DNA of 64,000 nucleotides from Roseomonas xinghualingensis (GTDB lineage: Bacteria > Pseudomonadota > Alphaproteobacteria > Acetobacterales > Acetobacteraceae). The stretch is taken from the NCBI RefSeq assembly GCF_025791835.1, contig NZ_JAOXLP010000004.1, positions 1 through 64,000 of the forward strand, written 5' to 3'. Position numbers and translations under genes: made by a program. The notes under the pieces are model-generated. The model worked only from the letters and a program-made list of their open reading frames with translations, was not told the origin of the DNA and ran no database searches. This document shows positions 1 to 64,000 of the stretch, one piece after another (positions within the stretch are counted from its first letter, which is position 1; each line of letters opens with the position of its first letter).

Positions 1-363
1 GGCCGCGCGGCGCGAAAGCCCGCCCTCCACTGCCCTAACGACGCGGCTGCGAAGATCCTCCGATAAGGTCCGGCCCATCCATGCTGGCCTCCCTACCAGC
101 CATCAGGGTGAATCAGATCGTCGCCGCGTCGGGCAAGAATATTCGAATCAGATCGCTCGGATCATGCTCTAGCTCGCGCTCAAGGTCGATCCGGCTGCCG
201 ACGGCGCGGCGGACGGCCAGCGGGGGTGGGCCAGGCTCGGAAGATCCGGCCATGCACACCCACCCCGACCTGCGGGGCCTCCTCGGCAGGCCCGGTCTCG
301 CTGCAGCCGTGGTCGGCACGATGCGGCGGCATCCCACCTTCAATCCCTCCAGAAGGACTAAGG
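1..363. other. Window start, no gene recognised
   Basis: Both strands have open frames here, but none gives a recognisable protein and they overlap each other on opposite strands without a ribosome binding site. The right end holds the leader of the alpha/beta hydrolase gene, including an AAGGA ribosome binding site at about 353-357. I see nothing else that can be supported. Confidence 0.5.
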
Positions 364-1203
364 ATGATGAGCACGATCACCACGCAGGATGGCACGCAGA
401 TCTTCTACAAGGACTGGGGTCCCAAGGATGCCCAGCCCCTTGTCTTCCATCACGGCTGGCCCCTGAGCGCCGACGACTGGGATACGCAGGTGCTCTATTT
501 CCTGGACAAGGGCTACCGCGTCGTCGCCCATGACCGGCGCGGCCACGGGCGCTCCAGTCAGGTTGGCGACGGGCACGACATGGACCACTACGCCGCCGAC
601 ATCGCCTCCGTCGTGGCACATCTTGGCCTGAGGAACGCGGTCCATATCGGCCATTCCACCGGCGGCGGCGAGGCGACGCGCTATGTTGCCCGCCACGGTC
701 AGGACCAGGGGCGCGTGGCGAAGCTCGTCCTGATCGGTGCCGTGCCGCCGATCATGGTGAGGACAGAGGCAAATCCCGGTGGCCTTCCGGTTGAGGTGTT
801 CGACGGCTTACGCCAGCAGCTTGCCGCCAATCGTGCGCAGTTCTACCTCGACCTCGCCTGCGGCCCTTTCTACGGCTTCAACCGGCCAGACGTGCAGGCC
901 TCTCAGGGCGTGATCCAGAACTGGTGCCGCCAAGGCATGATGGGCGGCGCCAAGGCGCACTATGATGGGATCAAGGCCTTTTCGGAAACCGACTTCACCG
1001 AGGACCTGAGGGCTATCGACGTGCCGACGCTGGTAATGCACGGCGATGACGACCAGATCGTGCCGATCGCCGACTCCGCGCCACTCTCGGTGAAGCTCCT
1101 GAAGGGCGGGACCCTCAAGGTCTACGAGACCTTCCCGCATGGCATGTGCACGACGAAAGCGGATGTGGTGAACCCAGACCTCCTCGCCTTCATCCGGGAC
1201 TGA
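364..1203 (+). CDS. Alpha/beta hydrolase, non-heme chloroperoxidase-like
   Basis: A 279-residue alpha/beta-hydrolase of the cofactor-free haloperoxidase/esterase group, which hydrolyses esters or perhydrolyses short acids in the cytoplasm. The sequence shows [11 protein letters not shown] (oxyanion region, about residues 29-39), the nucleophile elbow GHSTGG with Ser98, the acid in HGDDDQIVP (about Asp229) and the catalytic His259 in FPHGM; there is no signal peptide. The frame is open upstream to 226, but the start at 364 follows AAGGA closely and gives the usual family length. It stands alone, in the same orientation as nothing nearby. The true substrate cannot be read from sequence. Confidence 0.9.
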
Positions 1204-1272
1204 ATGCGGCTGCTCGAAAGCATGCGAAACAGCCACGCGGATATTCATTCGGCCGCGATGCGGCACTGACGG

Positions 1273-1388
1273 TCGTGCTTCCCGCCGTCGAGACCGGCAT
1301 CGCGTACGAACTGGCCGGCCAGGTCCCTGTCGTCCATGTCCACCACACGTCGTTTTCCTGGACAAAGCGTGAGCGATGGCTGACGTGA
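1273..1388 (+). pseudogene. Possible N-terminal remnant of an alpha/beta hydrolase
   Basis: The translation reads VETGIAYELAGQ followed by VPVVHVHHTSFSW and a stop, which resembles the first beta strands and oxyanion loop of alpha/beta hydrolases (usually IAYEVAGQGPPVVLVHG). A base or two appears to be missing between GQ and PVV, the HG motif is HH, and nothing of the rest of the fold follows. It could be a leftover of a second hydrolase gene. The stretch is short, so chance resemblance is possible. Confidence 0.3.
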
Positions 1389-1437
1389 TCGATTGTGCAG
1401 ACCAGGAGACCTAACCAAGCATCCAGAAAATCAATCG

Positions 1438-1788
1438 TCACCTCGCACGATGAAAGACCATGCCTCCATGATACAGTACGTCGCCGACAAACCTTCCGTC
1501 AGCGGTAAAGCCGGTATCGTCCCAGTAGAAGATGTCATCACCTCGAACTTCATAGCGCCCGCGATAGGCGCTCTCCCGATTACCCCGCGCTTCGTCATAG
1601 CGGCTGTTGGGGAGAAGGTTATGCCGGACATACCCATCGGCAGTGACCCACATACCGACATAGGGATGGTTTTGCCTCGCGGTGGCGGGCGCCGCCGGCT
1701 GAACCGTCATCTCGGCATGGCCTTTCGGGAGGTTTATGAATGCAGCACCGGCAACAAGAGCAATCTCGAAAATTCGAATGCGGCTCAT
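1438..1788 (-). CDS. Secreted Atu4866-like protein
   Basis: A 116-residue protein with an N-terminal hydrophobic export signal (about residues 1-25, ending near GHA) and a mature part beginning HPYVGMWVTADGYVRHNL, containing YDEARGNRESAYRGRY and DDTGFTADGRF. These are the hallmark segments of the Atu4866 family, a small beta-rich domain of unknown function known from Agrobacterium and often found near CMD and SDR genes. Its ATG overlaps the stop of the upstream carboxymuconolactone-decarboxylase-like gene (ATGA), so the two are probably translationally coupled. No enzymatic role can be assigned. Confidence 0.85.
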   Translation of the reverse strand: MSRIRIFEIALVAGAAFINLPKGHAEMTVQPAAPATARQNHPYVGMWVTADGYVRHNLLPNSRYDEARGNRESAYRGRYEVRGDDIFYWDDTGFTADGRFVGDVLYHGGMVFHRAR

Positions 1789-2273
1789 GGCGGTGCCCTG
1801 CGATCACCCGTAGAAGCAACCCGCCGTTCGGCGAGAAGATCGGACAGAACCTGCGAGGCAGCGATCGCCCGTGGGAAGCCAGCCGGAACCGTGATCATAT
1901 AGATGATCTCCTTCAGCTCCTCCTCGGAAACTCCGATATTCAGAGCGTAACCGGCGTGGACCTTCATAAAGGCCGTTTCGCCCAGAGCCGCGAAGGCGGC
2001 GACCGCCGCCAACTGGCGTGTGCGGTTGTCGAGGCCGGACCTCGACCACACGTCGCCAAGCGCATAAGCCTCCGTCGCCTCGGCGAGGAAGGGAAACTCC
2101 GACCGCATACGCTCCAACGTCCGCTGAGGGACGCCGCCATTGAGACTACGGACGACCGCGTCACCGCGGCTCTGACGTTCCTCGGTCGTCTGCGCAAAAA
2201 GGGAAGCAGAGGGTACTGAAAGGCACAGTACTGCAGCGCCCGCGCGCAGAAGTGCATTCAGGTAAATGCGCAT
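1785..2273 (-). CDS. Secreted carboxymuconolactone decarboxylase family protein
   Basis: A 162-residue protein with a signal peptide (residues 1 to about 27, cleavage near LFAQ) followed by an all-helical CMD/AhpD-like domain. Typical segments are RTRQLAAVAAFAALGE, VHAGYALNIGVSEEELKEII and VPAGFPRAIAA. The family includes gamma-carboxymuconolactone decarboxylase and AhpD peroxidase; the AhpD CxxC pair is absent, so redox activity is unlikely. It sits between the SDR gene (11-nucleotide gap) and the Atu4866-like gene (4-base overlap), forming a three-gene operon read leftward under the divergent LysR regulator. The substrate is unknown. Confidence 0.87.
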   Translation of the reverse strand: MRIYLNALLRAGAAVLCLSVPSASLFAQTTEERQSRGDAVVRSLNGGVPQRTLERMRSEFPFLAEATEAYALGDVWSRSGLDNRTRQLAAVAAFAALGETAFMKVHAGYALNIGVSEEELKEIIYMITVPAGFPRAIAASQVLSDLLAERRVASTGDRRAPP

Positions 2274-2283
2274 TGCGGTCTCT

Positions 2284-3000
2284 TCAAGCGCTGGCGGTAG
2301 GGCGAACGACGATATCGCTTACATCGACATCATCCGGCTGCTCGATGGCAAAACGTACCGCCCGGGCGATCGCGTCAGGCTGAAGCGCAATGGATCGATA
2401 GGATCTCATCGCCTCGGCTGCCACGGGATCGGTTATAGTCCCAGCAAGCTCACTCTCCACCACCCCCGGATAGATGCAGGTTACCCGGATCTTATCATTC
2501 TCCTGCCGCAGTCCATCGGAAATCGCGCGCACAGCATATTTCGTCGCACAGTAGACAGCAGCAGTCGGCGAGACGCTCAGACCACCTATAGAGGATATGT
2601 TGATGATCTGCCCCGCGCCTCGCGCTGTCATCTCGGGCAGCACTGCGGCAATGCCGTAAAGCACGCCCTTGATGTTGACATCGATCATCCGGTCCCACTC
2701 ATCGACCTTCAGCGATGCCATAAGTGAGAGCGGCATGACGCCGGCATTGTTGACAATGACGTCGATCTGCCCGAATCGCTCCCGTGCTGCCTCTGCAAAG
2801 GCGGCGACATCGGATCGGTCGGTTACGTCAAGGCGGCGGATGATGACCTCGCCGGGCAGCGCATCCGCCAGATCCTGGAGCCGGTCAGTCCGGCGCGCGC
2901 CGAGCACGATCTTTGCGCCAGCACGAGCCAATTCACGCGCAATGCCAGCACCGATTCCGCTGGAAGCTCCTGTGATAAGAACGACTTTGTCGAGGGACAT
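2284..3000 (-). CDS. SDR family oxidoreductase
   Basis: A 238-residue classical short-chain dehydrogenase. It has the nucleotide-binding TGASSGIG (residues 10-17), the NNAG motif (about 87-90), the catalytic Ser in NISSIGG, and YCATK with the active Tyr and Lys (YxxxK) near residues 150-154. Arg after the second strand (GARRTD) suggests NADP(H) preference. It is the first gene of the leftward SDR-CMD-Atu4866 operon and divergent from a LysR gene 105 bases away, the usual arrangement for a regulator controlling its neighbour. Similar proteins reduce ketones or serine-like substrates; the substrate cannot be fixed. Confidence 0.92.
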   Translation of the reverse strand: MSLDKVVLITGASSGIGAGIARELARAGAKIVLGARRTDRLQDLADALPGEVIIRRLDVTDRSDVAAFAEAARERFGQIDVIVNNAGVMPLSLMASLKVDEWDRMIDVNIKGVLYGIAAVLPEMTARGAGQIINISSIGGLSVSPTAAVYCATKYAVRAISDGLRQENDKIRVTCIYPGVVESELAGTITDPVAAEAMRSYRSIALQPDAIARAVRFAIEQPDDVDVSDIVVRPTASA

Positions 3001-3105
3001 TGCTTCATCTCCTGGCAGCTTTCACGTGTTGCCTGGAAGATAATTCCGCATAATTGTTTTAATAAGGACACAATGACTTACCACACTGGCAAGCCGGCCT
3101 AACCA

Positions 3106-4080
3106 ATGGAACCTGACCTCAATGCGCTCGCCGTTTTCGCTCTGGTGGCGGAGGAGCGAAACTTTCGAGCGGCAGCCGACCGGATCGGCGTGACCCGTTC
3201 GGCCGTCAGTCAGACGATCCGCCGCCTTGAGGAAAGCCTTGGCCTCGCGCTGGTTCAGCGCACGACGCGCAGCGTCAGCCTTACGGAAGCTGGCGAGCAG
3301 TTGTACGCGGAGATCGCACCGGCCATTGCCGATATGCGGGCTGCGGTCGGCAAGGCCGAAACACTGAGAGGGGGCCCGCGTGGACAGTTACGCCTGGCCG
3401 TCTCGTCGATCGCGGAACGCTTCCTCTCGGGACCGATGCTGGCGTCCTTCGCCAAGGACAATCCGGAGGTGCAACTAGATATCACCGTGACCGACGAAGA
3501 GTTCGACATTGTCGCCGAGGGTTATGACGCCGGCGTCCGCCTTGGCGAGGTGATCGAGCAGGACATGGTCGCAGTATCAGTAGCAGGAAAGGAGCGACAA
3601 CTGGCTGTCTGCGCGCCTTCCTATCGTGACCGGTGCGGCGTTCCGTCACATCCCGCGCAACTTGCTTCGCACCGCTGCATCGGCTGGCGTCCAACGCCGA
3701 AATCTGCCCCCTATCGCTGGGAATTCGCTGAGGGTGGCAAGGAATTCAGCGTTGCCGTCAGGCCGGAGATCACCACGAACGATATGGCATTGATGATCAA
3801 GCTCGCGGCGGCCGGCGCGGGTATCACCTTTGGCATGGAAGACAGCTTTCGTTCCTCGATCCAGCGTGGCGAGCTCATAGCGATCCTTGAGGAGTATTGC
3901 CCATACTTTTCTGGTTTCTACCTTTATTATCCAAGCCGCCGGAATCTTGCGCCCAAACTGCGTGCCCTCATCGAGCACGTCCAGCGCTGGAAATCACATT
4001 GCATTACGTCTGCACTACAGACCGAACATCCCGTTACCCCACCCCGGCGGCAGGCTCCCAGGGCCACGAGGGGGGGCTGA
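3106..4080 (+). CDS. LysR family transcriptional regulator
   Basis: A 324-residue LysR-type regulator. The N-terminal winged helix-turn-helix (residues 1-60) shows FRAAADRIGVTRSAVSQTIR and LEESLGLALVQRTTR; a periplasmic-binding-like effector domain follows from about residue 90 (GQLRLAVSSIAERF, GYDAGVRLGE). It belongs to the group typified by AaeR/DmlR-like regulators next to SDR operons. It is divergent from the SDR operon and probably controls it. The last 25 residues (after HVQRWKSH) are proline- and arginine-rich and extend beyond the usual LysR end, so the C-terminus may have been changed by a frameshift or rearrangement. Confidence 0.9.
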   Translation: MEPDLNALAVFALVAEERNFRAAADRIGVTRSAVSQTIRRLEESLGLALVQRTTRSVSLTEAGEQLYAEIAPAIADMRAAVGKAETLRGGPRGQLRLAVSSIAERFLSGPMLASFAKDNPEVQLDITVTDEEFDIVAEGYDAGVRLGEVIEQDMVAVSVAGKERQLAVCAPSYRDRCGVPSHPAQLASHRCIGWRPTPKSAPYRWEFAEGGKEFSVAVRPEITTNDMALMIKLAAAGAGITFGMEDSFRSSIQRGELIAILEEYCPYFSGFYLYYPSRRNLAPKLRALIEHVQRWKSHCITSALQTEHPVTPPRRQAPRATRGG

Positions 4081-4308
4081 GGACCAACCCGCAGACCAGC
4101 AGCCCTGCTCAGGCTCCTACTGCCAACGCAGGGCACTCAAGAGCATGGCCGACAGAACCACAAGCTGTGCCACACCGCCTCTTGCTGGATCGGCTGCAGG
4201 ACGCGAGCGCTCTGGACCAGAGCCGCGCTGCACTCGCCAGCGCCAGCCGACCTGCGGATCGACGGCGCCCCGGTCGGGCCAAGGCGCGCCGTCACTGCCC
4301 CTGGGATG

Positions 4309-5733
4309 CTACTTCCGATTTGCCCCGTGAAGATGCCTATCCCCAATGTCCCACCAGATCCCAGCCATAAGGCCAAGCCCCTCGCGAAGCAGCGGCGCCA
4401 GGGCGTGCTCATCCGGACCGTGCTGGTTGCAGCCGGCATAGCTATTGGGGATCCACATCACCGGTACGCCCAGCTCCTCCTGGAAGATGTCCGAAGGATT
4501 GGAGCCTGAGGAATTCGGTATGATGTTGGGCGCTTGCCCTGAGGTGCGCTGCATCGAAGCGGCAACCGCCCTGACCCAGGGGTGATCGGGATCGGTTCTG
4601 GACGCGCTGAACATGTCTCGCTCCATCACCGGCACGATCTGGACCTCCGGAAAGCCTTGCGTATCAAGATGACGCCGCAGGGCCGGGATGATGTCGTCGC
4701 CTCTCACATCCACCGTATGGCGAACCTGCAGGCGTGCGCGCGCCTCGGGCTGCACGGCGTTGGTGGGCGCGTCGGGATGCCCGGTGATGGCAGCGAGAAC
4801 GATCACGCTGGTCCAGGCAAAGATCCGCTCCGTCACGCTCATGCCGGGTTCGCCCCATCCGGGATCAGGAACCGGCGTGCCCGGCACCTCTTCCAGCACC
4901 AGGTTGTTGCATGCCTCGCGGACGGAGGATGGCACGCTGGCAGGCAGCCAACCATCGACGAGAATGCGGCCACTGCGAGTGACGATGCTGGAGAGGGCAT
5001 GGGCAAGGATGAAGCCGGGATCAGCAAGTACGCCGCCCCAATGGCCGGAATGGGCGGCGTGCTCGCGCAGTTTTACCACGAGATCAAAGGCCACACCGCC
5101 GCGGGCGCCCAGCTTCAGGTCGGGCATGAAGGTGGTCTGCCGTGGGCCATCGAGACCAATGAAGGCATCGGCGGAGACCAGCGCGGCATCGCGGCGTAGC
5201 AGGTCACGCAGCCCAGGTGATCCGGCCTCCTCCCCCGTCTCGACGAAGACCTTGGCGTTGAAGCCCAGGAACCCGCGCTCCTCGATGAGGGCCCGCAATG
5301 CCTGGATCGCGATCAGGTGCTGGCCCTTGTTGTCAACGGTCCCGCGGCCGTACCAACGATCGCCTTCCACCACCACCTGCCAGGGATCCAGCCCCGCGCG
5401 CCACTTCCCGGGAAGGCCGCGCACCACATCGCCATGGCCATAGATCAGCACCGTCGGCAGCGCAGGGTCCTCGATTCGGCTGGCCAGCAGGACGGGGCCG
5501 CGATTCGGTCGCGGGTTTTCGAGAATGACAGACTCGAACCCCATACCTTCGAACTCAGGCGCAAGAGCGTCGGCACAGTAACGGCGGAGTTCGTCCACGC
5601 TGTCCGGCATCTGGCTCTCGGAGCGAACCGCCACGAGGCGGCGCAGCGCCGCGAGATAACGCCCTTCATCGAAATATCCCTGGGCTCGCGCAATCGCACC
5701 CTCCCGACTGCCTCTCTCGTGCCTCACCGACAT
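4309..5733 (-). CDS. M20 family metallopeptidase
   Basis: A 474-residue di-zinc peptidase/deacylase of the M20 (ArgE/DapE/CPG2) family. Metal and catalytic motifs are visible: IYGHGDVV (His ligand and Asp), GRGTVDNKG (bridging Asp), VETGEEAGS (catalytic and ligand Glu), and the C-terminal HGPDEH. The dimerisation lid lies between. The frame is open to 5850, but the ATG at 5733 follows a GGAAAGGGCGG ribosome binding site, and the upstream part would overlap the divergent gene. It is head to head with the peptide importer operon, whose last gene is another M20 enzyme, so it probably cleaves the imported peptides or N-acyl amino acids. Confidence 0.9.
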   Translation of the reverse strand: MSVRHERGSREGAIARAQGYFDEGRYLAALRRLVAVRSESQMPDSVDELRRYCADALAPEFEGMGFESVILENPRPNRGPVLLASRIEDPALPTVLIYGHGDVVRGLPGKWRAGLDPWQVVVEGDRWYGRGTVDNKGQHLIAIQALRALIEERGFLGFNAKVFVETGEEAGSPGLRDLLRRDAALVSADAFIGLDGPRQTTFMPDLKLGARGGVAFDLVVKLREHAAHSGHWGGVLADPGFILAHALSSIVTRSGRILVDGWLPASVPSSVREACNNLVLEEVPGTPVPDPGWGEPGMSVTERIFAWTSVIVLAAITGHPDAPTNAVQPEARARLQVRHTVDVRGDDIIPALRRHLDTQGFPEVQIVPVMERDMFSASRTDPDHPWVRAVAASMQRTSGQAPNIIPNSSGSNPSDIFQEELGVPVMWIPNSYAGCNQHGPDEHALAPLLREGLGLMAGIWWDIGDRHLHGANRK

Positions 5734-5806
5734 GCCCGTCCGCCCTTTCCGTTTTCTCGGTGACAGGCATGGTTGCATTGGCCGACAGGTTGTGAAAGCG
5801 TTAACA

Positions 5807-5825
5807 GACCGGTTTCGGACCGGTC
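5807..5825. promoter_or_regulatory. Inverted repeat between M20 gene and importer operon
   Basis: GACCGGT and ACCGGTC form a perfect 7-base inverted repeat with a 5-base spacer (TTCGG), 24 bases before the start of the solute-binding protein and within the 116-base divergent gap. It may be an operator shared by both directions or a small leader hairpin. No regulator gene is adjacent, so the protein that would bind it is unknown. Confidence 0.45.
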
Positions 5826-5849
5826 GTTCTTTGGGCGGGAGAGTAATCA

Positions 5850-7370
5850 ATGGGGCTCGTTGCGCGTCTTTCAGCCGCGGCAGCGCTGCTGTGCAGCCTC
5901 ACTGCCGGCGCTCAAGCCGGACCTGCCGACAACACGCTGCGCTGGGCGTCGGATAGTGAGCCGGCAAACATCATCCCTTACCAGAACACTGTCCGAGAGG
6001 GCGTGGTGATGGGGTACCTCATCTGGGACGCGCCCACCTACCGCGATCCGGCGACCGGGGAATACAAGCCGCATCTGGCTGAATCGGCCCGCATGGTGGA
6101 CGACACCACGATCGAGCTGCGCATCCGCGAGGGGGTGGTCGCGCATAACGGCGAGACTGTGGACGCGCAGGACGTGGCGGACACCGTCAACATCATGCTC
6201 GATCCCGCCAATCGCATCGTGAACTTTCAGCGTATCACCTGGCTGTCGGGAGCCGAGGTGGTGGATTCCCGCACCGTCCGGCTGAAGATGAAGGAGTCCT
6301 TCGGACCCTGGCAGGAGTACCTGACCAACGTCGTCATCATGCCGAGCGACTACCTGAAGCGCGTCGGCCTGGAGGGCATGGCCCGCGAACCGGTCGGCAC
6401 GGGCCCCTATCGCGTCACGGAACTGGCGCCAGGCCGGCAAACCGTGCTTCAGCGCTTCGACGGGTATTTTGGCGGCGCGAAGGGTCAGCCTGCCATCGAG
6501 CGCCTGATCTTCCGCCGGATCCCGGAAGCGAATACCCGCATGGCCGAGTTGCTGACCGGTGGCCTGGACTGGATCTGGCGGGTCCAGCCCGATCAGGCAC
6601 GGAATCTCCGGAGCCGACGCAACCTGACCATCGCCAGCGGCGAGACGGTGCGCATCGTCTACATGGCGATGGATGCCGGTGGCCGAACGGGGCAGGAGAA
6701 CAACCCGGTGACGGATCTGAGGGTCCGCCGGGCGATCGCTCACGCGATCGACAGGCCGGGGATCGTCCGAAATCTGGTGGGAGAGGGCGCAAACGTGTTG
6801 CACACGCCCTGCCATCCCGAGCAGTTCGGCTGCACCCAGGAGGGCATCACGCGCTACGAGTACGATCCAGCGCGAGCCCGGGCCCTTCTGGCCGAGGCTG
6901 GTTATCCAAACGGCTTCGACATCTCGCTCCAGGCTTATCGTGACCGGCCATGGGTTGAAGCCGTGATCGGCCAGTTGCGCGCGGTGGGCATTCGCGCCCG
7001 CCTAGACTGGGTGCAGGCTGACACCTTTTCCTCGGATGTCAGGGACGGGAAGGTACGGCTGAACCTGGGAGCCTGGGGTTCGACCTCGCTCTACGACGTG
7101 GCGGCTATCACCTCCTACTTCTTCAAGAACACGCCGAACGACATGGCGCGGGACGGCGAGGTAGCCCAGTTGCTGGAACGTGGCGACCGGGCAACCGATC
7201 CACAGGTCCGGCTCGGTGCCTATGTTCCGGCCATCCAACGCATCACCGAGCAGGCCTATTGGCTGCCCCTGTGGACCTATCCGCTGACCTACGCATTCAA
7301 CAGCCAACTCGAATTCCAACCCTCGGCGGACGAAGTGCCCCGCTTCTTCCTGTCGCGCTGGAAGCGCTGA
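5850..7370 (+). CDS. Peptide/nickel-type ABC transporter solute-binding protein
   Basis: A 506-residue family-5 extracytoplasmic solute-binding protein (DppA/OppA/NikA fold), exported by a signal peptide (residues 1-23, cleaved after AQA). Typical segments are LRWASDSEPANIIPYQ at the mature N-terminus, PHLAESARMVDD and EPVGTGPYRVTE, followed by VRRAIAHAIDR. It captures the substrate in the periplasm for the two permeases and two ATPases encoded immediately downstream (7-base gap to the first permease). The substrate class is probably di- or oligopeptides, given the flanking M20 peptidases; opines or glycosides cannot be excluded. Confidence 0.93.
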   Translation: MGLVARLSAAAALLCSLTAGAQAGPADNTLRWASDSEPANIIPYQNTVREGVVMGYLIWDAPTYRDPATGEYKPHLAESARMVDDTTIELRIREGVVAHNGETVDAQDVADTVNIMLDPANRIVNFQRITWLSGAEVVDSRTVRLKMKESFGPWQEYLTNVVIMPSDYLKRVGLEGMAREPVGTGPYRVTELAPGRQTVLQRFDGYFGGAKGQPAIERLIFRRIPEANTRMAELLTGGLDWIWRVQPDQARNLRSRRNLTIASGETVRIVYMAMDAGGRTGQENNPVTDLRVRRAIAHAIDRPGIVRNLVGEGANVLHTPCHPEQFGCTQEGITRYEYDPARARALLAEAGYPNGFDISLQAYRDRPWVEAVIGQLRAVGIRARLDWVQADTFSSDVRDGKVRLNLGAWGSTSLYDVAAITSYFFKNTPNDMARDGEVAQLLERGDRATDPQVRLGAYVPAIQRITEQAYWLPLWTYPLTYAFNSQLEFQPSADEVPRFFLSRWKR

Positions 7371-7377
7371 GGCGCGG

Positions 7378-8295
7378 ATGCTGCGCTTTGCGGCGAAGCG
7401 GCTGCTGCTGGCGCTCGCGGTTGCCTTCGCGGTCTCGGTGATTGCGTTCCTCCTGCTTCGGGTGTCAGGCGATCTGGCCGGCACGCTGGCGGGGGAAGAG
7501 GCCTCTCCCGAGGAGATCGAGCGCATCCGTGCGCTCTACGGGCTGAACCGGCCACTGGTCGCCCAGTATGGCGAGTGGCTTCTCCGCTCGCTCTCGGGTG
7601 ACCTCGGACGCTCGCTCTTCTACCCGGAGAGCGTCGCGGCCTTGATCCTGGACCGGCTTCCCAACACCACCATTCTCGCCAGTTGCGGGCTTGTCATCGC
7701 GCTCCTGCTTTCTATCCCGCTCGGCATGGTGGCGGCCCTGCGTCGAAACACCTGGATCGATCGCACGGCCCTGGGCCTGGCAGTACTGGGGCAGGCTATG
7801 CCGTCCTTCTGGTTTGCCTTGCTGCTGATCTTTTTCTTCGGCCTCACCCTGGGCTGGCTCCCCGTGTCTGGCACGGAGAGCCTTGCCAACTTCGTGCTGC
7901 CTGCCGTGGCGCTCGGATGGTTCTCCACCCCGGTCCTGATGCGGTTGACGCGCGCCGGAATGGTGGAGGTGCTCGCGGCCGACTACATCCGCACCGCTCA
8001 TGCGAAAGGGCTGCCTGTGCATGTGGTCCTGGTGAAGCACGCCCTGCGCAACGCGGTGGCGCCGGTGGTAGCGCTGGCTTCCGTGCAGTTCGGGAACATG
8101 CTCTCCGGATCAGTGGTGATCGAAACGGTCTTCGCTCTGCAAGGTATCGGCTATCTCGCCTGGGAAGCGATCTCCCGAAAGGACTTCCCGGTGGTGCAGG
8201 GCATTCTGCTGGTGGTCGCACTCTTCTACGTGCTGCTGACCCTTGTCTCGGACCTGCTGAACGCATGGCTCGATCCACGCATCAGGGGAGGCTGA
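7378..8295 (+). CDS. ABC transporter permease, DppB type
   Basis: A 305-residue inner-membrane permease with six predicted membrane segments. The first segment starts at residue 6 and a periplasmic loop carries the family signature RALYGLNRPLVAQYGEWL. The cytoplasmic EAA loop (ADYIRTAHAKGLPVHVVLVK, about residues 200-219) contacts the ATPases, and GSVVIETVFALQGIGYLAWE follows it. Binding-protein-dependent transport family of the dipeptide/oligopeptide/nickel class. It lies 7 bases after the binding protein and 1 base before the second permease, so the operon is tightly packed. Confidence 0.94.
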   Translation: MLRFAAKRLLLALAVAFAVSVIAFLLLRVSGDLAGTLAGEEASPEEIERIRALYGLNRPLVAQYGEWLLRSLSGDLGRSLFYPESVAALILDRLPNTTILASCGLVIALLLSIPLGMVAALRRNTWIDRTALGLAVLGQAMPSFWFALLLIFFFGLTLGWLPVSGTESLANFVLPAVALGWFSTPVLMRLTRAGMVEVLAADYIRTAHAKGLPVHVVLVKHALRNAVAPVVALASVQFGNMLSGSVVIETVFALQGIGYLAWEAISRKDFPVVQGILLVVALFYVLLTLVSDLLNAWLDPRIRGG

Positions 8296-8296
8296 C

Positions 8297-9220
8297 ATGA
8301 AACCTGCTCCCACCGCTTCTACTTCCGCCGAGGCAACCTCGCCGGAAGCAGTTCCGGTCGCATCCTCCAGCAGGAGGCGGTCGCGATGGCTGTCCAACCC
8401 AGGGCTCGTCGTGTCCGCACTTGTCCTTGTTACCATCGCGCTCCTGGCTGCCTTCGCGCCATGGATCGTGCCGCACGATCCCTATGCGCAGGCGCTGGAT
8501 GCCCGCATGCTGCCGCCCGCCTTCGTGGATCCGGAACGGGCGGACCCCGCTCACCTCCTTGGCACCGACAATCTCGGCCGGGATTACCTGTCCCGGCTGA
8601 TCTACGGGGCCCGCATCTCCTTGCTGATCGGGTTCTTCACCATGCTCGTCTCGGGCACGATCGGCACCGCGCTCGGCATCGCCGCCGGGTATTTCGGCGG
8701 TCGCACGGATTCGGTCGTCTCCTTCCTGATCACCACTCGCCTGTCCCTGCCGGTGGTAATGGTGGCCCTGGCCGTGGTGGCCGTTCTGGGCGGGTCCCTG
8801 GAGGTGGTGGTACTGGTGCTCGGGCTGCTGCTGTGGGACCGCTTCGCCGTGGTGATGCGCAGCGCCACCATGCAGGTGCGCGGGCGGGAATATGTAACCG
8901 CCGCACGGGCCATCGGCTGCTCGGTGCCACGTATCCTGTGGAGCGAGGTGCTGCCCAATGTCGTGTCGGGCCTCGTCGTGATCGCGAGCTATGAGATGGC
9001 GCAGGCCATCCTGCTGGAGGCGGCGCTCTCCTTCCTCGGCTTGGGCGTGCAGCCGCCGCTGCCCTCCTGGGGATTGATGGTGAGCGAGGCCAAGGAGCTC
9101 ATGCTTTTCGAACCATGGATGATCATGCTGCCCGGCGCCGCCATTTGCATCCTGGTCCTGGCGATCAACCTCCTGGGCGACGGCATCCGTGATGCGACCG
9201 CGCCGGAGGGACGCGCATGA
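8297..9220 (+). CDS. ABC transporter permease, DppC type
   Basis: A 307-residue second permease. A polar N-terminal extension (residues 1-35) precedes the OppC-like N-terminal segment, then HLLGTDNLGRDYLSRLIYGA, a signature of DppC/OppC proteins, and an EAA loop (REYVTAARAIGCSVPRILW). Six membrane spans in total are likely. Its last four bases overlap the first ATPase gene, indicating translational coupling. It forms the heterodimeric membrane channel with the preceding permease. Confidence 0.94.
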   Translation: MKPAPTASTSAEATSPEAVPVASSSRRRSRWLSNPGLVVSALVLVTIALLAAFAPWIVPHDPYAQALDARMLPPAFVDPERADPAHLLGTDNLGRDYLSRLIYGARISLLIGFFTMLVSGTIGTALGIAAGYFGGRTDSVVSFLITTRLSLPVVMVALAVVAVLGGSLEVVVLVLGLLLWDRFAVVMRSATMQVRGREYVTAARAIGCSVPRILWSEVLPNVVSGLVVIASYEMAQAILLEAALSFLGLGVQPPLPSWGLMVSEAKELMLFEPWMIMLPGAAICILVLAINLLGDGIRDATAPEGRA

Positions 9221-10215
9221 GCGGAACGGCAGACCTCCTCCTGGATGTCCGCGGGCTGGAGGTGGACATTCCCGTGGCGGGCGGCACGCTGCACGCGGTG
9301 CGGGGCATCTCGCTGGCCGCCCGACGCGGCGAGACCCTGTGCATCGTCGGCGAGTCCGGCTGCGGGAAGTCGCTCACCTCGCTCGCCCTGATGGGACTGC
9401 TTCCACCCAGCGCAAAGCGGCGTGCGGAGCGCCTGTCCTTCGCAGGGGAGGACCTGCTGTCCGCCTCGCCGCGCCGCCTGCGGGCCCTGCGCGGCGACCG
9501 GATGGCGATGGTCTTCCAGGACCCGATGACCTGCCTGAATCCGTCCCTGACTATCGGCGACCAGCTCACCGAGACATTCCTGCGTCATGGAAAGGGCAAT
9601 ACGCGTGCCGCGCGCGACCGGGCCGTGACGCTGCTGGAGCGGGTCGGCATCGCGGCCGCGGCAAACAGGCTTGGCCAGTATCCGCATCAGCTCTCCGGCG
9701 GGCTGCGCCAGCGCGTCGTCATCGCCATGGCGCTGATGTGCGGGCCGGATCTCGTGCTGGCGGATGAGCCGACCACTGCGCTCGACGCGACGATCCAGCT
9801 TGGCATCCTGCAGTTGCTGGCGGAGCTGCAGCGGGAGATGCACATGGCGCTGGTGCTGGTCACCCATGATCTCGGCATTGTCGCCCGCATCGCCGACCGG
9901 GTTGCGGTGATGTATGCCGGACAGGTGGTTGAGGAGGGAACAGTGGGCGACGTCTTCGGCGCCCCCCGCCATCCCTACACGCGCGGACTGATGGACTGCA
10001 TCCCACAGCCAGGCCGCACCGTGCCGGGCACGCGGCTCGGCACCATTCCCGGGATGGTGCCCTCCCTTGTCGGAGAGTTGCGCGGCTGCTCCTTCCGCGG
10101 CCGCTGCCCCTACGCCATGCCAGCCTGCGCCGAGCCGATTGCGCTGCGCGAGGGCCCGGATGGTCATTCCTGGCGGTGCGTGCTGCCCGCCGAAGCCCTG
10201 GCACGCGCGGCATGA
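9217..10215 (+). CDS. ABC transporter ATP-binding protein, DppD type
   Basis: A 332-residue ATPase of the peptide importer. It shows Walker A GESGCGKS (about residues 45-52), the signature LSGGLRQR, Walker B VLADEPTTALD and the switch histidine in VTHDLG. The C-terminal oligopeptide-transporter domain with cysteines (CSFRGRCPYAMPAC) matches the region that binds an iron-sulphur cluster in some homologues. Four-base overlaps join it to the genes on both sides. It pairs with the next gene as the ATPase heterodimer. Confidence 0.94.
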   Translation: MSGTADLLLDVRGLEVDIPVAGGTLHAVRGISLAARRGETLCIVGESGCGKSLTSLALMGLLPPSAKRRAERLSFAGEDLLSASPRRLRALRGDRMAMVFQDPMTCLNPSLTIGDQLTETFLRHGKGNTRAARDRAVTLLERVGIAAAANRLGQYPHQLSGGLRQRVVIAMALMCGPDLVLADEPTTALDATIQLGILQLLAELQREMHMALVLVTHDLGIVARIADRVAVMYAGQVVEEGTVGDVFGAPRHPYTRGLMDCIPQPGRTVPGTRLGTIPGMVPSLVGELRGCSFRGRCPYAMPACAEPIALREGPDGHSWRCVLPAEALARAA

Positions 10216-11219
10216 GTCCGGTTCCCCCCATCCTGGAATTGCGCGGCGTCCACAAGCGCTACACCGTCGGCGCGGGGCTGCTCGCCCGCCGGCGCACCCT
10301 CACGGCCGTATCCGGCGTTTCCCTAAGGCTGGAACGGAGCGAAGTTCTGGGCCTTGTTGGCGAGTCCGGCTGCGGCAAGAGCACCCTGGCCCGGATGATC
10401 CTGGGGCTGGAAGAGCCCAGCGAGGGAGAGGTGCTGCTCGATGGCCGCCCGATCAGCCGCCTGGGCCGGCTGGAGCGGGGGCGACTGGTGCAGCCGGTCT
10501 TCCAGGATCCCTATTCGTCACTCAACCCGCGCCGGAATGTCGCAGCCATCATCGGCCTGCCCCTGGCCGTGCACGGCGTCGGCACAGCCGCCGAACGGCG
10601 GGATGCGGTGGCGGAGATGCTCGGCCTGGTCGGCCTCGCGCCCCGCCATGCGGAAGCGTACCCGTCCCAGCTATCGGGCGGCCAGCGCCAGCGCATCGCC
10701 ATCGCGCGCGCCCTCGTGCTGCGCCCGACCCTGGTCGTCTGTGATGAACCAACCTCGGCGCTGGATGTCTCCGTGCAGTCGCAAATCCTCAACCTCCTGC
10801 TCGACCTGCGGGAGAGATTGGGGCTGTCCTACCTGTTCATCAGCCACAACCTGGCCGTGGTGCAGATGCTGGCAGGTCGCGTGGCGGCGATGTACCTGGG
10901 GCGCATCGTCGAAGAGGGCGAGGCGGAGCGTGTTCTCGGCCATCCCCGTCATCCCTATACGGCGGCCCTGCTGGCCTCGGTGCTGACGCCCGATCCCTCG
11001 CTTGGCCTTCCCGAAATGCGCCTGGGCACGGCCTTTCCCAATCCGCTCTCGGTACCGCCTGGCTGCGCCTTCCACCCCCGCTGCCCCGCAGTGTTCGACC
11101 GCTGCCCGCGCGAGGCCCCTGCCCTGCTACCTTGCCCGGAGGGCGGACGCGCGGCCTGCCATCTCATCGAGCAGCCGGAGGGTGGCCCGCCACCGCCCAG
11201 GCTGGTTCAAGCCGCCTGA
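10212..11219 (+). CDS. ABC transporter ATP-binding protein, DppF type
   Basis: A 335-residue second ATPase: Walker A GESGCGKS, signature LSGGQRQR, Walker [15 protein letters not shown]-switch ISHNLAVV, and the C-terminal [14 protein letters not shown] cysteine cluster typical of DppF/OppF. The frame is open from 10176, but the ATG at 10212 overlaps the stop of the previous gene (ATGA) and gives a normal N-terminus ([17 protein letters not shown]). With the preceding gene it powers import. Nine bases later the second M20 peptidase begins, so that enzyme is likely in the same transcript. Confidence 0.94.
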
Positions 11220-11228
11220 AGGAACGAC

Positions 11229-12392
11229 ATGAGCGAAACCTCCACTGCCCTTCTCGCCTTCGACACGCCCGAGCGTTTCCTGGAGGGGCTGAACGCCTGG
11301 GTCGCGCTGGAGAGCCCCACCACCGACGCAGCCGCCGTGAACCGGCTGATGAGCCGGGTGCAGGCCGATTTCGAGGGAATCGGCGCGGCAGTCGAGCGGG
11401 TGCCGGGCACGCAGGGCCGGGGTGATCATCTGGTCGTTCGCGCGCCGTGGAACGGGCGCTCGAACGAGCGCGGCATCACGCTGCTGGCGCATCTCGACAC
11501 GGTACACCCGATCGGCAGCCTGGCTCTCAACCCCATCCGCACGGAGGAGGGGCGCGCCTACGGCCCCGGCATCAACGACATGAAGGCGGGAGCCCACGCC
11601 GCCTTCGTCGCTCTCCGGCGACTTATTGAGGAGAAGCAGACCTCGCCCCTGCCGCTGACCATCGTCTACGTCTCCGACGAGGAGGTGGGCAGCCAGACAT
11701 CCCAGGCGCTGATTGAGGCGGAAGCGAAGCGCTCGAAATACGTTTTGGTGCTGGAAGCCGCGCGGGGCGGCGGGCGGGTCGTCACCTCACGCAAGGGGCT
11801 GGCGCGCTACGATCTCGCGGTGCGCGGGGTCCCCGCGCATTCCGGCAGCGCACACCGGGCGGGCCGTAGCGCGGTGAAGGAGCTCGCCCACCAGATCATC
11901 GCGCTGGAGGGGATGACCGACTACGATCGCGGCATCACAGTCAGCGTCGGCCTGGTGTCAGGCGGCACGGCGGCGAATGTTGTGCCGGAGCACGCGACCG
12001 CCAGCATCGACCTTCGCGTTCCCACCATGGCGGACGCACGGGAAATGGTGGCGCGCATCGAGGGACTGCGCCCTGTCACGCCTGATGTCACGCTGACGGT
12101 GACGGGTGGGATGAACCGTTTTCCCTATACGAAGCAGGAGCGCCCGGACGTGGCTGAATTGTTCGCGCACGCCCGCTCCCTCGCATCCGATATCGGCTTC
12201 GAATTGCAGGACCTTCCATCCGGCGAGGGCTCGGGGGGATCGGACGGGCAATTCTGTATCCCCTATGCCGCGGTGCTGGACGGGCTGGGCCCCTTCGGAG
12301 GTGGCTCCCACACCAATGGCGAGTTCCTGGACATCGCCACGATCACCCCTCGCGGCACGCTCCTGTTGCATCTTTTGCAAACGCTGCGCTGA
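11229..12392 (+). CDS. M20 family metallopeptidase, carboxypeptidase G2-like
   Basis: A 387-residue di-zinc hydrolase of the M20A group (glutamate carboxypeptidase/CPG2-like). Visible motifs: LLAHLDTVHP (His and Asp), GPGINDMKAG (bridging Asp), VSDEEVGS (Glu pair), the lid domain after RKGLARYDLAVRG with PAHSG, and the closing GGGSHTNGEF with the last ligand His. No signal peptide is present, so it acts in the cytoplasm. It is the last gene of the importer operon and differs clearly from the M20 enzyme at the operon's other end, so two specificities probably serve one transporter. Confidence 0.92.
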   Translation: MSETSTALLAFDTPERFLEGLNAWVALESPTTDAAAVNRLMSRVQADFEGIGAAVERVPGTQGRGDHLVVRAPWNGRSNERGITLLAHLDTVHPIGSLALNPIRTEEGRAYGPGINDMKAGAHAAFVALRRLIEEKQTSPLPLTIVYVSDEEVGSQTSQALIEAEAKRSKYVLVLEAARGGGRVVTSRKGLARYDLAVRGVPAHSGSAHRAGRSAVKELAHQIIALEGMTDYDRGITVSVGLVSGGTAANVVPEHATASIDLRVPTMADAREMVARIEGLRPVTPDVTLTVTGGMNRFPYTKQERPDVAELFAHARSLASDIGFELQDLPSGEGSGGSDGQFCIPYAAVLDGLGPFGGGSHTNGEFLDIATITPRGTLLLHLLQTLR

Positions 12393-12885
12393 GCGCCTGC
12401 CGGAAACCTCAGCCTGAATCCATGCGCCGCCTGCGCCCGCATGCCTTGGTTATGAACCGTTGTACTAGCGATTTCAGAGAAGTTCGGAGGGCTGTGGCCT
12501 TCGGAGGCGCGCACCTAACCACTCGAACTGGTCAGACCCGAGTTCCTGCCTGAGTTGCTGATATGCCTGCTCGCTGACCTAGCCCGCTGTAGGGTGGGTG
12601 CGAGTGGGCAAAGTGACCTGCCGGTCACGTGGAGGTGATAGGGCTCCTGGCCTTTGTTTCACGCAGGTTAGGGCACAGCTGGCCTGCACAGAGCACCTGA
12701 GTTTCAGATAGCAGTCACAGCGTGACCGCTCTTTGCCGCGAGTAGATGTCCGTGACGCCTTCCGGACGAAGCCAACTTCTTTGGGTGGTCTCATGATGGA
12801 ACTTGTATCGGGCGGCCGAGGTGCAGAACCCGTCGCGGGGCGTAAGGCATCGCAGCTGCCCGCCCCGCAGCCACAAGTGACACCC
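12393..12885. other. Intergenic region without recognised gene
   Basis: About 490 bases of mixed composition between the importer operon and an SDR gene. The right part (from 12733 or 12793) is open in the SDR frame, so the SDR may start earlier than annotated. A perfect hairpin GTGACC-TGCC-GGTCAC lies at 12613-12628; it has no T-tract and could be an operator. I found no RNA gene or insertion sequence end. Confidence 0.4.
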
Positions 12886-13962
12886 ATGACCCGGCATGGC
12901 GGCCAACCAGCCGAGCCTTTGGCGCGTAAAGGTCCCGTGGTGGTCATCACCGGTGCATCCAGCGGGATTGGTCGGGCAACGGCCCTGGCTTTTGCCCGCG
13001 GCGGCGCCTCCGTCGTTCTGGCCGCCCGGCGAGCGGAGATGCTCGACGATGTGGTGCGCGAATGCGTGGCCCTCGGCGGAGTGGCCCTCGCCGTGCCGAC
13101 CGACGTAACGCGGGAGGAGGAGGTCGAGGCGCTAGGCCGCAAGGCGCTCAAGCAATTCGGCCACATTAATGTTTGGTTCAACAACGCCGGCCTTGCTGCC
13201 TTCGGGCGGCTCGAATCCATTCCCTCGGATGTATGGCGCCGGGTGATCGAGACGAACCTGTTCGGCTTCATGCACGGGGCGAAGGTCGCCATGCGGCAGT
13301 TCCGCGCACAGGGGCACGGTACGCTGATCCAGAACGGCTCCATCGTGGGGGCTACATCCAAGCCCGATGGTTCCGCCTACGCCGCCAGCAAGTTTGCGAT
13401 CCGCGGCTTCTCGGAGGCGTTGCGGCAGGAGGTGCTGGACCAGCCCGGCATTCATGTGTGTACGGTCCTGCCTTCCGTGATCGACACGCCATTCTTCTAC
13501 CATGCCGCCAACTTCAGTGGTCGTGGCGTGCGGGCTGCGCCGCCGGTCTATACGGCCGAGGAGGTTGCGGACGCCGTGGTCGAGTTGGTCCGGCGTCCCC
13601 AAGCAGAGGCCATCATCGGCGGCTTTGGAAAGATCTCCGTCCTCCAAAAGCAATTGGCTCCCACCTTCGCCACCTGGTTCACGGGCCGGGCCCTGCATAC
13701 CGGCTTTCTGTCCGGGGAGCCGAGCGAGGATACGACGGGCGCCTTGTTCGAGCCCATGCGCGATGGCCGTGGCATCGATGGAGGATGGCGCAGCAAGCCG
13801 GAAAGCGGTGGCGCCTCCCTTGCGGCGATGACTTCAATGGCGGCCCTGTCGCTCGACTTCGCTTCGCTTCCGCTGCGGATGGCCGATATAGGCCTGACCT
13901 CGGCGTTCCGCTTTCTCGAGGCCGTCATGCCGCCCGGCCCACCTGGTCCTACCTCGAAATAG
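12886..13962 (+). CDS. SDR family oxidoreductase with C-terminal extension
   Basis: A classical SDR of about 358 residues. TGASSGIG is the cofactor loop, NNAG follows, and the catalytic Ser/Tyr/Lys are in QNGSIVG and YAASKFA. About 100 extra residues follow the Rossmann core (after VYTAEEVADAVVELV), a feature of a group of long SDRs in proteobacteria of unknown substrate. The frame is open from 12733 with possible starts at 12733, 12793 and 12886. I chose the last because the cofactor loop then lies at the usual distance, but no candidate has a good ribosome binding site. A truncated patatin gene lies 80 bases downstream. Confidence 0.85.
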   Translation: MTRHGGQPAEPLARKGPVVVITGASSGIGRATALAFARGGASVVLAARRAEMLDDVVRECVALGGVALAVPTDVTREEEVEALGRKALKQFGHINVWFNNAGLAAFGRLESIPSDVWRRVIETNLFGFMHGAKVAMRQFRAQGHGTLIQNGSIVGATSKPDGSAYAASKFAIRGFSEALRQEVLDQPGIHVCTVLPSVIDTPFFYHAANFSGRGVRAAPPVYTAEEVADAVVELVRRPQAEAIIGGFGKISVLQKQLAPTFATWFTGRALHTGFLSGEPSEDTTGALFEPMRDGRGIDGGWRSKPESGGASLAAMTSMAALSLDFASLPLRMADIGLTSAFRFLEAVMPPGPPGPTSK

Positions 13963-14043
13963 GCGTGACCTTTCCACGAGAACAAAGCTGATGAGGCACG
14001 CCCGCCCGTCTCGTCCACAGGCAGCCGGGCCGAACCTTCTTCC

Positions 14044-14346
14044 ATGACCGCATTCGGAGCGGGCCGAAAACACGCCATGGTGTTCTCCGGCGGCGTGGCG
14101 TTGGGTGCCTACCATGCGGGAGCCTATACCGCCCTGCAGGAGGAGAGCGGGCCCGATCTGGACTGGGTGGCCGGTGCCTCCATCAGTGCTGTGACAGCGA
14201 TCATAGCCGGCAATCGGCCCGGGCACCGAAGCAGGCATCTTCGCCGCTTCTGGGATGAGCTTGCCCTCGATCCTATGCCCTGGGTGTCATCCTGCCCGGG
14301 AGCTCCGGCTGCCCTGCCGCAACCGAAAGCACCCAGAATTATCTGA
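14044..14346 (+). pseudogene. Truncated patatin-like phospholipase
   Basis: The first 80 residues match the start of a bacterial patatin. HAMVFSGGVALGAYHAG carries the glycine-rich oxyanion loop, and WVAGASISAVTA carries the nucleophile elbow GxSxG (GASIS). The continuation RFWDELALDP is also family-like, after which similarity ends and a stop follows at residue 101. The catalytic Asp region and most of the usual 300 or more residues are missing, and the next gene on the opposite strand begins 8 bases later. A deletion or rearrangement has probably removed the rest, leaving an inactive remnant. Confidence 0.8.
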
Positions 14347-14353
14347 AACCTCC

Positions 14354-15334
14354 CTAAGACTCGCCAAGCACCATGGTCTGGGACAGACGCGTCTCCCCGG
14401 CAGCCTCCGTCTGAAGCTCGCGACGCCGGTCATCCGCGTCGCCGCTGGAACGCTGCTGTCTCGGCTGAGCAAAAGCCTGATCTGGGGCAGTCGGCGCTCC
14501 GGCCGGGTGGTAGGCCGGCCAGTGGAAGAAAGGCTCCTGATGCGCCATGATCCAGCGAAGGACACGAGGATTCTGCTGGAACAGGTACTGCCAGCCCTCG
14601 GTCAGCTGAACCAGAAGCTCGTCGGCACTGAGCTGTAGATCCTGCAGATCGGCGTTGATCCCGCCGAAGGTGACCATCTGCTGACGGCAGTCATAGGCAT
14701 CCATGATGCGGTCGGACTCTTCCATCACCCGCCGCCCGAGTTCGGCATCCCTGAACTGCCCGACGGGCCTGGTATGGAAAACCGGAGTCCCGTCGATGAT
14801 TCCCATGTCCCGATAGTCCAGGAGCTTGGGCCAAAGAGAGTCGAGCCCCCATCCCCAGCCCGTGGTGGAAAGATCCAGCGTAGGGAGCAGTTCCTCCAGG
14901 GCTGCCCGGCTGAAACCAGGCACCATAATTTCCACAAAGCCCACCCGCCGCGCGAAGAAGCGCTGGTTCCGCATACCAATGTAATGGGCGTAGCAGGAGT
15001 TCTCGCTCAGCGCCGGCGCGAAAAGCTGGAATTGCAGAGCCCGCGCGGCATCAAACATCCGCGTGATCGTATCCTGAGTGGCGAAGATGTCGTCATCCGG
15101 CAGCCAGATATGATCATACTCCCGCCAGCCGTCCCACTCCTGTAGCAGCGTCCGCAGCCCTGCCCATTTTGGCCCTGCTATGACGCGCCCCTCAATGCAA
15201 TCCAGCCCCGCCTGCGAGGGGATCTCCTGGAACGGACACAGATAAAGATCCCAGTTCCGTGGCTTACCCTGATCGATCCAGGATCGATGCAGAGAATTCC
15301 GGCCCACGCGTGCCAGTACCAGGTCCCGTCCCAT
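14354..15334 (-). CDS. DUF707 family protein
   Basis: A 326-residue cytoplasmic protein. The signature region WLPDDDIFATQDTITRMF carries the DDD of a glycosyltransferase-A-like fold, and FVEIMVPGFSRAALEELLP with GWGWGLDSLWP is typical of DUF707. Members are thought to be glycosyltransferase-like, but no reaction is established. The last 50 residues (from HPAGAPTAPDQAF) are low-complexity and reach into the sequence next to the truncated patatin, so the original C-terminus may have been replaced. It is separated from the HAD gene by 61 bases in the same direction. Confidence 0.85.
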   Translation of the reverse strand: MGRDLVLARVGRNSLHRSWIDQGKPRNWDLYLCPFQEIPSQAGLDCIEGRVIAGPKWAGLRTLLQEWDGWREYDHIWLPDDDIFATQDTITRMFDAARALQFQLFAPALSENSCYAHYIGMRNQRFFARRVGFVEIMVPGFSRAALEELLPTLDLSTTGWGWGLDSLWPKLLDYRDMGIIDGTPVFHTRPVGQFRDAELGRRVMEESDRIMDAYDCRQQMVTFGGINADLQDLQLSADELLVQLTEGWQYLFQQNPRVLRWIMAHQEPFFHWPAYHPAGAPTAPDQAFAQPRQQRSSGDADDRRRELQTEAAGETRLSQTMVLGES

Positions 15335-15395
15335 TCATTCTTCCTCTGGTTGGTTGGTGTTGCGGGCCAAGCCGGCAGGCAAGGCACGCAATGAA

Positions 15396-16091
15396 TCACA
15401 TGGGGCGCCTGAAAAGCGGGCACACAGCGTGCAGGTCTGGTGCAATGGTCAGGCAGATGGATCGCATCTCTTCCGTTGGTGGAAGAAGATCCGGCACCAT
15501 GATCACCATGCTGCCGGCCGCATCGGCAGCCCTGACGCCGTTATAGGAATCCTCAAGCGCGAGGCAGTTGCCGGGTGCGTGGCCAAGTTCCCTGGCTGCG
15601 CGAAGGAATAGGTCCGGATGCGGCTTTCCCCGTGCCACATCGTCCCGCGTCACGATCGCGTCGAAGCGTGAAATAATGCCAGTGCGCCGGAGATGGCGGT
15701 CGGCCTTGGCTCGGCTCGACGATGTCGCCACCGCCTTTCTCATCCCGATTGCGTCGAGTTCCGATAGCAAATCCAGAACGCCAGGCTTCAGTTTCAGCGC
15801 TCCGGCCTCAATCAATATTTCCATGTGGCGGCTGGCTTCGGCCAGATAGGCCGCCGCAGGGAAGGCCTCTCCGAAACGTTCCTGAACAAGGCGCAGACAA
15901 TGGTCGGCAGGAACGCCGATCATCGCGTGACGGAATGCCTCCGGCGCGTCGAACCCCATATCGGCTGCGGCGCTCGCCAAGCCTTGCATCGCAAGACTCT
16001 CGGTGTCTACGAGCAGGCCATCCATGTCGAAGATAAGGGCCTCAATGGGCAAGGCACCCATGGTTGTGTCACGCGCTTCTTGCAACAGCAT
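15396..16091 (-). CDS. HAD superfamily phosphatase, beta-phosphoglucomutase-like
   Basis: A 231-residue HAD hydrolase of subfamily IA. Motif I is IFDMDGLLVDTES with the nucleophile Asp and acid Asp, motif II is ATSSSRAK, and motif III/IV is KPHPDLFLRAA with LALEDSYNGVRAA. The cap between residues 25 and 90 is helical, as in beta-phosphoglucomutase and sugar-phosphate phosphatases. The start at 16091 has the ribosome binding site AGGTGAG, while the internal ATG at 16061 has none. It is 57 bases downstream of the mannitol dehydrogenase family gene in the same direction, so it probably acts on a sugar or polyol phosphate. Confidence 0.9.
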   Translation of the reverse strand: MLLQEARDTTMGALPIEALIFDMDGLLVDTESLAMQGLASAAADMGFDAPEAFRHAMIGVPADHCLRLVQERFGEAFPAAAYLAEASRHMEILIEAGALKLKPGVLDLLSELDAIGMRKAVATSSSRAKADRHLRRTGIISRFDAIVTRDDVARGKPHPDLFLRAARELGHAPGNCLALEDSYNGVRAADAAGSMVIMVPDLLPPTEEMRSICLTIAPDLHAVCPLFRRPM

Positions 16092-16148
16092 TCGATCTCA
16101 CCTGAAAATGTCCCCATCCATTCGCTTATGCGACCGGCTCAGGGAAGT

Positions 16149-17702
16149 TCACGAGCCGATGAGGGCCGCGATCGCTGCACGAGGCCCGTGGCGCTGCAAC
16201 ATACCGACTGCCTGCGCCAACTCGTCGCGGAATGGCTTCAGCCTCGGCAACTCTGTCCCAAAGACGTCCTCCATCTCCAGGAAGAGGCTGGTGAGCCGCT
16301 TCGGGTCATTTCCCGCAGACCTTCCCAGATCGCGCATATGCTCAGCCACCGGATCCTGCATCTGCACAGGCTCGGCCGCGCCTGCTTGTCCCGACATGCA
16401 GCAGATCCAGGCCGCTACCGCGAGCATGGTGCAGGGCACCGGCCGCCCGGCCATCAGGTTATCCCGGATCGAGGCAAGAAGCCGTGGCTGCAGCTTTTCA
16501 GATCCATTCCTGCCGATCCTGCTGAGCTGATGCGCGATATCCGGGTTGCGCCAGCGCTCCAGCAGCTGGTGTGCATAGGCACCGATGTCATGCTTACTCG
16601 GCGGCATGGTGGGCCTCTGCTCCCGCAGCATGAAGCGCAGGACATAGGAAGCGAATACCGGATCCTCCACAAAGTCGGAGACCGTCTCCAGGCCTTCGAG
16701 AGCGCCGAGATAGGCTATGGCCATATGCCTCCCGTTGAGGAGCCGCAGCTTCGAAGCCTCCCAGGGCGCCACATCGGGCACGAACTCCGCTCCGGCCGCC
16801 TCCCAGTAGGGGCGTGGGCCGTCGAACTTCTCGATCACCCATTGAAGGAAGGGCTCACCAGAAACCGGGGCGGCATCACTCGGGCCGAGCAGGGCGGCCG
16901 CGTCAGCCAGATCCACCTCCGTCGTGGCGGGCACGATCCGGTCAACCATGGAGCAGGGGAACTGCACCGACTGCCCGATCCAACTCGCGAGGGAGTCGTC
17001 GTAGAGGGCGGCATAGTCCATCGCCACTTGGCGGAGCATCCGCCCATTCCCGGGCATGTTGTCGCAGGAGATGACGACGGGCGGCCGCCTGCCAGCCTTG
17101 CGTGCTGCCGCGAGGCCCCGCACCAATATGCCCGGCGCCGTGCTCGGCACGGGTGCATTCAGATCCCGCAGAATTCCATCGTGTTCCGGGCAGAGACGGC
17201 CACTTGCAGGGTCGATGCAGTATCCGGACGACGTGACCGTGAGGGTGACGATCTGGATGGCAGGATCCGCGAAGCGCGCCAGAAGCGCAGCGGAATCCTC
17301 AGGCGCGAACAGTATTTCATGCAGGGAGCCCACCACCTCCGCGCGAGTGCCCTCCCTTCCCCGTTCCAGAACAGTGTAGAGCCCGTCCTGCCGGCGAAGG
17401 GCATCGCGGGTCGTTGGGCTCATCAGGCTTGCCGCGACAATGCCCCAGGACGGCGCTTCGAAATGCGCGACAGCTTCCATCGCTCGTTGCGTGAAGACCG
17501 CTTGATGGGCGCGGTGAAATGCGCCGCAGCCGAGATGAAGAATTCCGGGCCGAAGCGCCGCCATATCAAGGGCCGGGCGCCGCACGGACGATGGCAGCTG
17601 GCCGAGTGTCGAGCGGGAGAGGCGTGGAGTGGTGCTCAGCTGGAGGCTGGCGCCGCCTGGGAATCTGAGTGCAGTGGCACCCGAAGTCGAAAGATTTACC
17701 AT
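16149..17702 (-). CDS. Mannitol dehydrogenase family protein
   Basis: A 517-residue NAD-dependent polyol/uronate dehydrogenase of the long-chain mannitol dehydrogenase family (MtlK, UxuB, DalD). The Rossmann start is ILHLGCGAFHRAHQA, then CDNMPGNG, VDRIVPATTE and the catalytic Lys segment KLRLLNGRHMAIAYLG; the C-terminal helical domain follows. The usual NGGH is NGRH here, a small change next to the active lysine loop. It oxidises a hexitol to a ketohexose or reduces a ketouronate. It is transcribed toward the HAD gene and preceded by an AT-rich region with palindromes. D-mannonate oxidoreductase is an equally possible identity. Confidence 0.88.
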   Translation of the reverse strand: MVNLSTSGATALRFPGGASLQLSTTPRLSRSTLGQLPSSVRRPALDMAALRPGILHLGCGAFHRAHQAVFTQRAMEAVAHFEAPSWGIVAASLMSPTTRDALRRQDGLYTVLERGREGTRAEVVGSLHEILFAPEDSAALLARFADPAIQIVTLTVTSSGYCIDPASGRLCPEHDGILRDLNAPVPSTAPGILVRGLAAARKAGRRPPVVISCDNMPGNGRMLRQVAMDYAALYDDSLASWIGQSVQFPCSMVDRIVPATTEVDLADAAALLGPSDAAPVSGEPFLQWVIEKFDGPRPYWEAAGAEFVPDVAPWEASKLRLLNGRHMAIAYLGALEGLETVSDFVEDPVFASYVLRFMLREQRPTMPPSKHDIGAYAHQLLERWRNPDIAHQLSRIGRNGSEKLQPRLLASIRDNLMAGRPVPCTMLAVAAWICCMSGQAGAAEPVQMQDPVAEHMRDLGRSAGNDPKRLTSLFLEMEDVFGTELPRLKPFRDELAQAVGMLQRHGPRAAIAALIGS

Positions 17703-17751
17703 ACAGCCCGCCCCGCTCCAGCCGACACCACGCGATAATCCGGCGGGATTA

Positions 17752-17860
17752 TAAATGGATATTGCGAACTACAGTTTCCATTTTAATTTTATTAACAGAG
17801 ATTATATAACAAATGTTATTTATGCTATATTTCGAATTCGAAATTCTTCCTTTTCCGCAA
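17752..17860. promoter_or_regulatory. AT-rich islet with two palindromes
   Basis: This stretch is only about one quarter G+C, in sharp contrast to its surroundings. It contains ATAAC-AAAT-GTTAT (17806-17819) and the perfect 16-base palindrome ATTTCGAATTCGAAAT (17829-17844). It lies just upstream of the leftward mannitol dehydrogenase family gene and probably carries its promoter and operators. It may also be foreign DNA or a junction, since the next gene to the right is a broken regulator. Confidence 0.5.
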
Positions 17861-18103
17861 GGGGGTACTTTGCCGCTAAGAAGCGCCAAGGTATTGGGGC
17901 TGGCCTCCCGTCGGCATCATTGCCCACAGATCAGGTAGCGGACAGTGCCCGGGTTGGGAGATCGGGGTATCCTCGTTGACGGGGGCGAACCGCGCGCCAC
18001 CCACCGGCAATGTCTGGTCCAGGTCCAGACAAAGGCTGCGGAGAGCAGCCAGGGCCGCCGCTAGCGGACCCCTTCCTCGCCGAGGATCTCCAGGGCGGTA
18101 ACG

Positions 18104-18400
18104 ATGGCGTCGGGCGTCATCATCAGCTCGGTGGTGGAGGTCGCGACGGTCGGCCGCGAGGGCATGGTGGGCCTGCCCCTCGTGCTCAAGGCCCGGCAGA
18201 GTGCCCACCGCATCTTCGTCCAGATCCCTGGCGAGGCGGACCGGCTGTCTGCATCCGCCTTCGCCCGCCTGCGGCCACGGCTACCGGCGCTGGAGCGTCT
18301 GCTCCTTCGATATGCCCTCTCCTTCGTCGTGCAGGTCAGCCAGGGCAGCGCCTGCAACCGGCTGCACCCCATCGACGCGCCAGGAGGTTCCACTCTCCGC
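18104..18400 (+). pseudogene. Broken Crp/Fnr family regulator
   Basis: The translation contains VVEVATVGREGMVGLPLVL, then ARQSAHRIFVQIPGEADRL, LLLRYALSFVVQVSQGSACN and RLHPID. This is the core of the cAMP-binding-like domain and the dimer helix of a Crp/Fnr regulator common in alphaproteobacteria. The first half of the sensor domain and the whole helix-turn-helix are absent; after RLHPID the reading goes off into unrelated sequence. The frame runs on without a stop into the CheB gene, but that is accidental. The fragment cannot bind DNA and is a remnant. Confidence 0.75.
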
Positions 18401-18490
18401 CGTCCGGCGCATTTCCACGCTGAATTCGCAACTAGGAGAGGCGTCCAAGGTTTGCAGTTATGTGCACCAAAACGGTGCCCCAGAGGCACA

Positions 18491-19504
18491 ATGGCACAGC
18501 GTAACATCATAGCGATTGGCGGATCACTCGGCAGCACGGCCGTACTCAGGCGGCTGCTCAGCGACCTGCCGGCCGACCTGCCCGCGGCCGTGTTGATCAC
18601 CACCCATATGCCGACCAACGGCACCAGCTACCTTTCCGAGGTGCTCAGCGGCTCCTCGGCACTCCCGGTCAGCCAGGCAGTGGACGGCCAGCCCATCCAG
18701 CCTGGCCACATCTATGTGGCCCCGCCGGATCGGCATCTTCTGGCGATCGATGGCATGCTGGCCCTCGGCACGGGGCCACGGGAGAACATGTCCCGGCCCG
18801 CCATCGATCCCCTCTTCCGCTCGGTCGCCTTTACCTACGGGCCGCAGGCCATCGGCGTCATACTGACGGGGCTGCTGAACGATGGCGCCTCCGGCCTGCA
18901 TGCCATCAAGGGTCGAGGGGGCGTGAGCGTGGTGCAACACCCGCTGGATGCCGAGGCCCCGGACATGCCCCGCGCGGCGCTGGAGACGCTGGACGTGGAC
19001 CATGTGGCCACCGCGGATAACTTGGCGGGGCTGCTCACCAGCCTGGTGGGCACCCTGGCCGGCCCAGCGGCGCCCCCTTCGGCCGACCTGGAACTGGAAG
19101 TCGCTATCGCCGCGGGCCAGTGGAGCGGGTCCGATCAGATGCGGCAATTGGCCACGCCCTCGGCCCTGACCTGCCCGCATTGCCATGGCGTGCTGTCCGA
19201 GATGAAGGGAAGCGGCCCGTTGCGCTTCCGCTGCCAGATCGGCCACGCCTTCACGGCCGAAGCAGTGATTTCCGCCCAGGAAGCTGGCGTGACCGAGGCC
19301 ATCCGGATCGCCATGCGCATGATGGAGGAACGCACCGAGCTGGTCGCGCGCATGGCCCAGGAGGCCCGCGAGCAGGGCCGCACAGCCGTCGCCGAGCTTT
19401 ACGAGGCCCGGTCAGCAGAATACAGCCGCTATGCTGCCACGCTGCGGCGTGCGGCGACGCTGGAGTTACGCACGGCCCGCCAGACGACCCCGCAGCAGGT
19501 CTAG
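18491..19504 (+). CDS. CheB-type protein-glutamate methylesterase with zinc ribbon
   Basis: A 337-residue CheB without a receiver domain. The catalytic triad is intact: Ser12 (IGGSLGS), His39 (TTHMP) and Asp131 (LTGLLNDGASG). A C-terminal extension carries CPHC and RCQIGHAF, which can bind zinc, followed by an alpha-helical tail. Such stand-alone CheB proteins demethylate or deamidate partners outside classic chemotaxis, and no cheA, cheW or mcp gene is in the window. The frame is open upstream to 18104 through a Crp remnant, but the ATG at 18491 begins the CheB fold. It is followed 92 bases later by a CheB-CheR-kinase hybrid, its probable partner. Confidence 0.9.
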   Translation: MAQRNIIAIGGSLGSTAVLRRLLSDLPADLPAAVLITTHMPTNGTSYLSEVLSGSSALPVSQAVDGQPIQPGHIYVAPPDRHLLAIDGMLALGTGPRENMSRPAIDPLFRSVAFTYGPQAIGVILTGLLNDGASGLHAIKGRGGVSVVQHPLDAEAPDMPRAALETLDVDHVATADNLAGLLTSLVGTLAGPAAPPSADLELEVAIAAGQWSGSDQMRQLATPSALTCPHCHGVLSEMKGSGPLRFRCQIGHAFTAEAVISAQEAGVTEAIRIAMRMMEERTELVARMAQEAREQGRTAVAELYEARSAEYSRYAATLRRAATLELRTARQTTPQQV

Positions 19505-19596
19505 AAGTTCATTTGATGCTACGGTGGGCTTGTGGCCGGGATAGTCGTCACCGCGTTATAGGAGCGACACGCTTGCGCCAGCAGACTGAAGAGGCA

Positions 19597-22500
19597 ATGG
19601 GAGTGGTCCCGGGCGAGCCGATGGTGGTGGTGGGCCTGGGCGCCTCAGCGTTGGCCTTCCGCTCGCTGGAGAGACTGTTCACCCTGCTGCCGCGGGAAAC
19701 CGGCGCCGCCTTCGTCATTGTATCCGAGTCCGAGAACCCTATCGATATCAACTCGCTGGTGGAGGTGCTTGGCCGGAACGGCAGCATCTCGGTCCGCATC
19801 GTCGAGGATGGGGACGAGCTGGTCCCAAACCGGATCTATGTCGCGCCCATCGGTACCAGAACCACCTTGGAGGAAGGGCGGCTCCGCCTCTCCTCTGCCG
19901 ATGAGAAGCCGGGCCATCGCGGCACGATCGATAACTTCCTGATCTCCCTGGCCGAGCAGCAGCGGGAAGCGGCTGTGGGCATCATCCTTGCCGCGGTGAA
20001 GCACGCAGGCAGCCTCGGTGTCGCCCGGCTGAAGGAATGCGGCGGACTGGCGCTGGCGGAGGCGGAGCCAGACCATCCCGAACCGGACCCGGTAGATATC
20101 GACGGGGCGGCGGGCATGGCGGATATCCGCGTGCCGCTGGAAAAGATCCCCGCCCGCCTCATGAAGCTCGTCGTCCATCTGCGCGAGACGGTGGAAAGCC
20201 AGGAGACGAAGGTAATACTGGCCGGGGGGGAGAGCCGGCTCCCGGCCATCGCCACCATCCTGCGCAACCGCACCGGCCACGACTTCAACGGCTATAAGGC
20301 CAACACCTTCCTCCGCCGTATCCAGCGCCGCATGCATGTGGTGCAGATCGACAATGTCGATGCCTACACAGAACGTCTTCGCAACAACCCGGACGAGGTG
20401 CAGGACCTTTTCCAGGACCTGCTGATCGGCGTCACCCAGTTCTTCAGAGACCCGGCCGAGTTCGAGGTGCTGGAACGGCAGGTGATCCCCGAGATCCTGA
20501 AGGATCGCCGGCCCGAGGAACCGCTGCGGGTCTGGGTGCTCGGTTGCTCCACGGGAGAGGAAGCCTATTCCCTGGCCATGCTCATCAGGGAGGCGACCTC
20601 CGCCATGGACTCGCCCCCGCATGTGCAGATCTTCGCAACCGACATCGATGCCCGCGCCCTGGCCGTGGCCCGCACCGGCCGCTACCAGGACACGATCGTG
20701 AAGGATGTACCGCCCGAACGCCTGGCGCGCTGGTTCATCAAGGAGGGAGGCACCTACTGCATCCACAAGGACCTGCGGGAAATGTGCGTCTTCTCGCAGC
20801 ACAACGTCATCAAGGACGCACCCTTCTCCCGCGTGGACCTGATCTCCTGCCGGAATCTGCTGATCTATCTCAACGCGGATCTGCAGGAGCGCGTCATCCC
20901 GCTCTTCCACTTCGCCCTGCGGCCAGGCGGCTATCTCTTTCTGGGCCCTTCGGAGAATGTCAGCCGCCATCCGAAGCTGTTCCAGCCGCTCGACCGCAAG
21001 CATCGCATCTTTCAGCGCCAGGAGACCCCCTCCCGCATCCTGCCGGAATTCCCCCTCACCGCCCGCTCCGAGCTGCGGCGCGTCAGCGGTGAGCCAACCG
21101 CGCCGCCGCGCTATGGGGCGGGCACCATGCTCAGCAAGCGGGCGGAACGTGTGGTGGAGCGCTATGCCCCGGCCTATGTCGTTACCGACGACGAGTATCA
21201 GGTGCTGAACTTCTCCGGGCGCACCGGCCCCTTCCTGGATCCGTCCAGCGGGGTGGCGAATCTCAACCTGCTCAACCTGGTGCATCGCGACCTGCGGCTG
21301 GACCTGCGCGCGGCGCTTCATCGGGCGGCGTCGGACCGCAAGACCGCGCGCGTGGCGCCGCTGCGCATGGGCACCGATGGAGAGGCGCGCAAGGTCGGGC
21401 TGACGGTGGAGCCGCTGGCTGATTCCGAGCAGGAAACAACCAGCTTCGTTGTCCTGTTCCAGGACTATGGCGCTGATCCGGGCCATGGCGGCGAGGACCG
21501 TCCCCTCGATCCATCCGTGCTGCGCGACGAGCATGTGAACCGGTTGGAAAACGAGCTGAGGGTCGTCAAGGACCGCCTGCAGGCAACGATCGAGGAGCTG
21601 GAGAGCACCAATGAGGAGCTGAAATCCTCCAACGAGGAATACCAATCGATCAACGAGGAACTGCAATCCGCCAATGAGGAGCTGGAAACCTCCAAGGAGG
21701 AGCTGGAAACCTCCAAGGAGGAGCTGCAATCCGTCAATGAAGAACTGCAGACGGTCAATGGCGAGCTGGCGCACCGCGTGGGCGAGCTGGCGCGCACCAA
21801 CAGCGACCTGAAGAACCTCCTCGAATCCACGCAGATCGCGACGCTCTTTCTCGACAATGAGCTGCGTGTGAAGAGCTTCACCCCGAGCATGTCCGAGGTG
21901 TTCCACCTCATCGAGAGCGATCTGGGCCGGCCGATCGCCCATATTGCCTCCCGCGTACCGTATCCCGATCTGGAGGAGGATGTGCGGCGCGTGCTGCGCA
22001 CCCTATCCACCATCGAGCGGGAGATCGGCGCGCCGGGGCACAACCGCTATCTGGTTCGCGTGCTGCCCTATCGCAGCGTGGACAATTTCATCGCCGGCAC
22101 CGTGCTCACCTTCCTGGACATCACCGCGACCACGGTGGCCCAGGCAGCCCGGCAGACGGCGGAGGAACGCACGCGGCTCGCCACCACCGCCGCCCGGATC
22201 ACCATTTGGGAGATGGATCTGGCCAGCGGCCAGTTCACTCATTCAGACGGCTTCGAGACGGCCTTCAGCTTTCCCCCGCCGCAGACGCTTGAGGCTCTGA
22301 TCGCCACCACCCATCCGGAGGACCGGGAGCGGCTGGCGACTACCTTTGAAGCCACGCGCAGCAAGCAGGCCTCGTTGGACCTGGAAGTGCGCATGATGGG
22401 CTCGCGGGGGGAGATCTGGGTGCGCCTGAGCGGGACGCGCACCGATGGCAGGCTACTGGGCGTGCTGCAGGACGTGGATGCGCGGCGCCGCGCGGAGGGG

Positions 22501-23172
22501 CATCAATTGCTTCTGCTGGCGGAGCTGCAGCACCGGGTGAAGAACATCCTGGCGGTGGTGCGCAACATTGCAGCCCGTTCGCTCAACAATTCCCAGACGC
22601 TGGAGGAATTCAGCGACAGCTTCTCCGGGCGGCTTGATGCCCTGGCCCGCACGCAGGGCCTGCTCGCCAATCGTGGCGCCGTTGGCCTGCGCCTGGACGA
22701 ACTGCTGCGCAACGAGCTGGCCGTCAGCACCAGCCAGGATGGCGAGCAGGCGGTGATCGCCGGCCCTCCCATTCTTCTGAAGGACAAAGCGGCAGAGGCC
22801 TTGTCCCTCGCGATCCACGAGTTGAGGACCAATGCCGTGAAATACGGCGCGTTCTCCCAGCCCGGCGGCCGGCTGAGCGTGCGCTGGCGCATCATGAACA
22901 CGAGCAGCGGGGGGCGCCTCACCTTCGTATGGCGGGAACGTGGGGTGGCGCTGCCGGAGGGCGAGCCGCCCCGCACCGGCTTCGGCCGCCGGCTGATCGA
23001 GAGCGGCCTGCCCTATGACCTGGGCGCGAGCACCGCGCTGGAATTCACCCAGGATGGCGTGATCTGCACGGTGGAACTGCCTCTCGGGCGCCATGTGATC
23101 GCGTTGGATGAAGTTGCGCTGAATGAAGCTGACATGCCCGAACCCGCCACTTCGGTGACGGAAGTGCCCTGA
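19597..23172 (+). CDS. CheB-CheR-PAS-HWE hybrid histidine kinase
   Basis: About 1191 residues. The order is a CheB-like domain (1-190), CheR methyltransferase (about 210-480, SAM site WVLGCSTGEEAYS), a long heptad coiled coil rich in NEEL (664-731), two PAS-like domains, and an HWE kinase (LQHRVKNIL with the phospho-His near 977, HELRTNAVKYG, FVWRERG). The CheB part keeps a Ser in GLGASALAF but has lost the His (VSESEN) and the Asp (AAVKHAGSLG), so it is probably inactive; the CheB encoded just upstream may supply the activity. I chose 19597 because of GAAGAGG before it and because earlier starts run into the previous gene. The stop overlaps the response regulator start by one base. Confidence 0.9.
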   Translation: MGVVPGEPMVVVGLGASALAFRSLERLFTLLPRETGAAFVIVSESENPIDINSLVEVLGRNGSISVRIVEDGDELVPNRIYVAPIGTRTTLEEGRLRLSSADEKPGHRGTIDNFLISLAEQQREAAVGIILAAVKHAGSLGVARLKECGGLALAEAEPDHPEPDPVDIDGAAGMADIRVPLEKIPARLMKLVVHLRETVESQETKVILAGGESRLPAIATILRNRTGHDFNGYKANTFLRRIQRRMHVVQIDNVDAYTERLRNNPDEVQDLFQDLLIGVTQFFRDPAEFEVLERQVIPEILKDRRPEEPLRVWVLGCSTGEEAYSLAMLIREATSAMDSPPHVQIFATDIDARALAVARTGRYQDTIVKDVPPERLARWFIKEGGTYCIHKDLREMCVFSQHNVIKDAPFSRVDLISCRNLLIYLNADLQERVIPLFHFALRPGGYLFLGPSENVSRHPKLFQPLDRKHRIFQRQETPSRILPEFPLTARSELRRVSGEPTAPPRYGAGTMLSKRAERVVERYAPAYVVTDDEYQVLNFSGRTGPFLDPSSGVANLNLLNLVHRDLRLDLRAALHRAASDRKTARVAPLRMGTDGEARKVGLTVEPLADSEQETTSFVVLFQDYGADPGHGGEDRPLDPSVLRDEHVNRLENELRVVKDRLQATIEELESTNEELKSSNEEYQSINEELQSANEELETSKEELETSKEELQSVNEELQTVNGELAHRVGELARTNSDLKNLLESTQIATLFLDNELRVKSFTPSMSEVFHLIESDLGRPIAHIASRVPYPDLEEDVRRVLRTLSTIEREIGAPGHNRYLVRVLPYRSVDNFIAGTVLTFLDITATTVAQAARQTAEERTRLATTAARITIWEMDLASGQFTHSDGFETAFSFPPPQTLEALIATTHPEDRERLATTFEATRSKQASLDLEVRMMGSRGEIWVRLSGTRTDGRLLGVLQDVDARRRAEGHQLLLLAELQHRVKNILAVVRNIAARSLNNSQTLEEFSDSFSGRLDALARTQGLLANRGAVGLRLDELLRNELAVSTSQDGEQAVIAGPPILLKDKAAEALSLAIHELRTNAVKYGAFSQPGGRLSVRWRIMNTSSGGRLTFVWRERGVALPEGEPPRTGFGRRLIESGLPYDLGASTALEFTQDGVICTVELPLGRHVIALDEVALNEADMPEPATSVTEVP
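21676..21717 (+). repeat. Perfect 21-base tandem duplication in coiled coil
   Basis: Two identical 21-base units (21676-21696 and 21697-21717) each encode EELETSK, exactly one heptad, within the coiled coil that links CheR to the PAS domains of the hybrid kinase. Adjacent units are similar but diverged. An exact copy implies a recent duplication or slippage that lengthens the signalling helix by one heptad without changing its register. Confidence 0.85.
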
Positions 23173-23552
23173 TGTCCGCCAGCCATCACTCCTCTCCTCT
23201 GGCCGGTTGCTCCGTCCTCATTGTCGAGGACCAGTATCTGATCGCCGAGGAGATGTGCGAGTTGGTGGAGCGGCTGGGCGGAACGGTGATCGGGCCCGTT
23301 CCCAGGGTTTCCGAGGCACTTGAGGCGCTGGAGGAAGCGAAGCCGGATCTGGCCTTGCTGGATGTGGATCTGGGGAGCGAGAAGGTCTATGTCGCCGCTG
23401 AGGCTCTGCGCGCAGCTGGCACCCCCTTCCTGTTCACCACCGGCTACGACCGGGGGGCGATCGACTCCCGCTTCAGCGACGTTCTGCGTTTGGAAAAGCC
23501 GGTGTCGCTCACTGCGCTGGTTGCGGCACTTGGGCAGCTGAATTCAATTTGA
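23172..23552 (+). CDS. Single-domain response regulator
   Basis: A 126-residue CheY-like receiver domain. VLIVEDQYLIAEEM holds the acidic pocket, the phosphoacceptor Asp is in LALLDVDLG (about residue 61), and the Thr/Lys switch residues are in FTTGYDRG and RLEKPVS. There is no output domain. Its ATG shares one base with the stop of the HWE kinase gene, so the two are co-translated and the kinase is very likely its phosphodonor. Similar single-domain regulators act as phosphate relays or sinks for HWE kinases. Confidence 0.92.
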   Translation: MSASHHSSPLAGCSVLIVEDQYLIAEEMCELVERLGGTVIGPVPRVSEALEALEEAKPDLALLDVDLGSEKVYVAAEALRAAGTPFLFTTGYDRGAIDSRFSDVLRLEKPVSLTALVAALGQLNSI

Positions 23553-23603
23553 GTTCGTCTGGCTCCAACTCAATCCAAGCCTCACAGCCGCGCTCAATGC
23601 ATC

Positions 23604-24746
23604 CTATCCCTGGCGAGGAGCGGATTCCTCCATGCTCCAGAACATCGCCCCGCACGCAATCGCGCCAAACAGCGTCAGCGCGATCCAGGGACCGGCTCTG
23701 TCGAGTACAGCGCCAAAGAGCGGCGCGCCAACCGTCTGGCCAACAGCAATCGCCAGAAACGGGATGGCAAGTCCCAGGTCAGGGCGGTCAGGAAGAAGCG
23801 CGGTACCCCGGATCAGCAGGACGCCGCTTGAAATGATATAGGCGGTCCCGAACAGGGCCATCGCCGCGAAAGCGAGCAGTGGGGCCACTGTGGCGGCTGC
23901 GAACATCCCATAGCAAAGAGCTATGCCAAGAAGCACCACACGGTGAAGCACGCCAATCCCGAAGCGAGCGACGAGAATGCCGGTCGAAGAGCCCGCAAGC
24001 CCCCCGAGACCGAGCGTGATCCAGGCGATGGCGATATGCGCTGCCGAGAAGCTGAACTCGTTGCGGAGCATGTCGGCACCGAAGGTCCAGATCGCGGTGC
24101 TTGATACGCCCATCAGAAAGGCTGCCGCGCACAGGCCGGCGAGGCCCGGCCTCGCCAGTTGCTGCGACGGAAAGCCATTGGCCTCCCGCTCTGGCGAGCC
24201 TTTCGGCAACGCGAACCACAGCCACGCCGTCACCGCCGCGCCAATCAGGGCAAACAGCGCGTAAAGCTCGCGCCAGGCCGCCGCAAAGCTCATCGCGCCA
24301 AGGCCCGAGAGTATGATCCCTGCCGCCGTTCCGGCATTGATCATTCCGTTCGCTCTCGGGCGTGCGGGTGCGTCAAATACCTGCGAGACAGCCGATGCAA
24401 GCGGTGGTGAGGCGAAGCCCGTGCTGAGGCCGGCAAGCGCAATGGCAGCCCCTAGCACTGGTACGGAGGGTGCAAGGGCGACGAGCCCCACGCCGGCTGT
24501 CGCGGCAAGGCCCGCGAGCATGGCCATGGCTCGCTCCCCGAACTTCACGCCCGCCATGGAGGCGAAGACGATGCCGACGCAATAGGCCGCGAAGGCACTG
24601 CCACCAATCCACCCGGCCGCCGGCGCGCCGAGCGAAAGATCCTCACGGATCTGCGGCAGAAGAAGGCCATAGGCGAAGCGGGCCAGCCCATAGGACAAGG
24701 CCGTCAGCGCGAAGGCGGCGGCGATGAGATGGCGGCCACCTTTCAA
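23604..24746 (-). CDS. MFS transporter, YbfB-like
   Basis: A 380-residue major facilitator with about twelve membrane segments. ALSYGLARFAYGLLLPQIRE in the first helix and loop is typical of the YbfB/YjiJ group of small MFS proteins. It follows the TetR gene with a 4-base overlap and is surely controlled by it; such pairs usually export a toxic compound that also inactivates the repressor. The substrate is unknown. It converges with the response regulator gene, leaving 51 bases between the stops. Confidence 0.9.
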   Translation of the reverse strand: MKGGRHLIAAAFALTALSYGLARFAYGLLLPQIREDLSLGAPAAGWIGGSAFAAYCVGIVFASMAGVKFGERAMAMLAGLAATAGVGLVALAPSVPVLGAAIALAGLSTGFASPPLASAVSQVFDAPARPRANGMINAGTAAGIILSGLGAMSFAAAWRELYALFALIGAAVTAWLWFALPKGSPEREANGFPSQQLARPGLAGLCAAAFLMGVSSTAIWTFGADMLRNEFSFSAAHIAIAWITLGLGGLAGSSTGILVARFGIGVLHRVVLLGIALCYGMFAAATVAPLLAFAAMALFGTAYIISSGVLLIRGTALLPDRPDLGLAIPFLAIAVGQTVGAPLFGAVLDRAGPWIALTLFGAIACGAMFWSMEESAPRQG

Positions 24747-25291
24747 GATGCGCTTCCCTGCGCTGCGTGGAGAAGCGAAGCAGCAGCCGCCTTTGCCTCA
24801 TCGACGACCGAAAGATCGGAGACACTTGCCGCCGCCGTGGCTCCCTCGAAAAGAATCCATATTTGCGTCGCGAGCCTGTGGTCGCTGCGTCCAAGCGTGG
24901 CTTCCACACGGGCGGCGATCATGCGGCGGAACTCGTCCTTCTGCCGGCGGACGAGAGCGACGATCTCTTCATTCGCTTCCGAATACTCGGCCCGGGCGCG
25001 CAGGAGCATGCATCCCCGCGCGCCATGCTCCTCCAGCCAGTGCCGGAGCGTGTCGAACAGGGCGGCCACGGCATCGGCGCTTCCCGTAGCAACCTCGAGA
25101 CGCTCCCGGAAGCGACGATGCCGCTCCTCGAGAACGGCAAGGACCAGCGCATCCTTGGAGCCGAAATGCTTGTACAGCGTACGGGTGGAAGCGCCCGAGG
25201 GCGCCAGCACCTTGTCAACGCCGACGCCCCGGAATCCATCGATCTCAAAAGCGCCGGCAGCGCCCGCGACAATATCCGCTCGCTTGTTCAT
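24743..25291 (-). CDS. TetR family transcriptional regulator
   Basis: A 182-residue repressor. The N-terminal helix-turn-helix covers about residues 5-50 (GFRGVGVDKVLAPSGASTRT, LYKHFGSKDAL) and a helical ligand-binding domain follows. It leads a two-gene operon with the MFS carrier. A palindrome (TGTAAA-N8-TTTACA) lies 9-28 bases upstream of its start, where it would block transcription, so self-repression is very likely. The inducer is probably a substrate of the carrier. Confidence 0.92.
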   Translation of the reverse strand: MNKRADIVAGAAGAFEIDGFRGVGVDKVLAPSGASTRTLYKHFGSKDALVLAVLEERHRRFRERLEVATGSADAVAALFDTLRHWLEEHGARGCMLLRARAEYSEANEEIVALVRRQKDEFRRMIAARVEATLGRSDHRLATQIWILFEGATAAASVSDLSVVDEAKAAAASLLHAAQGSAS

Positions 25292-25299
25292 GCGGGCAT

Positions 25300-25319
25300 T
25301 GTAAAGTGATCGTTTTACA
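25300..25319. promoter_or_regulatory. Probable TetR operator
   Basis: TGTAAA and TTTACA form an inverted repeat around an 8-base centre containing GATC, the pattern seen in many TetR/AcrR operators. It starts 9 bases upstream of the tetR start codon, overlapping the expected promoter and leader of the tetR-MFS operon. Confidence 0.65.
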
Positions 25320-25410
25320 TATCAAGATGCCATTGCCGGCCTTCCCTCCCAACCATCCAGTAAGCCAGGACCAGGAAGGTTTCGTTCCCTTCCAGAAAAG
25401 CCGGGATGCA

Positions 25411-25533
25411 TCAGCCGCGCTTCTCCAGAAGACCACCGTCCACTGGCAGGATCACGCCTGTGATGTAGCCGGCCTCGTCGGAAGCCAGGGACACGGCGTC
25501 ACTGGCCACATCCCACGCAGTGCCCATGCGCCC
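25411..25533 (-). pseudogene. C-terminal remnant of an SDR dehydrogenase
   Basis: Forty codons and a stop read [20 protein letters not shown] then [14 protein letters not shown]. This is the conserved end of a classical SDR (usually [26 protein letters not shown] and VDGG). Nothing of the cofactor loop or the catalytic YxxxK is upstream, and the reading appears shifted by one missing base just before GRMG. It is a decayed 3-prime end left between the tetR operator and the Bug receptor gene. Confidence 0.75.
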
Positions 25534-25564
25534 ATCGCACCAGCACTGCGCGCGGCGCTCGATC

Positions 25565-26569
25565 TTATTCGACCGTCACACCACCCGTGCGGATGACGGA
25601 TGCCCAGCGCGTGACTTCTGAATTGAGGAATTCACCCGTCTCCTCTGGGCCACGTCCTTCCGCCAGAAGACCCATCTCTCTAAGCTTCGCCACCATGGCC
25701 GGCTCGCGGATGATCTTGCTTACCTCCGACGAGACCCGGTCCATGATTGGCTTCGGAGTTCCCGCAGGCGCCAACAGCATGGACCAGGTGCTGGCGGTAA
25801 AATCCGCGACTCCCTGCTCCGCGAAAGTCGGGATGCTGGGCGCGAAGGACACCCGCTCCGCACTCGCGACGCCAAGCGCACGGATATTGCCCGCTTCGAA
25901 TTGCGCTCCCATTGCGGAGTTAACGTCGAACATCGCGCCGATATTGCCGGCCATCAGATCCTGAAGGGCGGGCTGCGTGCCTCGATAAGGAACGTGCATC
26001 ATCTTGAGCCCCGTGCGGATCTGGAGCAACTCCATCGCGAGATGTGCGGTCGAGCCAATGCCACTCGATCCATAGCTGATCGCGCCCTCCCGCGCCCTGG
26101 CGTAATCGATGAACTCCCGCAGCGTTGCCGGCATGCGCTTGCCGCTCGCCAGGACCAATGGTGATGTCGCGACAAGCGAGACCGGCGCGAAGCTGCTCAC
26201 CGGATCGAAGGGCAGCTTGCCCGCCTGCAGAGTCGCATTTGCGGCATGGGCTGGCAGCACCATGAGGAAGGTGTAGCCGTCCGGCGCACTGGAGGCCACG
26301 AGGCCGGCACCGAGGATGCTGTTTGCGCCTGGCCGGTTCTCCACCACCACCGGCTGCCCCAGCACCTTCGAAAGCGACTCCGCCACCAGCCGGGCGGAAA
26401 GGTCAGTGAAGCCTCCAGGCGTATAGGGAACGACGATCTTGACGGGCCTCGTCGGGTAATTCGAGGTCTGGGCCTCGCTTCTCTTGATGGCCGGGCTAAT
26501 CGCCGCGGCGCCCAATGCCAGGGCCGCACGGCGCGCCAAAACCGGTCCAGCAGATGCGAAGATCTTCAT
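25565..26569 (-). CDS. Bug family (TctC-like) solute-binding protein
   Basis: A 334-residue periplasmic receptor of the tripartite tricarboxylate transporter family. The signal sequence ([17 protein letters not shown]) is Tat-like. The mature part has [33 protein letters not shown] and [20 protein letters not shown], the canonical ligand-binding loops of Bug proteins. No TctA or TctB membrane genes are nearby, so it is an orphan receptor that must share a transporter or act as a sensor. The ligand is most likely a carboxylate. It stands alone, between an SDR remnant and a 233-base gap. Confidence 0.93.
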
Positions 26570-26802
26570 CAGATGTCTCTCCCAGATTCTTCTGCCGGCG
26601 CTCCGTCATTCACCTGAGATCGACGGAGCTGTGCCGGCAGTTCTTGTCGCTCTACCCTACAGGAGCCCTCCCTTTGCCGTCGAACGCTTTGACCAGCGGC
26701 GAGCAGATACGTGCGGCTGGCGAAAGTTCCCGGCCATGGCCGTTGTCACAGGCGCCACCCATGGATCCTGTGGAGGACCACATGCCGGATGAACCACTGA
26801 GA

Positions 26803-27969
26803 TCAGTATGACTTCGGTAGCCCCAGCACCTTCTCTGCGATGAAGCAGAGGATGAGTTGCGGGCTGACAGGTGCAATGCGGGGGATCATCACCTCCCGCA
26901 TGTAGCGCTCCACATGGTACTCCTTCGCGTAGCCGAAGCCGCCATGGGTCATCACCGCCTGCTGGCAGGCGGCGAAGCCGGCCTCGGCGGCAAGGTACTT
27001 CGCCATATTTGCCTCGGCACCGCAGGACAGGCCCTTGTCGTAGCGCCAAGCCGCCTGCATCACGCTCAACCGGGCGGAATCCAGCCGCATCCAGCACTCC
27101 GCCAGCGGGTGCTGGATCGCCTGATTTTGTCCAATGGGGCGGCCAAACACGATGCGCTCCTTCGCGTAGCTCGCGGCGCGCTCAATGGCGATGAATCCCA
27201 GGCCCAGCGCCTCGGCGGCGATCAGAATACGCTCGGGGTTCAAGCCGTGCAGGATGTACTCGAAACCGCGCCCCTCCTCGCCGATGCGGTCTTCCTCGGG
27301 CACCTCCAGATTGTCGAAGAAAACCTGGTTCGAATCCACGGCCTTGCGTCCCATCTTGTCGATCGGGCGCACTTCAATCCGGCTGCGGTCAAGATCGGTG
27401 TAGAACAGGGACAGGCCCTCAGTGGGCTTGCGAACTTCCTCCAGCGGAGTGGTGCGGGCCAGGATCAGGATTTTTTCCGCAACGCCTGCGGTCGATATCC
27501 ATACCTTCTGCCCGTTCACAACATACTTGCTGCCGCACCGCTCCGCGCGCGTGCGCAGCCGCGTGGTGTCCAGGCCGGTGTTCGGCTCCGTCACCGCGAA
27601 GCAGGCGCGCTCCTTGCCGGCGATCAGCGGTGGCAGCATGCGGCGCCGCTGATCGTCCGTGCCGAACACCACCACGGGCTGCAGCCCGAAAATGTTCATG
27701 TGCACGGCGGAGGCGCCGCTCATCCCCGCGCCGGACTGGGAAATGGCCTGCATCATGATCGCCGCCTCGGAGATGCCGAGACCCGCGCCGCCGTACTCCT
27801 CCGGCATGCAGATGCCCAGCCAGCCATCGGCGGCCAGCGCCTGATGCAGTTCCACCGGGAAGTCGCCCGTATGGTCGCGCTCCAGCCAGTAATCGTCCCC
27901 GAAGCGGGCACAGATGCGGGAGACGGCTTCGCGAACCGCCTCCTGCTCTTCGGTCAGCGCGAAATCCAT
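26803..27969 (-). CDS. Acyl-CoA dehydrogenase
   Basis: A 388-residue FAD-dependent acyl-CoA dehydrogenase of the middle/short-chain type, MDFALTEEQEAVREAVSRIC at the N-terminus. CFAVTEPNTGLDTTRL and VNGQKVWISTAG form the flavin and substrate site. The base Glu position is replaced by the local context THGGFGYAKEYHVERYMRE, a form seen in many uncharacterised members. The start at 27969 has a strong GAGGAGG ribosome binding site and lies inside the end of the CoA-transferase gene (16-base overlap). It is the last gene of the LysR-controlled operon and probably oxidises the CoA thioester made by the transferase. Confidence 0.93.
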   Translation of the reverse strand: MDFALTEEQEAVREAVSRICARFGDDYWLERDHTGDFPVELHQALAADGWLGICMPEEYGGAGLGISEAAIMMQAISQSGAGMSGASAVHMNIFGLQPVVVFGTDDQRRRMLPPLIAGKERACFAVTEPNTGLDTTRLRTRAERCGSKYVVNGQKVWISTAGVAEKILILARTTPLEEVRKPTEGLSLFYTDLDRSRIEVRPIDKMGRKAVDSNQVFFDNLEVPEEDRIGEEGRGFEYILHGLNPERILIAAEALGLGFIAIERAASYAKERIVFGRPIGQNQAIQHPLAECWMRLDSARLSVMQAAWRYDKGLSCGAEANMAKYLAAEAGFAACQQAVMTHGGFGYAKEYHVERYMREVMIPRIAPVSPQLILCFIAEKVLGLPKSY

Positions 27970-29105
27970 GTGGCCTCCTCGGGATCGTTGCCGGGCAATT
28001 CTGGCGGAGGCCGCAACGGGGTCTCCGGCTGTCCGGCCCAGCGGCCCACCGGCGCGGTGGAACGCAGCGTGCCGCCATTTGGCAGCGGCGCTTCGCGCCA
28101 GAAGCCTACGGCGTGCAGGTGCGGATCCTCCAGCAGAGCCTCCACCCCGTTCACCGGCGCAGCGGGGATGTCCAGGCTGCAGAGCAGCCGCAGCCACTCC
28201 GCCGTGCCGCGCTCTGCCAGGATCTCCCCGACCATCCCATAGGCATGGTGGAAGTTGACGGTCCGCCCGGCATGGTCCCGCAGCCGGGGGTCGGCCTCCA
28301 TTTCCGCCTCCCGCCCCACGGCACGAAAGAAGCGGTGCCAGTGCGCGTCGTTGTAAAGCAACACGGCGATGTGGCCGTCGCGGGTGCGGTAGGGCCGCCG
28401 CTGCGGCGTCATCAGCCGCGGGTAATGCGGCCCGCCGCGCGGTGGCTCGAAGCTGAGCCAGCCGAGGTGATCGCCCAGTACCAGATCGGCGAAGGTCTCG
28501 AACATGGGCACCTCGATCTCCGTGCCCTCTGCCCCCCGCTCACGCGCAAACAACGCGGCGGTGATGGCCTGGGCGAGCTGGATGCCCACGACCCGGTCGC
28601 TCAGCGTCAGCGGCACGTAGCGCGGTTCTCCGTCCGGGGAGACACGGCCCATGATATCGGCCAGGCCGCTTGCCGCCTGTATCAGGTCGTCATAGGCGGG
28701 GCGCGCCTCATAGGGGCCGCCCGCGCCATAGCCCACCGCGCTCGCCACGATCAGCCGCGGGTTCACCTCGCGCAGCGCCTCGCGTCTCAGGCCAAGCCTC
28801 GTGGCGGCATCGGCCCGCATGTTGTGCAGCAGTACGTCCGCTCCCGCCGCCAGGCGCCGTAGCGCAGCCTGCCCCTCAGGCGCCTTGAGGTCCAGCGCGA
28901 CGGCGCGCTTGCCACGGTTAAGATGGGCGAACATGGCGCCGCCCTGGCCGGCTCGGCGCAGCACGTCGCCCTCCGGCGGCTCCACCTTCAGCACCTCCGC
29001 CCCTTGGTCCGCCAGAAGGCGGGCGGCATAGGGGCCCATCACCACGGAGGAGCAGTCCAGTACCCGAATTCCGGCCAGCGGGCCGGCAGGAGGCAAGCCT
29101 GTCAC
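27954..29105 (-). CDS. Class III (CaiB/BaiF) CoA-transferase
   Basis: A 383-residue family III CoA-transferase. LDCSSVVMGPYAARLLADQG and AEVLKVEPPEGD are the N-terminal signature, followed by NRGKRAVALDL. The catalytic Asp is in PAYDDLIQAASG, equivalent to the PGYD of formyl-CoA transferase. It activates a carboxylic acid by moving CoA from a donor thioester. It lies between a Bug receptor gene (4-base overlap) and the acyl-CoA dehydrogenase (16-base overlap), so uptake, activation and oxidation of one acid are encoded together. The substrate is not evident. Confidence 0.93.
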   Translation of the reverse strand: MTGLPPAGPLAGIRVLDCSSVVMGPYAARLLADQGAEVLKVEPPEGDVLRRAGQGGAMFAHLNRGKRAVALDLKAPEGQAALRRLAAGADVLLHNMRADAATRLGLRREALREVNPRLIVASAVGYGAGGPYEARPAYDDLIQAASGLADIMGRVSPDGEPRYVPLTLSDRVVGIQLAQAITAALFARERGAEGTEIEVPMFETFADLVLGDHLGWLSFEPPRGGPHYPRLMTPQRRPYRTRDGHIAVLLYNDAHWHRFFRAVGREAEMEADPRLRDHAGRTVNFHHAYGMVGEILAERGTAEWLRLLCSLDIPAAPVNGVEALLEDPHLHAVGFWREAPLPNGGTLRSTAPVGRWAGQPETPLRPPPELPGNDPEEATWISR

Positions 29106-30079
29106 TCCTTCGGGATGCCCGCCGCCTCGACCATCTCGCGCCAGACGACGATCTGCTGCTTCACGAAATCCCCCAGTTCCTGCGGCGTGCCAGAGAAGGC
29201 GTCGAAGCCGATTTCGGCGAAGCGCTGCTTCACCTCCGGCCGCTCGATCGGGCCGCGGATAGCAGCGTTCAGCGCCTCGATCACCGGGGCAGGCGTGCGG
29301 GCCGGTGCGAAGACGCCGTTCCAGGAGGTGATGTCAAAGCCCGGCAACGCCGCCTCGGCCAGCGTGGGCGTATCGGGCATCAGTCGCGAACGATCCTTTG
29401 TGGACATGCCAAGGTTGCGCAGCTTGCCCGCGCGCAGGTTGCCCAGCCCCGCCGCGATGTCCACGAACATGCAGTCCACCCGCCCGGCGATCACGTCGGT
29501 GATGGCAGGCGGGGTGGAGCGGTAGGGCACGTGCAGCATCTCCGTGCCCGCCAGCCGCGCCATGGTGGCACCGGCCACGATGCCCGTGCTGTTGCCGCTG
29601 GCATAGCTCATCTGGCCGCGTCGTTGCCGCGCCATTTCCAGGAACCCCTTCGCGTCCTTCACCGGCGAGTTCTCGCCAACCACCAGCATAAAAGGGAGGT
29701 TCCCCACCCGCGCGATAGGGGCGAAGTCCGCCACCGGGTCGTAGTCCAGACGCTTCAGCAACGCGGGGTTGGCGGAGTGCGTGGTGTTGGTGGTGACGAA
29801 GAGTGTGTGCCCATCCGGCTCCGCCCGCGCGACATAGCCAGCTGCGATGGAACCGTTGGCACCCGCGCGGTTGTCCACGACTATGGCGCCGCCGCCCAGC
29901 GCCTCGCTCATCACCTGCGCCAGGATGCGCGCGCCCGCATCCGTGCCGCTGCCTGCGGCGAAAGGCACCACCATGGTGATCGGGCGGGTGGGGCGCCAGC
30001 CCTGCGCAAAAGAAGGGCGAATAGCGGGCAGTGCCAGCGTGGCAACGGCTGCGCCGAGGAGAGTGCGACGGCGCATCAC
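29102..30079 (-). CDS. Bug family (TctC-like) solute-binding protein
   Basis: A 325-residue periplasmic receptor with a Tat-like leader (MMRRRTLLGAAVATLALPAI). WRPTRPITMVVPFAAGSGTD, VVDNRAGANGSIAAGYVARA and EMLHVPYRSTPPAITDVIAG are the standard Bug motifs. Four-base overlaps with the cupin gene before it and the CoA-transferase gene after it put it in the middle of a LysR-controlled operon, so it probably binds the acid that the transferase activates. No TctAB genes are present. Confidence 0.93.
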   Translation of the reverse strand: MMRRRTLLGAAVATLALPAIRPSFAQGWRPTRPITMVVPFAAGSGTDAGARILAQVMSEALGGGAIVVDNRAGANGSIAAGYVARAEPDGHTLFVTTNTTHSANPALLKRLDYDPVADFAPIARVGNLPFMLVVGENSPVKDAKGFLEMARQRRGQMSYASGNSTGIVAGATMARLAGTEMLHVPYRSTPPAITDVIAGRVDCMFVDIAAGLGNLRAGKLRNLGMSTKDRSRLMPDTPTLAEAALPGFDITSWNGVFAPARTPAPVIEALNAAIRGPIERPEVKQRFAEIGFDAFSGTPQELGDFVKQQIVVWREMVEAAGIPKE

Positions 30080-30498
30080 CCGTGCCCTCCTGCGCGGCGC
30101 GTCACCTTGGCCGGGTCCTCGCCATAGGGCGGCGCGTAGATCACCATGAGCTTCAGCGGCTGCTCGCTCGTCACGGTGACGACGTGCTCAACCCCGATCG
30201 GGAAGAAGCAGAAGTCGCCAGGGCCGACCTCACGGCTCTCGCCGCCCACCTCCACCAGCGCGCGGCCCTCCATGATGTAGCAGGTCTGCTCCAACGTCGG
30301 ATGCGCGTGCGGCAGCGCGCCATTGCCGCGCTCAATCGTGCCGATCAGCACTTCCATCTGCGTCGCGCCCACTGTCTCGGGAGCGATGACGCGGCGGTTA
30401 CTGGTGCCGGTATGGTTGGCGGGGCTGTAGGGCGTGACATCTTCGGCGCGCAGGAAGAAGCGGCGCACCTCGGCCACCGGAATCGGGATTGCCGGCAC
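30076..30498 (-). CDS. Cupin domain protein
   Basis: A small single-domain cupin of about 140 residues. The metal site is visible in GALPHAHPTLEQTCYIMEGR (HxH and Glu) and the second cupin motif in GDFCFFPIGVEHVV. A GTG at 30498 has GAGGAG nine bases upstream and is preferred; the ATG at 30573 has no such site and would leave only 44 bases to the divergent LysR gene. It is the first gene of the catabolic operon, overlapping the Bug gene by four bases. Cupins here may be dioxygenases, isomerases or ligand-binding proteins; the reaction is unknown. Confidence 0.87.
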   Translation of the reverse strand: MPAIPIPVAEVRRFFLRAEDVTPYSPANHTGTSNRRVIAPETVGATQMEVLIGTIERGNGALPHAHPTLEQTCYIMEGRALVEVGGESREVGPGDFCFFPIGVEHVVTVTSEQPLKLMVIYAPPYGEDPAKVTRRAGGHG

Positions 30499-30583
30499 TG
30501 GATCGGTCTCCTCAAGCGGCCTGCTGCAGCAGGCTCTTGCATTCAGTGCCACAAAGGCTGGAAGCCCAGCCATGATAAGGCAA

Positions 30584-30611
30584 TTGAAAACTTGTTCTCG
30601 CTCGATAAAAT
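30584..30611 (+). promoter_or_regulatory. Promoter of a leaderless lysR gene
   Basis: TTGAAA (30584-30589) and TAAAAT (30606-30611) are separated by 16 bases, close to the housekeeping consensus. The expected transcription start falls on or next to the A of the ATG at 30618, and no Shine-Dalgarno sequence precedes that codon (TTTCTTT), so the regulator mRNA is probably leaderless. Confidence 0.5.
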
Positions 30612-30617
30612 TTCTTT

Positions 30618-31505
30618 ATGGACGTAACCCTGAAGGGCCTGCGCGCCTTCCTTGCCATCGCGCGCCACCGCTCCTTCACCCGGGCCGCGGGCTTGCTCCA
30701 CGTCACCCAGCCGGCGCTGACCGTGCAGATCCGCCAGCTGGAGGTGGCGCTGGGATTGCGCCTGCTGGACCGCACCCCTCAGGGCGTGGAGCCGACGGCG
30801 GCCGGCCTGGAACTGGCGCGGGTCCTGGAGGTGCAGTTGCGCGACCTCGACCACACGCTGGAGAACGTGCGGGACCTAGCCGCCCGCCGGCGCGGCACGG
30901 TGCGGCTGGCGGCGCTCCCCTCCGTCGCCTCCAGCCTCCTGCCCAGCGCCATGCTGCGGATGCGTGAGCGCCACCCGGAGCTGCGCGTGCAGTTGCAGGA
31001 GGCGGTGACCGGACGGATCCACGACATGGTGCGGGCGGAGATGGTGGATATCGGCATTGCCAGCGGCCCGCCGCCAGGCCCCGATCTGGCGCGGGAGCCC
31101 TTGTTCCAGGACCACCTGCTCGCCATCCTGCCCGCGGACCACCCCCTGGCTTCACGGCGCCGCATTCCCCTGGAGGCACTGGCGCGGGAATCCCTGCTGC
31201 TGCTGGAATCCAATACCTCCGTCTGGCGCGTCCTGGATGACGCCTTTGCAGCGAAGGGGCTTCGCCTCACGCCTTTCCAGCAGGCGGTCCACACCAGCAC
31301 TCTCGTCGGGATGGCGCAGGCGGGCCTCGGTATCGCTCTCCTGCCCTCTACGGCCGTTGAACTGCGCATCGCCCCGGAACTGGCCAGACGGAGGCTGCAG
31401 CCGGACCTGGCGCGAGAAATCGTGGTGGTACACCGTACCGGCCGCTCCCTCTCCCCAGCTGCCGCAGCCCTGATTGATGCCTTGCGTGAGAGCGTCGCAG
31501 CCTAG
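30618..31505 (+). CDS. LysR family transcriptional regulator
   Basis: A 295-residue LysR regulator. The DNA-binding part contains GLRAFLAIARHRSFTRAAGL and VTQPALTVQIRQLEVALGLR; the effector domain (from about residue 92, GTVRLAALPSVASSLLP) resembles CynR/CbbR-type regulators. It is divergent from the cupin-Bug-CoA-transferase-acyl-CoA dehydrogenase operon, with 119 bases between the preferred starts. It most likely activates that operon when the acid or its CoA ester is present. Confidence 0.93.
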   Translation: MDVTLKGLRAFLAIARHRSFTRAAGLLHVTQPALTVQIRQLEVALGLRLLDRTPQGVEPTAAGLELARVLEVQLRDLDHTLENVRDLAARRRGTVRLAALPSVASSLLPSAMLRMRERHPELRVQLQEAVTGRIHDMVRAEMVDIGIASGPPPGPDLAREPLFQDHLLAILPADHPLASRRRIPLEALARESLLLLESNTSVWRVLDDAFAAKGLRLTPFQQAVHTSTLVGMAQAGLGIALLPSTAVELRIAPELARRRLQPDLAREIVVVHRTGRSLSPAAAALIDALRESVAA

Positions 31506-31743
31506 CCACGCAGTCCTGGGCGTAATGGTGCAGGCACCGCCTCGTTCGCCGCTCTGGTTCCATCTGCCAAGCGCTATCCCGGGTTGGGGCTGCCGCACCG
31601 GCCTTCCGGTCCGGCGACTGGAGATGTTCGCCCAGTTCGCATCCTGAGCTCGTACTTCTTGCGTGACCGGGCAAAGCCCACCCTGTCGTCAGATAAGTTG
31701 ACAATACCCAGCCCCGGACACGCCCTTGCTTCTGCACACCAAG

Positions 31744-34053
31744 TCAGCTCTTCGCTACAGGCATGTCCGTCAGCGCAAGGGGAGGCTCCGTCAACTCTGC
31801 CAGGACCTCCTCCTCCGCCGCGAGGTGTAGTGCCAGCAGTGCTTCCAGCGCAAAGATCACGCGCCGGAACTCGGGTGCAGCGGCAGCCCAGCCGCCTTCC
31901 CCCCGCGCGACCCTAATGAGGGCCGACAACCGATCCACCAAGGCTTCGATTTCCGTATGCATGCGGACCAGCGGCCCCATCGGGTCTTGCCCGCCGAGCC
32001 GCGCGGCAGCAGCCGGGTATAGAACCTGTTCCTCTTTTCTCTGATGTGGCAGAAGCTCTGCGCGCAGCCTTTTCTCCAGCGTTTCAAGGACCCGCAGCGT
32101 CGCCGGATCGGACGAGATGGCATCGCCCGCTTCCCGCAGCCGCTCCAGCAATTGTTTGAGACCGTCATGCTCGGCCAGGCGCTCTGCCAAGCCCGCCTCA
32201 GCTGGCACGCTGCGGGGTGCTTCCTCCTCACCGCCCCGCCACAGCGCAGTCAGTGCGAAAAGAATGGCAGCGACGTCGATCCCTTCCTGCAAGAAGGCGC
32301 CTGCCAGTGGCGTCAGCAGCCCTCCGGCAGCGGCGGCCATGGCCAGTCCGGAAAGCCCCATCCCAAAACCAATGGCACCCAGGGCGATCCGGCGCGATCG
32401 GCGTGCGATCGCCACCGCCTCGGCGATGCGATCCAATCGGTCCACTATCAAGACTATATCCGCGGCTTCGGCCGCCGCAGCGGTGCCCTGTGCACCCATG
32501 GCGATCCCGACATCAGCCATCGCGAGCGCCGGTGCATCGTTCACCCCGTCGCCGACCATGGCGCAGGGTGCCCGCGCCCGCTCCTCCCGGACCACCGCGA
32601 TCTTCTCCGCCGGACTGCGGTCGGCCAACACGGCATCGAGGCGCAGGGCAGCGCCAATCGGCGCCGCGGCTGCCTCACGATCCCCGCTCACCATGACAAG
32701 CCGTGCGACGCCCTGGGCCCGCAACCGACGCATCGCGCGAGCCGCCTCGGGCCGGAGCCCATCCGCCATCATGAAAGCCGCCACAGGCCGCCCACCAATT
32801 GCGAGCCAGGCCACGGAACCCACGGCCGTTCCAACGGTGGTCACAGCGCCCCATTGCCCGGCAGGGGCAATGCCCCGCTCCCGCAAGAATGTTTCGCTAC
32901 CCAGAACAACAGGCTGTCCCTCCAATATTCCGGAGATACCGCCGCCTGCGGTTTCCTCGATTTGCTCCGGCGGAAGAAGCTGAACCCCGCGCGCCCGTGC
33001 TGCGGCGACGAGGGCACGGGAGGCAGGGTGGGTGGAACCCTGGGCAAGGCTGGCGGCTAGGCACAGCGCCCTCTCCCGGCCGACCGACGGATCGGCCTCG
33101 ATCGTGACCAGTTGTGGCCGGCCTGGCGTCAAGGTTCCTGTCTTGTCAAACAACACCGTGCGGATGCGCCCTAACCGCTCCAACGCACCTCCACCTTTCA
33201 CGATGATGCCCCGCCGGGCCGCCCGGCTGATGCCAGCAACCAGAGCAATCGGAGCAGCAAGGATCAGCGGGCAGGGTGTTGCTACGACAAGGACCGAGAG
33301 CGCACGCACGGGATCTCCCGACAGTATCCAGGCGCCACCCGCCATCAGCAGGGTAAGCCCGACAAAGCCGAGCGCCCATTGGTCGGCAAGCCGCGCCAGG
33401 GGCGGCCGTTCCGCGGCGGCCGCCTGGGTCAGGCGGAGAATGGCGGCATAGGTGCTTGCCCCGGCATCGGAAGTGGCGCGCATCCGGAAGGCCATGCCGG
33501 CATTCACCGCGCCGCTACGCAGGCTCGCGCCCGCAGTGAGGCTTACCGGGATAGGCTCACCCGTCAGGGCGCTTTCGTCGAGCGTCGCAATCTGGTCCTG
33601 CAGTACGCCATCTGCTGCCACCGTCTCCCCCGGCCGGACCAAAAGAATGTCGCCGGGCCGGATAGCTTCCACTGCGACCTCCTGGCTTCCCTCCGGCGTT
33701 ACCCACATGGCCCAGCGCGGGGCACGGGCCATGAGGTCAGCAAGTGCTCGCTTGGCGCGGCCTTCGGCCCAGCCCTCGAGGGCCTCGCCGCTGGCGACCA
33801 TAAGCCCGATCACCGCGGCCGCGGCGGCTTCGTCCAACAGCGTCGCGCCAAGGATCGCCGCCAGGGCAATGACATCGACACCCAACTGGCCGCCGGCCAG
33901 CGCCCGAATCACGCCGCTCGCGACATGCGCTGCAATGGGCAGCGCAGCCGCCACCCAGACCCAGTTAGCCGGCCCCTCCATTCCGAGGAAAAACAGGCCG
34001 GCGCCTGCCAGCAAGCCAGAAAGGACCCAGGAAAGCAGCAGGACTTGGCGCAT
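31744..34053 (-). CDS. P1B-5-type metal ATPase with hemerythrin domain
   Basis: A 769-residue metal-pumping ATPase. It has TGEP (164-167), the membrane metal motif TPCP (259-262), the phosphorylated Asp303 in DKTGT, the P1B-specific HP (342-343), GDGVND (501-506) and QEGID (589-593). From 620 onward comes a hemerythrin-like four-helix domain: H629, H670 with E674, H699, H743 with E747. TPCP plus QExxD plus a hemerythrin tail define the P1B-5 class, whose characterised member is Nia of Sinorhizobium meliloti (nickel and iron export). The N-terminal metal-binding HMA domain is absent, as usual for the class. Oxygen or di-iron sensing by the tail is inferred. It stands alone, next to a tRNA. Confidence 0.9.
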
Positions 34054-34414
34054 ACGCGAAACTTCTCCGCCAGCATCTGCTCCGGCGTCACCCTGAGGTC
34101 ACCTCAGCTGCGTGCGTTCCGCCAGCCGCTGGTGGTGCTGTAGCCCGTGGCCGCCACCTTCTCGCGGCAGAAGGGCCGGCAGGGGAAGCATCTTCTGAGC
34201 AAGCAGGTTTCGGAGAAGCTGGAGAACCGCGTCAGGGAATTATCGACAAGGACGAGGCAGCAGGAAATCAGTCCCGCGACCGGACTGACAGGACGCGCAG
34301 CCGCGAAGGCTCGGCGGAAGGCGCTGGCAACCAAGGTGACAATTGCAAATTCGGCGCCGTTCCCGAAGAAGGAAGGCGCCATTCAAACCACTGATCTTGT
34401 GAGCCAAAGCAAAT
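34054..34414. other. Intergenic region between metal ATPase and tRNA-Glu
   Basis: Both strands have open frames of about 90-100 codons over 34104-34455, with no similarity I recognise. The rightward one (34147) encodes a basic, helix-forming stretch (KQVSEKLENRVRELSTRTRQ) but runs through the tRNA gene and lacks a convincing start. The promoter of the metal ATPase should lie near 34054-34140. I cannot decide whether any small gene is real. Confidence 0.3.
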
Positions 34415-34490
34415 TGGCGTCCCCAAGGGGATTCGAACCCCTGTTACCGCCGTGAGAGGGCGGTGTCCTAGGCCTCTAGACGATGGGGAC
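34415..34490 (-). tRNA. tRNA-Glu (anticodon CUC)
   Basis: A 76-base cloverleaf on the minus strand. The acceptor stem is GTCCCCA/TGGGGAC, the D arm contains TCTAGAGGCCTAGGA, the anticodon stem CCGCC/GGCGG encloses CTCTCAC (anticodon CUC), and the T arm is ACAGGGGTTCGAATCCCCT. The 3-prime CCA is encoded (34415-34417). The G73 discriminator and the sequence match bacterial tRNA-Glu. Confidence 0.96.
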
Positions 34491-34509
34491 GTCGTTGCCT
34501 GTGGGCGGG

Positions 34510-34538
34510 CTTCTATCCGCCTTGGCCGGGGCGATCAA
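34510..34538 (-). promoter_or_regulatory. Candidate promoter of tRNA-Glu
   Basis: On the minus strand TTGATC (34538-34533) and TAGAAG (34515-34510) are separated by 17 bases and end 20 bases before the mature tRNA. The -35 box is good and the -10 box poor, so this is a candidate only. Confidence 0.4.
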
Positions 34539-34623
34539 GCCGGGGCGGCGCGAATTTTTGAACTCTTTTTCGCGCCCCATCCGGACGCGCCTGGAATCGC
34601 TCCCAAGCGCGCCGCGAGATGCC

Positions 34624-34914
34624 TCATTCGCCCAGCCGGATCTCGCCCAGAGCTCGCCCGCTGCGCGTGTCCACGATCAACAGCCGGTCCCCATCCGCCC
34701 GCTGCACCCATACGGCCACCCGCCCCTCGGCACCGGATGCGATGCCTCCAATCCGGCTGCCCGCCGGCTGCCCGAGCGACATTTCCACGGGTGGGCCGGA
34801 AGGAGCCGTGGGAATGGCCTTGCCGGCGCGCTGCACGATCATCACAACCAACGCCACGCTGGCGGCAACAATCAGCACCCCCATTCCGACGACAAGAACC
34901 TTGAGCGCGCGCAC
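34624..34914 (-). CDS. Small membrane protein, DUF6476-like
   Basis: A 96-residue protein with one N-terminal membrane helix (LVVGMGVLIVAASVALVVMI, about residues 7-26) and a mature part with a beta-propeller-like repeat (GAEGRVAVWVQRADGDRLLI). It resembles the DUF6476 family, small alphaproteobacterial proteins usually found next to an rluA-type gene, as here. A GTG start at 34914 is preferred because GGAGGG lies four bases upstream; the longer frame to 35079 would overlap the divergent pseudouridine synthase gene. The function is unknown. Confidence 0.75.
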   Translation of the reverse strand: MRALKVLVVGMGVLIVAASVALVVMIVQRAGKAIPTAPSGPPVEMSLGQPAGSRIGGIASGAEGRVAVWVQRADGDRLLIVDTRSGRALGEIRLGE

Positions 34915-34930
34915 AGAACCCTCCGCTACC

Positions 34931-35893
34931 TTGGCAGAAACCCTGGAATTCACCGCCACCGCCGAACAGGCGGGGAACCGGCTGGACCGGGCCTTCGCCG
35001 GCATGGGCGGTCTCTCCCGCTCCCGCGTCAAGGCACTGGTTGAAGCCGGCCATGCAGCGCGGGATGGAAAGCCCACCACGGACCCCTCCGAATCCCTCCG
35101 CCCCGGCGTCCGTTACACGCTCCAGGTCCCGCCCCCGGAGCCCGCCACCCCCCTTCCACAGGCAATGAACCTGACCATCCTCTTCGAGGACGCGCATCTC
35201 ATCGTCCTGGACAAGCCGGCAGGCCTCGTCGTCCACCCTGCCCCCGGCCATGCCGACGGCACGCTGGTCAATGCCATCCTCGCCCATGCTGGGGAGGAAC
35301 TCTCGGGAATCGGCGGCGAGAAGCGCCCAGGCATCGTTCACCGGCTCGACAAGGACACGAGCGGCGTCATGGTCGTCGCCAAGTCCGAGACCGCCCACCA
35401 CGCCCTCTCCACCGCCTTCGCAGAGCGCGACCTGGAGCGCAGCTACCTCGCCCTCACCTGGGGCACGCCCTCCCCCATTTCGGGCAGCGTGGAGGAGCCG
35501 ATCGGGCGCCACCCGGCAGATCGTAAGCGCATGGCCGTGGTCGCACGTGGCAAGCACGCACTCACCCACTACGCCACCGAACGCGCCTGGGGCGCCGCCT
35601 GCGCCCTTGTCCGCTGCCGCCTGTCCACCGGCCGCACCCATCAGATCCGCGTGCACATGGCGCATATCGGCCATCCGCTGGTGGGGGATCCGGTCTATCT
35701 CCGCCGCACCCCGGCGGCCGCCCGTGGCCTCCCAGCTGGCACACGTGACGCCTTGCTGGCCTTTCCAAGGCAGGCGCTGCATGCCCAGTCACTGGGCTTC
35801 CGCCACCCCGTCACCGGGCAGCCCCTATCCTTTGAATCCCCGCTTCCCGCCGATATGGCGGCGCTTATCGCAACCCTGGATGACGCCGTGTAA
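34931..35893 (+). CDS. rluD: RluA/RluD family 23S rRNA pseudouridine synthase
   Basis: A 320-residue pseudouridine synthase. The S4 RNA-binding domain comes first (NRLDRAFAGMGGLSRSRVKA), then the catalytic domain with the active Asp in HRLDKDTSG and GRTHQIRVHMAHIGHPLVGD. It isomerises uridines of 23S rRNA (positions 1911/1915/1917 in the RluD case). Translation probably starts at the TTG at 34931; no ATG fits the S4 domain, and the frame is merely open upstream to 34619. Only 16 bases separate this start from the divergent small membrane protein, so the two leaders overlap. The assignment to RluD rather than RluC or RluA rests on domain layout. Confidence 0.88.
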   Translation: MAETLEFTATAEQAGNRLDRAFAGMGGLSRSRVKALVEAGHAARDGKPTTDPSESLRPGVRYTLQVPPPEPATPLPQAMNLTILFEDAHLIVLDKPAGLVVHPAPGHADGTLVNAILAHAGEELSGIGGEKRPGIVHRLDKDTSGVMVVAKSETAHHALSTAFAERDLERSYLALTWGTPSPISGSVEEPIGRHPADRKRMAVVARGKHALTHYATERAWGAACALVRCRLSTGRTHQIRVHMAHIGHPLVGDPVYLRRTPAAARGLPAGTRDALLAFPRQALHAQSLGFRHPVTGQPLSFESPLPADMAALIATLDDAV

Positions 35894-35920
35894 CCCGACC
35901 GTATCAGTCGGGTTTTCCTT
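35892..35920 (+). terminator. Rho-independent terminator of rluD
   Basis: AACCCGAC (35892-35899) pairs with GTCGGGTT (35907-35914) over a 7-base loop, followed by TTCCTT. The hairpin overlaps the stop codon of the pseudouridine synthase gene. Confidence 0.8.
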
Positions 35921-36169
35921 GCATTCGAGCAGGCAATAGATTACAAGCTCTCCAGCTTCGCCGCAGGGTGCCACGCAAGGGCGCCACGACGAACTTCCGT
36001 CACTCTCCACTCGCGAGCGAGAAAACCTTGGAGAGGGCGGGCGTTCTAAAAGGGCTCAGGGCCCAGCGCGCGAGAGTGAGGCACGGATCCTTCGTGCCGC
36101 TTTTTCGACCGTTCGCGCGCCCGCCAACTCCCGGGGGCAGCCCGGCCGGTTCAGGAGGCAGATGCGTCC

Positions 36170-37054
36170 ATGGCTTCCACTTCGATGATCCCCATGGCCC
36201 CCGAGGGCAATCTCTCCCGCTACCTGCAGGAGATCCGCAAGTTTCCCATGCTGGCTCCCGAGGAGGAGCTGAACCTCGCCAAGCGCTGGCGCGACAACCA
36301 GGATGAAGGCGCCGCGCACAAGCTCGTCACCTCGCATCTGCGCCTCGTCGCGAAGATCGCCATGGGCTACCGCGGCTACGGCCTGCCGGTCGGCGAGCTG
36401 ATCTCCGAGGGCAATGTCGGCATGATGCAGGCGGTGAAGCGGTTCGATCCGGACCGCGGCTTCCGCCTGGCCACCTATGCTATGTGGTGGATCCGCGCCG
36501 CAATCCAAGAGTACATCCTGCACTCCTGGTCGCTTGTGAAGATGGGCACCACCGCCGCGCAGAAGAAGCTGTTCTTCAACCTGCGCCGGCTGAAGGGCCA
36601 GATGGCCGCCCTCGAGGAGGGCGACCTGAAGCCCGAGCAGGTGGAGAAGATCGCCCGCGTGCTGCAGGTGCCGGAACAGGACGTCGTGTCCATGAACCGC
36701 CGCTTGGCCAGCCCGGACAACAGCCTGAACGCGCCCATCCGCTCCGACAGCGAGGGCGAGTGGCAGGACTGGCTGGTGGATGAGAGCGAGAACCAGGAGA
36801 CCGAGCTCGCGGACCGGGAGGACATGTCCAACCGCCGTGACCTGCTCAACAACGCCCTCAGCTCGCTGAACGACCGCGAGCGGCACATCCTGATCGAGCG
36901 TCGGCTCAAGGATGAGCCAACCACGCTCGAGGAGCTGTCGCAGCAGTATAATATCTCGCGCGAGCGGGTGCGGCAGATCGAGGTTCGTGCCTTCGAGAAG
37001 TTGCAGAAGAACATGAAGAGCCAGATCGTCGAGCGCCGCCTCGCGGTGAGCTGA
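36170..37054 (+). CDS. rpoH: Sigma-32 (heat-shock) RNA polymerase sigma factor
   Basis: A 294-residue group-3 sigma factor. Region 2 has LSRYLQEIRKFPMLAPEEEL and VTSHLRLVAKIAMGYRGYGL, the promoter-melting segment includes RLATYAMWWIRAAIQEYILH, and the RpoH box is near QKKLFFNLRRLK. Region 4 contains LSQQYNISRERVRQIEVRAF. It directs transcription of chaperones and proteases; alphaproteobacteria often have more than one copy. The gene stands alone between two terminators. Its long upstream stretch (36169 back to 35921) may contain temperature-responsive structure, as in other rpoH leaders, but I could not show this. Confidence 0.96.
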   Translation: MASTSMIPMAPEGNLSRYLQEIRKFPMLAPEEELNLAKRWRDNQDEGAAHKLVTSHLRLVAKIAMGYRGYGLPVGELISEGNVGMMQAVKRFDPDRGFRLATYAMWWIRAAIQEYILHSWSLVKMGTTAAQKKLFFNLRRLKGQMAALEEGDLKPEQVEKIARVLQVPEQDVVSMNRRLASPDNSLNAPIRSDSEGEWQDWLVDESENQETELADREDMSNRRDLLNNALSSLNDRERHILIERRLKDEPTTLEELSQQYNISRERVRQIEVRAFEKLQKNMKSQIVERRLAVS

Positions 37055-37091
37055 CGCGGTGGCCTGAACGATCTGGAAGTCCTGAACGCGG

Positions 37092-37117
37092 GGCGGCGGA
37101 GCAATCCGCCGCCTTTT
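37092..37117 (+). terminator. Rho-independent terminator of rpoH
   Basis: GGCGGCGGA (37092-37100) pairs perfectly with TCCGCCGCC (37105-37113) around GCAA and is followed by TTTT. It lies between the convergent rpoH and MFS genes and may serve both, since the minus strand also has A/T-rich flanks. Confidence 0.88.
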
Positions 37118-37122
37118 GCGTT

Positions 37123-38286
37123 TCAGGCGGCTGGCTTCTCCCGCCCGATCAGCAGCAGCACCCCGGCAAGGCATCCCAGCCCACCAGCCAGGAACACGGC
37201 GGGATAGCCGCCCACCCCCACCACCAGCCCCGCCAGCGGCGCCGAAAGCCCGAGCGCCATGTCCAGGAAGATCGAGAAGCTGGCGATGGCCAGGCCGCGG
37301 CTCGAATCAGGCACGCGCCGCACCACCTCTACCCCCATGGCCGGGAAGATCAGTGAGAATCCCGCACCGGTCAGCGTGGCGCCCAGTAGCGCCAGCGGCG
37401 CGTTCGGCGCGCCCCAGAGCAGCGCCTGCCCCATGGTCTCCGCCACTAGCGACCAGGCAGCAACCCGCCGCCCGCCGAAGCGGTCCGGCAGATGCGAGAG
37501 GAACAGCCGCACCAGGATGAACCCGATCCCGAACCCCGTCAGGCTCAGCCCCGCGCCCTCCCAGCCGCGGCTTGCGAAGTAGAGGGCTACGAAGCTCCCC
37601 AGCACCGCCTGCGGCGCCGTGCCCAGCGCCAGCACCGCCCCCTGGCGCCAGACCATCGCGGTCACGCGCAGGAAGGACGCCCTTTTGCCCCTCGGAACCG
37701 GCGCCACCGCCGCCTGTGCCAGCGCGACGCCCAACCCCACCAGGGGCAGCAGGATCGCAGCCAGGGCCACCGCCGCGAAGCCAAAGCGGTCCATCAGGAA
37801 AAGCCCGGCCGGTGCGCCCAGCCCCAGCGCGGTGAAGAGCGCGACTCCCTGCCAGGTCATCACCACCCCGGTCCGCCGTGGCCCCAGGGTCGCGATGCCC
37901 CAGGTCATCGCGGCGGTGAGGAACAGGCTCTCCGCCGGTCCCATGAGCAGCCGCCCCAGCAGCAGCACGGCAAGCGAGGCAACGGGATCGGCGATAAAGG
38001 TGGAGCCGAGATAGGCCGCCCCCGCCAGCGCCGCCAAAGGCAGGCCCAGCAAGGCACCCTGCTTCGGCCCGGTACGGTCGATCAGCACGCCCGCCAGCTG
38101 CCGCGTCAGGATCGTCGCCAGCGACTGGATGCCCACCACCCAGCCGGCGGTCACCAGGCTGAAGCCAAGCCCGTCATGCACCCAGAGCGACAGGACTGGC
38201 AGCGGAAGGGCAATGGCCAGGAAGCCGGTGAAGACGATCGATACATAGGGCAGCAGCCGCCATGCGGACGAGGATTCAGGATTCAT
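37123..38286 (-). CDS. MFS transporter
   Basis: A 387-residue major facilitator with about twelve membrane segments. Motif A-like loops are present: DRTGPKQGALLGLPLAALAG after helix 2 and DRFGGRRVAAWSL in the second half. The overall pattern (GFSLVTAGWVVGIQSLATIL, VVRRVPDSSRGLAIASFSIF) is that of YhhS/arabinose-efflux-like exporters. It converges on rpoH and shares the intergenic terminator. The substrate is unknown. Confidence 0.88.
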   Translation of the reverse strand: MNPESSSAWRLLPYVSIVFTGFLAIALPLPVLSLWVHDGLGFSLVTAGWVVGIQSLATILTRQLAGVLIDRTGPKQGALLGLPLAALAGAAYLGSTFIADPVASLAVLLLGRLLMGPAESLFLTAAMTWGIATLGPRRTGVVMTWQGVALFTALGLGAPAGLFLMDRFGFAAVALAAILLPLVGLGVALAQAAVAPVPRGKRASFLRVTAMVWRQGAVLALGTAPQAVLGSFVALYFASRGWEGAGLSLTGFGIGFILVRLFLSHLPDRFGGRRVAAWSLVAETMGQALLWGAPNAPLALLGATLTGAGFSLIFPAMGVEVVRRVPDSSRGLAIASFSIFLDMALGLSAPLAGLVVGVGGYPAVFLAGGLGCLAGVLLLIGREKPAA

Positions 38287-38524
38287 GGGGCGGGCGCCTC
38301 ATCAGGGGCCACGGCGGGCCTGGGGGCGCGTTGAATGACGCTAACGCTTGCGGGCGGCACACCGCCGGGGCGGCGCCTTCTGCCCGTGCCGCCACCACAG
38401 CGTCAACCCGGCCCCCTTGGGGGATAAGGCCGGCCCCTCCCCTGGCCAGCCGGCCCACCAGCGCCCTCATCCAACGCCAAGGCAACCGCACCATCGGAAC
38501 GTGACCAGCGGCCGGAAGCCCGCC

Positions 38525-39490
38525 CTAGGACGGCTTGCGGAGGATTTCGGTCCAGCGATCCAGCTCGGACAGATAGAAGGCCTGATTGGCGGCCGGGCTC
38601 TCGCTCAATGTCGGCTCGATCCCAAGGTTCCGGAATGGCCCCTGAACCGCAGGACTCGCGATCGCGGCCACAATAGCGGCGTGCAACGCCTGCACTGCCG
38701 CCTCAGGCGTCCCTCTCCTCACGCAGGCCCCGTTCCAGGACCGCATCTGGGCCGCTGCCGGAAGGCCCAGCTCCCCGAAGGCCGGCACATCGGGTAGGGC
38801 CGTGGCCCGGTGCTCCTGCATCACGGCCAGGATGCGCACCCGGCCCTCCGCCGCGGCGCCGGAGTGATAGCTGGCCGAAGGATCGAACATCGCCTGGGTA
38901 TCGCCCGCCATCAGGGCCTGGAAGGCTTCCGAGCCGCTCCGGTACTGCACCGGTTCGAACCGGCCGCCAGCGACCCGGAACAGCAACTCCGGCCCGAGAT
39001 GGGAGGAGGTGCCGATACCTGCGGTGCTGATCGGCACAGCATCGGCCTTTGCCCGAGTGATCAGTTCCGCCATGCTCGTGATACCCGACTTCACGCTGGC
39101 CAGGACAACGATGGGAAGCTGTGTGAACTGGCTCACCATCTGCAGATCGGCGCGCGGACCATAACCCAAGCTCGGAAGCAGCGCCGGGTTGGTCGTCAGG
39201 TGGATTCCCGAGAAGCCCACCGTGTAGCCATCAGCCGGAGCCTGCAGAACGGCCAAGGTGCCCAGGTTGCCCGAGGCGCCCGGGCGATTATCCACCACGA
39301 TCGGAACGCCGAGATGCCGGCTCATCTCCCCGGCCACCAAGCGAACGACCGTATCGGACACGCCGCCAGCGGCAAAGCCGACGATGAAACGGATGGGCCG
39401 GTCCGGCTTCCATTCGCGTTGCGCGAAGGCCTGTCCGGACGTGGCCAGGCCCACCGCCGTACCCGCGATCATCCAACGGCGTGAGATCAA
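38525..39490 (-). CDS. Bug family (TctC-like) solute-binding protein
   Basis: A 321-residue periplasmic receptor with a leader MISRRWMIAGTAVGLATSGQ. The ligand loops are KPDRPIRFIVGFAAGGVSDT, VVDNRPGASGNLG and GISTAGIGTSSH-like TAGIGTSSHLGPELL. It is the third orphan Bug protein in the window, again without TctAB. It lies 101 bases downstream of the enolase-superfamily gene in the same direction, so both may be one transcript and the receptor may bind the racemase substrate. Confidence 0.92.
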   Translation of the reverse strand: MISRRWMIAGTAVGLATSGQAFAQREWKPDRPIRFIVGFAAGGVSDTVVRLVAGEMSRHLGVPIVVDNRPGASGNLGTLAVLQAPADGYTVGFSGIHLTTNPALLPSLGYGPRADLQMVSQFTQLPIVVLASVKSGITSMAELITRAKADAVPISTAGIGTSSHLGPELLFRVAGGRFEPVQYRSGSEAFQALMAGDTQAMFDPSASYHSGAAAEGRVRILAVMQEHRATALPDVPAFGELGLPAAAQMRSWNGACVRRGTPEAAVQALHAAIVAAIASPAVQGPFRNLGIEPTLSESPAANQAFYLSELDRWTEILRKPS

Positions 39491-39591
39491 GTCGTTTCTC
39501 CCCAGGGCGGGCTGGGCCCGCTCTCTCTTTTCTGGGCGACATCTCTACATCGATAAGGTCTCTAAGCAATATGGCCGGCACGGGCCATGGC

Positions 39592-40671
39592 TCAGCCCAT
39601 TGGCAGGCCAAGCGCGTCCAGCGCCACAGGCGAAGGGACGAGACCAAGCCCAGGCCCGGGCGGCAGCGCCATGGCAGCGTTCCGGACCGCCGGCCCCTCC
39701 GCCAGATCGCGCGCCAGGAAGCGCCCCATGGAAAGCCCGCAGTCGGGAAGCGGCGCCGGCAGCATGGCCGCGACATGCGCCGTGGCCGCCGTGCCGACCG
39801 CGCTCTCCAGGCTGACCGTCACGGTCACCTGCACCCCATGTTCAGCGGCACGCATAATAGCCAGTGCGGCCTGATCCGGCCCGCCCAGGCGCTGAGGCTT
39901 GAGGATGAGGACATCGGCCGCCCCAGCCTCCAGGATCGCCGAAATGCTCGCAGGATCGGTCGCGCTTTCATCTAGGGCAACGCGCACGGGGCTGGCCTTC
40001 CGGTAGGCGGCCATCTCGGCGAGGGAGCAGCGCGCCGGCAATGGCTGCTCCACATAGTCCAGGCCGAACCGGGCCAGTTCCCGCAGATGCTCCAAGGACC
40101 AGTCCGGCTCCCAGGACTCGTTGGAATCCAGACGAAGCGCCACATCCGGCGCGGCCTCGCGGATCGCAGTCAGGCGCGCGAGATTGGATGCGCGATCCTC
40201 CCAGCACTTCACCTTCAGTGTGCGAAATCCTTCGGACACGAAGGATTTCGCACGCGCCGCAGCCTCTTCTGGCGTCTTGTCGGTCACCAGTGCATTCACC
40301 GGCACCTCGGCAGCGACAGGCCGGCCCGCCAGGAAGGTCCCCAGCCCCTGCCCGGCCGCTGCCGCCCGCGCACTCAGCCAGGCCGTGGCGATGCCGCACC
40401 GCAGTTCCGCCTCCGGGCGGGCGGCATCGAGGCGCGCAAGGAAATCATCCGCTTCCACCGGCAATCCGGAAACGAGCCGCGCAGCATCCCGAGCCAGCGC
40501 TTCCGCATCGATCGGCGTCTGGATCGGGGGAGCGCATTCGCCGAATCCCTCCGCGCCCCATGCCGAGACGCGGACGAGCACGCCGCGCCGCTCACGCTGC
40601 ACGCCCCCGGCCCAGCGGTACTCGGTCGCGAGCGGCAGGGAATAGGGCCAGAACACGATGTGACCGGGCAT
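39592..40671 (-). CDS. Enolase-superfamily enzyme (MLE/OSBS/NSAR group)
   Basis: A 359-residue mandelate racemase/muconate lactonising-type enzyme. The catalytic Lys is in RTLKVKCW, the metal ligands are in RLDSNESW, VEQPLPA and VALDESA, and the second Lys is in VLILKPQRLGG. This is the pattern of the MLE subgroup, which contains o-succinylbenzoate synthase, N-succinylamino-acid racemase and dipeptide epimerase. The start at 40671 follows TGAGGT; the frame is open to 40773 but that part runs into the divergent VOC gene leader. No other menaquinone gene is near, so racemase or epimerase activity is more likely than menC. Confidence 0.87.
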   Translation of the reverse strand: MPGHIVFWPYSLPLATEYRWAGGVQRERRGVLVRVSAWGAEGFGECAPPIQTPIDAEALARDAARLVSGLPVEADDFLARLDAARPEAELRCGIATAWLSARAAAAGQGLGTFLAGRPVAAEVPVNALVTDKTPEEAAARAKSFVSEGFRTLKVKCWEDRASNLARLTAIREAAPDVALRLDSNESWEPDWSLEHLRELARFGLDYVEQPLPARCSLAEMAAYRKASPVRVALDESATDPASISAILEAGAADVLILKPQRLGGPDQAALAIMRAAEHGVQVTVTVSLESAVGTAATAHVAAMLPAPLPDCGLSMGRFLARDLAEGPAVRNAAMALPPGPGLGLVPSPVALDALGLPMG

Positions 40672-40874
40672 GGCGGACCTCAGGGTAAGGACTTCACCGG
40701 GCAGCCCGGCACCATGTTCTTGCCGCAGCGATTCCAGCCGGTCCAGCAAGGTGCCCTGACCTCCTGCCGCCAAGGCCAGCCCTGTCCATCATCGGCATCC
40801 ATACCGCCCATTTGCCAAGGCGATTGGCCTCCAGACACTGCCCGCACCAGGTAAGGGCGAGAAGGAACCCGCCC

Positions 40875-41390
40875 ATGCCCGACACCAACCCCGCCCCTCT
40901 GGGTCAGCCAGTCAGAGCCCCCGCCGGACTCGCCATCGGTCACACCCACCTGAAGGTCTCGGATCTCGACCGCGCCCTCGCCTTCTGGCGGGACGTCATC
41001 GGGCTGGAGGAGATGTGCCGCTATCCCGGCGCCGTGTTCCTCTCCGCCGGCGGCTACCACCACCACATCGCGCTCAACACCTGGGAAAGCGCGGGCGGCC
41101 CACCCCCGGCACCGGGTACCACCGGCCTTTTCCACGTCGCCCTGCTCTATCCGGACCGCGCATCTCTCGCCCGCGCGGCGAAGGCTGTTCTACGCGCCGG
41201 CATCCAGCTGGATGGCGCTTCGGACCACGGCGTGTCGGAGGCCATCTACCTGCGCGATCCGGATCAGAACGGCGTGGAGCTGTATGTCGATCGTCCGCAG
41301 GAGGCCTGGCCCCGGAACCCTGATGGCTCCCTCGCCATGTTCACTCGCCGCCTCGATCTCACCGGCCTGCTGGCAGAGGCGGAAGACTGA
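40875..41390 (+). CDS. VOC family protein, glyoxalase/extradiol dioxygenase-like
   Basis: A 171-residue vicinal-oxygen-chelate protein. It has IGHTHLKVSDLDRALAFWRD (first metal His), GGYHHHIALNTW, GLFHVALLYPDRASLARAAK with a second His, and IYLRDPDQNGVELYVDRP with the metal Glu. These are the paired beta-alpha-beta-beta-beta units of glyoxalases and catechol-2,3-dioxygenase-like proteins. The ATG at 40875 has a GAGAAGGAA ribosome binding site. It is divergent from the enolase-superfamily gene. The substrate is unknown. Confidence 0.88.
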   Translation: MPDTNPAPLGQPVRAPAGLAIGHTHLKVSDLDRALAFWRDVIGLEEMCRYPGAVFLSAGGYHHHIALNTWESAGGPPPAPGTTGLFHVALLYPDRASLARAAKAVLRAGIQLDGASDHGVSEAIYLRDPDQNGVELYVDRPQEAWPRNPDGSLAMFTRRLDLTGLLAEAED

Positions 41391-41400
41391 CCATAAGGCG

Positions 41401-41421
41401 CCCAGCCCAGCCCAGCCCAGC
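41401..41421. repeat. Short tandem CCCAG repeat
   Basis: Four uninterrupted CCCAG units follow the VOC gene by about ten bases, between it and the convergent small gene. Such a pentamer tract can slip; it lies outside any coding frame and has no obvious function. Confidence 0.6.
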
Positions 41422-41446
41422 ACGCAGGCCGGCAGGCGCCTGTTTA

Positions 41447-41698
41447 TCACCCCAATTCGGTGATGAGTTCGTCAATGGCGGCCGAGAAGCTCGCTGCCAG
41501 AAGCGCGCGCTGCCCCATTTCAGACATGGCATCGGCTACCAGGGGCGCGTGCTGCAGCACGTCACCGAGTTGGCTGCGCAACTCCTCCGCCGCGAGCCGC
41601 CGCTCCGCCCGGCTGGGATATTGGCCAAGCTGGGCTTCGATGCTCAGCCGGCAGGCCGACTTCATCTCTCCGATGCCACCCTGCAGAGCAACCGCCAT
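41447..41698 (-). CDS. Small hypothetical protein
   Basis: An 83-residue, mostly helical, cytoplasmic protein (MAVALQGGIGEMKSACRL at the start, ending AIDELITELG). I do not recognise a family. A good ribosome binding site (GAGGT, six bases before the ATG) supports translation. No membrane segment or signal is visible. Its right flank is a composition dip that may hold its promoter. Confidence 0.6.
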   Translation of the reverse strand: MAVALQGGIGEMKSACRLSIEAQLGQYPSRAERRLAAEELRSQLGDVLQHAPLVADAMSEMGQRALLAASFSAAIDELITELG

Positions 41699-42021
41699 GC
41701 TGTCACCTCACGCCCAAGATCCAAGCCTGGGCGGCGAACACGCCCCCCCTGGAATCAGGCCAGCGATGCCGCCTGTTGAAGGCCGGCCTATCAAAACCCC
41801 ACATAAAAGGCCAGGAGCATCGCAGCAATTCTCTTCCAAATTCTCATTTTTTGTACGACCCGCAAAATTCCCGACACGTTTTGGTTGAGGCAACAGCAAT
41901 GGCACTTACTGCCGGGTTGGCGACACCTGAAGAAGCCTGAAAAAGTATAAGAGCGCGGTCGCCATCACAGCCTTCGGTGCCAATCAAAGGGGGCCTTCAC
42001 CCTTCCCCGGGGCTCCTCACC
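41699..42021. other. AT-richer intergenic region
   Basis: The middle (about 41800-41960) is clearly less GC-rich than the neighbours. On the minus strand 41791-41847 could encode an 18-residue hydrophobic peptide (MRIWKRIAAMLLAFYVGF) without a clear ribosome binding site. The region probably contains the promoter of the 83-residue protein gene and the end of the two-repeat protein transcript. Nothing firmer can be said. Confidence 0.35.
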
Positions 42022-42660
42022 TCAGGGAAAGGTCACATTCGCCACGTTGCAGAGATCGACGGCTCGCCGCTCCTCCGCTGAGCGGTCGTCATACTCAACG
42101 CGGATGTCATAGCTGCAGTCGCCGGCCGGCAGCCGGATGGCGAAGGTAGCGCCAGGAGGCACGGTGGTATCGCCCAGCCGGTCGTCGCCCCAACTGGTAT
42201 CGGAACTGGGCGAGGCACGCAGGACCAGGATCGTCTTGCTGGTCTGGTTGACCAGATTGAAGGACGGATTGCCGGTTCGCGCCGCCGCGGCAGGCCCGCG
42301 CTTGCTCGCGCCCCCCGGCCTGACCTGATTGCCGAAGACAACATCGGTCATCTGGCAGGTGTCCACACCGCGCCGCTCCTCGGAACGCCCGCCTCCAAAG
42401 ACCACGCGGATGTCGTTGTTGCACTGCCCCGCCGGCAAGCGCACAGCAAAGCTGCGCCCGTTTTCCAGAATGTTGCGGCCCAGCAGATCCTGCCCCCAGG
42501 TGTTCACCTGTGTGGAGGAAACATAAAGCTCCTGGATCGCCTGACCACTGCGGTTCACCAGGTTGAAGCTTGAATCGCCCTGCGCTGCCGCCGGCCGGAC
42601 CCCAGCCAGCATAAGGACCACCAGCGCCAGGGCGGAACGGCGCAACAAGGGCAGTTTCAT
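42022..42660 (-). CDS. Secreted protein with two tandem repeats
   Basis: A 212-residue exported protein. A signal peptide (residues 1-26, cleaved after AAAQ) precedes two similar units of about 80 residues. Unit 1 runs from SFNLVNRSGQAIQELYVSS to CQMTDVVF, unit 2 from SFNLVNQTSKTILVLRASP to CNVANVTF. Each unit contains a W-G dyad, the motif RLPAG(Q/D)C, an IRV strand and RSEERR or SAEERR before a final Cys, so each probably has one disulphide. The family occurs in Acetobacteraceae as Tat- or Sec-exported proteins of unknown function. It lies 106 bases downstream of glcE in the same direction. Confidence 0.8.
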   Translation of the reverse strand: MKLPLLRRSALALVVLMLAGVRPAAAQGDSSFNLVNRSGQAIQELYVSSTQVNTWGQDLLGRNILENGRSFAVRLPAGQCNNDIRVVFGGGRSEERRGVDTCQMTDVVFGNQVRPGGASKRGPAAAARTGNPSFNLVNQTSKTILVLRASPSSDTSWGDDRLGDTTVPPGATFAIRLPAGDCSYDIRVEYDDRSAEERRAVDLCNVANVTFP

Positions 42661-42766
42661 GAGGCGTCTTCTCCTGCGAGTCGCGCCAAACCATAAGCCA
42701 GCCGCCCTGCCGAGCCACAGACAGCACTGCGTGATGCCCCGGTTAAGGAACGCCTTGCCCGGTGCC

Positions 42767-43966
42767 TTAGCTTCCGGCCCGCATCCGTCCCGGATTCAGC
42801 CGCCCCGCCGGGTCCAGCGCCGCCTTAACCCGGCGCGATAGCGCCGCCAGCGCCGGCCCCTCCTCCGGGATCACGGGTAGCGCCGCCCGCAGCGGCTCGG
42901 GCGCACGAAACAGGGTGAAGCTGCCGCCGGCCTGCCGCGTGGCCCCCATCAATGCCGCATGCGCCTCCTCCGAGGCCTCCCCCGCCACCCAGATCAAGCC
43001 GCCACCCCAATCCAGCAGCATCCTCGCCTGAAAGACCGCGCGCAGCGCCGCCGCCAAGGCGGGTGCCTGGGAAGGCCGCACCGAAAGGCGCCACACCGCC
43101 TCATTTGCCCCCGGTTGCAGCACGGTCACGTCCCGGATGGCACGCCACAGCCTTTGCGCTTCCATCCCCTCCAGCACACGCGCCTCGGGCATGGCCGCGC
43201 GCAGTCGCTCCATCCGGTAGGCCACCGATGCCGCGACATCCTCCAGCCGCAGCAGCGCCACCGGTCCTTCAACACGGCCCGCCACGATCCCCGCGGGCAG
43301 CATCGCCGCCCCCGTGATCCCATAGGGGCTCGTCAGCCCTGCCGTGAGCGCCGCCACCCCAGCCGCCTCGTCGGAAACCGGCACCACCAGCGTCGCCATC
43401 CGCTCCGGCACGGGCCCCAGCTTCAGCGTCACCTCAGTGATCACGCCCAGCGTGCCATGGCTGCCCGCCAGCAGCTTGCACAGGTCCAACCCCGTGACGT
43501 TCTTGTGCACGCGCCCGCCGGAGCGCAGCACCTCGCCTTCCCCGTTTACGAAGCGGATGCCCAGCACGGCATCGCGCAGTGCGAAGCCAGTGATGCGGCG
43601 CGGGCCGGACAGATTGGCCGCCACCAGCCCCCCGATGGTCGGCGGCGGCGCCTCCGGCACGCCCATCATCGCCCGCAGGTCCGGCGGCTCCGGCACCAGC
43701 ATTTGCCGGTGCTCCGCCAGCGCAGCCTCGATCTCCGGCAGGGTCGTGCCCGCACGAGCGGAGATGACCATCTCCTGCGGCCGGTACAGCGTGATGCCGG
43801 TCAGGTTGCGCGTGGACAGCGTGCGCCCTGCCTGTACCGGCCGCAGCATGCCGCGCTTGCTGCCATTGCCCTCGATCACCAGCGGGGCGGCAGCGTTGCG
43901 CAGCGCGGTGGCGATCCCCTCCTCGGTGCCCGGCGCCATGTCCGGCACCTCCAGCACGGCACTCAT
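42767..43966 (-). CDS. glcE: Glycolate oxidase FAD-binding subunit GlcE
   Basis: A 399-residue FAD-binding PCMH-type protein. The cofactor region includes LVIEGNGSKRG, PPTIGGLVAANLSGPRR and KNVTGLDLCKLLAGSHGTLG, typical of GlcE. With GlcD and the iron-sulphur subunit GlcF it oxidises glycolate to glyoxylate at the membrane. Its ATG overlaps the end of glcD by four bases. The third gene, glcF, is not downstream, where an unrelated secreted protein is encoded; it must lie elsewhere or be missing. Confidence 0.92.
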   Translation of the reverse strand: MSAVLEVPDMAPGTEEGIATALRNAAAPLVIEGNGSKRGMLRPVQAGRTLSTRNLTGITLYRPQEMVISARAGTTLPEIEAALAEHRQMLVPEPPDLRAMMGVPEAPPPTIGGLVAANLSGPRRITGFALRDAVLGIRFVNGEGEVLRSGGRVHKNVTGLDLCKLLAGSHGTLGVITEVTLKLGPVPERMATLVVPVSDEAAGVAALTAGLTSPYGITGAAMLPAGIVAGRVEGPVALLRLEDVAASVAYRMERLRAAMPEARVLEGMEAQRLWRAIRDVTVLQPGANEAVWRLSVRPSQAPALAAALRAVFQARMLLDWGGGLIWVAGEASEEAHAALMGATRQAGGSFTLFRAPEPLRAALPVIPEEGPALAALSRRVKAALDPAGRLNPGRMRAGS

Positions 43967-45405
43967 TCGGCGGCGACCAGGGGGTTATCCTCCAACGGGA
44001 AGACCTTGGCCGGGTTCAGCAGCCAGTCCGGATCGAAGGCCGATTTCACGCGGCGCTGCTGCGCCAGCTCGGCACGGTTGAACTGCACGCCCATCAGGTC
44101 CCGCTTCTCCACCCCCACGCCATGCTCCCCGGTCAGGCAGCCACCCACCTCGACGCAGAGCCTGAGGATATCCGCGCCGAAAGCCTCCGCCTTGCGGAAG
44201 CTCTCGGGATCATTTGCGTCGAACATGATCAGCGGATGCAGGTTCCCATCCCCCGCATGGAACACATTCGCAACGCCAAGCTCATAGGCCTCGCTCATCT
44301 CGCCGATCCGCCGCAGCACATGCGGCAGCTCGCCCGTCGGGATGGTGCCGTCCATGCAGAGATAATCGGGCGAAATGCGCCCCACCGCCCCGAAGGCGCC
44401 CTTCCGTCCCTTCCAGATCGCCACCGACTCCTCGGCGCTCGTCGCCACGCGCATGGAGATCGGATCGAAGCGCGCACAGATGTCACGGATCTTGGCCAGC
44501 AGCGCATCCTGCTCCTCGGCGCTGCCTTCCACCTCGATGATCAGCATCGCCTCGGCATCCAACGGATAGCCGGCATGGGCAAAGGCCTCGCAGGCATGAA
44601 TGCAGGGCCGGTCCATGAATTCCAGCGCCACCGGGATCACGCCCGAGGCCATGATCGCGTCCACCGCCGCGCCGGCCACCTCAGTGGAGCCGAAGGCCGC
44701 CAGCATCGCGCGCTGCCCCTCCGCCGCGCGCAGGATGCGCACCGTCACCTCGGTAACGATGCCCAGCTGTCCCTCGCTGCCTGTGATGATGCCGAGCCAG
44801 TCATAGCCGGCGGCATCCAGATACCCGCCGCCGATCTCGATCACCTCGCCCGTGATGGTGACGAACTTCACGCCCAGCAGGTTGTTCGCCGTCACCCCGT
44901 ATTTCAGGCAATGCGCGCCGCCTGAATTCATCATGACATTGCCGCCGATCATGCAGGCGAGCTGGCTTGATGGATCGGGTGCGTAGAAGAACCCCTCCCC
45001 CTCCACGGCCTTGGTGATGCCGAGATTTGTCACCCCCGCCTCCACCACCGCCAGCCGGTCCTCGAAGGATACGTCCAGGATGCGGTTCATCCGCATCAGC
45101 CCGATCACCACCGCATCGGCCAGCGGCAGCGCGCCCCCCGAAAGGCTCGTGCCCGCACCGCGTGGCACCACCCGCACGCCATTCTCGTGGCAGAAGCGCA
45201 GCACCGCCGCCACCTGCGCGGTGGAGGTGGGCAGCACCACCGCCAGAGGCGGCTGGCGATAGGCCGAAAGCCCGTCCGTCTCATAGGGCTTCAGCCGCAA
45301 CGGCTCGGAGATGACGCCATCCCCCGGCACCAGCGCGCGCAACCCTGCCAGAATCTCCTGGCGACGGCCCAGCACGTCCGCCTTGGGCGCGGGAAGGGCG
45401 ATCAT
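43963..45405 (-). CDS. glcD: Glycolate oxidase catalytic subunit GlcD
   Basis: A 480-residue FAD-linked oxidase of the GlcD/D-lactate dehydrogenase family. The PCMH FAD domain shows VVPRGAGTSLSGGALPLADA, GGNVMMNSGGAHCLKYG and GYDWLGIITGSEGQLGIVTE. The C-terminal substrate-binding half includes NVFHAGDGNLHPLIMFD and GCLTGEHGVG with the metal-binding His residues. It oxidises glycolate (or D-lactate) to the keto acid. It is the first gene of a glcDE operon. The isocitrate lyase gene elsewhere in the window would feed from the same glyoxylate pool. Confidence 0.94.
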   Translation of the reverse strand: MIALPAPKADVLGRRQEILAGLRALVPGDGVISEPLRLKPYETDGLSAYRQPPLAVVLPTSTAQVAAVLRFCHENGVRVVPRGAGTSLSGGALPLADAVVIGLMRMNRILDVSFEDRLAVVEAGVTNLGITKAVEGEGFFYAPDPSSQLACMIGGNVMMNSGGAHCLKYGVTANNLLGVKFVTITGEVIEIGGGYLDAAGYDWLGIITGSEGQLGIVTEVTVRILRAAEGQRAMLAAFGSTEVAGAAVDAIMASGVIPVALEFMDRPCIHACEAFAHAGYPLDAEAMLIIEVEGSAEEQDALLAKIRDICARFDPISMRVATSAEESVAIWKGRKGAFGAVGRISPDYLCMDGTIPTGELPHVLRRIGEMSEAYELGVANVFHAGDGNLHPLIMFDANDPESFRKAEAFGADILRLCVEVGGCLTGEHGVGVEKRDLMGVQFNRAELAQQRRVKSAFDPDWLLNPAKVFPLEDNPLVAAE

Positions 45406-45473
45406 GGGCTTTCCTCCTGCATGGATGCAGGATGGGATCTGCCGCCCCGCAGGGCAAGCAGGCGCGCGCCCGC

Positions 45474-47525
45474 TCAGCCCGCGCGCCGCGCCACCTTTAA
45501 CCGCTCCGCCAACTCCTCGCGCCGGTAAGGCTTGGTCAGCACCGGCACGTCCACCGGGATGCTGTGCTGATCCGCCAGAGCCTCATTCGCATAGCCCGAC
45601 GTCAGCAGCACCCGCAGGCCCGGCCGCAACCGTCCGGCCTCCACCGCCAGCTGCACCCCGTTCATCCCGCCGGGCATCACCACATCCGAGAACAGCACAT
45701 CCACCCGCTCATCGCCGCGCAGCCGCTCCAGCGCCTCGGCCGCGTCGCGCGCCGGCAGCACGCGGTAGCCAAGATCGGTCAGATTCTCGACAACGGCCGC
45801 CAGCACCGCCGGCTCGTCCTCCACCGCAAGAACCGTTTCGCCCTCCTCCGCGCGCCGCAGCGGAGAAGTCACGCCAATACTGGGCACCGCGGCCTTCGGC
45901 ACCCCCTCGGTGCGAGGCAGCCAGATCTCCACCACCGTGCCCCGACCGGGGGCCGAGATGATTTCCACCTGCCCGCCCGAGGCTCTGGCGAAGCCATAAA
46001 CCTGGCTCAGCCCCAAGCCGGAGCCCTTGCCGAATTCCTTGGTGGTGAAGAAGGGCTCGAAGGCCTGGGCACGGGTTGCCTCATCCATGCCGCTGCCATT
46101 GTCGGTCACCGACACCACGACATAGCTCCCGGCCTGCAACCCCTCGGGCGTGCTGGCCCCCTGCCTCACCACCACGTTCCGGGTTCCGATGGTGATTCGC
46201 CCGCCCTGCGCGGGCATTGCGTCGCGCGCATTGACCACCAGGTTCAACACGGCCGCCTCGAACTCACCCGGATCCACCTGCGTCGGGTGCAGGCCCGGAT
46301 GCAGCGAGAGGTCCAACTCCACGGCCTCCCCCAGCGCCCGGCGTGTCAGCGGCTCAAAGTCCAGCAGCGCGGCATTCAGGTTCATGGTCTGGGGCCGCAG
46401 GCTCTGGCGCCGCGCGAAGGTCAGCAGTTGCCGTGTCAGCCGCGCTCCTCGCTGCGCCGCCTCTAGCCCGGCATCGGCCAGCTTCATCACCCGCGCATGG
46501 TCCTGCGGCCGCCGGCGGATCATGTCAAAGCCGCTGGTCACCACCATCAGCAGGTTGTTGAAGTCATGCGCGATGCCGCCGGTGAGCCGCCCCACCGCCT
46601 CCATCTTCTGCGCCTGGCGCAGTGCCGCCGCGGCCCGCGCCACCTCCTCGGCCGCCGTCTCGGCCCGCCTGCGCAGCACATCCACCTCGTGCAGATAGGC
46701 CCATAGGATCACGCAGGCCGAGGCCAGCGCCTCGATCCGCCCGACATACCAGCCGACTGACCCCCGCGCCCCGCCCGCCATGGTGATGATGTTGTCCAGA
46801 CACAGCAGCCCGAGCGAGGCGGTGAGCCAGAGATCAAGCACCGTCTGCCGCCCACGCGTCACCCGCCACACCGCGAACAGCGCCAGCAGCGTTAGCGCTT
46901 GCACCGCGGGCGCCACTCCCGAGGTCAGGACAGCCGAATAGTCCTGCCCCACCACCTCCGGCAGCAAGGGCAGTCCCCAGGTTGCAATCAGGGCCGCGAA
47001 CCCGGCCAGCCCGAACGCCGCCAGAGCGGCCAGGGCGCTTGCCAGCCCCACCGCCTGGGGCCTGACCAACCGGCGCTCTCCCCGCCGCAAGGCGAAGGCA
47101 TAGGCCAATGCGCAAACAGGCGGCCCGAGATGCCAGAAGATCCAGAGCCAGGTCACCGTCTCCGGCCCCGCCCCCAGGAGGCGGCCGGGCGCCACCATGC
47201 CAGGAAAGCTCAGAAGCTGGAGCAGCAGAATGATGGTGCTGTAGAGCGTGCCACCCGCCATGAGCAGCAGCGGCAGGGAACGCGCCCACCAGAATTGCGT
47301 GAACAGAACCCAGGTGCTCAGCCCATAGGCCGAGATCAAGGCGGTCTGGTTTATGGCGACGAAGGCGGGAATATCAGGGCCGGGCCTGGCGGCAATCGGC
47401 AGCAGGCACAGGGTCACGGCCAGAACCAGGGAACAGAACACGAGCGCAGCACGCCGTTGCTGGCGGGTCGGCGGCTCGCTGGCCAGCGAAGCCGAGACGG
47501 GGTCGGCGCTCCCTCTCTCCATCAC
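45474..47525 (-). CDS. MASE4 hybrid histidine kinase
   Basis: A 683-residue membrane sensor kinase. The N-terminal MASE4 domain has several membrane segments (about residues 25-285; IPAFVAINQTALISAYGLST, GMVAPGRLLGAGPETVTWLW). A HisKA helix follows with the phospho-His in GRLTGGIAHDFNNLL, then an ATPase domain (NLVVNARDAMPAQGG, GSGLGLSQVYGF), and a C-terminal receiver domain (VLAVEDEPAVLAAVVENL, phospho-Asp in VLFSDVVMPGG, LTKPYRREEL). It probably senses a membrane-related signal and passes the phosphate to an unlinked regulator, as no response-regulator gene is adjacent. The start at 47525 is the first Met of an uninterrupted frame. Confidence 0.91.
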   Translation of the reverse strand: MMERGSADPVSASLASEPPTRQQRRAALVFCSLVLAVTLCLLPIAARPGPDIPAFVAINQTALISAYGLSTWVLFTQFWWARSLPLLLMAGGTLYSTIILLLQLLSFPGMVAPGRLLGAGPETVTWLWIFWHLGPPVCALAYAFALRRGERRLVRPQAVGLASALAALAAFGLAGFAALIATWGLPLLPEVVGQDYSAVLTSGVAPAVQALTLLALFAVWRVTRGRQTVLDLWLTASLGLLCLDNIITMAGGARGSVGWYVGRIEALASACVILWAYLHEVDVLRRRAETAAEEVARAAAALRQAQKMEAVGRLTGGIAHDFNNLLMVVTSGFDMIRRRPQDHARVMKLADAGLEAAQRGARLTRQLLTFARRQSLRPQTMNLNAALLDFEPLTRRALGEAVELDLSLHPGLHPTQVDPGEFEAAVLNLVVNARDAMPAQGGRITIGTRNVVVRQGASTPEGLQAGSYVVVSVTDNGSGMDEATRAQAFEPFFTTKEFGKGSGLGLSQVYGFARASGGQVEIISAPGRGTVVEIWLPRTEGVPKAAVPSIGVTSPLRRAEEGETVLAVEDEPAVLAAVVENLTDLGYRVLPARDAAEALERLRGDERVDVLFSDVVMPGGMNGVQLAVEAGRLRPGLRVLLTSGYANEALADQHSIPVDVPVLTKPYRREELAERLKVARRAG

Positions 47526-47638
47526 ATCCTTCTAACACAACGCGAGTCCAAAGCGGAAAAACACACGCTATGGTTGCATGATGCCATGAAAGATGCCGGA
47601 GTCATCCGGAAAGTGTCGTCATTCCACCGCATGAACGC

Positions 47639-47668
47639 AAAAAACCGCCGTGGGAAATCCCTCGGCGG
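47639..47668 (-). terminator. Rho-independent terminator of rpmJ
   Basis: On the minus strand CCGCCG-A-GGG and CCC-A-CGGCGG form a long stem around ATTT, followed by a run of six T (complement of 47639-47644). It lies 82 bases after the rpmJ stop and before the MASE4 kinase gene, so it separates the two transcripts. Confidence 0.9.
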
Positions 47669-47749
47669 CATCGCGTCAAACCAGCTTCCCGGCAGGTGCT
47701 TCCCGCCTGGATCGCGCTGGCAGCCCAATGAGCCGCCAGCGCCCCGAAC

Positions 47750-47875
47750 TCAGCCCTGGCGGGCCTTCATGCGGGGGTTCTTCTTGTTGAGCACGTAGAG
47801 GCGGCCACGGCGGCGCACCACCACGCAGTTCTTGTCGCGCGTCTTGGCGGTCTTGAGGGAATTACGGATCTTCAT
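47750..47875 (-). CDS. rpmJ: 50S ribosomal protein bL36, zinc-free form
   Basis: A 41-residue basic protein: [20 protein letters not shown] followed by [21 protein letters not shown]. This is bL36 of the large ribosomal subunit. The zinc ligands of the 37-residue form (three Cys and one His) are missing apart from one Cys, so it is the C-minus, zinc-independent type, usual in alphaproteobacteria. The gene stands alone, with its own promoter (47953-47981) and a strong terminator. Confidence 0.95.
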
Positions 47876-48380
47876 CGGTCCAACCTGGTCACGGCGCCTG
47901 GGCAAGGCATGAGGGGGCGGGGCGACGTGACCGTCCCCCGGAAGGAGGCGGCGGTATATGGGCAGGACCCGCCTGGGTCAACCTTGGCGCCTCCGTCATG
48001 CCCCAAACCACGCCCATTTTTTGGGCCAACACAACGATAACGCGCCGCTGCCGCCCATCCCCACACTCCAGGAGCCCCGGGAGGAAGCCTCCCCATGCCC
48101 CGTGGTGTGGCAAGCACTCCGCGAACGCCGTTTCAGCCTCAACATCCCGGCGCTTTGCGGCTTTCGTGTAACAGTGACGGCCGAAATACAACGGGGAGTG
48201 GAATACCCCTCGCAACCTGCATCCTGCGCTGCACAATTCCGTTGCGCCTAGGATCGGCCCCGATCGGCCACCCATACCGGACCACCGCCATGCTTACCCG
48301 AATCCGCCGCCTGCTGCTCCGCCTCCGCTACCGGCCCGAGCGCCGCTACATGCGCGGAAGAGCAGGCGTCTAGGACCGCC
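47876..48380. other. Intergenic region between rpmJ and Hsp70-family gene
   Basis: The left part holds the rpmJ promoter and leader. A hairpin GCCCA-TTTTT-TGGGC lies at 48012-48026. On the plus strand 48290-48373 could encode a 27-residue arginine-rich peptide (MLTRIRRLLLRLRYRPERR at its start) ending seven bases before the Hsp70-family stop; it has no ribosome binding site and is doubtful. No other gene is evident. Confidence 0.4.
47953..47981 (-). promoter_or_regulatory. Promoter of rpmJ
   Basis: On the minus strand TTGACC (47981-47976) and TATACC (47958-47953) are separated by exactly 17 bases. Both boxes are close to the housekeeping consensus. The transcript would start about 70 bases before the rpmJ ATG. 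Confidence 0.6.
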
Positions 48381-49628
48381 TCAGGCGCCATCGCGCCCCA
48401 TCAGCGCCAGCCCCTCGGCCACCGAGACGAACTCGCCACCACCGAAGATCCGCTCCTCCCCGAAGCGCCGGGCAAAGAGCGCGCGCACAGCCGGCACCAG
48501 CGAGGTCCCCCCCGTGAGGAAGACCCGGTCCACCTGCTCGGCACCGATCTTCGCATCCACCAGGGCAGCCTCCACCGCCGCCTCCATCCGGGCCAGATCG
48601 GGCGCGATCCAGGCCTCGAAATCCGCCCGCGCGATTGGCGCCTCGATCGTGAAGCCCTCATGCCGGAAGGTCAGCATCGCCTCCTCCGCCGAGGAGAGCG
48701 CCGCCTTGGCCGAGGACACGGCGCGGTACAAGGCATAGCCCGCCTCGTCCTCGATCAGCCGGATCAGCTGGTGCAGCCGCTCCGGATGGTCGGCCGTACG
48801 CGCCACCTCGGCGATCTCGCGCAGCGTCTTCGGTCCACGCATCAGCGGCAGCTGGTGCCAGCGCGCGAAGCTCGCATACCAGGCGGGCGGGATGGGCAGC
48901 GGCTTGCCCATCACCCTGTATTCCCCGCCCTTGCCCAGCAGAGGCGAGACGACATGGTCGATGATCCGCGTGTCGAAGGCGTCCCCCGCCAGCCCCACGC
49001 CCGCATGCCCCAGCGCCACCACCTGGCGTGGCGGGCCGGGGTCGAAGCGCATGATCGAGAAGTCGCTCGTGCCGCCGCCGAAATCGCCCACCAGCACGGT
49101 GGCCGGCCGCCCGATGGCGCTCGCGAAGCGGTGCCCCGCCGCCGCCGGCTCCAGCGCCACCTCCACCTCCGGCAGCCCGGCCCCGGCGAAGCCCTGGCGC
49201 AGCCGCGCCTCGCCGAAATCGTCATCCGCCCGCTCGCCCACGAAGCGCACGGGGCGGCCCACCACCACCTTGGCGCCTTCCATTTCCGGCCCGAAGGGCG
49301 CCAGCAGCTCCCGCAGGAACAACGAGACCAGGGATTCCAGCGTCCAGCGCCGGCCCATGATGCGCGTCTCGGTAAAGCTCTTCTGTGCCAGGTAGCTCTT
49401 CATGGACATGATGAGCCGGCTGGCCAGCGGCTCGTCCAGATAGGCCTCGATCCCCGCCGGCCCCGCCGCATGCCGCAGCGCCCCGCCCATGGGATCGGAC
49501 CAGAAGCACAGCACGGAACGGAACACCTCACCCGTATCGTGCCGGAGCGTCACCGCCTTCCCATCCGCGCGGAGGGCGGTGACGACGCTGTTGGTGGTGC
49601 CGAAATCAATGCCGATGACGGGTTGCAT
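48381..49628 (-). CDS. Hsp70 family protein, YegD-like
   Basis: A 415-residue Hsp70-like ATPase without the peptide-binding domain. The phosphate-1 motif is IGIDFGTTNSVVTALRADG, phosphate-2 is VLVGDFGGGTSDFSIMRFD, and the adenosine motif is VFLTGGTSLVPAVRALFARR. The length and the lack of a C-terminal substrate domain match YegD and related proteins. Its role is not established; YegD is associated with protein quality control. It stands alone in the leftward direction, 62 bases from the TSUP gene stop. Confidence 0.9.
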   Translation of the reverse strand: MQPVIGIDFGTTNSVVTALRADGKAVTLRHDTGEVFRSVLCFWSDPMGGALRHAAGPAGIEAYLDEPLASRLIMSMKSYLAQKSFTETRIMGRRWTLESLVSLFLRELLAPFGPEMEGAKVVVGRPVRFVGERADDDFGEARLRQGFAGAGLPEVEVALEPAAAGHRFASAIGRPATVLVGDFGGGTSDFSIMRFDPGPPRQVVALGHAGVGLAGDAFDTRIIDHVVSPLLGKGGEYRVMGKPLPIPPAWYASFARWHQLPLMRGPKTLREIAEVARTADHPERLHQLIRLIEDEAGYALYRAVSSAKAALSSAEEAMLTFRHEGFTIEAPIARADFEAWIAPDLARMEAAVEAALVDAKIGAEQVDRVFLTGGTSLVPAVRALFARRFGEERIFGGGEFVSVAEGLALMGRDGA

Positions 49629-49690
49629 GCTCCGGCCCCTCGCGAAAAAGGGGCGGGTTCAACCCTGTCCTGCGGCCCCTGGCAAGGGGG

Positions 49691-50521
49691 TCAGGTCACC
49701 AGCGAGTAGATCATCCGGATCGAGGTGATCGCCAGGAACACCGCGAAGGCCCGCTTCAGCGCCAGCGGCGGGATGGTATGGGCCAGATGCACTCCCCAGG
49801 GAGTGGCGAGCATGGAGGAAGGCACGATCAGCGCGAAGCCGATCAGGTTCACATAGCCAAGGCTTGCCGGCGGCAGCAGCGGATCGCCCCAACCCGCATA
49901 GATGAAGCCGATGGTGGCCGGGATGGCGATGACGATCCCGAAGGCAGAGGCCGTCGCCACCGCCGAGCGGATGGGCGTGCCGAACATGTTCATCAGCGGA
50001 ACGCCCACCGTGCCGCCGCCGATTCCCATCATGGCCGAGATGCCACCGATGAAGACGCCCAGCACCTGCCGCAGGAAGCCCTTGGGGAATGTCTCGCGCA
50101 GACGCGAGTCCACGCCGGTGAAGCCCATGTTCAACGCCACCAGCAGCGCGATCACCGCGAAGATCGCCGTCAGCGTCGCGCCCTTGACCCAGATCGCGAT
50201 GATCGTGCCGAGCAGCACGCCCACCACCAGCGAGGGGATCATCGCCTTCAGCAGCGGAACATCCATCGCCCCCTTCGCATAGTGCTTGCGAGCGGACTGG
50301 ATCGAGGTCGGGATGATGGTGGCGAGCGAAGTGCCCACCGCCAGCTTCATCTGAATGGCCTCGGGGATGCCCAGAAAGGGGAAAACATTGAAGAGCACCG
50401 GCACGATCACGATGCCGCCACCAACCCCCAACAGCCCCGCCAGCGTACCCGAGACGAGCCCCGTGATCGCCATCACCGCCGCCAGTGCGGCAATCCAGAC
50501 GGGGTCGTTCATGTGTTCCAT
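49691..50521 (-). CDS. TSUP (TauE/SafE) family membrane transporter
   Basis: A 276-residue protein with about eight membrane segments. The two repeats carry the family's glycine-rich helices: TGLVSGTLAGLLGVGGGIVI near residues 20-39 and GGISAMMGIGGGTVGVPLMN near 158-177. TSUP members export sulphite, sulphoacetate, taurine or related small anions. It is head to head with a second, dissimilar TSUP gene across a 119-base gap. The substrate is unknown. Confidence 0.92.
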   Translation of the reverse strand: MEHMNDPVWIAALAAVMAITGLVSGTLAGLLGVGGGIVIVPVLFNVFPFLGIPEAIQMKLAVGTSLATIIPTSIQSARKHYAKGAMDVPLLKAMIPSLVVGVLLGTIIAIWVKGATLTAIFAVIALLVALNMGFTGVDSRLRETFPKGFLRQVLGVFIGGISAMMGIGGGTVGVPLMNMFGTPIRSAVATASAFGIVIAIPATIGFIYAGWGDPLLPPASLGYVNLIGFALIVPSSMLATPWGVHLAHTIPPLALKRAFAVFLAITSIRMIYSLVT

Positions 50522-50640
50522 GGGTATTCCCTGCGCGATCTGCGGACGAAACTGCCGCGAAAGCGGGGCTTAGGCCGGAATGTACCGGCTGTCAGGGGGG
50601 ATGGCTGGCGCAGCTCTTTCCTCCAGCGCATCATCCGCCC

Positions 50641-51399
50641 GTGTCGCTCATCACCGATCCCTGGTTCTACGCCCTCGCCATACCGGGCTTCCTGATCAAC
50701 GGAATCAGCAAGGGCGGCTTCGCCTCCGGTGCCGGAAATGTCGCGGTTCCCCTCATGGCGGCCGTCGTGCCGGCCCCGCAGGCGGTGGGCATCTCCCTGC
50801 CCGTCCTCTGCGTGATGGATGTCGCGGGGCTGCGCGCATGGTGGGGAAAATGGAGCGTGCGGGAGATGCGCGCGATCCTGCCGGCCGGGCTCGTGGGCAT
50901 CGCCATCGGCAGCCTCACCTTCGGCCTCTTCTCGGCGAAGGGCATCAGCCTGATGCTCGGGATCCTGACCCTGGCCTTCCTGGCCCGCAGCCTATGGCAG
51001 CGCGTGCGAGGCCTGCTGCCGCCCCCGGCCGCCCCCAACCGCCTGAAGGCCTGGATCTGCGGCACCGCCTCGGGCCTCACCAGCACGCTGGCCCATACCG
51101 GCGGCCCGCCCCTGGCCATGTATCTCTACCCGCTGAAGCTCGACCGCCAGACCCTGGCCGCCACCACCACCGTCTTCTTCGGGGTGATGAACTACGCGAA
51201 GCTCCTGCCCTATTGGGGCCTCGGCCTGCTGGACTGGACAAACCTGCTCACCAGCCTCGTCCTGATCCCCCTCGCCCCCATCGGCGTGTATCTGGGCATC
51301 TGGCTGCAAAAGCGGATCAGCGACCATAGCTTCTACAATGTGGTGTATGTGCTGCTGGCGATCACCGGCACAAAACTGATCTGGGACGGACTTTCCTGA
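50641..51399 (+). CDS. TSUP (TauE/SafE) family membrane transporter
   Basis: A 252-residue TSUP protein with about eight membrane segments, starting at GTG 50641 (VSLITDPWFYALAIPGFLIN). The first repeat carries GISKGGFASGAGNVAVPLMA, a common TSUP variant, and the second repeat GLTSTLAHTGGPPLAMYLYP. The frame is open upstream, but the membrane domain begins here and the preceding part would overlap the divergent gene. Its stop overlaps the start of the racemase gene by one base, so the two are probably coupled. Confidence 0.88.
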   Translation: MSLITDPWFYALAIPGFLINGISKGGFASGAGNVAVPLMAAVVPAPQAVGISLPVLCVMDVAGLRAWWGKWSVREMRAILPAGLVGIAIGSLTFGLFSAKGISLMLGILTLAFLARSLWQRVRGLLPPPAAPNRLKAWICGTASGLTSTLAHTGGPPLAMYLYPLKLDRQTLAATTTVFFGVMNYAKLLPYWGLGLLDWTNLLTSLVLIPLAPIGVYLGIWLQKRISDHSFYNVVYVLLAITGTKLIWDGLS

Positions 51400-52127
51400 T
51401 GGCGGACGAAAAGATCCTGGGTGTCCTCGGCGGCATGGGCCCTCTGGCCAGCGCCGAGTTCATGCGCCAGCTCACCCTCCTCACCCCGTCCGAGCGGGAC
51501 CAGGACCACATCCCCGCCATCCTCTGGTCCGACCCGCGCATCCCGGACCGCAACGCCGCCCGCCAGGGCCGTGGTCCCGATCCCCTGCCTGCGCTGCTGC
51601 GCGGCACACGTGGCCTGGAAGCCGCTGGCTGCGGCGCCATCGCCATCCCCTGCAACACCGCCCATGGCTGGATCGACGGCATGCGCGCGGCGACGCGCCT
51701 GCCGATCCTGCATATCGTGGACGCCGCCGCTGATGCCTTGCGTGCCCAGGGCATCGGCCCCGGCCCCATCGGCGTGATGGGTACCGCCGCCACCCTCGCC
51801 ATGGGCCTCTACCAGGATGGCCTCCGCGCGGGCGGGTGGGACGTCTCCATCCCCACAGAGGAAGAAATGGCCCGCTGGGTCACGCCCGGCATCGCCCTTG
51901 TGAAGGCCAACCGCGTGGCCGACTCCCATGCCCCGCTGGCCGAGGCCGCGAAGGCCCTGGCCGCACGCGGCGCGCGGGCGGTGGTGCTTGGCTGCACCGA
52001 AATCCCCCTGGGCATCGCCGCCGGCCCCGCCCTGCCCTTCCCGGTCATCGACACCATCGCAGCCCTGGCCCTGGCCTCGATCCGCTGGGCCCGCCCCGAC
52101 ATCCTGGCGAAGGCCGAAGCGGCGTGA
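51399..52127 (+). CDS. Aspartate/glutamate racemase family protein
   Basis: A 242-residue cofactor-independent racemase. The two catalytic cysteines are in AIPCNTAHGW (about residue 86) and VVLGCTEIPL (about 199), and the N-terminus LGVLGGMGPLASAEFMRQL is the RacX/YgeA signature. It interconverts L- and D-amino acids or isomerises a related acid. It overlaps the TSUP gene by one base, suggesting that the transporter moves the product or substrate. The substrate cannot be deduced. Confidence 0.93.
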   Translation: MADEKILGVLGGMGPLASAEFMRQLTLLTPSERDQDHIPAILWSDPRIPDRNAARQGRGPDPLPALLRGTRGLEAAGCGAIAIPCNTAHGWIDGMRAATRLPILHIVDAAADALRAQGIGPGPIGVMGTAATLAMGLYQDGLRAGGWDVSIPTEEEMARWVTPGIALVKANRVADSHAPLAEAAKALAARGARAVVLGCTEIPLGIAAGPALPFPVIDTIAALALASIRWARPDILAKAEAA

Positions 52128-52139
52128 ATCCATGATCGC

Positions 52140-52176
52140 GGTGGCCCCGAAGGCTGCGGTGCCTTCCCGGGCCACC
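52140..52176. terminator. Hairpin between convergent genes
   Basis: GGTGGCCC pairs with GGGCCACC, and GAAGG with CCTTC inside it across a small bulge. It lies between the stops of the racemase gene and the leftward solute-binding protein gene. The T-tract is poor on both strands, so its role as a terminator is uncertain. Confidence 0.4.
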
Positions 52177-52189
52177 CAGATCCCCGGCC

Positions 52190-53791
52190 TCAATCCTTCC
52201 GAACGTTATAGAACAGTGGCTGCCCCTTCAGCACGCCGCTGATGCGCCGGTGATAGGCCGTCTGCTGGTAGAATGTGCCCAGGGGCAGATAGGGCAGCTC
52301 GCGGAAGGCCTCCGCCTGCAGCTCGCGCGCGATGCGCTTCTGGCTCTCCAGGTCCGGCGCGTCGATCCAGGCCTCACGCAGGCGCTCCACACCCGGCGCG
52401 CTCGGCCAGCCGAAGGTGGTGCGCTCGCCCGTGCCGCGCAGATAGGTATGCGCCGCCGGATCCACCGCCGTGATGCCCGGCACCCAGATGCAGAAGGCGC
52501 TCCATCCGCCCTTCTCCACTGGCTGCCGCGAAGAGAGGCGCTGGATCACCGAACCCCAGTCCATGGGCTGGTAGTCCAGGTTGATGCCCATGCGCCGGAA
52601 CATATCCGCCGCAACCTCGCTCATGGCGTTGATCGTCGGGAAATCGGTCGGCGCCGGCATCACCACGCGCTCCCCCTTGTAGCCCGCGGCCTCCAGCGCG
52701 CGCTTTGCCGCCGCGATGTCGCGCGGACCGTTGAGCGCCGCCATCCCCTCGTCATTCGCCATGACGGAGCCGGGCGCAAAAAAGCCCACCTTGTCCGCCC
52801 ACATCTTGCGGTCGTCTCCCACGACGGCCGCCATGAAATCCGATTGCTGGATCGCGCCGAGAAAGGCACGACGCGCCTCCGGCTTGTCGAAGGGTGGCAT
52901 CAGCGTGTTGAAGCGCAGGATGCATTGCGTGCCGAAGGCATCCTGCGCCTCGATCGCGATGTCGCGGCTGCGGCGCAGAAGCGGCAGCAGGTCGAAGGAC
53001 GGCTGCTCCCACCAATCCATCTCGCCAGACTGCATCGCGGCGGCCGCCGTCGAGGCATCCGGGATGGTGTGCCATTCCACACGGTCCAGATGCACCTGCT
53101 TCGGCCCGGCGGTGAAGCTGGCGGCACCGCCCGGGCGCGGCACATAGCCCTCGAAGCGCTCATACACAGCCCGCGCGCCGGAGACACGCTCACCGGCAAT
53201 GAAGCGGAAGGGGCCGCTGCCGACCATCTCCGTCACCTGCACCGTGGCCTCGGTGCGCGCCAGCCGCTCCGGCATGATGGCGCAGATACTCGGGCCGGGC
53301 TTGGCCAGCGCATTCGGCAGCAACCGCCAGGGCCGCTTCAGCCGGAACACGATCGTCCGGTCATCCGGCGCGGACAACTCATCCACCACCGCCATCAGCG
53401 ACTGCCCATAGGCATCGCGACTGCCCCAGCGGCGGATGCTGGCCACCGCATCACGCGCCAGCACCGGCGTGCCGTCATGGAAGACCAGCCCTTCGCGCAG
53501 GGTCAGCGTCCAGCGCCTGCCATCCTCCTCGACGCGATGCCCTTCCACCATCTGCGGCTGCGGGTTCAGCGCCTCGTCCACGCCATACAGCGTGTCGAAC
53601 ACCATCAGCCCATGGTTGCGCGTCACGGCCGCCGTGGTCTGGATCGGATCAAGCAGCGTCAGATCGGCCTGGGGGATGAATTTCAGCGCGCTGGCGGGCT
53701 TCGCCAGGGCGGGGCGGGCGAGCGGCGCGCCCAGCCCGGCCATCGTGCCCATGGCGGCGGAGGCACGGAGGAACGAACGGCGATACGTCAT
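52190..53791 (-). CDS. Family-5 ABC solute-binding protein
   Basis: A 533-residue periplasmic receptor (DppA/OppA fold). The leader MTYRRSFLRASAAMG is Tat-like, with cleavage near ALAKPA. Typical segments are LKFIPQADLTLLDPIQTTAA, LREGLVFHDGTPVLARDAVA and MVGSGPFRF. The ATG at 53791 follows AAGGGA and begins the export signal; the frame is open to 54091 but that part is not protein-like. No permease or ATPase genes are adjacent, so it is an orphan receptor. The substrate is probably a peptide or glycoside. Confidence 0.9.
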   Translation of the reverse strand: MTYRRSFLRASAAMGTMAGLGAPLARPALAKPASALKFIPQADLTLLDPIQTTAAVTRNHGLMVFDTLYGVDEALNPQPQMVEGHRVEEDGRRWTLTLREGLVFHDGTPVLARDAVASIRRWGSRDAYGQSLMAVVDELSAPDDRTIVFRLKRPWRLLPNALAKPGPSICAIMPERLARTEATVQVTEMVGSGPFRFIAGERVSGARAVYERFEGYVPRPGGAASFTAGPKQVHLDRVEWHTIPDASTAAAAMQSGEMDWWEQPSFDLLPLLRRSRDIAIEAQDAFGTQCILRFNTLMPPFDKPEARRAFLGAIQQSDFMAAVVGDDRKMWADKVGFFAPGSVMANDEGMAALNGPRDIAAAKRALEAAGYKGERVVMPAPTDFPTINAMSEVAADMFRRMGINLDYQPMDWGSVIQRLSSRQPVEKGGWSAFCIWVPGITAVDPAAHTYLRGTGERTTFGWPSAPGVERLREAWIDAPDLESQKRIARELQAEAFRELPYLPLGTFYQQTAYHRRISGVLKGQPLFYNVRKD

Positions 53792-53928
53792 ACGGCAGAT
53801 CCCTTGGTGGCCTGGCAGTGTGCTGGTCTCCTGCCGCGACCTTATCAACCATTCGGTTGACTGCAATCCGGGCCGGCCGTTGAGGCATATCCATTCAACA
53901 GAACATGGCGAATGAATCACGCAAACGA

Positions 53929-53958
53929 ATGCCGCCGGGCCGAACCGCCCGGCGGCAT
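53929..53958 (-). terminator. Terminator-like hairpin of aceA
   Basis: ATGCCGCCGGGC and GCCCGGCGGCAT form a perfect 12-base stem around a 6-base loop, 15 bases after the aceA stop. The following minus-strand sequence (TCGTTTGC) is only moderately T-rich, so it may be an attenuated or 3-prime-end protective hairpin. Confidence 0.7.
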
Positions 53959-53972
53959 CGTGGTTCGCCAGC

Positions 53973-55385
53973 CTACTTCGCCAAGGCCGGCGCGTTGCGC
54001 TCGCCGCAAGCCCAGCCATGGTTGTGCACCAGCCCATCGTCGTGATCGACAGGCTCGCCACCCACCCGCGGCGTCGGCCCTGCCTCGCCATGGAACTGCG
54101 CGGCCTCGGTGGAATGCTTCAGCGCGGTGGTGGAGGAACGCCCGCCGCTCGCCGCCGTCGCCACCGCGTCGAAATAACCCACGCCCACCTCGCGTTGGTG
54201 CCGCGTGGCGGTGTAGCCATCCGCCTCCGAGGCGAACTCCGCCTGCTGCAGCTCGGAATAGGCCGCCATCCCGCGCTCGCGATAACCTTTTGCCATCGTA
54301 AACATCGAATGGTTCAGGCTGTGGAAGCCGGCAAGCGTGATGAACTGGAACTTGTATCCCATCGCCGCGATCTCGACCTGGAACTTCGCGGCCTGCTCCT
54401 CACCCATCTTCCGCTTCCAGTTGAAGCTTGGCGAGCAGTTATAGGCGAGCAGCTTGCCCGGGAACTCGCGGTGGATCGCCTCGGCAAAGCGCCGCGCATC
54501 CTCCAGATCCGGATCGCTCGTTTCCCACCAAAGCAGATCGGCATAGGGCGCATAGGCAAGGCCACGCGCGATCGCGTAATCTTTGCCCACGCCCGGCTTG
54601 ATCCGGAAGAAACCCTCCGGTGTGCGCTCGCCGGAGATGAAGGGATGGTCCCGCTCATCCACGTCGCTGGTCAGAAGCTGCGCGCTCTCCGCATCCGTGC
54701 GGCACAACAGCACGGTCGGCACGCCCTCCACATCCGCCGCCAGCCGCGCGGCGTTCAGCGTGCGGATATGCTGGCTGATCGGCACCAGCACCTTGCCACC
54801 GAGATGCCCGCACTTCTTCTCGGATGCCAGCTGGTCCTCGAAATGCACGCCGGCCGCGCCCGCCTCGATCATCGCGCGCATCAGCTCATAGGCGTTCAGC
54901 GGGCCACCGAACCCGGCTTCCGCATCGGCGATGACCGGCGCCATCCAATGCGTCGTGTCGCCGCCTTCCTGCACCGCGATCTGATCGGCACGGCGCAGCG
55001 CCGCATTGATCCGCCGCACCACCTTCGGCACGGAATCCACCGGATAGAGAGACTGGTCCGGATACATCTCGCCAGCGGAGTTCGCATCCGCCGCCACCTG
55101 CCAGCCGGAGAGATAGATCGCCTTCAGCCCAGCTTTCACCTGCTGCAGTGCCTGGTTGCCCGTCAGCGCGCCGAGCGTCGGCACGAAAGGCTCGGAATGC
55201 AGCAACCGCCACAACCGCTCGGCGCCCATTTCGGCCAGGGTGTGGCGCACACGGAAGGAACCGGAGAGCCGCGCCACATCCCCGGGCGTGTAGTCGCGCC
55301 GGATGCCGGCGAAGCGATTGGGCTCGGCGGAGTGGCCGCTGGCGGAGCCATCAGGGGCGTAAGCCGGGTTCGTCTGCGAATGCAT
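53973..55385 (-). CDS. aceA: Isocitrate lyase
   Basis: A 470-residue isocitrate lyase, splitting isocitrate into succinate and glyoxylate in the glyoxylate cycle. The catalytic loop KKCGHLGG lies at residues 190-197, with [15 protein letters not shown] before it and [12 protein letters not shown] after it. The ATG at 55385 has AGGAGG seven bases upstream; a GTG one codon earlier (55388) is also possible. The gene is divergent from a RamB/ScfR-type regulator, and the 131-base gap contains TTTGC repeats that fit such a regulator. The terminator-like hairpin follows the stop. Confidence 0.96.
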
Positions 55386-55419
55386 CACTCATCCTCCTGC
55401 AATGAGTAAAGGATTGACA

Positions 55420-55465
55420 TTTGCAGCAAAAAAGTAAGCCTTTGCTTGCGGTTCGCCTCCGCAAA
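55420..55465. promoter_or_regulatory. TTTGC inverted repeats upstream of aceA
   Basis: TTTGC-A-GCAAA at 55420-55430 is a perfect inverted repeat. TTGCGG (55446-55451) and CCGCAA (55459-55464) form a second one, and TTTGC recurs at 55441 and, inverted, at 55461-55465. RamB of Corynebacterium, a relative of the divergent regulator, binds TTTGCAAA-like sites at ace genes, so these are good operator candidates for aceA control. Confidence 0.6.
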
Positions 55466-55503
55466 CCCGTGAACACCTTCACCAGATCAGGCGAAAATTC
55501 GTA

Positions 55504-55518
55504 AAGGTTGTAAACCTT
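55504..55518. promoter_or_regulatory. Palindrome at the regulator start
   Basis: AAGGTT-GTA-AACCTT is a perfect 6-3-6 inverted repeat that covers the presumed TTG start codon (55517) and the AAGG ribosome binding site of the regulator gene. It could be an autoregulatory operator, or an RNA structure that limits translation. Confidence 0.45.
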
Positions 55519-56923
55519 GGCGCGTCCCATGATTGGCCGGGTGATCCGGCGGCTACGGCAGGAACGAGGCGTCACCCAGGCCGCCCTTGCCGCCCGCCTG
55601 GGCATCTCCGCCAGCTACATGAACCTGATCGAGGCTGATCAGCGCGCCATCACCGCCAGCCTGGTCTTCAAGCTGGCCGACGCCCTTTCCGTCGATCTCG
55701 CCCTCCTCTCCGGACAGGCTGAGGGCCGCCTGGAAGCCGGGCTACGCGAAGTCTTCCGCGACCCTCTCCTGGGCGCCGAATCCGTACCCGAGGAGCAGGC
55801 GGCCGCCCTCGTCGCCGCAGCCCCTGACGCCGCTCGCGCCATGCTCGCCCTATGGCGCGCATGGCGTGTCGCACGCGAGGATTCCGCTGGTCTCTCCCTG
55901 CCCTCCGGCCGCCGCCTGCTGCTACCCAGCGAGGAAGCGCGGGACGCCATCCACGATGCCGGCAACCACTTCCCCGCGCTGGAGGAGGTCGCCGAAACCC
56001 TGCGCGCGGCTATGGACGAACCATCCCCGCAATCCCTGGATCACGCCTTGGCGCATCGCCTGCACGCGCATCACGGCATCATTGTTTCGGTTGGCGTTCT
56101 CCCCGGTGCCGCGCTCCGCCGCTACGATGCCACCGCCGGCCAGCTCCTCATCAGCGAAACCCTTCCGCGCGAAAGCCGCAGCTTCCACATCGCCTTCACC
56201 CTGGCCTTGCTGGAGGCGCGGGATGCCGTGGAGCGCGTCATCGACGTCATCGGCCCCTCCAGCGAGGAAGCCGGCGCCATGCTCCGCATCGGCCTGCTGA
56301 ACTACGTGGCTGCCGCGGTCATGCTTCCCTACGCTCCCTTCCTCGCCGCGGCACGCTCCCTCCGCCACGACGTCGCTGCCCTCTCCGCCCGCTTCGCCGC
56401 CTCCTACGAGCAAACCTGTCACCGCCTCTCCACCTTGCAGCGGGAAGGCGCGCGCGGCGTGCCCTTCTTCTTCCTGCGCGTGGATCCGGCGGGAAATGTC
56501 TCGAAGCGCTTCTCGGCCGCCGGCTTTCCCTTCGCGCGCGGCGGCGGCTCCTGCCCGCGCTGGATTCCCCATGCCGCCTTCGCCACCCCCGGCCGCATCG
56601 TGGTGCAGGTGGCGGAACTACCCGACGGCGCCGCCTTCCTCTGCTTCGCCCGCACAGTGGAACACCCCGCAACCCGCTGGGGCGAACCCGCCCCCATGCG
56701 CGTCGTCGCCATGGGCTGCGGACTCAGCCACGCTTCGGAGGTCTGCTACGCGGATGGGCTGGATCTCGTCTCGGCCCGTGTCGGCATCGGCCTGTCCTGC
56801 CGCCTTTGCGACCGGCCGGACTGCCGCTCCCGTGCCTTTCCGCCGCTGGAGCACCGGCTGCAGCTCGATCCTGCCAAGGCCGGCGCGCCTTATGAATTCA
56901 CCCCGCATCCCGATGCAGGATAG
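55517..56923 (+). CDS. RamB/ScfR-type transcriptional regulator
   Basis: A 468-residue XRE-type regulator. The helix-turn-helix is at residues 7-60 (VTQAALAARLGISASYMNLI), then an ImmA/IrrE-like region, and a C-terminal DUF2083-type domain with a conserved cysteine cluster (CRLCDRPDCRSRAFPP). Actinobacterial RamB and proteobacterial ScfR have this layout and control acetate, propionate and glyoxylate genes in response to acyl-CoA. It is divergent from aceA, its likely target. Translation could begin at TTG 55517 (AAGG upstream) or at ATG 55529, which lacks a ribosome binding site. Confidence 0.88.
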   Translation: MARPMIGRVIRRLRQERGVTQAALAARLGISASYMNLIEADQRAITASLVFKLADALSVDLALLSGQAEGRLEAGLREVFRDPLLGAESVPEEQAAALVAAAPDAARAMLALWRAWRVAREDSAGLSLPSGRRLLLPSEEARDAIHDAGNHFPALEEVAETLRAAMDEPSPQSLDHALAHRLHAHHGIIVSVGVLPGAALRRYDATAGQLLISETLPRESRSFHIAFTLALLEARDAVERVIDVIGPSSEEAGAMLRIGLLNYVAAAVMLPYAPFLAAARSLRHDVAALSARFAASYEQTCHRLSTLQREGARGVPFFFLRVDPAGNVSKRFSAAGFPFARGGGSCPRWIPHAAFATPGRIVVQVAELPDGAAFLCFARTVEHPATRWGEPAPMRVVAMGCGLSHASEVCYADGLDLVSARVGIGLSCRLCDRPDCRSRAFPPLEHRLQLDPAKAGAPYEFTPHPDAG

Positions 56924-56926
56924 CGC

Positions 56927-57247
56927 CTACTCTCCCGAGGACAGCTTCAGCCCCACAAGCCCTGCCAGGATCAGCGCCGCGCTGCCGATCCGCATCAGCG
57001 ACACCGCCTCCCCCAGCACCACGATCCCTACGATGAAGGCGCCCAGCGCCCCGATGCCCGTCCAGATCGCATAGGCAGTGCCCAGTGGCAGGCTCCGCAT
57101 GGCCAGCGCCAGGAGCCAGAAGCTCGCCGCCATGGCGACAAGGGTAAAAATGGACCAGCCCAGGCGCGAGAATCCGTCCGAGGCCTTCAAGGCGAAGGCC
57201 CAGGCGATCTCCAGCAGCCCGGCGAAAACAAGATAGATCCAGGCCAT
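56927..57247 (-). CDS. sugE: SMR family guanidinium exporter SugE/Gdx
   Basis: A 106-residue protein with four membrane helices. The first helix has the conserved Glu in IYLVFAGLLEIAWAFALKA; SDGFSRL, LPLGTAYAIWTGIGALG and AALILAGLVGLKLS are typical of the SugE/Gdx subtype. Gdx proteins export guanidinium in exchange for protons. The ATG at 57247 follows AAGGGG; a TTG one codon earlier is less likely. Directly upstream lies a guanidine-II riboswitch (57269-57318), which makes the guanidinium-exporter identity very likely. Confidence 0.95.
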   Translation of the reverse strand: MAWIYLVFAGLLEIAWAFALKASDGFSRLGWSIFTLVAMAASFWLLALAMRSLPLGTAYAIWTGIGALGAFIVGIVVLGEAVSLMRIGSAALILAGLVGLKLSSGE

Positions 57248-57268
57248 CAAACGGCCCCTTCTCCTGGG

Positions 57269-57318
57269 GCCGGGCCGTCCCGGCGATCAATGGGATCGGC
57301 CGGGGGCCGTCCCCCGGC
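57269..57318 (-). ncRNA. Guanidine-II (mini-ykkC) riboswitch
   Basis: On the minus strand two consecutive hairpins have ACGG tetraloops. GCCGGGGG-ACGG-CCCCCGGC (57318-57299) has an 8-base stem, and GCCGGG-ACGG-CCCGGC (57284-57269) a 6-base stem, with 14 bases between. Two stem-loops with ACGR loops define the mini-ykkC class, which binds two guanidinium ions. The second hairpin ends 8 bases before the AAGGGG ribosome binding site of the Gdx-type gene, so guanidinium binding would free it for translation, as in characterised examples. The class is known; this instance is recognised here from sequence alone. Confidence 0.9.
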
Positions 57319-57359
57319 AGGCAGGTCAGGCGCGCATCGCGCCGCCCGCCGTCAAAACG

Positions 57360-57599
57360 TCAGTCGCAGTCGCAGCCCCGCGTCGGGCCGGGATCCACGC
57401 GCACGATGTGATGGTCGATCCATTCGGCTACGAGCCGCCGCGCTTCGGTCACGCTCGCCTCTGGGTGATGGATGCGATAAAGCGAGGTGCAGGCACCGAA
57501 GGCACTGAAATCATTCGTGCCCGCGTCCCGCAGCTCGCGATAGGCGGTCACCACGGCGCGCTCGCAATTGCGGGCGATGTAGCTGAAGTCCTGCCCCAT
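57360..57599 (-). CDS. Small conserved hypothetical protein
   Basis: A 79-residue cytoplasmic protein, MGQDFSYIARNCERAVVTAY at the start and TRGCDCD at the end. It contains FGACTSLYRIHHPEASVTEA and ARRLVAEWIDHH, and a closing CDC pair. I recognise it as the sort of short protein conserved in Acetobacteraceae but know no function. The long open frame upstream to 58523 is the shadow of the dehydrogenase gene. It lies 42 bases upstream of the riboswitch in the same direction, so it may read into it. Confidence 0.65.
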   Translation of the reverse strand: MGQDFSYIARNCERAVVTAYRELRDAGTNDFSAFGACTSLYRIHHPEASVTEARRLVAEWIDHHIVRVDPGPTRGCDCD

Positions 57600-57769
57600 C
57601 CGATCCAACCCCAATTCCGTGTTGCGGTGTTGTTGAGAATAACTCGCAACACTAGCCCGTTTTATAACGACACATGAACATCTATTCAAGTGTCGATTGA
57701 CGCGCCGCGGCGAGAGATCCCCTGGCTTGCCGGAGCACGACGGCTCCGGCCACCATGGGCAAACGCAGC

Positions 57770-58840
57770 CTATCCCCGCGCCACAGCCTCGGCCAGCGCT
57801 TTTCCAACCTCGACCGTTCCGGCATTGCCACCCAGGTCGCGCGTGCGCGGCCCGCCTTCGGCCAGAAGGGACTCGATGGCATGGGTGATGGCGTCCGCCG
57901 CGTCCTTCTCGCCCAGATGTTCCAGCATCAGCGCGCCGGACCAGATCTGCGCGATCGGGTTGGCCACCCCCTTCCCCGCGATATCCGGCGCGCTGCCATG
58001 CACCGGCTCGAACATGGAGGGATGCTTGCGCTCCGGATTGATGTTGGCCGAGGGCGCGATGCCGATCGAGCCCGCCACGGCCGGCCCGAGATCCGAGAGG
58101 ATGTCCCCGAACAGGTTGGAGCCCACCACCACGTCGAACCAGTCCGGATGCTGCACGAAATGCGCGCAGAGGATGTCGATGTGGAATTGGTCCGTCGTCA
58201 CCCCGGGATAGTTCTTCGCCATCTCGGCGAAGCGCTCGTCCCAGAAGGGCATGGTGAAGGTGATGCCGTTGGACTTGGTGGCGGAAGTTACCTTCTTCCG
58301 CGGCCGCTTCATCGCCAGTTCGAAGGCGTATTTCATCACACGGTCGCAGCCATGGCGCGTGAAGACGCTCTCCTGGCTGACGAACTCCCGCTCGGTGCCC
58401 CGGAACATCCGGCCGCCGGAGGAGGAATACTCGCCCTCCGTGTTCTCGCGCACCACGACGAAGTCGATGTCCTCCGGCCCACGATTCGCCAGCGGGGAGC
58501 GCACTCCCGGCATCAGCCGGCACGGCCGCAGGGAGATGTACTGGTCGAACTCCCGCCGCATCGGGATCAGCAGGCCCCAGAGCGAGATATGGTCCGGTAC
58601 CCCCGGCCAGCCCACCGCGCCCAGGAACACGCTGTCCGACTCGCGCAACCGGTCCAGCCCGTCATCCGGCATCATCTTGCCGGTCTGGGCATAGGTCTCG
58701 CAGGACCAGTCATAGTGGGTCAGCTGCAGCTCGAAGCCGAAGCGGCGGGCGGCGGCATCCAGCACCCGCAACCCCTCCGGCGTCGTCTCCTTGCCGATTC
58801 CGTCGCCCGGGATCACTGCGATCCGATGGGTGCGCGCCAT
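57770..58840 (-). CDS. Tartrate/D-malate-type dehydrogenase
   Basis: A 356-residue beta-decarboxylating dehydrogenase of the isocitrate/isopropylmalate dehydrogenase family. HRIAVIPGDGIGKETTPEG, the substrate loop QYISLRPCRLMPGVRSPL, VVVRENTEGEYSS, the metal site DILCAHFVQHPDWFD-like and GSNLFGDILSDLG, and MFEPVHGSAPDIAGKG are visible. RPCRLMPGV is the form found in tartrate dehydrogenase and D-malate dehydrogenase rather than in leuB or icd. The ATG at 58840 follows AAGGT. It oxidises a 2-hydroxy dicarboxylate to pyruvate or a related acid with NAD. Isopropylmalate dehydrogenase is less likely, since no leu genes are near. Confidence 0.92.
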   Translation of the reverse strand: MARTHRIAVIPGDGIGKETTPEGLRVLDAAARRFGFELQLTHYDWSCETYAQTGKMMPDDGLDRLRESDSVFLGAVGWPGVPDHISLWGLLIPMRREFDQYISLRPCRLMPGVRSPLANRGPEDIDFVVVRENTEGEYSSSGGRMFRGTEREFVSQESVFTRHGCDRVMKYAFELAMKRPRKKVTSATKSNGITFTMPFWDERFAEMAKNYPGVTTDQFHIDILCAHFVQHPDWFDVVVGSNLFGDILSDLGPAVAGSIGIAPSANINPERKHPSMFEPVHGSAPDIAGKGVANPIAQIWSGALMLEHLGEKDAADAITHAIESLLAEGGPRTRDLGGNAGTVEVGKALAEAVARG

Positions 58841-58923
58841 GGCGTGACCTTCCCTTCCTTGCGCCCCGGTCGTGCCCAAGGACGCGTCCGGCGGCAAGCC
58901 CCACCACGCCATCGGCCGTGCGT

Positions 58924-60912
58924 TCAACGGGCGAGCTGGGCCTCCGGCAACTCCATCTCCACCACCAGCCCCTCGGCCTGCCAGTCATGGGTCATCCGTC
59001 CATGGACCTGCCCGGCCAGGCTCCGTGCCGCCAGCATCGTGCCGAAGCCCCGGCGTGCCGGCGGGCCGGAGAGCGGCGGGCCACCCGTCTCGCGCCATTG
59101 CAGCCGGAAGATCCCGTCCTCCACCCGCGTCATAATCCGCACCCGCCCTTCAGGGCGGGACAGGGCGCCGTATTTCACCGCATTCGTCGCCTGCTCATGC
59201 AACACCAGCGCCAGGGTGTTAGCGGCGGCATAGCCGACCACCCGGTCATCCCCCAGCAGCGTCACATTCGCCCCCTCCGGCCCGGCATAGGGCGCCATGA
59301 GGCTGCGCAGCAGGTCATGCACCGTCCCGGACCCGTCGCCCCCTTCATCCCGGCCCCACCCGCGCGGCTTCGCCATGTCATGCGCGACCGACAGCGCCTT
59401 CAGCCGGGCACTCAGTTGCGCGGCGAAGGCCTCTGTCGCCGCCTCGCCCCGCGCCGCCAGCGAAGCCAGGCCGCCGGCCACCATGAAGATGTTCTTGATG
59501 CGATGGGACAGCTCCCGCGCCAGCAGGTCACGCGCCTCCTCGGCCCGCTTGCGGTCGCTGATGTCGAGCACGGAACCGACGAAGCCCTCGAAGCATCCAT
59601 CCCCCCCGATACGGGGCGCGGCGGTGTCGATGACCCAGGAGTAGGTGCCATCGGCGGCGCGGAGCCGGTACTCCATCTGGAAGGAGGTCTTCTCCTGCGC
59701 GGCCCGCTCGGTGACCTCGCCCGCCCTGCCCCGGTCATCCGGATGCAGGGCATCCAGCCACCCACCTTTCAGCCCCGTCTCTGGCGTCTGGCCTGTATGC
59801 TCGTACCAGCGCCGGCTCAGATAGATGGCCCGGCCTTTCGCATCGGTCATCCAAACGATGACAGGCGCATGATCCGCCAGGTTGCGGAACCGCGCCTCGC
59901 TCTCGCGCAGCCGCGATGCGGCCCGGCGCTCGTCCGCCGCCCGTTGCAACCGCGTCATGGCCTGCGAGATCTGTCCCGCCATCAGGCCAAGGTAATTTCC
60001 ATAATCCCCCGCCAGCGGCAGATGCGGATTCACCCCCGCCACGAAAACCCCAGCAGCCGCACCGCACGCCATCAGGGGCAGCACCAGCCCCCCGGGAATT
60101 TCCTGCGGCGTCGCCTCCCGCAGCACGGTCTCCGGCACCCTTTCCGGCACTGGCATCGCCCCGGGCGTCATCCCATGGGCGGCCACCGGCGCAAGGCCAT
60201 TCTTCCCGTCCAGCAGGATGATGCCCCAGGGGAGGTCCAGCGGGTTCTCCGCCGCCATCGTCTCCAGGGCAGCCGCACAGGCATCGCGGAGGCTCCCCTC
60301 GGTCACCAGCCGCAGCCCCGTGGCGCGCAGGGCCCGCAACCGGCGGTCAGCCAGCACCCGGCCCGTCGTCTCGGTGGCGATGCACATCACCCCGGCCACT
60401 TCGCCATGCTCATGCACGGCGGAGTAGGAAAGGTCGAAGAACACTTCCTCCAGATAGCCATGGCGCCGCATCAGGAAGTGGCAGTCATTCACCTGCACGG
60501 CCTGCCCCGTCCGGTAGACCCGCTCCAGCAACGGGCCAACCGAGTCCCACAGCTCCGACCAGCTCTCACGAGCCGGGCGCCCCAGGGCACGGGGATGCTT
60601 CTCGCCGATCGCAGGCACGAAGGCGTCGTTGTAGAGTGCGATGTGCTGGTCACCCCAGAACAGCACGATCTGCGCCGGGGAGGCCAATACCATCCCAAGT
60701 GCGCAGCGCAGGGCCGGGGACCAACCATCCGGCCTGCCCAGCGGGCAATCCGCAGGACCAAGCCGCTCAATCAGCCGCCCCACATTGCCGGCCGCGTGGA
60801 ACGGGCCTGATGCAGCAGGATCCGGACGATGCGGTCCCGTCGCTTCAAAGTCATAGTGTCCGACGAGCAAAATCAGATTTCCCCGCCCAGGTTGCCGTCC
60901 CCGGCCTATCAC
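58924..60912 (-). CDS. PAS/GAF HWE sensor histidine kinase
   Basis: About 662 residues without membrane segments, so a cytoplasmic sensor. An N-terminal PAS-like region (GDQHIALYNDAFVPAIGEKH), a GAF-like region (residues 200-320) and a second PAS domain (NLADHAPVIVWMTDAKGRAI) precede an HWE kinase. That kinase has the phospho-His in ELSHRIKNIFMVAGGL, LVLHEQATNAVKYGAL and LQWRETGGPP. The start is uncertain: GTG at 60912 is the longest, without a ribosome binding site, and a TTG about 50 bases further in is preceded by GGGGAA. No response regulator is adjacent. PAS-GAF-PAS HWE kinases often respond to light or redox. Confidence 0.87.
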   Translation of the reverse strand: MIGRGRQPGRGNLILLVGHYDFEATGPHRPDPAASGPFHAAGNVGRLIERLGPADCPLGRPDGWSPALRCALGMVLASPAQIVLFWGDQHIALYNDAFVPAIGEKHPRALGRPARESWSELWDSVGPLLERVYRTGQAVQVNDCHFLMRRHGYLEEVFFDLSYSAVHEHGEVAGVMCIATETTGRVLADRRLRALRATGLRLVTEGSLRDACAAALETMAAENPLDLPWGIILLDGKNGLAPVAAHGMTPGAMPVPERVPETVLREATPQEIPGGLVLPLMACGAAAGVFVAGVNPHLPLAGDYGNYLGLMAGQISQAMTRLQRAADERRAASRLRESEARFRNLADHAPVIVWMTDAKGRAIYLSRRWYEHTGQTPETGLKGGWLDALHPDDRGRAGEVTERAAQEKTSFQMEYRLRAADGTYSWVIDTAAPRIGGDGCFEGFVGSVLDISDRKRAEEARDLLARELSHRIKNIFMVAGGLASLAARGEAATEAFAAQLSARLKALSVAHDMAKPRGWGRDEGGDGSGTVHDLLRSLMAPYAGPEGANVTLLGDDRVVGYAAANTLALVLHEQATNAVKYGALSRPEGRVRIMTRVEDGIFRLQWRETGGPPLSGPPARRGFGTMLAARSLAGQVHGRMTHDWQAEGLVVEMELPEAQLAR

Positions 60913-61026
60913 CTATCGCAGAGGTGTGTCCTATCGTGTTTTCTACTTAAATTCCAAATCATTTCGCACACAAAACATGAAATCGGTCAGGAATTTTGGA
61001 GAAAGCTGTCTGGCCGGTGCCTGGTA

Positions 61027-62037
61027 CTACCCTGACCGCGAACTCGGCCCCACGAGTAAGCCTCCTGGATCAGCGATCTCTGGCCATCGCGCCCGCACCA
61101 TCTCCGCCACACGCCCGGTCTCATCGAGCGGCACCCGGGGGGGCGCAGCGGGAAAGGCCTCCAGCGGTACTGCCTGCCCCGCTGCGATCAGCGCCGCATG
61201 CAGCGCGCGATGCCGCGGCGCATCCGGCATATCCCCCGCGATGAAGACCGGCGCCGTCGTCGTCAGTGCCTCCGACAGCATGGACACCGAGTCGCCCGTC
61301 ACCACCACGGCATCCGCCACCGCCAGGAAGGCCGCATAGGGATTCGGCCCGCCTGCCCCCCAACGGTGCAGCACCCCCGGCACCCCCTCCAACCGCGTCG
61401 CCAGTGCCGCCCCAGCCGCCTCGCCCGTGCGGCGGCTGGTGGTGGCCATCACGCTGCCCGCCCAGGGGATCACCCGCTCCGCGATGTCCAGGGCCTCGGC
61501 CGGCGCCATCCCCTCCCCCCGCACCGCCCCGCCCAGCAGCAGGGCCACGCGCGGACGCGGCAGATCCTCCAGTGCCGGCCAGGCCGCCCGCGCCGCCGCC
61601 AGCACAGCGGGCGAGACGCGATGCGTCGCCCCCAGGATCGGCAGGATGTTCGGCGCCTCGAGCGGATCGTCATGCCGCCCGATCACCAGCAGGTCGAAAT
61701 CCCCGCCTCCCATGCCCGGCCGCATGCAATGCACGGTGACCGCCCCGCGCCGCCGCAGCCAGCGGGCAACGGGCGCCGCGCGGCGCCCGGCCGAAACCAC
61801 CAGCCGCGGCCAGGGCGGCACGATTCCCCCGCGCGCAGCCGGCGCCAGCCCCGCCAGAGTCGGCCATGGCCAGGGAACCGCCGCCAGCCGCCCCCATTCC
61901 AGCGCCACCTTCCGGAACGGCACGCCCAGCCGCTCGGCGATCCCCAGTGCCTGGGCCGCCGTCCCCGCCCGGGGATCCGCCAGCACCCAGACCGCCGCCC
62001 CTGCCACCCCGCTCACCGGCGGGCGGCCATGACGCAT
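61027..62037 (-). CDS. ELM1/GtrOC1 family protein
   Basis: A 336-residue protein of the mitochondrial-fission ELM1 family (DUF1022). [20 protein letters not shown] is the N-terminal signature, followed by [39 protein letters not shown] and [20 protein letters not shown]. The fold resembles glycosyltransferase-B enzymes, but the bacterial function is unproven; the plant member acts in mitochondrial fission. It is divergent from pyrE with 72 bases between the starts. Confidence 0.88.
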
Positions 62038-62109
62038 GGACGCCGCCGCGCCGTGCCGCTAGGGAACGGCGAATCCAAGCCGCCCGCCGACGGAAACAGG
62101 GACAATTCC

Positions 62110-62832
62110 ATGGCCATCCAGCATGCCTCCGAGTGGGACCGCGACGCGGCGCTCACCACGGCCCGCATCCTTCTCGAGATCAAGGCGGTGAACTTCCGGC
62201 CGGAGGAGCCCTACACCTTCACCTCGGGCTGGAAGAGCCCGGTCTATATCGATTGCCGCCGCATCATCTACTTCCCGCGCGCGCGCAAGACGATCTGCGA
62301 CCTGGCTGCCGAGAAGATCGGCCGCCACATCGGCTACGAGACCATCGAGGCGGTGGCGGGCGGCGAGACCGCCGGCATCCCCTTCGCGGCCTGGATCGCC
62401 GACCGCATGATGACCCCCATGGCCTATGTGCGGAAGAAGCCCAAGGGCTTCGGCCGCAACGCCCAGATCGAGGGCGACGTGCCCGAGGGCAAGCGCACCA
62501 TCCTGGTCGAGGACCTGACGACCGATGGCGGCTCCAAGATCCGCTTCGCCCAGGCGCTGCGCGATGCCGGCGCCATCTGCAACGACACCTTCGTTGTCTT
62601 CTTCTACGGCGTCTTCCCCGGCGCCTTCGACACGATGAAGGCGATGAACCTCAACCTGCTGCATCTCTGCACCTGGTGGGACGTGCTCGAGGTCTGCCGC
62701 GAGCGTCCCTATTTCGAGGAGAGCGCCCTGCGCGAGGTGCGCCGCTTCCTTGAGAATCCGATGGACTGGTCCAAGCAGCACGGCGGCATCGGCAGCGCGG
62801 AGGAAGCGGTTTCCAAGGGCATCACCGCCTGA
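62110..62832 (+). CDS. pyrE: Orotate phosphoribosyltransferase
   Basis: A 240-residue type-I phosphoribosyltransferase. The orotate/PRPP region reads [16 protein letters not shown], the PRPP loop is [18 protein letters not shown] and the hallmark is [14 protein letters not shown]. It makes orotidine 5-phosphate from orotate and PRPP in pyrimidine synthesis. The start at 62110 gives the normal N-terminus; the open frame back to 61198 is the shadow of the divergent gene. The extra C-terminal helix ([13 protein letters not shown]) is seen in alphaproteobacterial PyrE. Confidence 0.95.
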
Positions 62833-62837
62833 GGCCG

Positions 62838-62865
62838 CGCGCCGCCGTGTGGCGGCGCGGGTTTC
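62838..62865 (+). terminator. Terminator-like hairpin of pyrE
   Basis: CGCGCCGCC pairs with GGCGGCGCG over a GTGT loop six bases after the pyrE stop, followed by GGTTTCG. The stem is strong, the T-tract short, so termination may be partial. Confidence 0.6.
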
Positions 62866-62926
62866 GTGATTGGCGAACAGGCGCGGCGCGGGCGGCCGGG
62901 GCTACCGGCATCCCGCGAAGCCCCGC

Positions 62927-64000
62927 ATGATCGGTCCGATGACGGACGCGAAGACCCCATTCGGCGCGACGGCCCTGGCCCTCGCGCTCCTCGCCACCCC
63001 AGCCGCGGCCCAGCCGCGTGACACCCTCACCATCGGCCTCGCCCAGGCCACCGGCACCTTCCACCCCAATATCGAGAGCATGCTGGCGAAGTCCTACATC
63101 CTCGGCTTCGCCCGCCGCCCCCTCACCGCCCATGGCCCGGATTGGCGCCCCCTCTGCACGGGCTGCGAAAGCTTCCCCACGCTGGAGAACGGCCAGGTCG
63201 TCCAGGAGACCACGCCGGACGGCAAGCCGGGAATGCGCGTCACCTGGCGCCTGCGCGAGGATCTGCGCTGGGGCGATGGACGCCCCGTCACCGCCGAGGA
63301 CCTGCGTTTCGCCTGGGAAGCCGGCCGTGCCTTCGAAACGGGCTTCGGCGGCGCCGAATTTTACCGCAGCGCCTATGAGTTCCAGTCCACCGACCCGCGC
63401 ACCGTCACCCTGCGCTTCGACAAGGTGAGTTTCGATGCCGGTTCCGCCGGCAAGTTCGAACCCCTCCCCGCCCATATCGACCGCCCCATCTGGGAGGCCG
63501 ATCGCCGCAACTACCGGTCCCGCACCGCCTACGACACGAACACGACGAATCCCGGCCTCTGGAACGGTCCCTACCGCATCGCCGCCGTGCAGCCCGGCGC
63601 CGGGGTGACATTGGAGCGCAACGAAGCCTGGGCCGGCCCCGCCCCCGCCTTCCGCCGCATCAACATCCGCGTCGTCGAGAATTCCGCCGCGCTCGAAGCC
63701 CAACTCCTCGCCGGCCAGATCGACATGATCGCGGGCGAGCTCGGCCTCTCGCTGGACCAGGCCATCGCGCTGGAACGCCGCAGCCGGAACCGCTTCCGCT
63801 TCGAATACCGCCCCGGCCTTGTCTGGGAACATCTGGACCTGCGCCTGGACAACCCGGTCCTCTCGGATGTCCGCGTCCGCCAGGCGCTGATGCTCGCCAT
63901 CGACCGCCCGAAGATCGTCCAAAGCCTCTTCGACAACCGCCAGCCCGTCGCCGCCACATCGATCCATCCGGACGACCCGATGATCGACAAGGCGCTGACT
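62927..64000 (+). CDS. Family-5 ABC solute-binding protein, cut at window end
   Basis: The first 358 codons of an exported receptor of the DppA/OppA family; the frame is open to the last base. A signal peptide (MTDAKTPFGATALALALLAT, cleaved near AAAQP) is followed by DTLTIGLAQATGTFHPNIES, LREDLRWGDGRPVTAEDLRF, NPGLWNGPYRI and VRQALMLAIDRPKIV. The start could be 62927 or the ATG four codons later (62939); neither has a clear ribosome binding site. Permease and ATPase genes probably follow outside the window. It is 95 bases downstream of pyrE. Confidence 0.9.
   Translation, partial: MIGPMTDAKTPFGATALALALLATPAAAQPRDTLTIGLAQATGTFHPNIESMLAKSYILGFARRPLTAHGPDWRPLCTGCESFPTLENGQVVQETTPDGKPGMRVTWRLREDLRWGDGRPVTAEDLRFAWEAGRAFETGFGGAEFYRSAYEFQSTDPRTVTLRFDKVSFDAGSAGKFEPLPAHIDRPIWEADRRNYRSRTAYDTNTTNPGLWNGPYRIAAVQPGAGVTLERNEAWAGPAPAFRRINIRVVENSAALEAQLLAGQIDMIAGELGLSLDQAIALERRSRNRFRFEYRPGLVWEHLDLRLDNPVLSDVRVRQALMLAIDRPKIVQSLFDNRQPVAATSIHPDDPMIDKALT

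Follow-up and report, generated by a model that had tools for sequence, protein, structure and literature searches.

A very probable Guanidine-II riboswitch before a predicted guanidinium exporter gene in Roseomonas xinghualingensis, with a candidate hairpin that may mask the ribosome-binding site

Genes at the sugE locus

The window analysed here, i.e., a stretch of 64,000 nucleotides (nt) of DNA from Roseomonas xinghualingensis, carries the following genes around the sequence of interest:

53973-55388, minus strand: open reading frame resembling isocitrate lyase, as judged by eye
55517-56923, plus strand: gene for a RamB/ScfR-like regulator (PF09856 and PF06114; RamB model 399.7 bits, under its cut-off of 700)
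56927-57247, minus strand: sugE/gdx gene of 106 amino acids, with an ATG start and a TAG stop (PRK11431.1, PF00893, PDB 6wk5)
57360-57599, minus strand: gene for a 79-amino-acid protein, function unassigned (searches of NCBIfam and Pfam both without a match at E <= 0.001)
57770-58840, minus strand: tartrate dehydrogenase gene, upstream of the 79-amino-acid gene (TIGR02089, 570.2 bits, cut-off 470.4)

An earlier note on this DNA had described a SugE/Gdx-type gene behind a pair of hairpins, and protein comparisons agreed with this description. The product of 56927-57247 passed the curated NCBIfam model PRK11431.1 with 131.8 bits (cut-off 126), and none of the 20 other NCBIfam models listed for it, EmrE and Qac included, reached its own cut-off. 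The protein was assigned to Pfam family PF00893, and its best match among solved structures was 6wk5_B, named as an SMR-family protein, which we take to be Gdx-Clo, a guanidinium exporter. Six residues of 6wk5 that are presumably important in Gdx (G10, E13, W16, S42, Y59, W62) were all identical in the SugE protein. The gene product is thus a SugE/Gdx-type protein, predicted from these sequence matches to export guanidinium.

The RamB/ScfR-like gene is convergent with sugE, only 3 nt separating their stops; relative to the open reading frame at 53973-55388 it is divergent. On the other side of sugE, the 79-amino-acid protein had 1133 relatives in a protein search; among the 120 matches listed, those with an organism name came from Roseomonas and other Acetobacteraceae genera. 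By coordinates, its gene adjoins sugE upstream in 11 of the 15 genomes of the genus, and in these syntenic genomes the protein ends in a GC[DE]CD motif. A general link of this gene to guanidine was considered and is unsupported, because the gene lies apart from sugE in the remaining 4/15 genomes. Directly after its stop codon we observed a stem at 57320-57350 on the minus strand, which differs in sequence among relatives and has no T-run here. This stretch was more stable than 95% of its shuffles in 5/8 riboswitch-bearing genomes and in 0/3 of those lacking the riboswitch; it is possibly a 3'-end or processing element.

Identification of a Guanidine-II riboswitch

When the sequence was read on the minus strand, two perfect hairpins, both with ACGG loops, were found at 57269-57318, exactly at the coordinates and with the stem lengths (8 and 6 bases) that the earlier note had given. 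The elements between the 79-amino-acid gene and sugE to which we refer below are as follows:

57299-57318, minus strand: hairpin P1, with arms 57318-57311 and 57306-57299 (8 pairs) and loop ACGG at 57310-57307
57285-57298, minus strand: P1-P2 linker of 14 nt, poorly conserved in the genus alignment
57269-57284, minus strand: hairpin P2, with arms 57284-57279 and 57274-57269 (6 pairs) and loop ACGG at 57278-57275
57252-57272, minus strand: candidate OFF hairpin P3, in which CGGCCCC (57272-57266) pairs with GGGGCCG (57258-57252)
57255-57258, minus strand: likely Shine-Dalgarno (SD) sequence GGGG, 7 nt ahead of the ATG

The proposed Guanidine-II (mini-ykkC) identity held up in the search with the Rfam covariance model that had been suggested for it. 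Model RF01068 matched 57270-57318 with 47.2 bits, compared with a gathering score of 32, and an E-value of 3.1e-6 calculated over the entire 64,000-nt window and 4227 Rfam families. Only one other match in the window, a tRNA, reached its gathering score in the search against these families. No other place in the 4.88 Mb genome matched at E <= 0.001, in a search that scored 150 of 1211 first-look candidates, and a genome search found no Guanidine-I riboswitch in R. xinghualingensis. The features of the Guanidine-II class were found together at this site, i.e., two hairpins with G+C-rich stems and ACGR tetraloops, compensatory changes (in P1), and an aptamer that precedes a guanidine-related gene and its ribosome-binding site. 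The ATG of sugE (57247) stands 22 nt beyond the last base matched by the model (57270).

Conservation was assessed on an alignment of the eight riboswitch-bearing members of the genus. Four of the eight P1 pairs had changed on both sides, and for P1 and P2 together 10 cells had changed on both sides, compared with a mean of 3.6 in shuffles and with 0/500 shuffles reaching as high a count. All 10 of these cells fell in P1. In P2, 47/48 cells were paired, five of the six pairs were invariant and the sixth varied by one unpaired cell only, so that 0/6 pairs had changed on both sides; covariation is uninformative for P2 because the hairpin is nearly invariant. ACG-type loops were kept in all eight members.

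These data bear on whether the hairpins are simply a G+C-rich inverted pair that arose by chance, or a remnant that no longer functions. The stability of a 101-nt fold around the aptamer was ordinary for such G+C-rich sequence (z -1.10; 30/200 shuffles folded equally well), and the element is missing from three syntenic sister loci, both of which would fit such an origin. The E-value of the RF01068 match, the covariation in P1 and the retention of the loops argue against it, and we consider it extremely improbable. The case that the aptamer is more than chance is carried by the family match and the P1 covariation, not by raw stability.

The earlier note had also placed the hairpins directly before a ribosome-binding site, and this placement was borne out, although the note had not named the bases. 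An AGGAG at 57265-57261 on the minus strand stands 13 nt from the ATG and, among the eight aligned members, occurs in R. xinghualingensis only; on these grounds it was rejected as the ribosome-binding site. The ribosome-binding sequence is likely to be the GGGG at 57258-57255, invariant in all eight.

Control at the level of transcription, by attenuation or Rho, would be another way for this leader to act. No direct support for it was found; a stem does follow the upstream gene in several genomes. A simple consensus scan found no terminator-like site in 56500-57900, which fits translational control, and the class is described in the excerpted text of PMC9561414 as exclusively translational. 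We regard transcriptional control as very improbable. Taken together, 57269-57318 on the minus strand is with high probability a Guanidine-II (mini-ykkC) riboswitch exerting ON control of sugE. It is a clean yet ordinary example of a well-known class, whose ligand, guanidine, is toxic.

A candidate OFF hairpin overlapping P2

The candidate hairpin P3 would pair the GGGG with a strand whose first four bases, 57272-57269, also belong to the P2 3' arm; P2 and P3 are mutually exclusive because P3 reuses these bases. Across the eight genus members, 47/48 cells of the six-pair core of P3 were paired, and the GGCCCC and GGGGCC arms were kept with the exception of one base in one member (L020), the intervening 7 nt being variable. 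As isolated hairpins in R. xinghualingensis, P2 and P3 had close energies (-11.4 and -12.1 kcal/mol, respectively). In free minimum-energy folds of the leader, run from P1 to 12 nt past the start, P3 was present in 7/8 members (with 5 pairs in L020) and absent in one (L002). The stretch from the P2 3' arm to the start codon was matched in stability by only 8/500 spacer shuffles in R. xinghualingensis, and its energy was below that of 95% of shuffles in 5/8 genus rows and 6/23 rows outside the genus.

Several results run the other way. None of the P3 pairs had changed on both sides in the eight members, and P3 is for this reason without support from covariation. The 101-nt minimum-energy fold formed P1 and P2 and not P3, with GGG paired to the start-codon region. 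Stems of the size of P3 that touch both P2 and the GGGG arose in 88/2000 shuffles for R. xinghualingensis and in up to 891/2000 (L020). When P1 and P2 were forced in the R. xinghualingensis leader, the unpaired share of the GGGG rose only from 0.07 to 0.17; across the eight members it rose in six (by 0.02 to 0.32), stayed at 0 in L002 and fell in L020.

A wider set of loci was then considered. It comprised 49 aptamer loci (L001-L049), apart from 12 further places of the class-wide search. An SMR gene was recognized in 29 of the 49 by motif and in two more by eye, giving 31 loci and leaving the other 18 aside. Enrichment across the class of SD hairpins that use the P2 arm was not supported, with 23/31 observed and 23.6 expected from shuffles when all 31 loci were counted. 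The idea that aptamer formation frees the SD across the class was likewise not supported: with P1 and P2 forced, the unpaired share of the SD went up in 9, was equal in 5 and went down in 15 of 29 loci (R. xinghualingensis, 0.27 to 0.34). In this latter calculation the stretch was longer, the SD window was selected by its score, and 2/31 rows (L006 and L020) were left out. Folding calculated without ligand energies thus did not show a clear switch, and lends the idea of switching little or no support.

The same riboswitch could hide its SD in other ways, with P3 being incidental. The SD might be masked by the 5' flank, in a P0 helix, or by an anti-SD in the linker; either possibility is compatible with the class and competes with P3 alone. 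The 101-nt minimum-energy fold in fact pairs CCUG before P1 with CAGG after P2 in a P0-like manner, and mutations in a putative P0 held the P. aeruginosa switch ON (PMC9561414, in part). In our alignment, inspected by eye, the CAGG partner is however found in R. xinghualingensis only among the eight members; this P0 helix was rejected, appearing in the 101-nt fold yet not being kept in relatives. As for the linker, which holds a putative anti-SD in E. coli according to part of PMC9094411, a CCC could be counted in 5/8 genus members on the alignment, but by eye it stands at differing columns and is missing in three of them (L016, L017 and L020), whereas the P3 arms are kept in all eight but for the single base noted above. 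We consider masking by P0 or the linker unlikely, though well within reason.

P3 is a plausible OFF state masking the GGGG in this lineage, and we regard the case for it as evenly balanced. Should it form, P2 may be frozen in sequence because its 3' arm serves two helices, P2 and P3.

Distribution in the genus and absence from sister species

At E <= 0.001, RF01068 was found in 8/15 genomes of the genus (7 over the cut-off), in 14/150 genomes sampled from the family (13 over the cut-off) and in 39/385 genomes from the class (35 over the cut-off). Each of these counts includes R. xinghualingensis; for the family and the class, filtering was stricter, at the cost of weak matches. All eight riboswitches of the genus lie directly before a sugE.

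In 8/11 syntenic genomes the riboswitch stands between the 79-amino-acid gene and sugE; it is absent from the other three (G150, G158 and G160), at whose sugE loci no Rfam match was found at E <= 1. In one of these (G158) the two genes are only 19 nt apart. In the other two (G150 and G160) they are separated by 73 nt, which carry another stem structure. These 73 nt (loci L056 and L060) hold a G+C-rich stem enclosed in a long inverted repeat, with a TTTTCT run; taken alone, the stability of the repeat was not significant, with 44 and 52 of 500 shuffles being as stable. The repeat is perhaps another control element where the riboswitch is missing. For the three sister species as a whole, loss of the riboswitch would be a simpler reading than its late gain. 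In the remaining four genomes of the genus, the closest sugE was 56-59% identical and lay elsewhere in the genome, and no Rfam match was found around it at E <= 1.

These observations lead us to a tentative proposal, which we hold at slightly less than even confidence. In this Roseomonas lineage the 3' arm of P2 would double as part of the anti-SD strand (P3), which would keep the sequence of P2 frozen and leave P1 to drift; in three sister species the whole switch would have disappeared from this position or given way to something else.

Discussion

The mechanism that we propose would proceed as follows. In the absence of guanidine, the GGGG ribosome-binding sequence would be hidden, most likely in P3, whose 5' arm takes four bases of P2. 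Guanidinium would bind both ACGG loops, upon which P1 and P2 would dock; P2 would be held shut, and P3 would lose its outer four pairs. The ribosome could then start on sugE, turning on translation of the exporter gene. That the class binds guanidinium, docks its loops and acts as an ON switch of translation is taken from those parts of the literature that are cited here. What this locus itself contributes is the identity of the aptamer, the family of the gene, the covariation in P1 and the finding that the sequences of P2 and P3 overlap.

The present analysis adds three points, namely which bases are likely to bind the ribosome, P3 as a candidate hairpin, and a patchy distribution of the riboswitch across the genus. 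In a literature search we found no mention of a guanidine riboswitch in Roseomonas. It provides one further well-supported case for the class of about 800 (PMC5486947, in part) and suggests that in this lineage an RNA controls the detoxification of guanidine. Should P3 prove real, the eight genomes with the switch and the three without it at the same place form a compact natural series, in which it could be seen how one hairpin arm serves both ligand binding and masking of the ribosome site.

The riboswitch resembles other members of the RF01068 class, e.g., that of E. coli sugE, in that a SugE-type gene is preceded by two hairpins, both rich in G+C and closed by ACGR loops. As set out in the excerpts of Huang et al. 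(2017; PMC5486947), the class has ACGR loops, its roughly 800 examples lie near ribosome-binding sites, and most of its spacers are at least 13 nt long, lengths that the 14-nt linker fits. Whereas the E. coli anti-SD is thought to lie in the linker (PMC9094411, in part), here the linker is unconserved among genus members, and it is 3' of the aptamer that the candidate OFF hairpin lies. The P. aeruginosa switch, in which initiation of translation depends on guanidine and a putative P0 helix, joining the 5' flank to the 3' flank, is proposed to hide the SD (from sections of PMC9561414), is likewise a translational ON switch of a multidrug-type exporter. ON control is predicted for our locus, but the P0-like pairing of the 101-nt fold is not kept in the genus. 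A parallel to P3 is found in Gloeobacter violaceus, for which a stem-loop has been proposed that would overlap both P2 and the ribosome-binding site and exclude the folded riboswitch (PMC5486947, same excerpts). That organism belongs to another lineage and its stem is called putative; as this overlap was proposed earlier, the idea of P3 has a precedent within the class.
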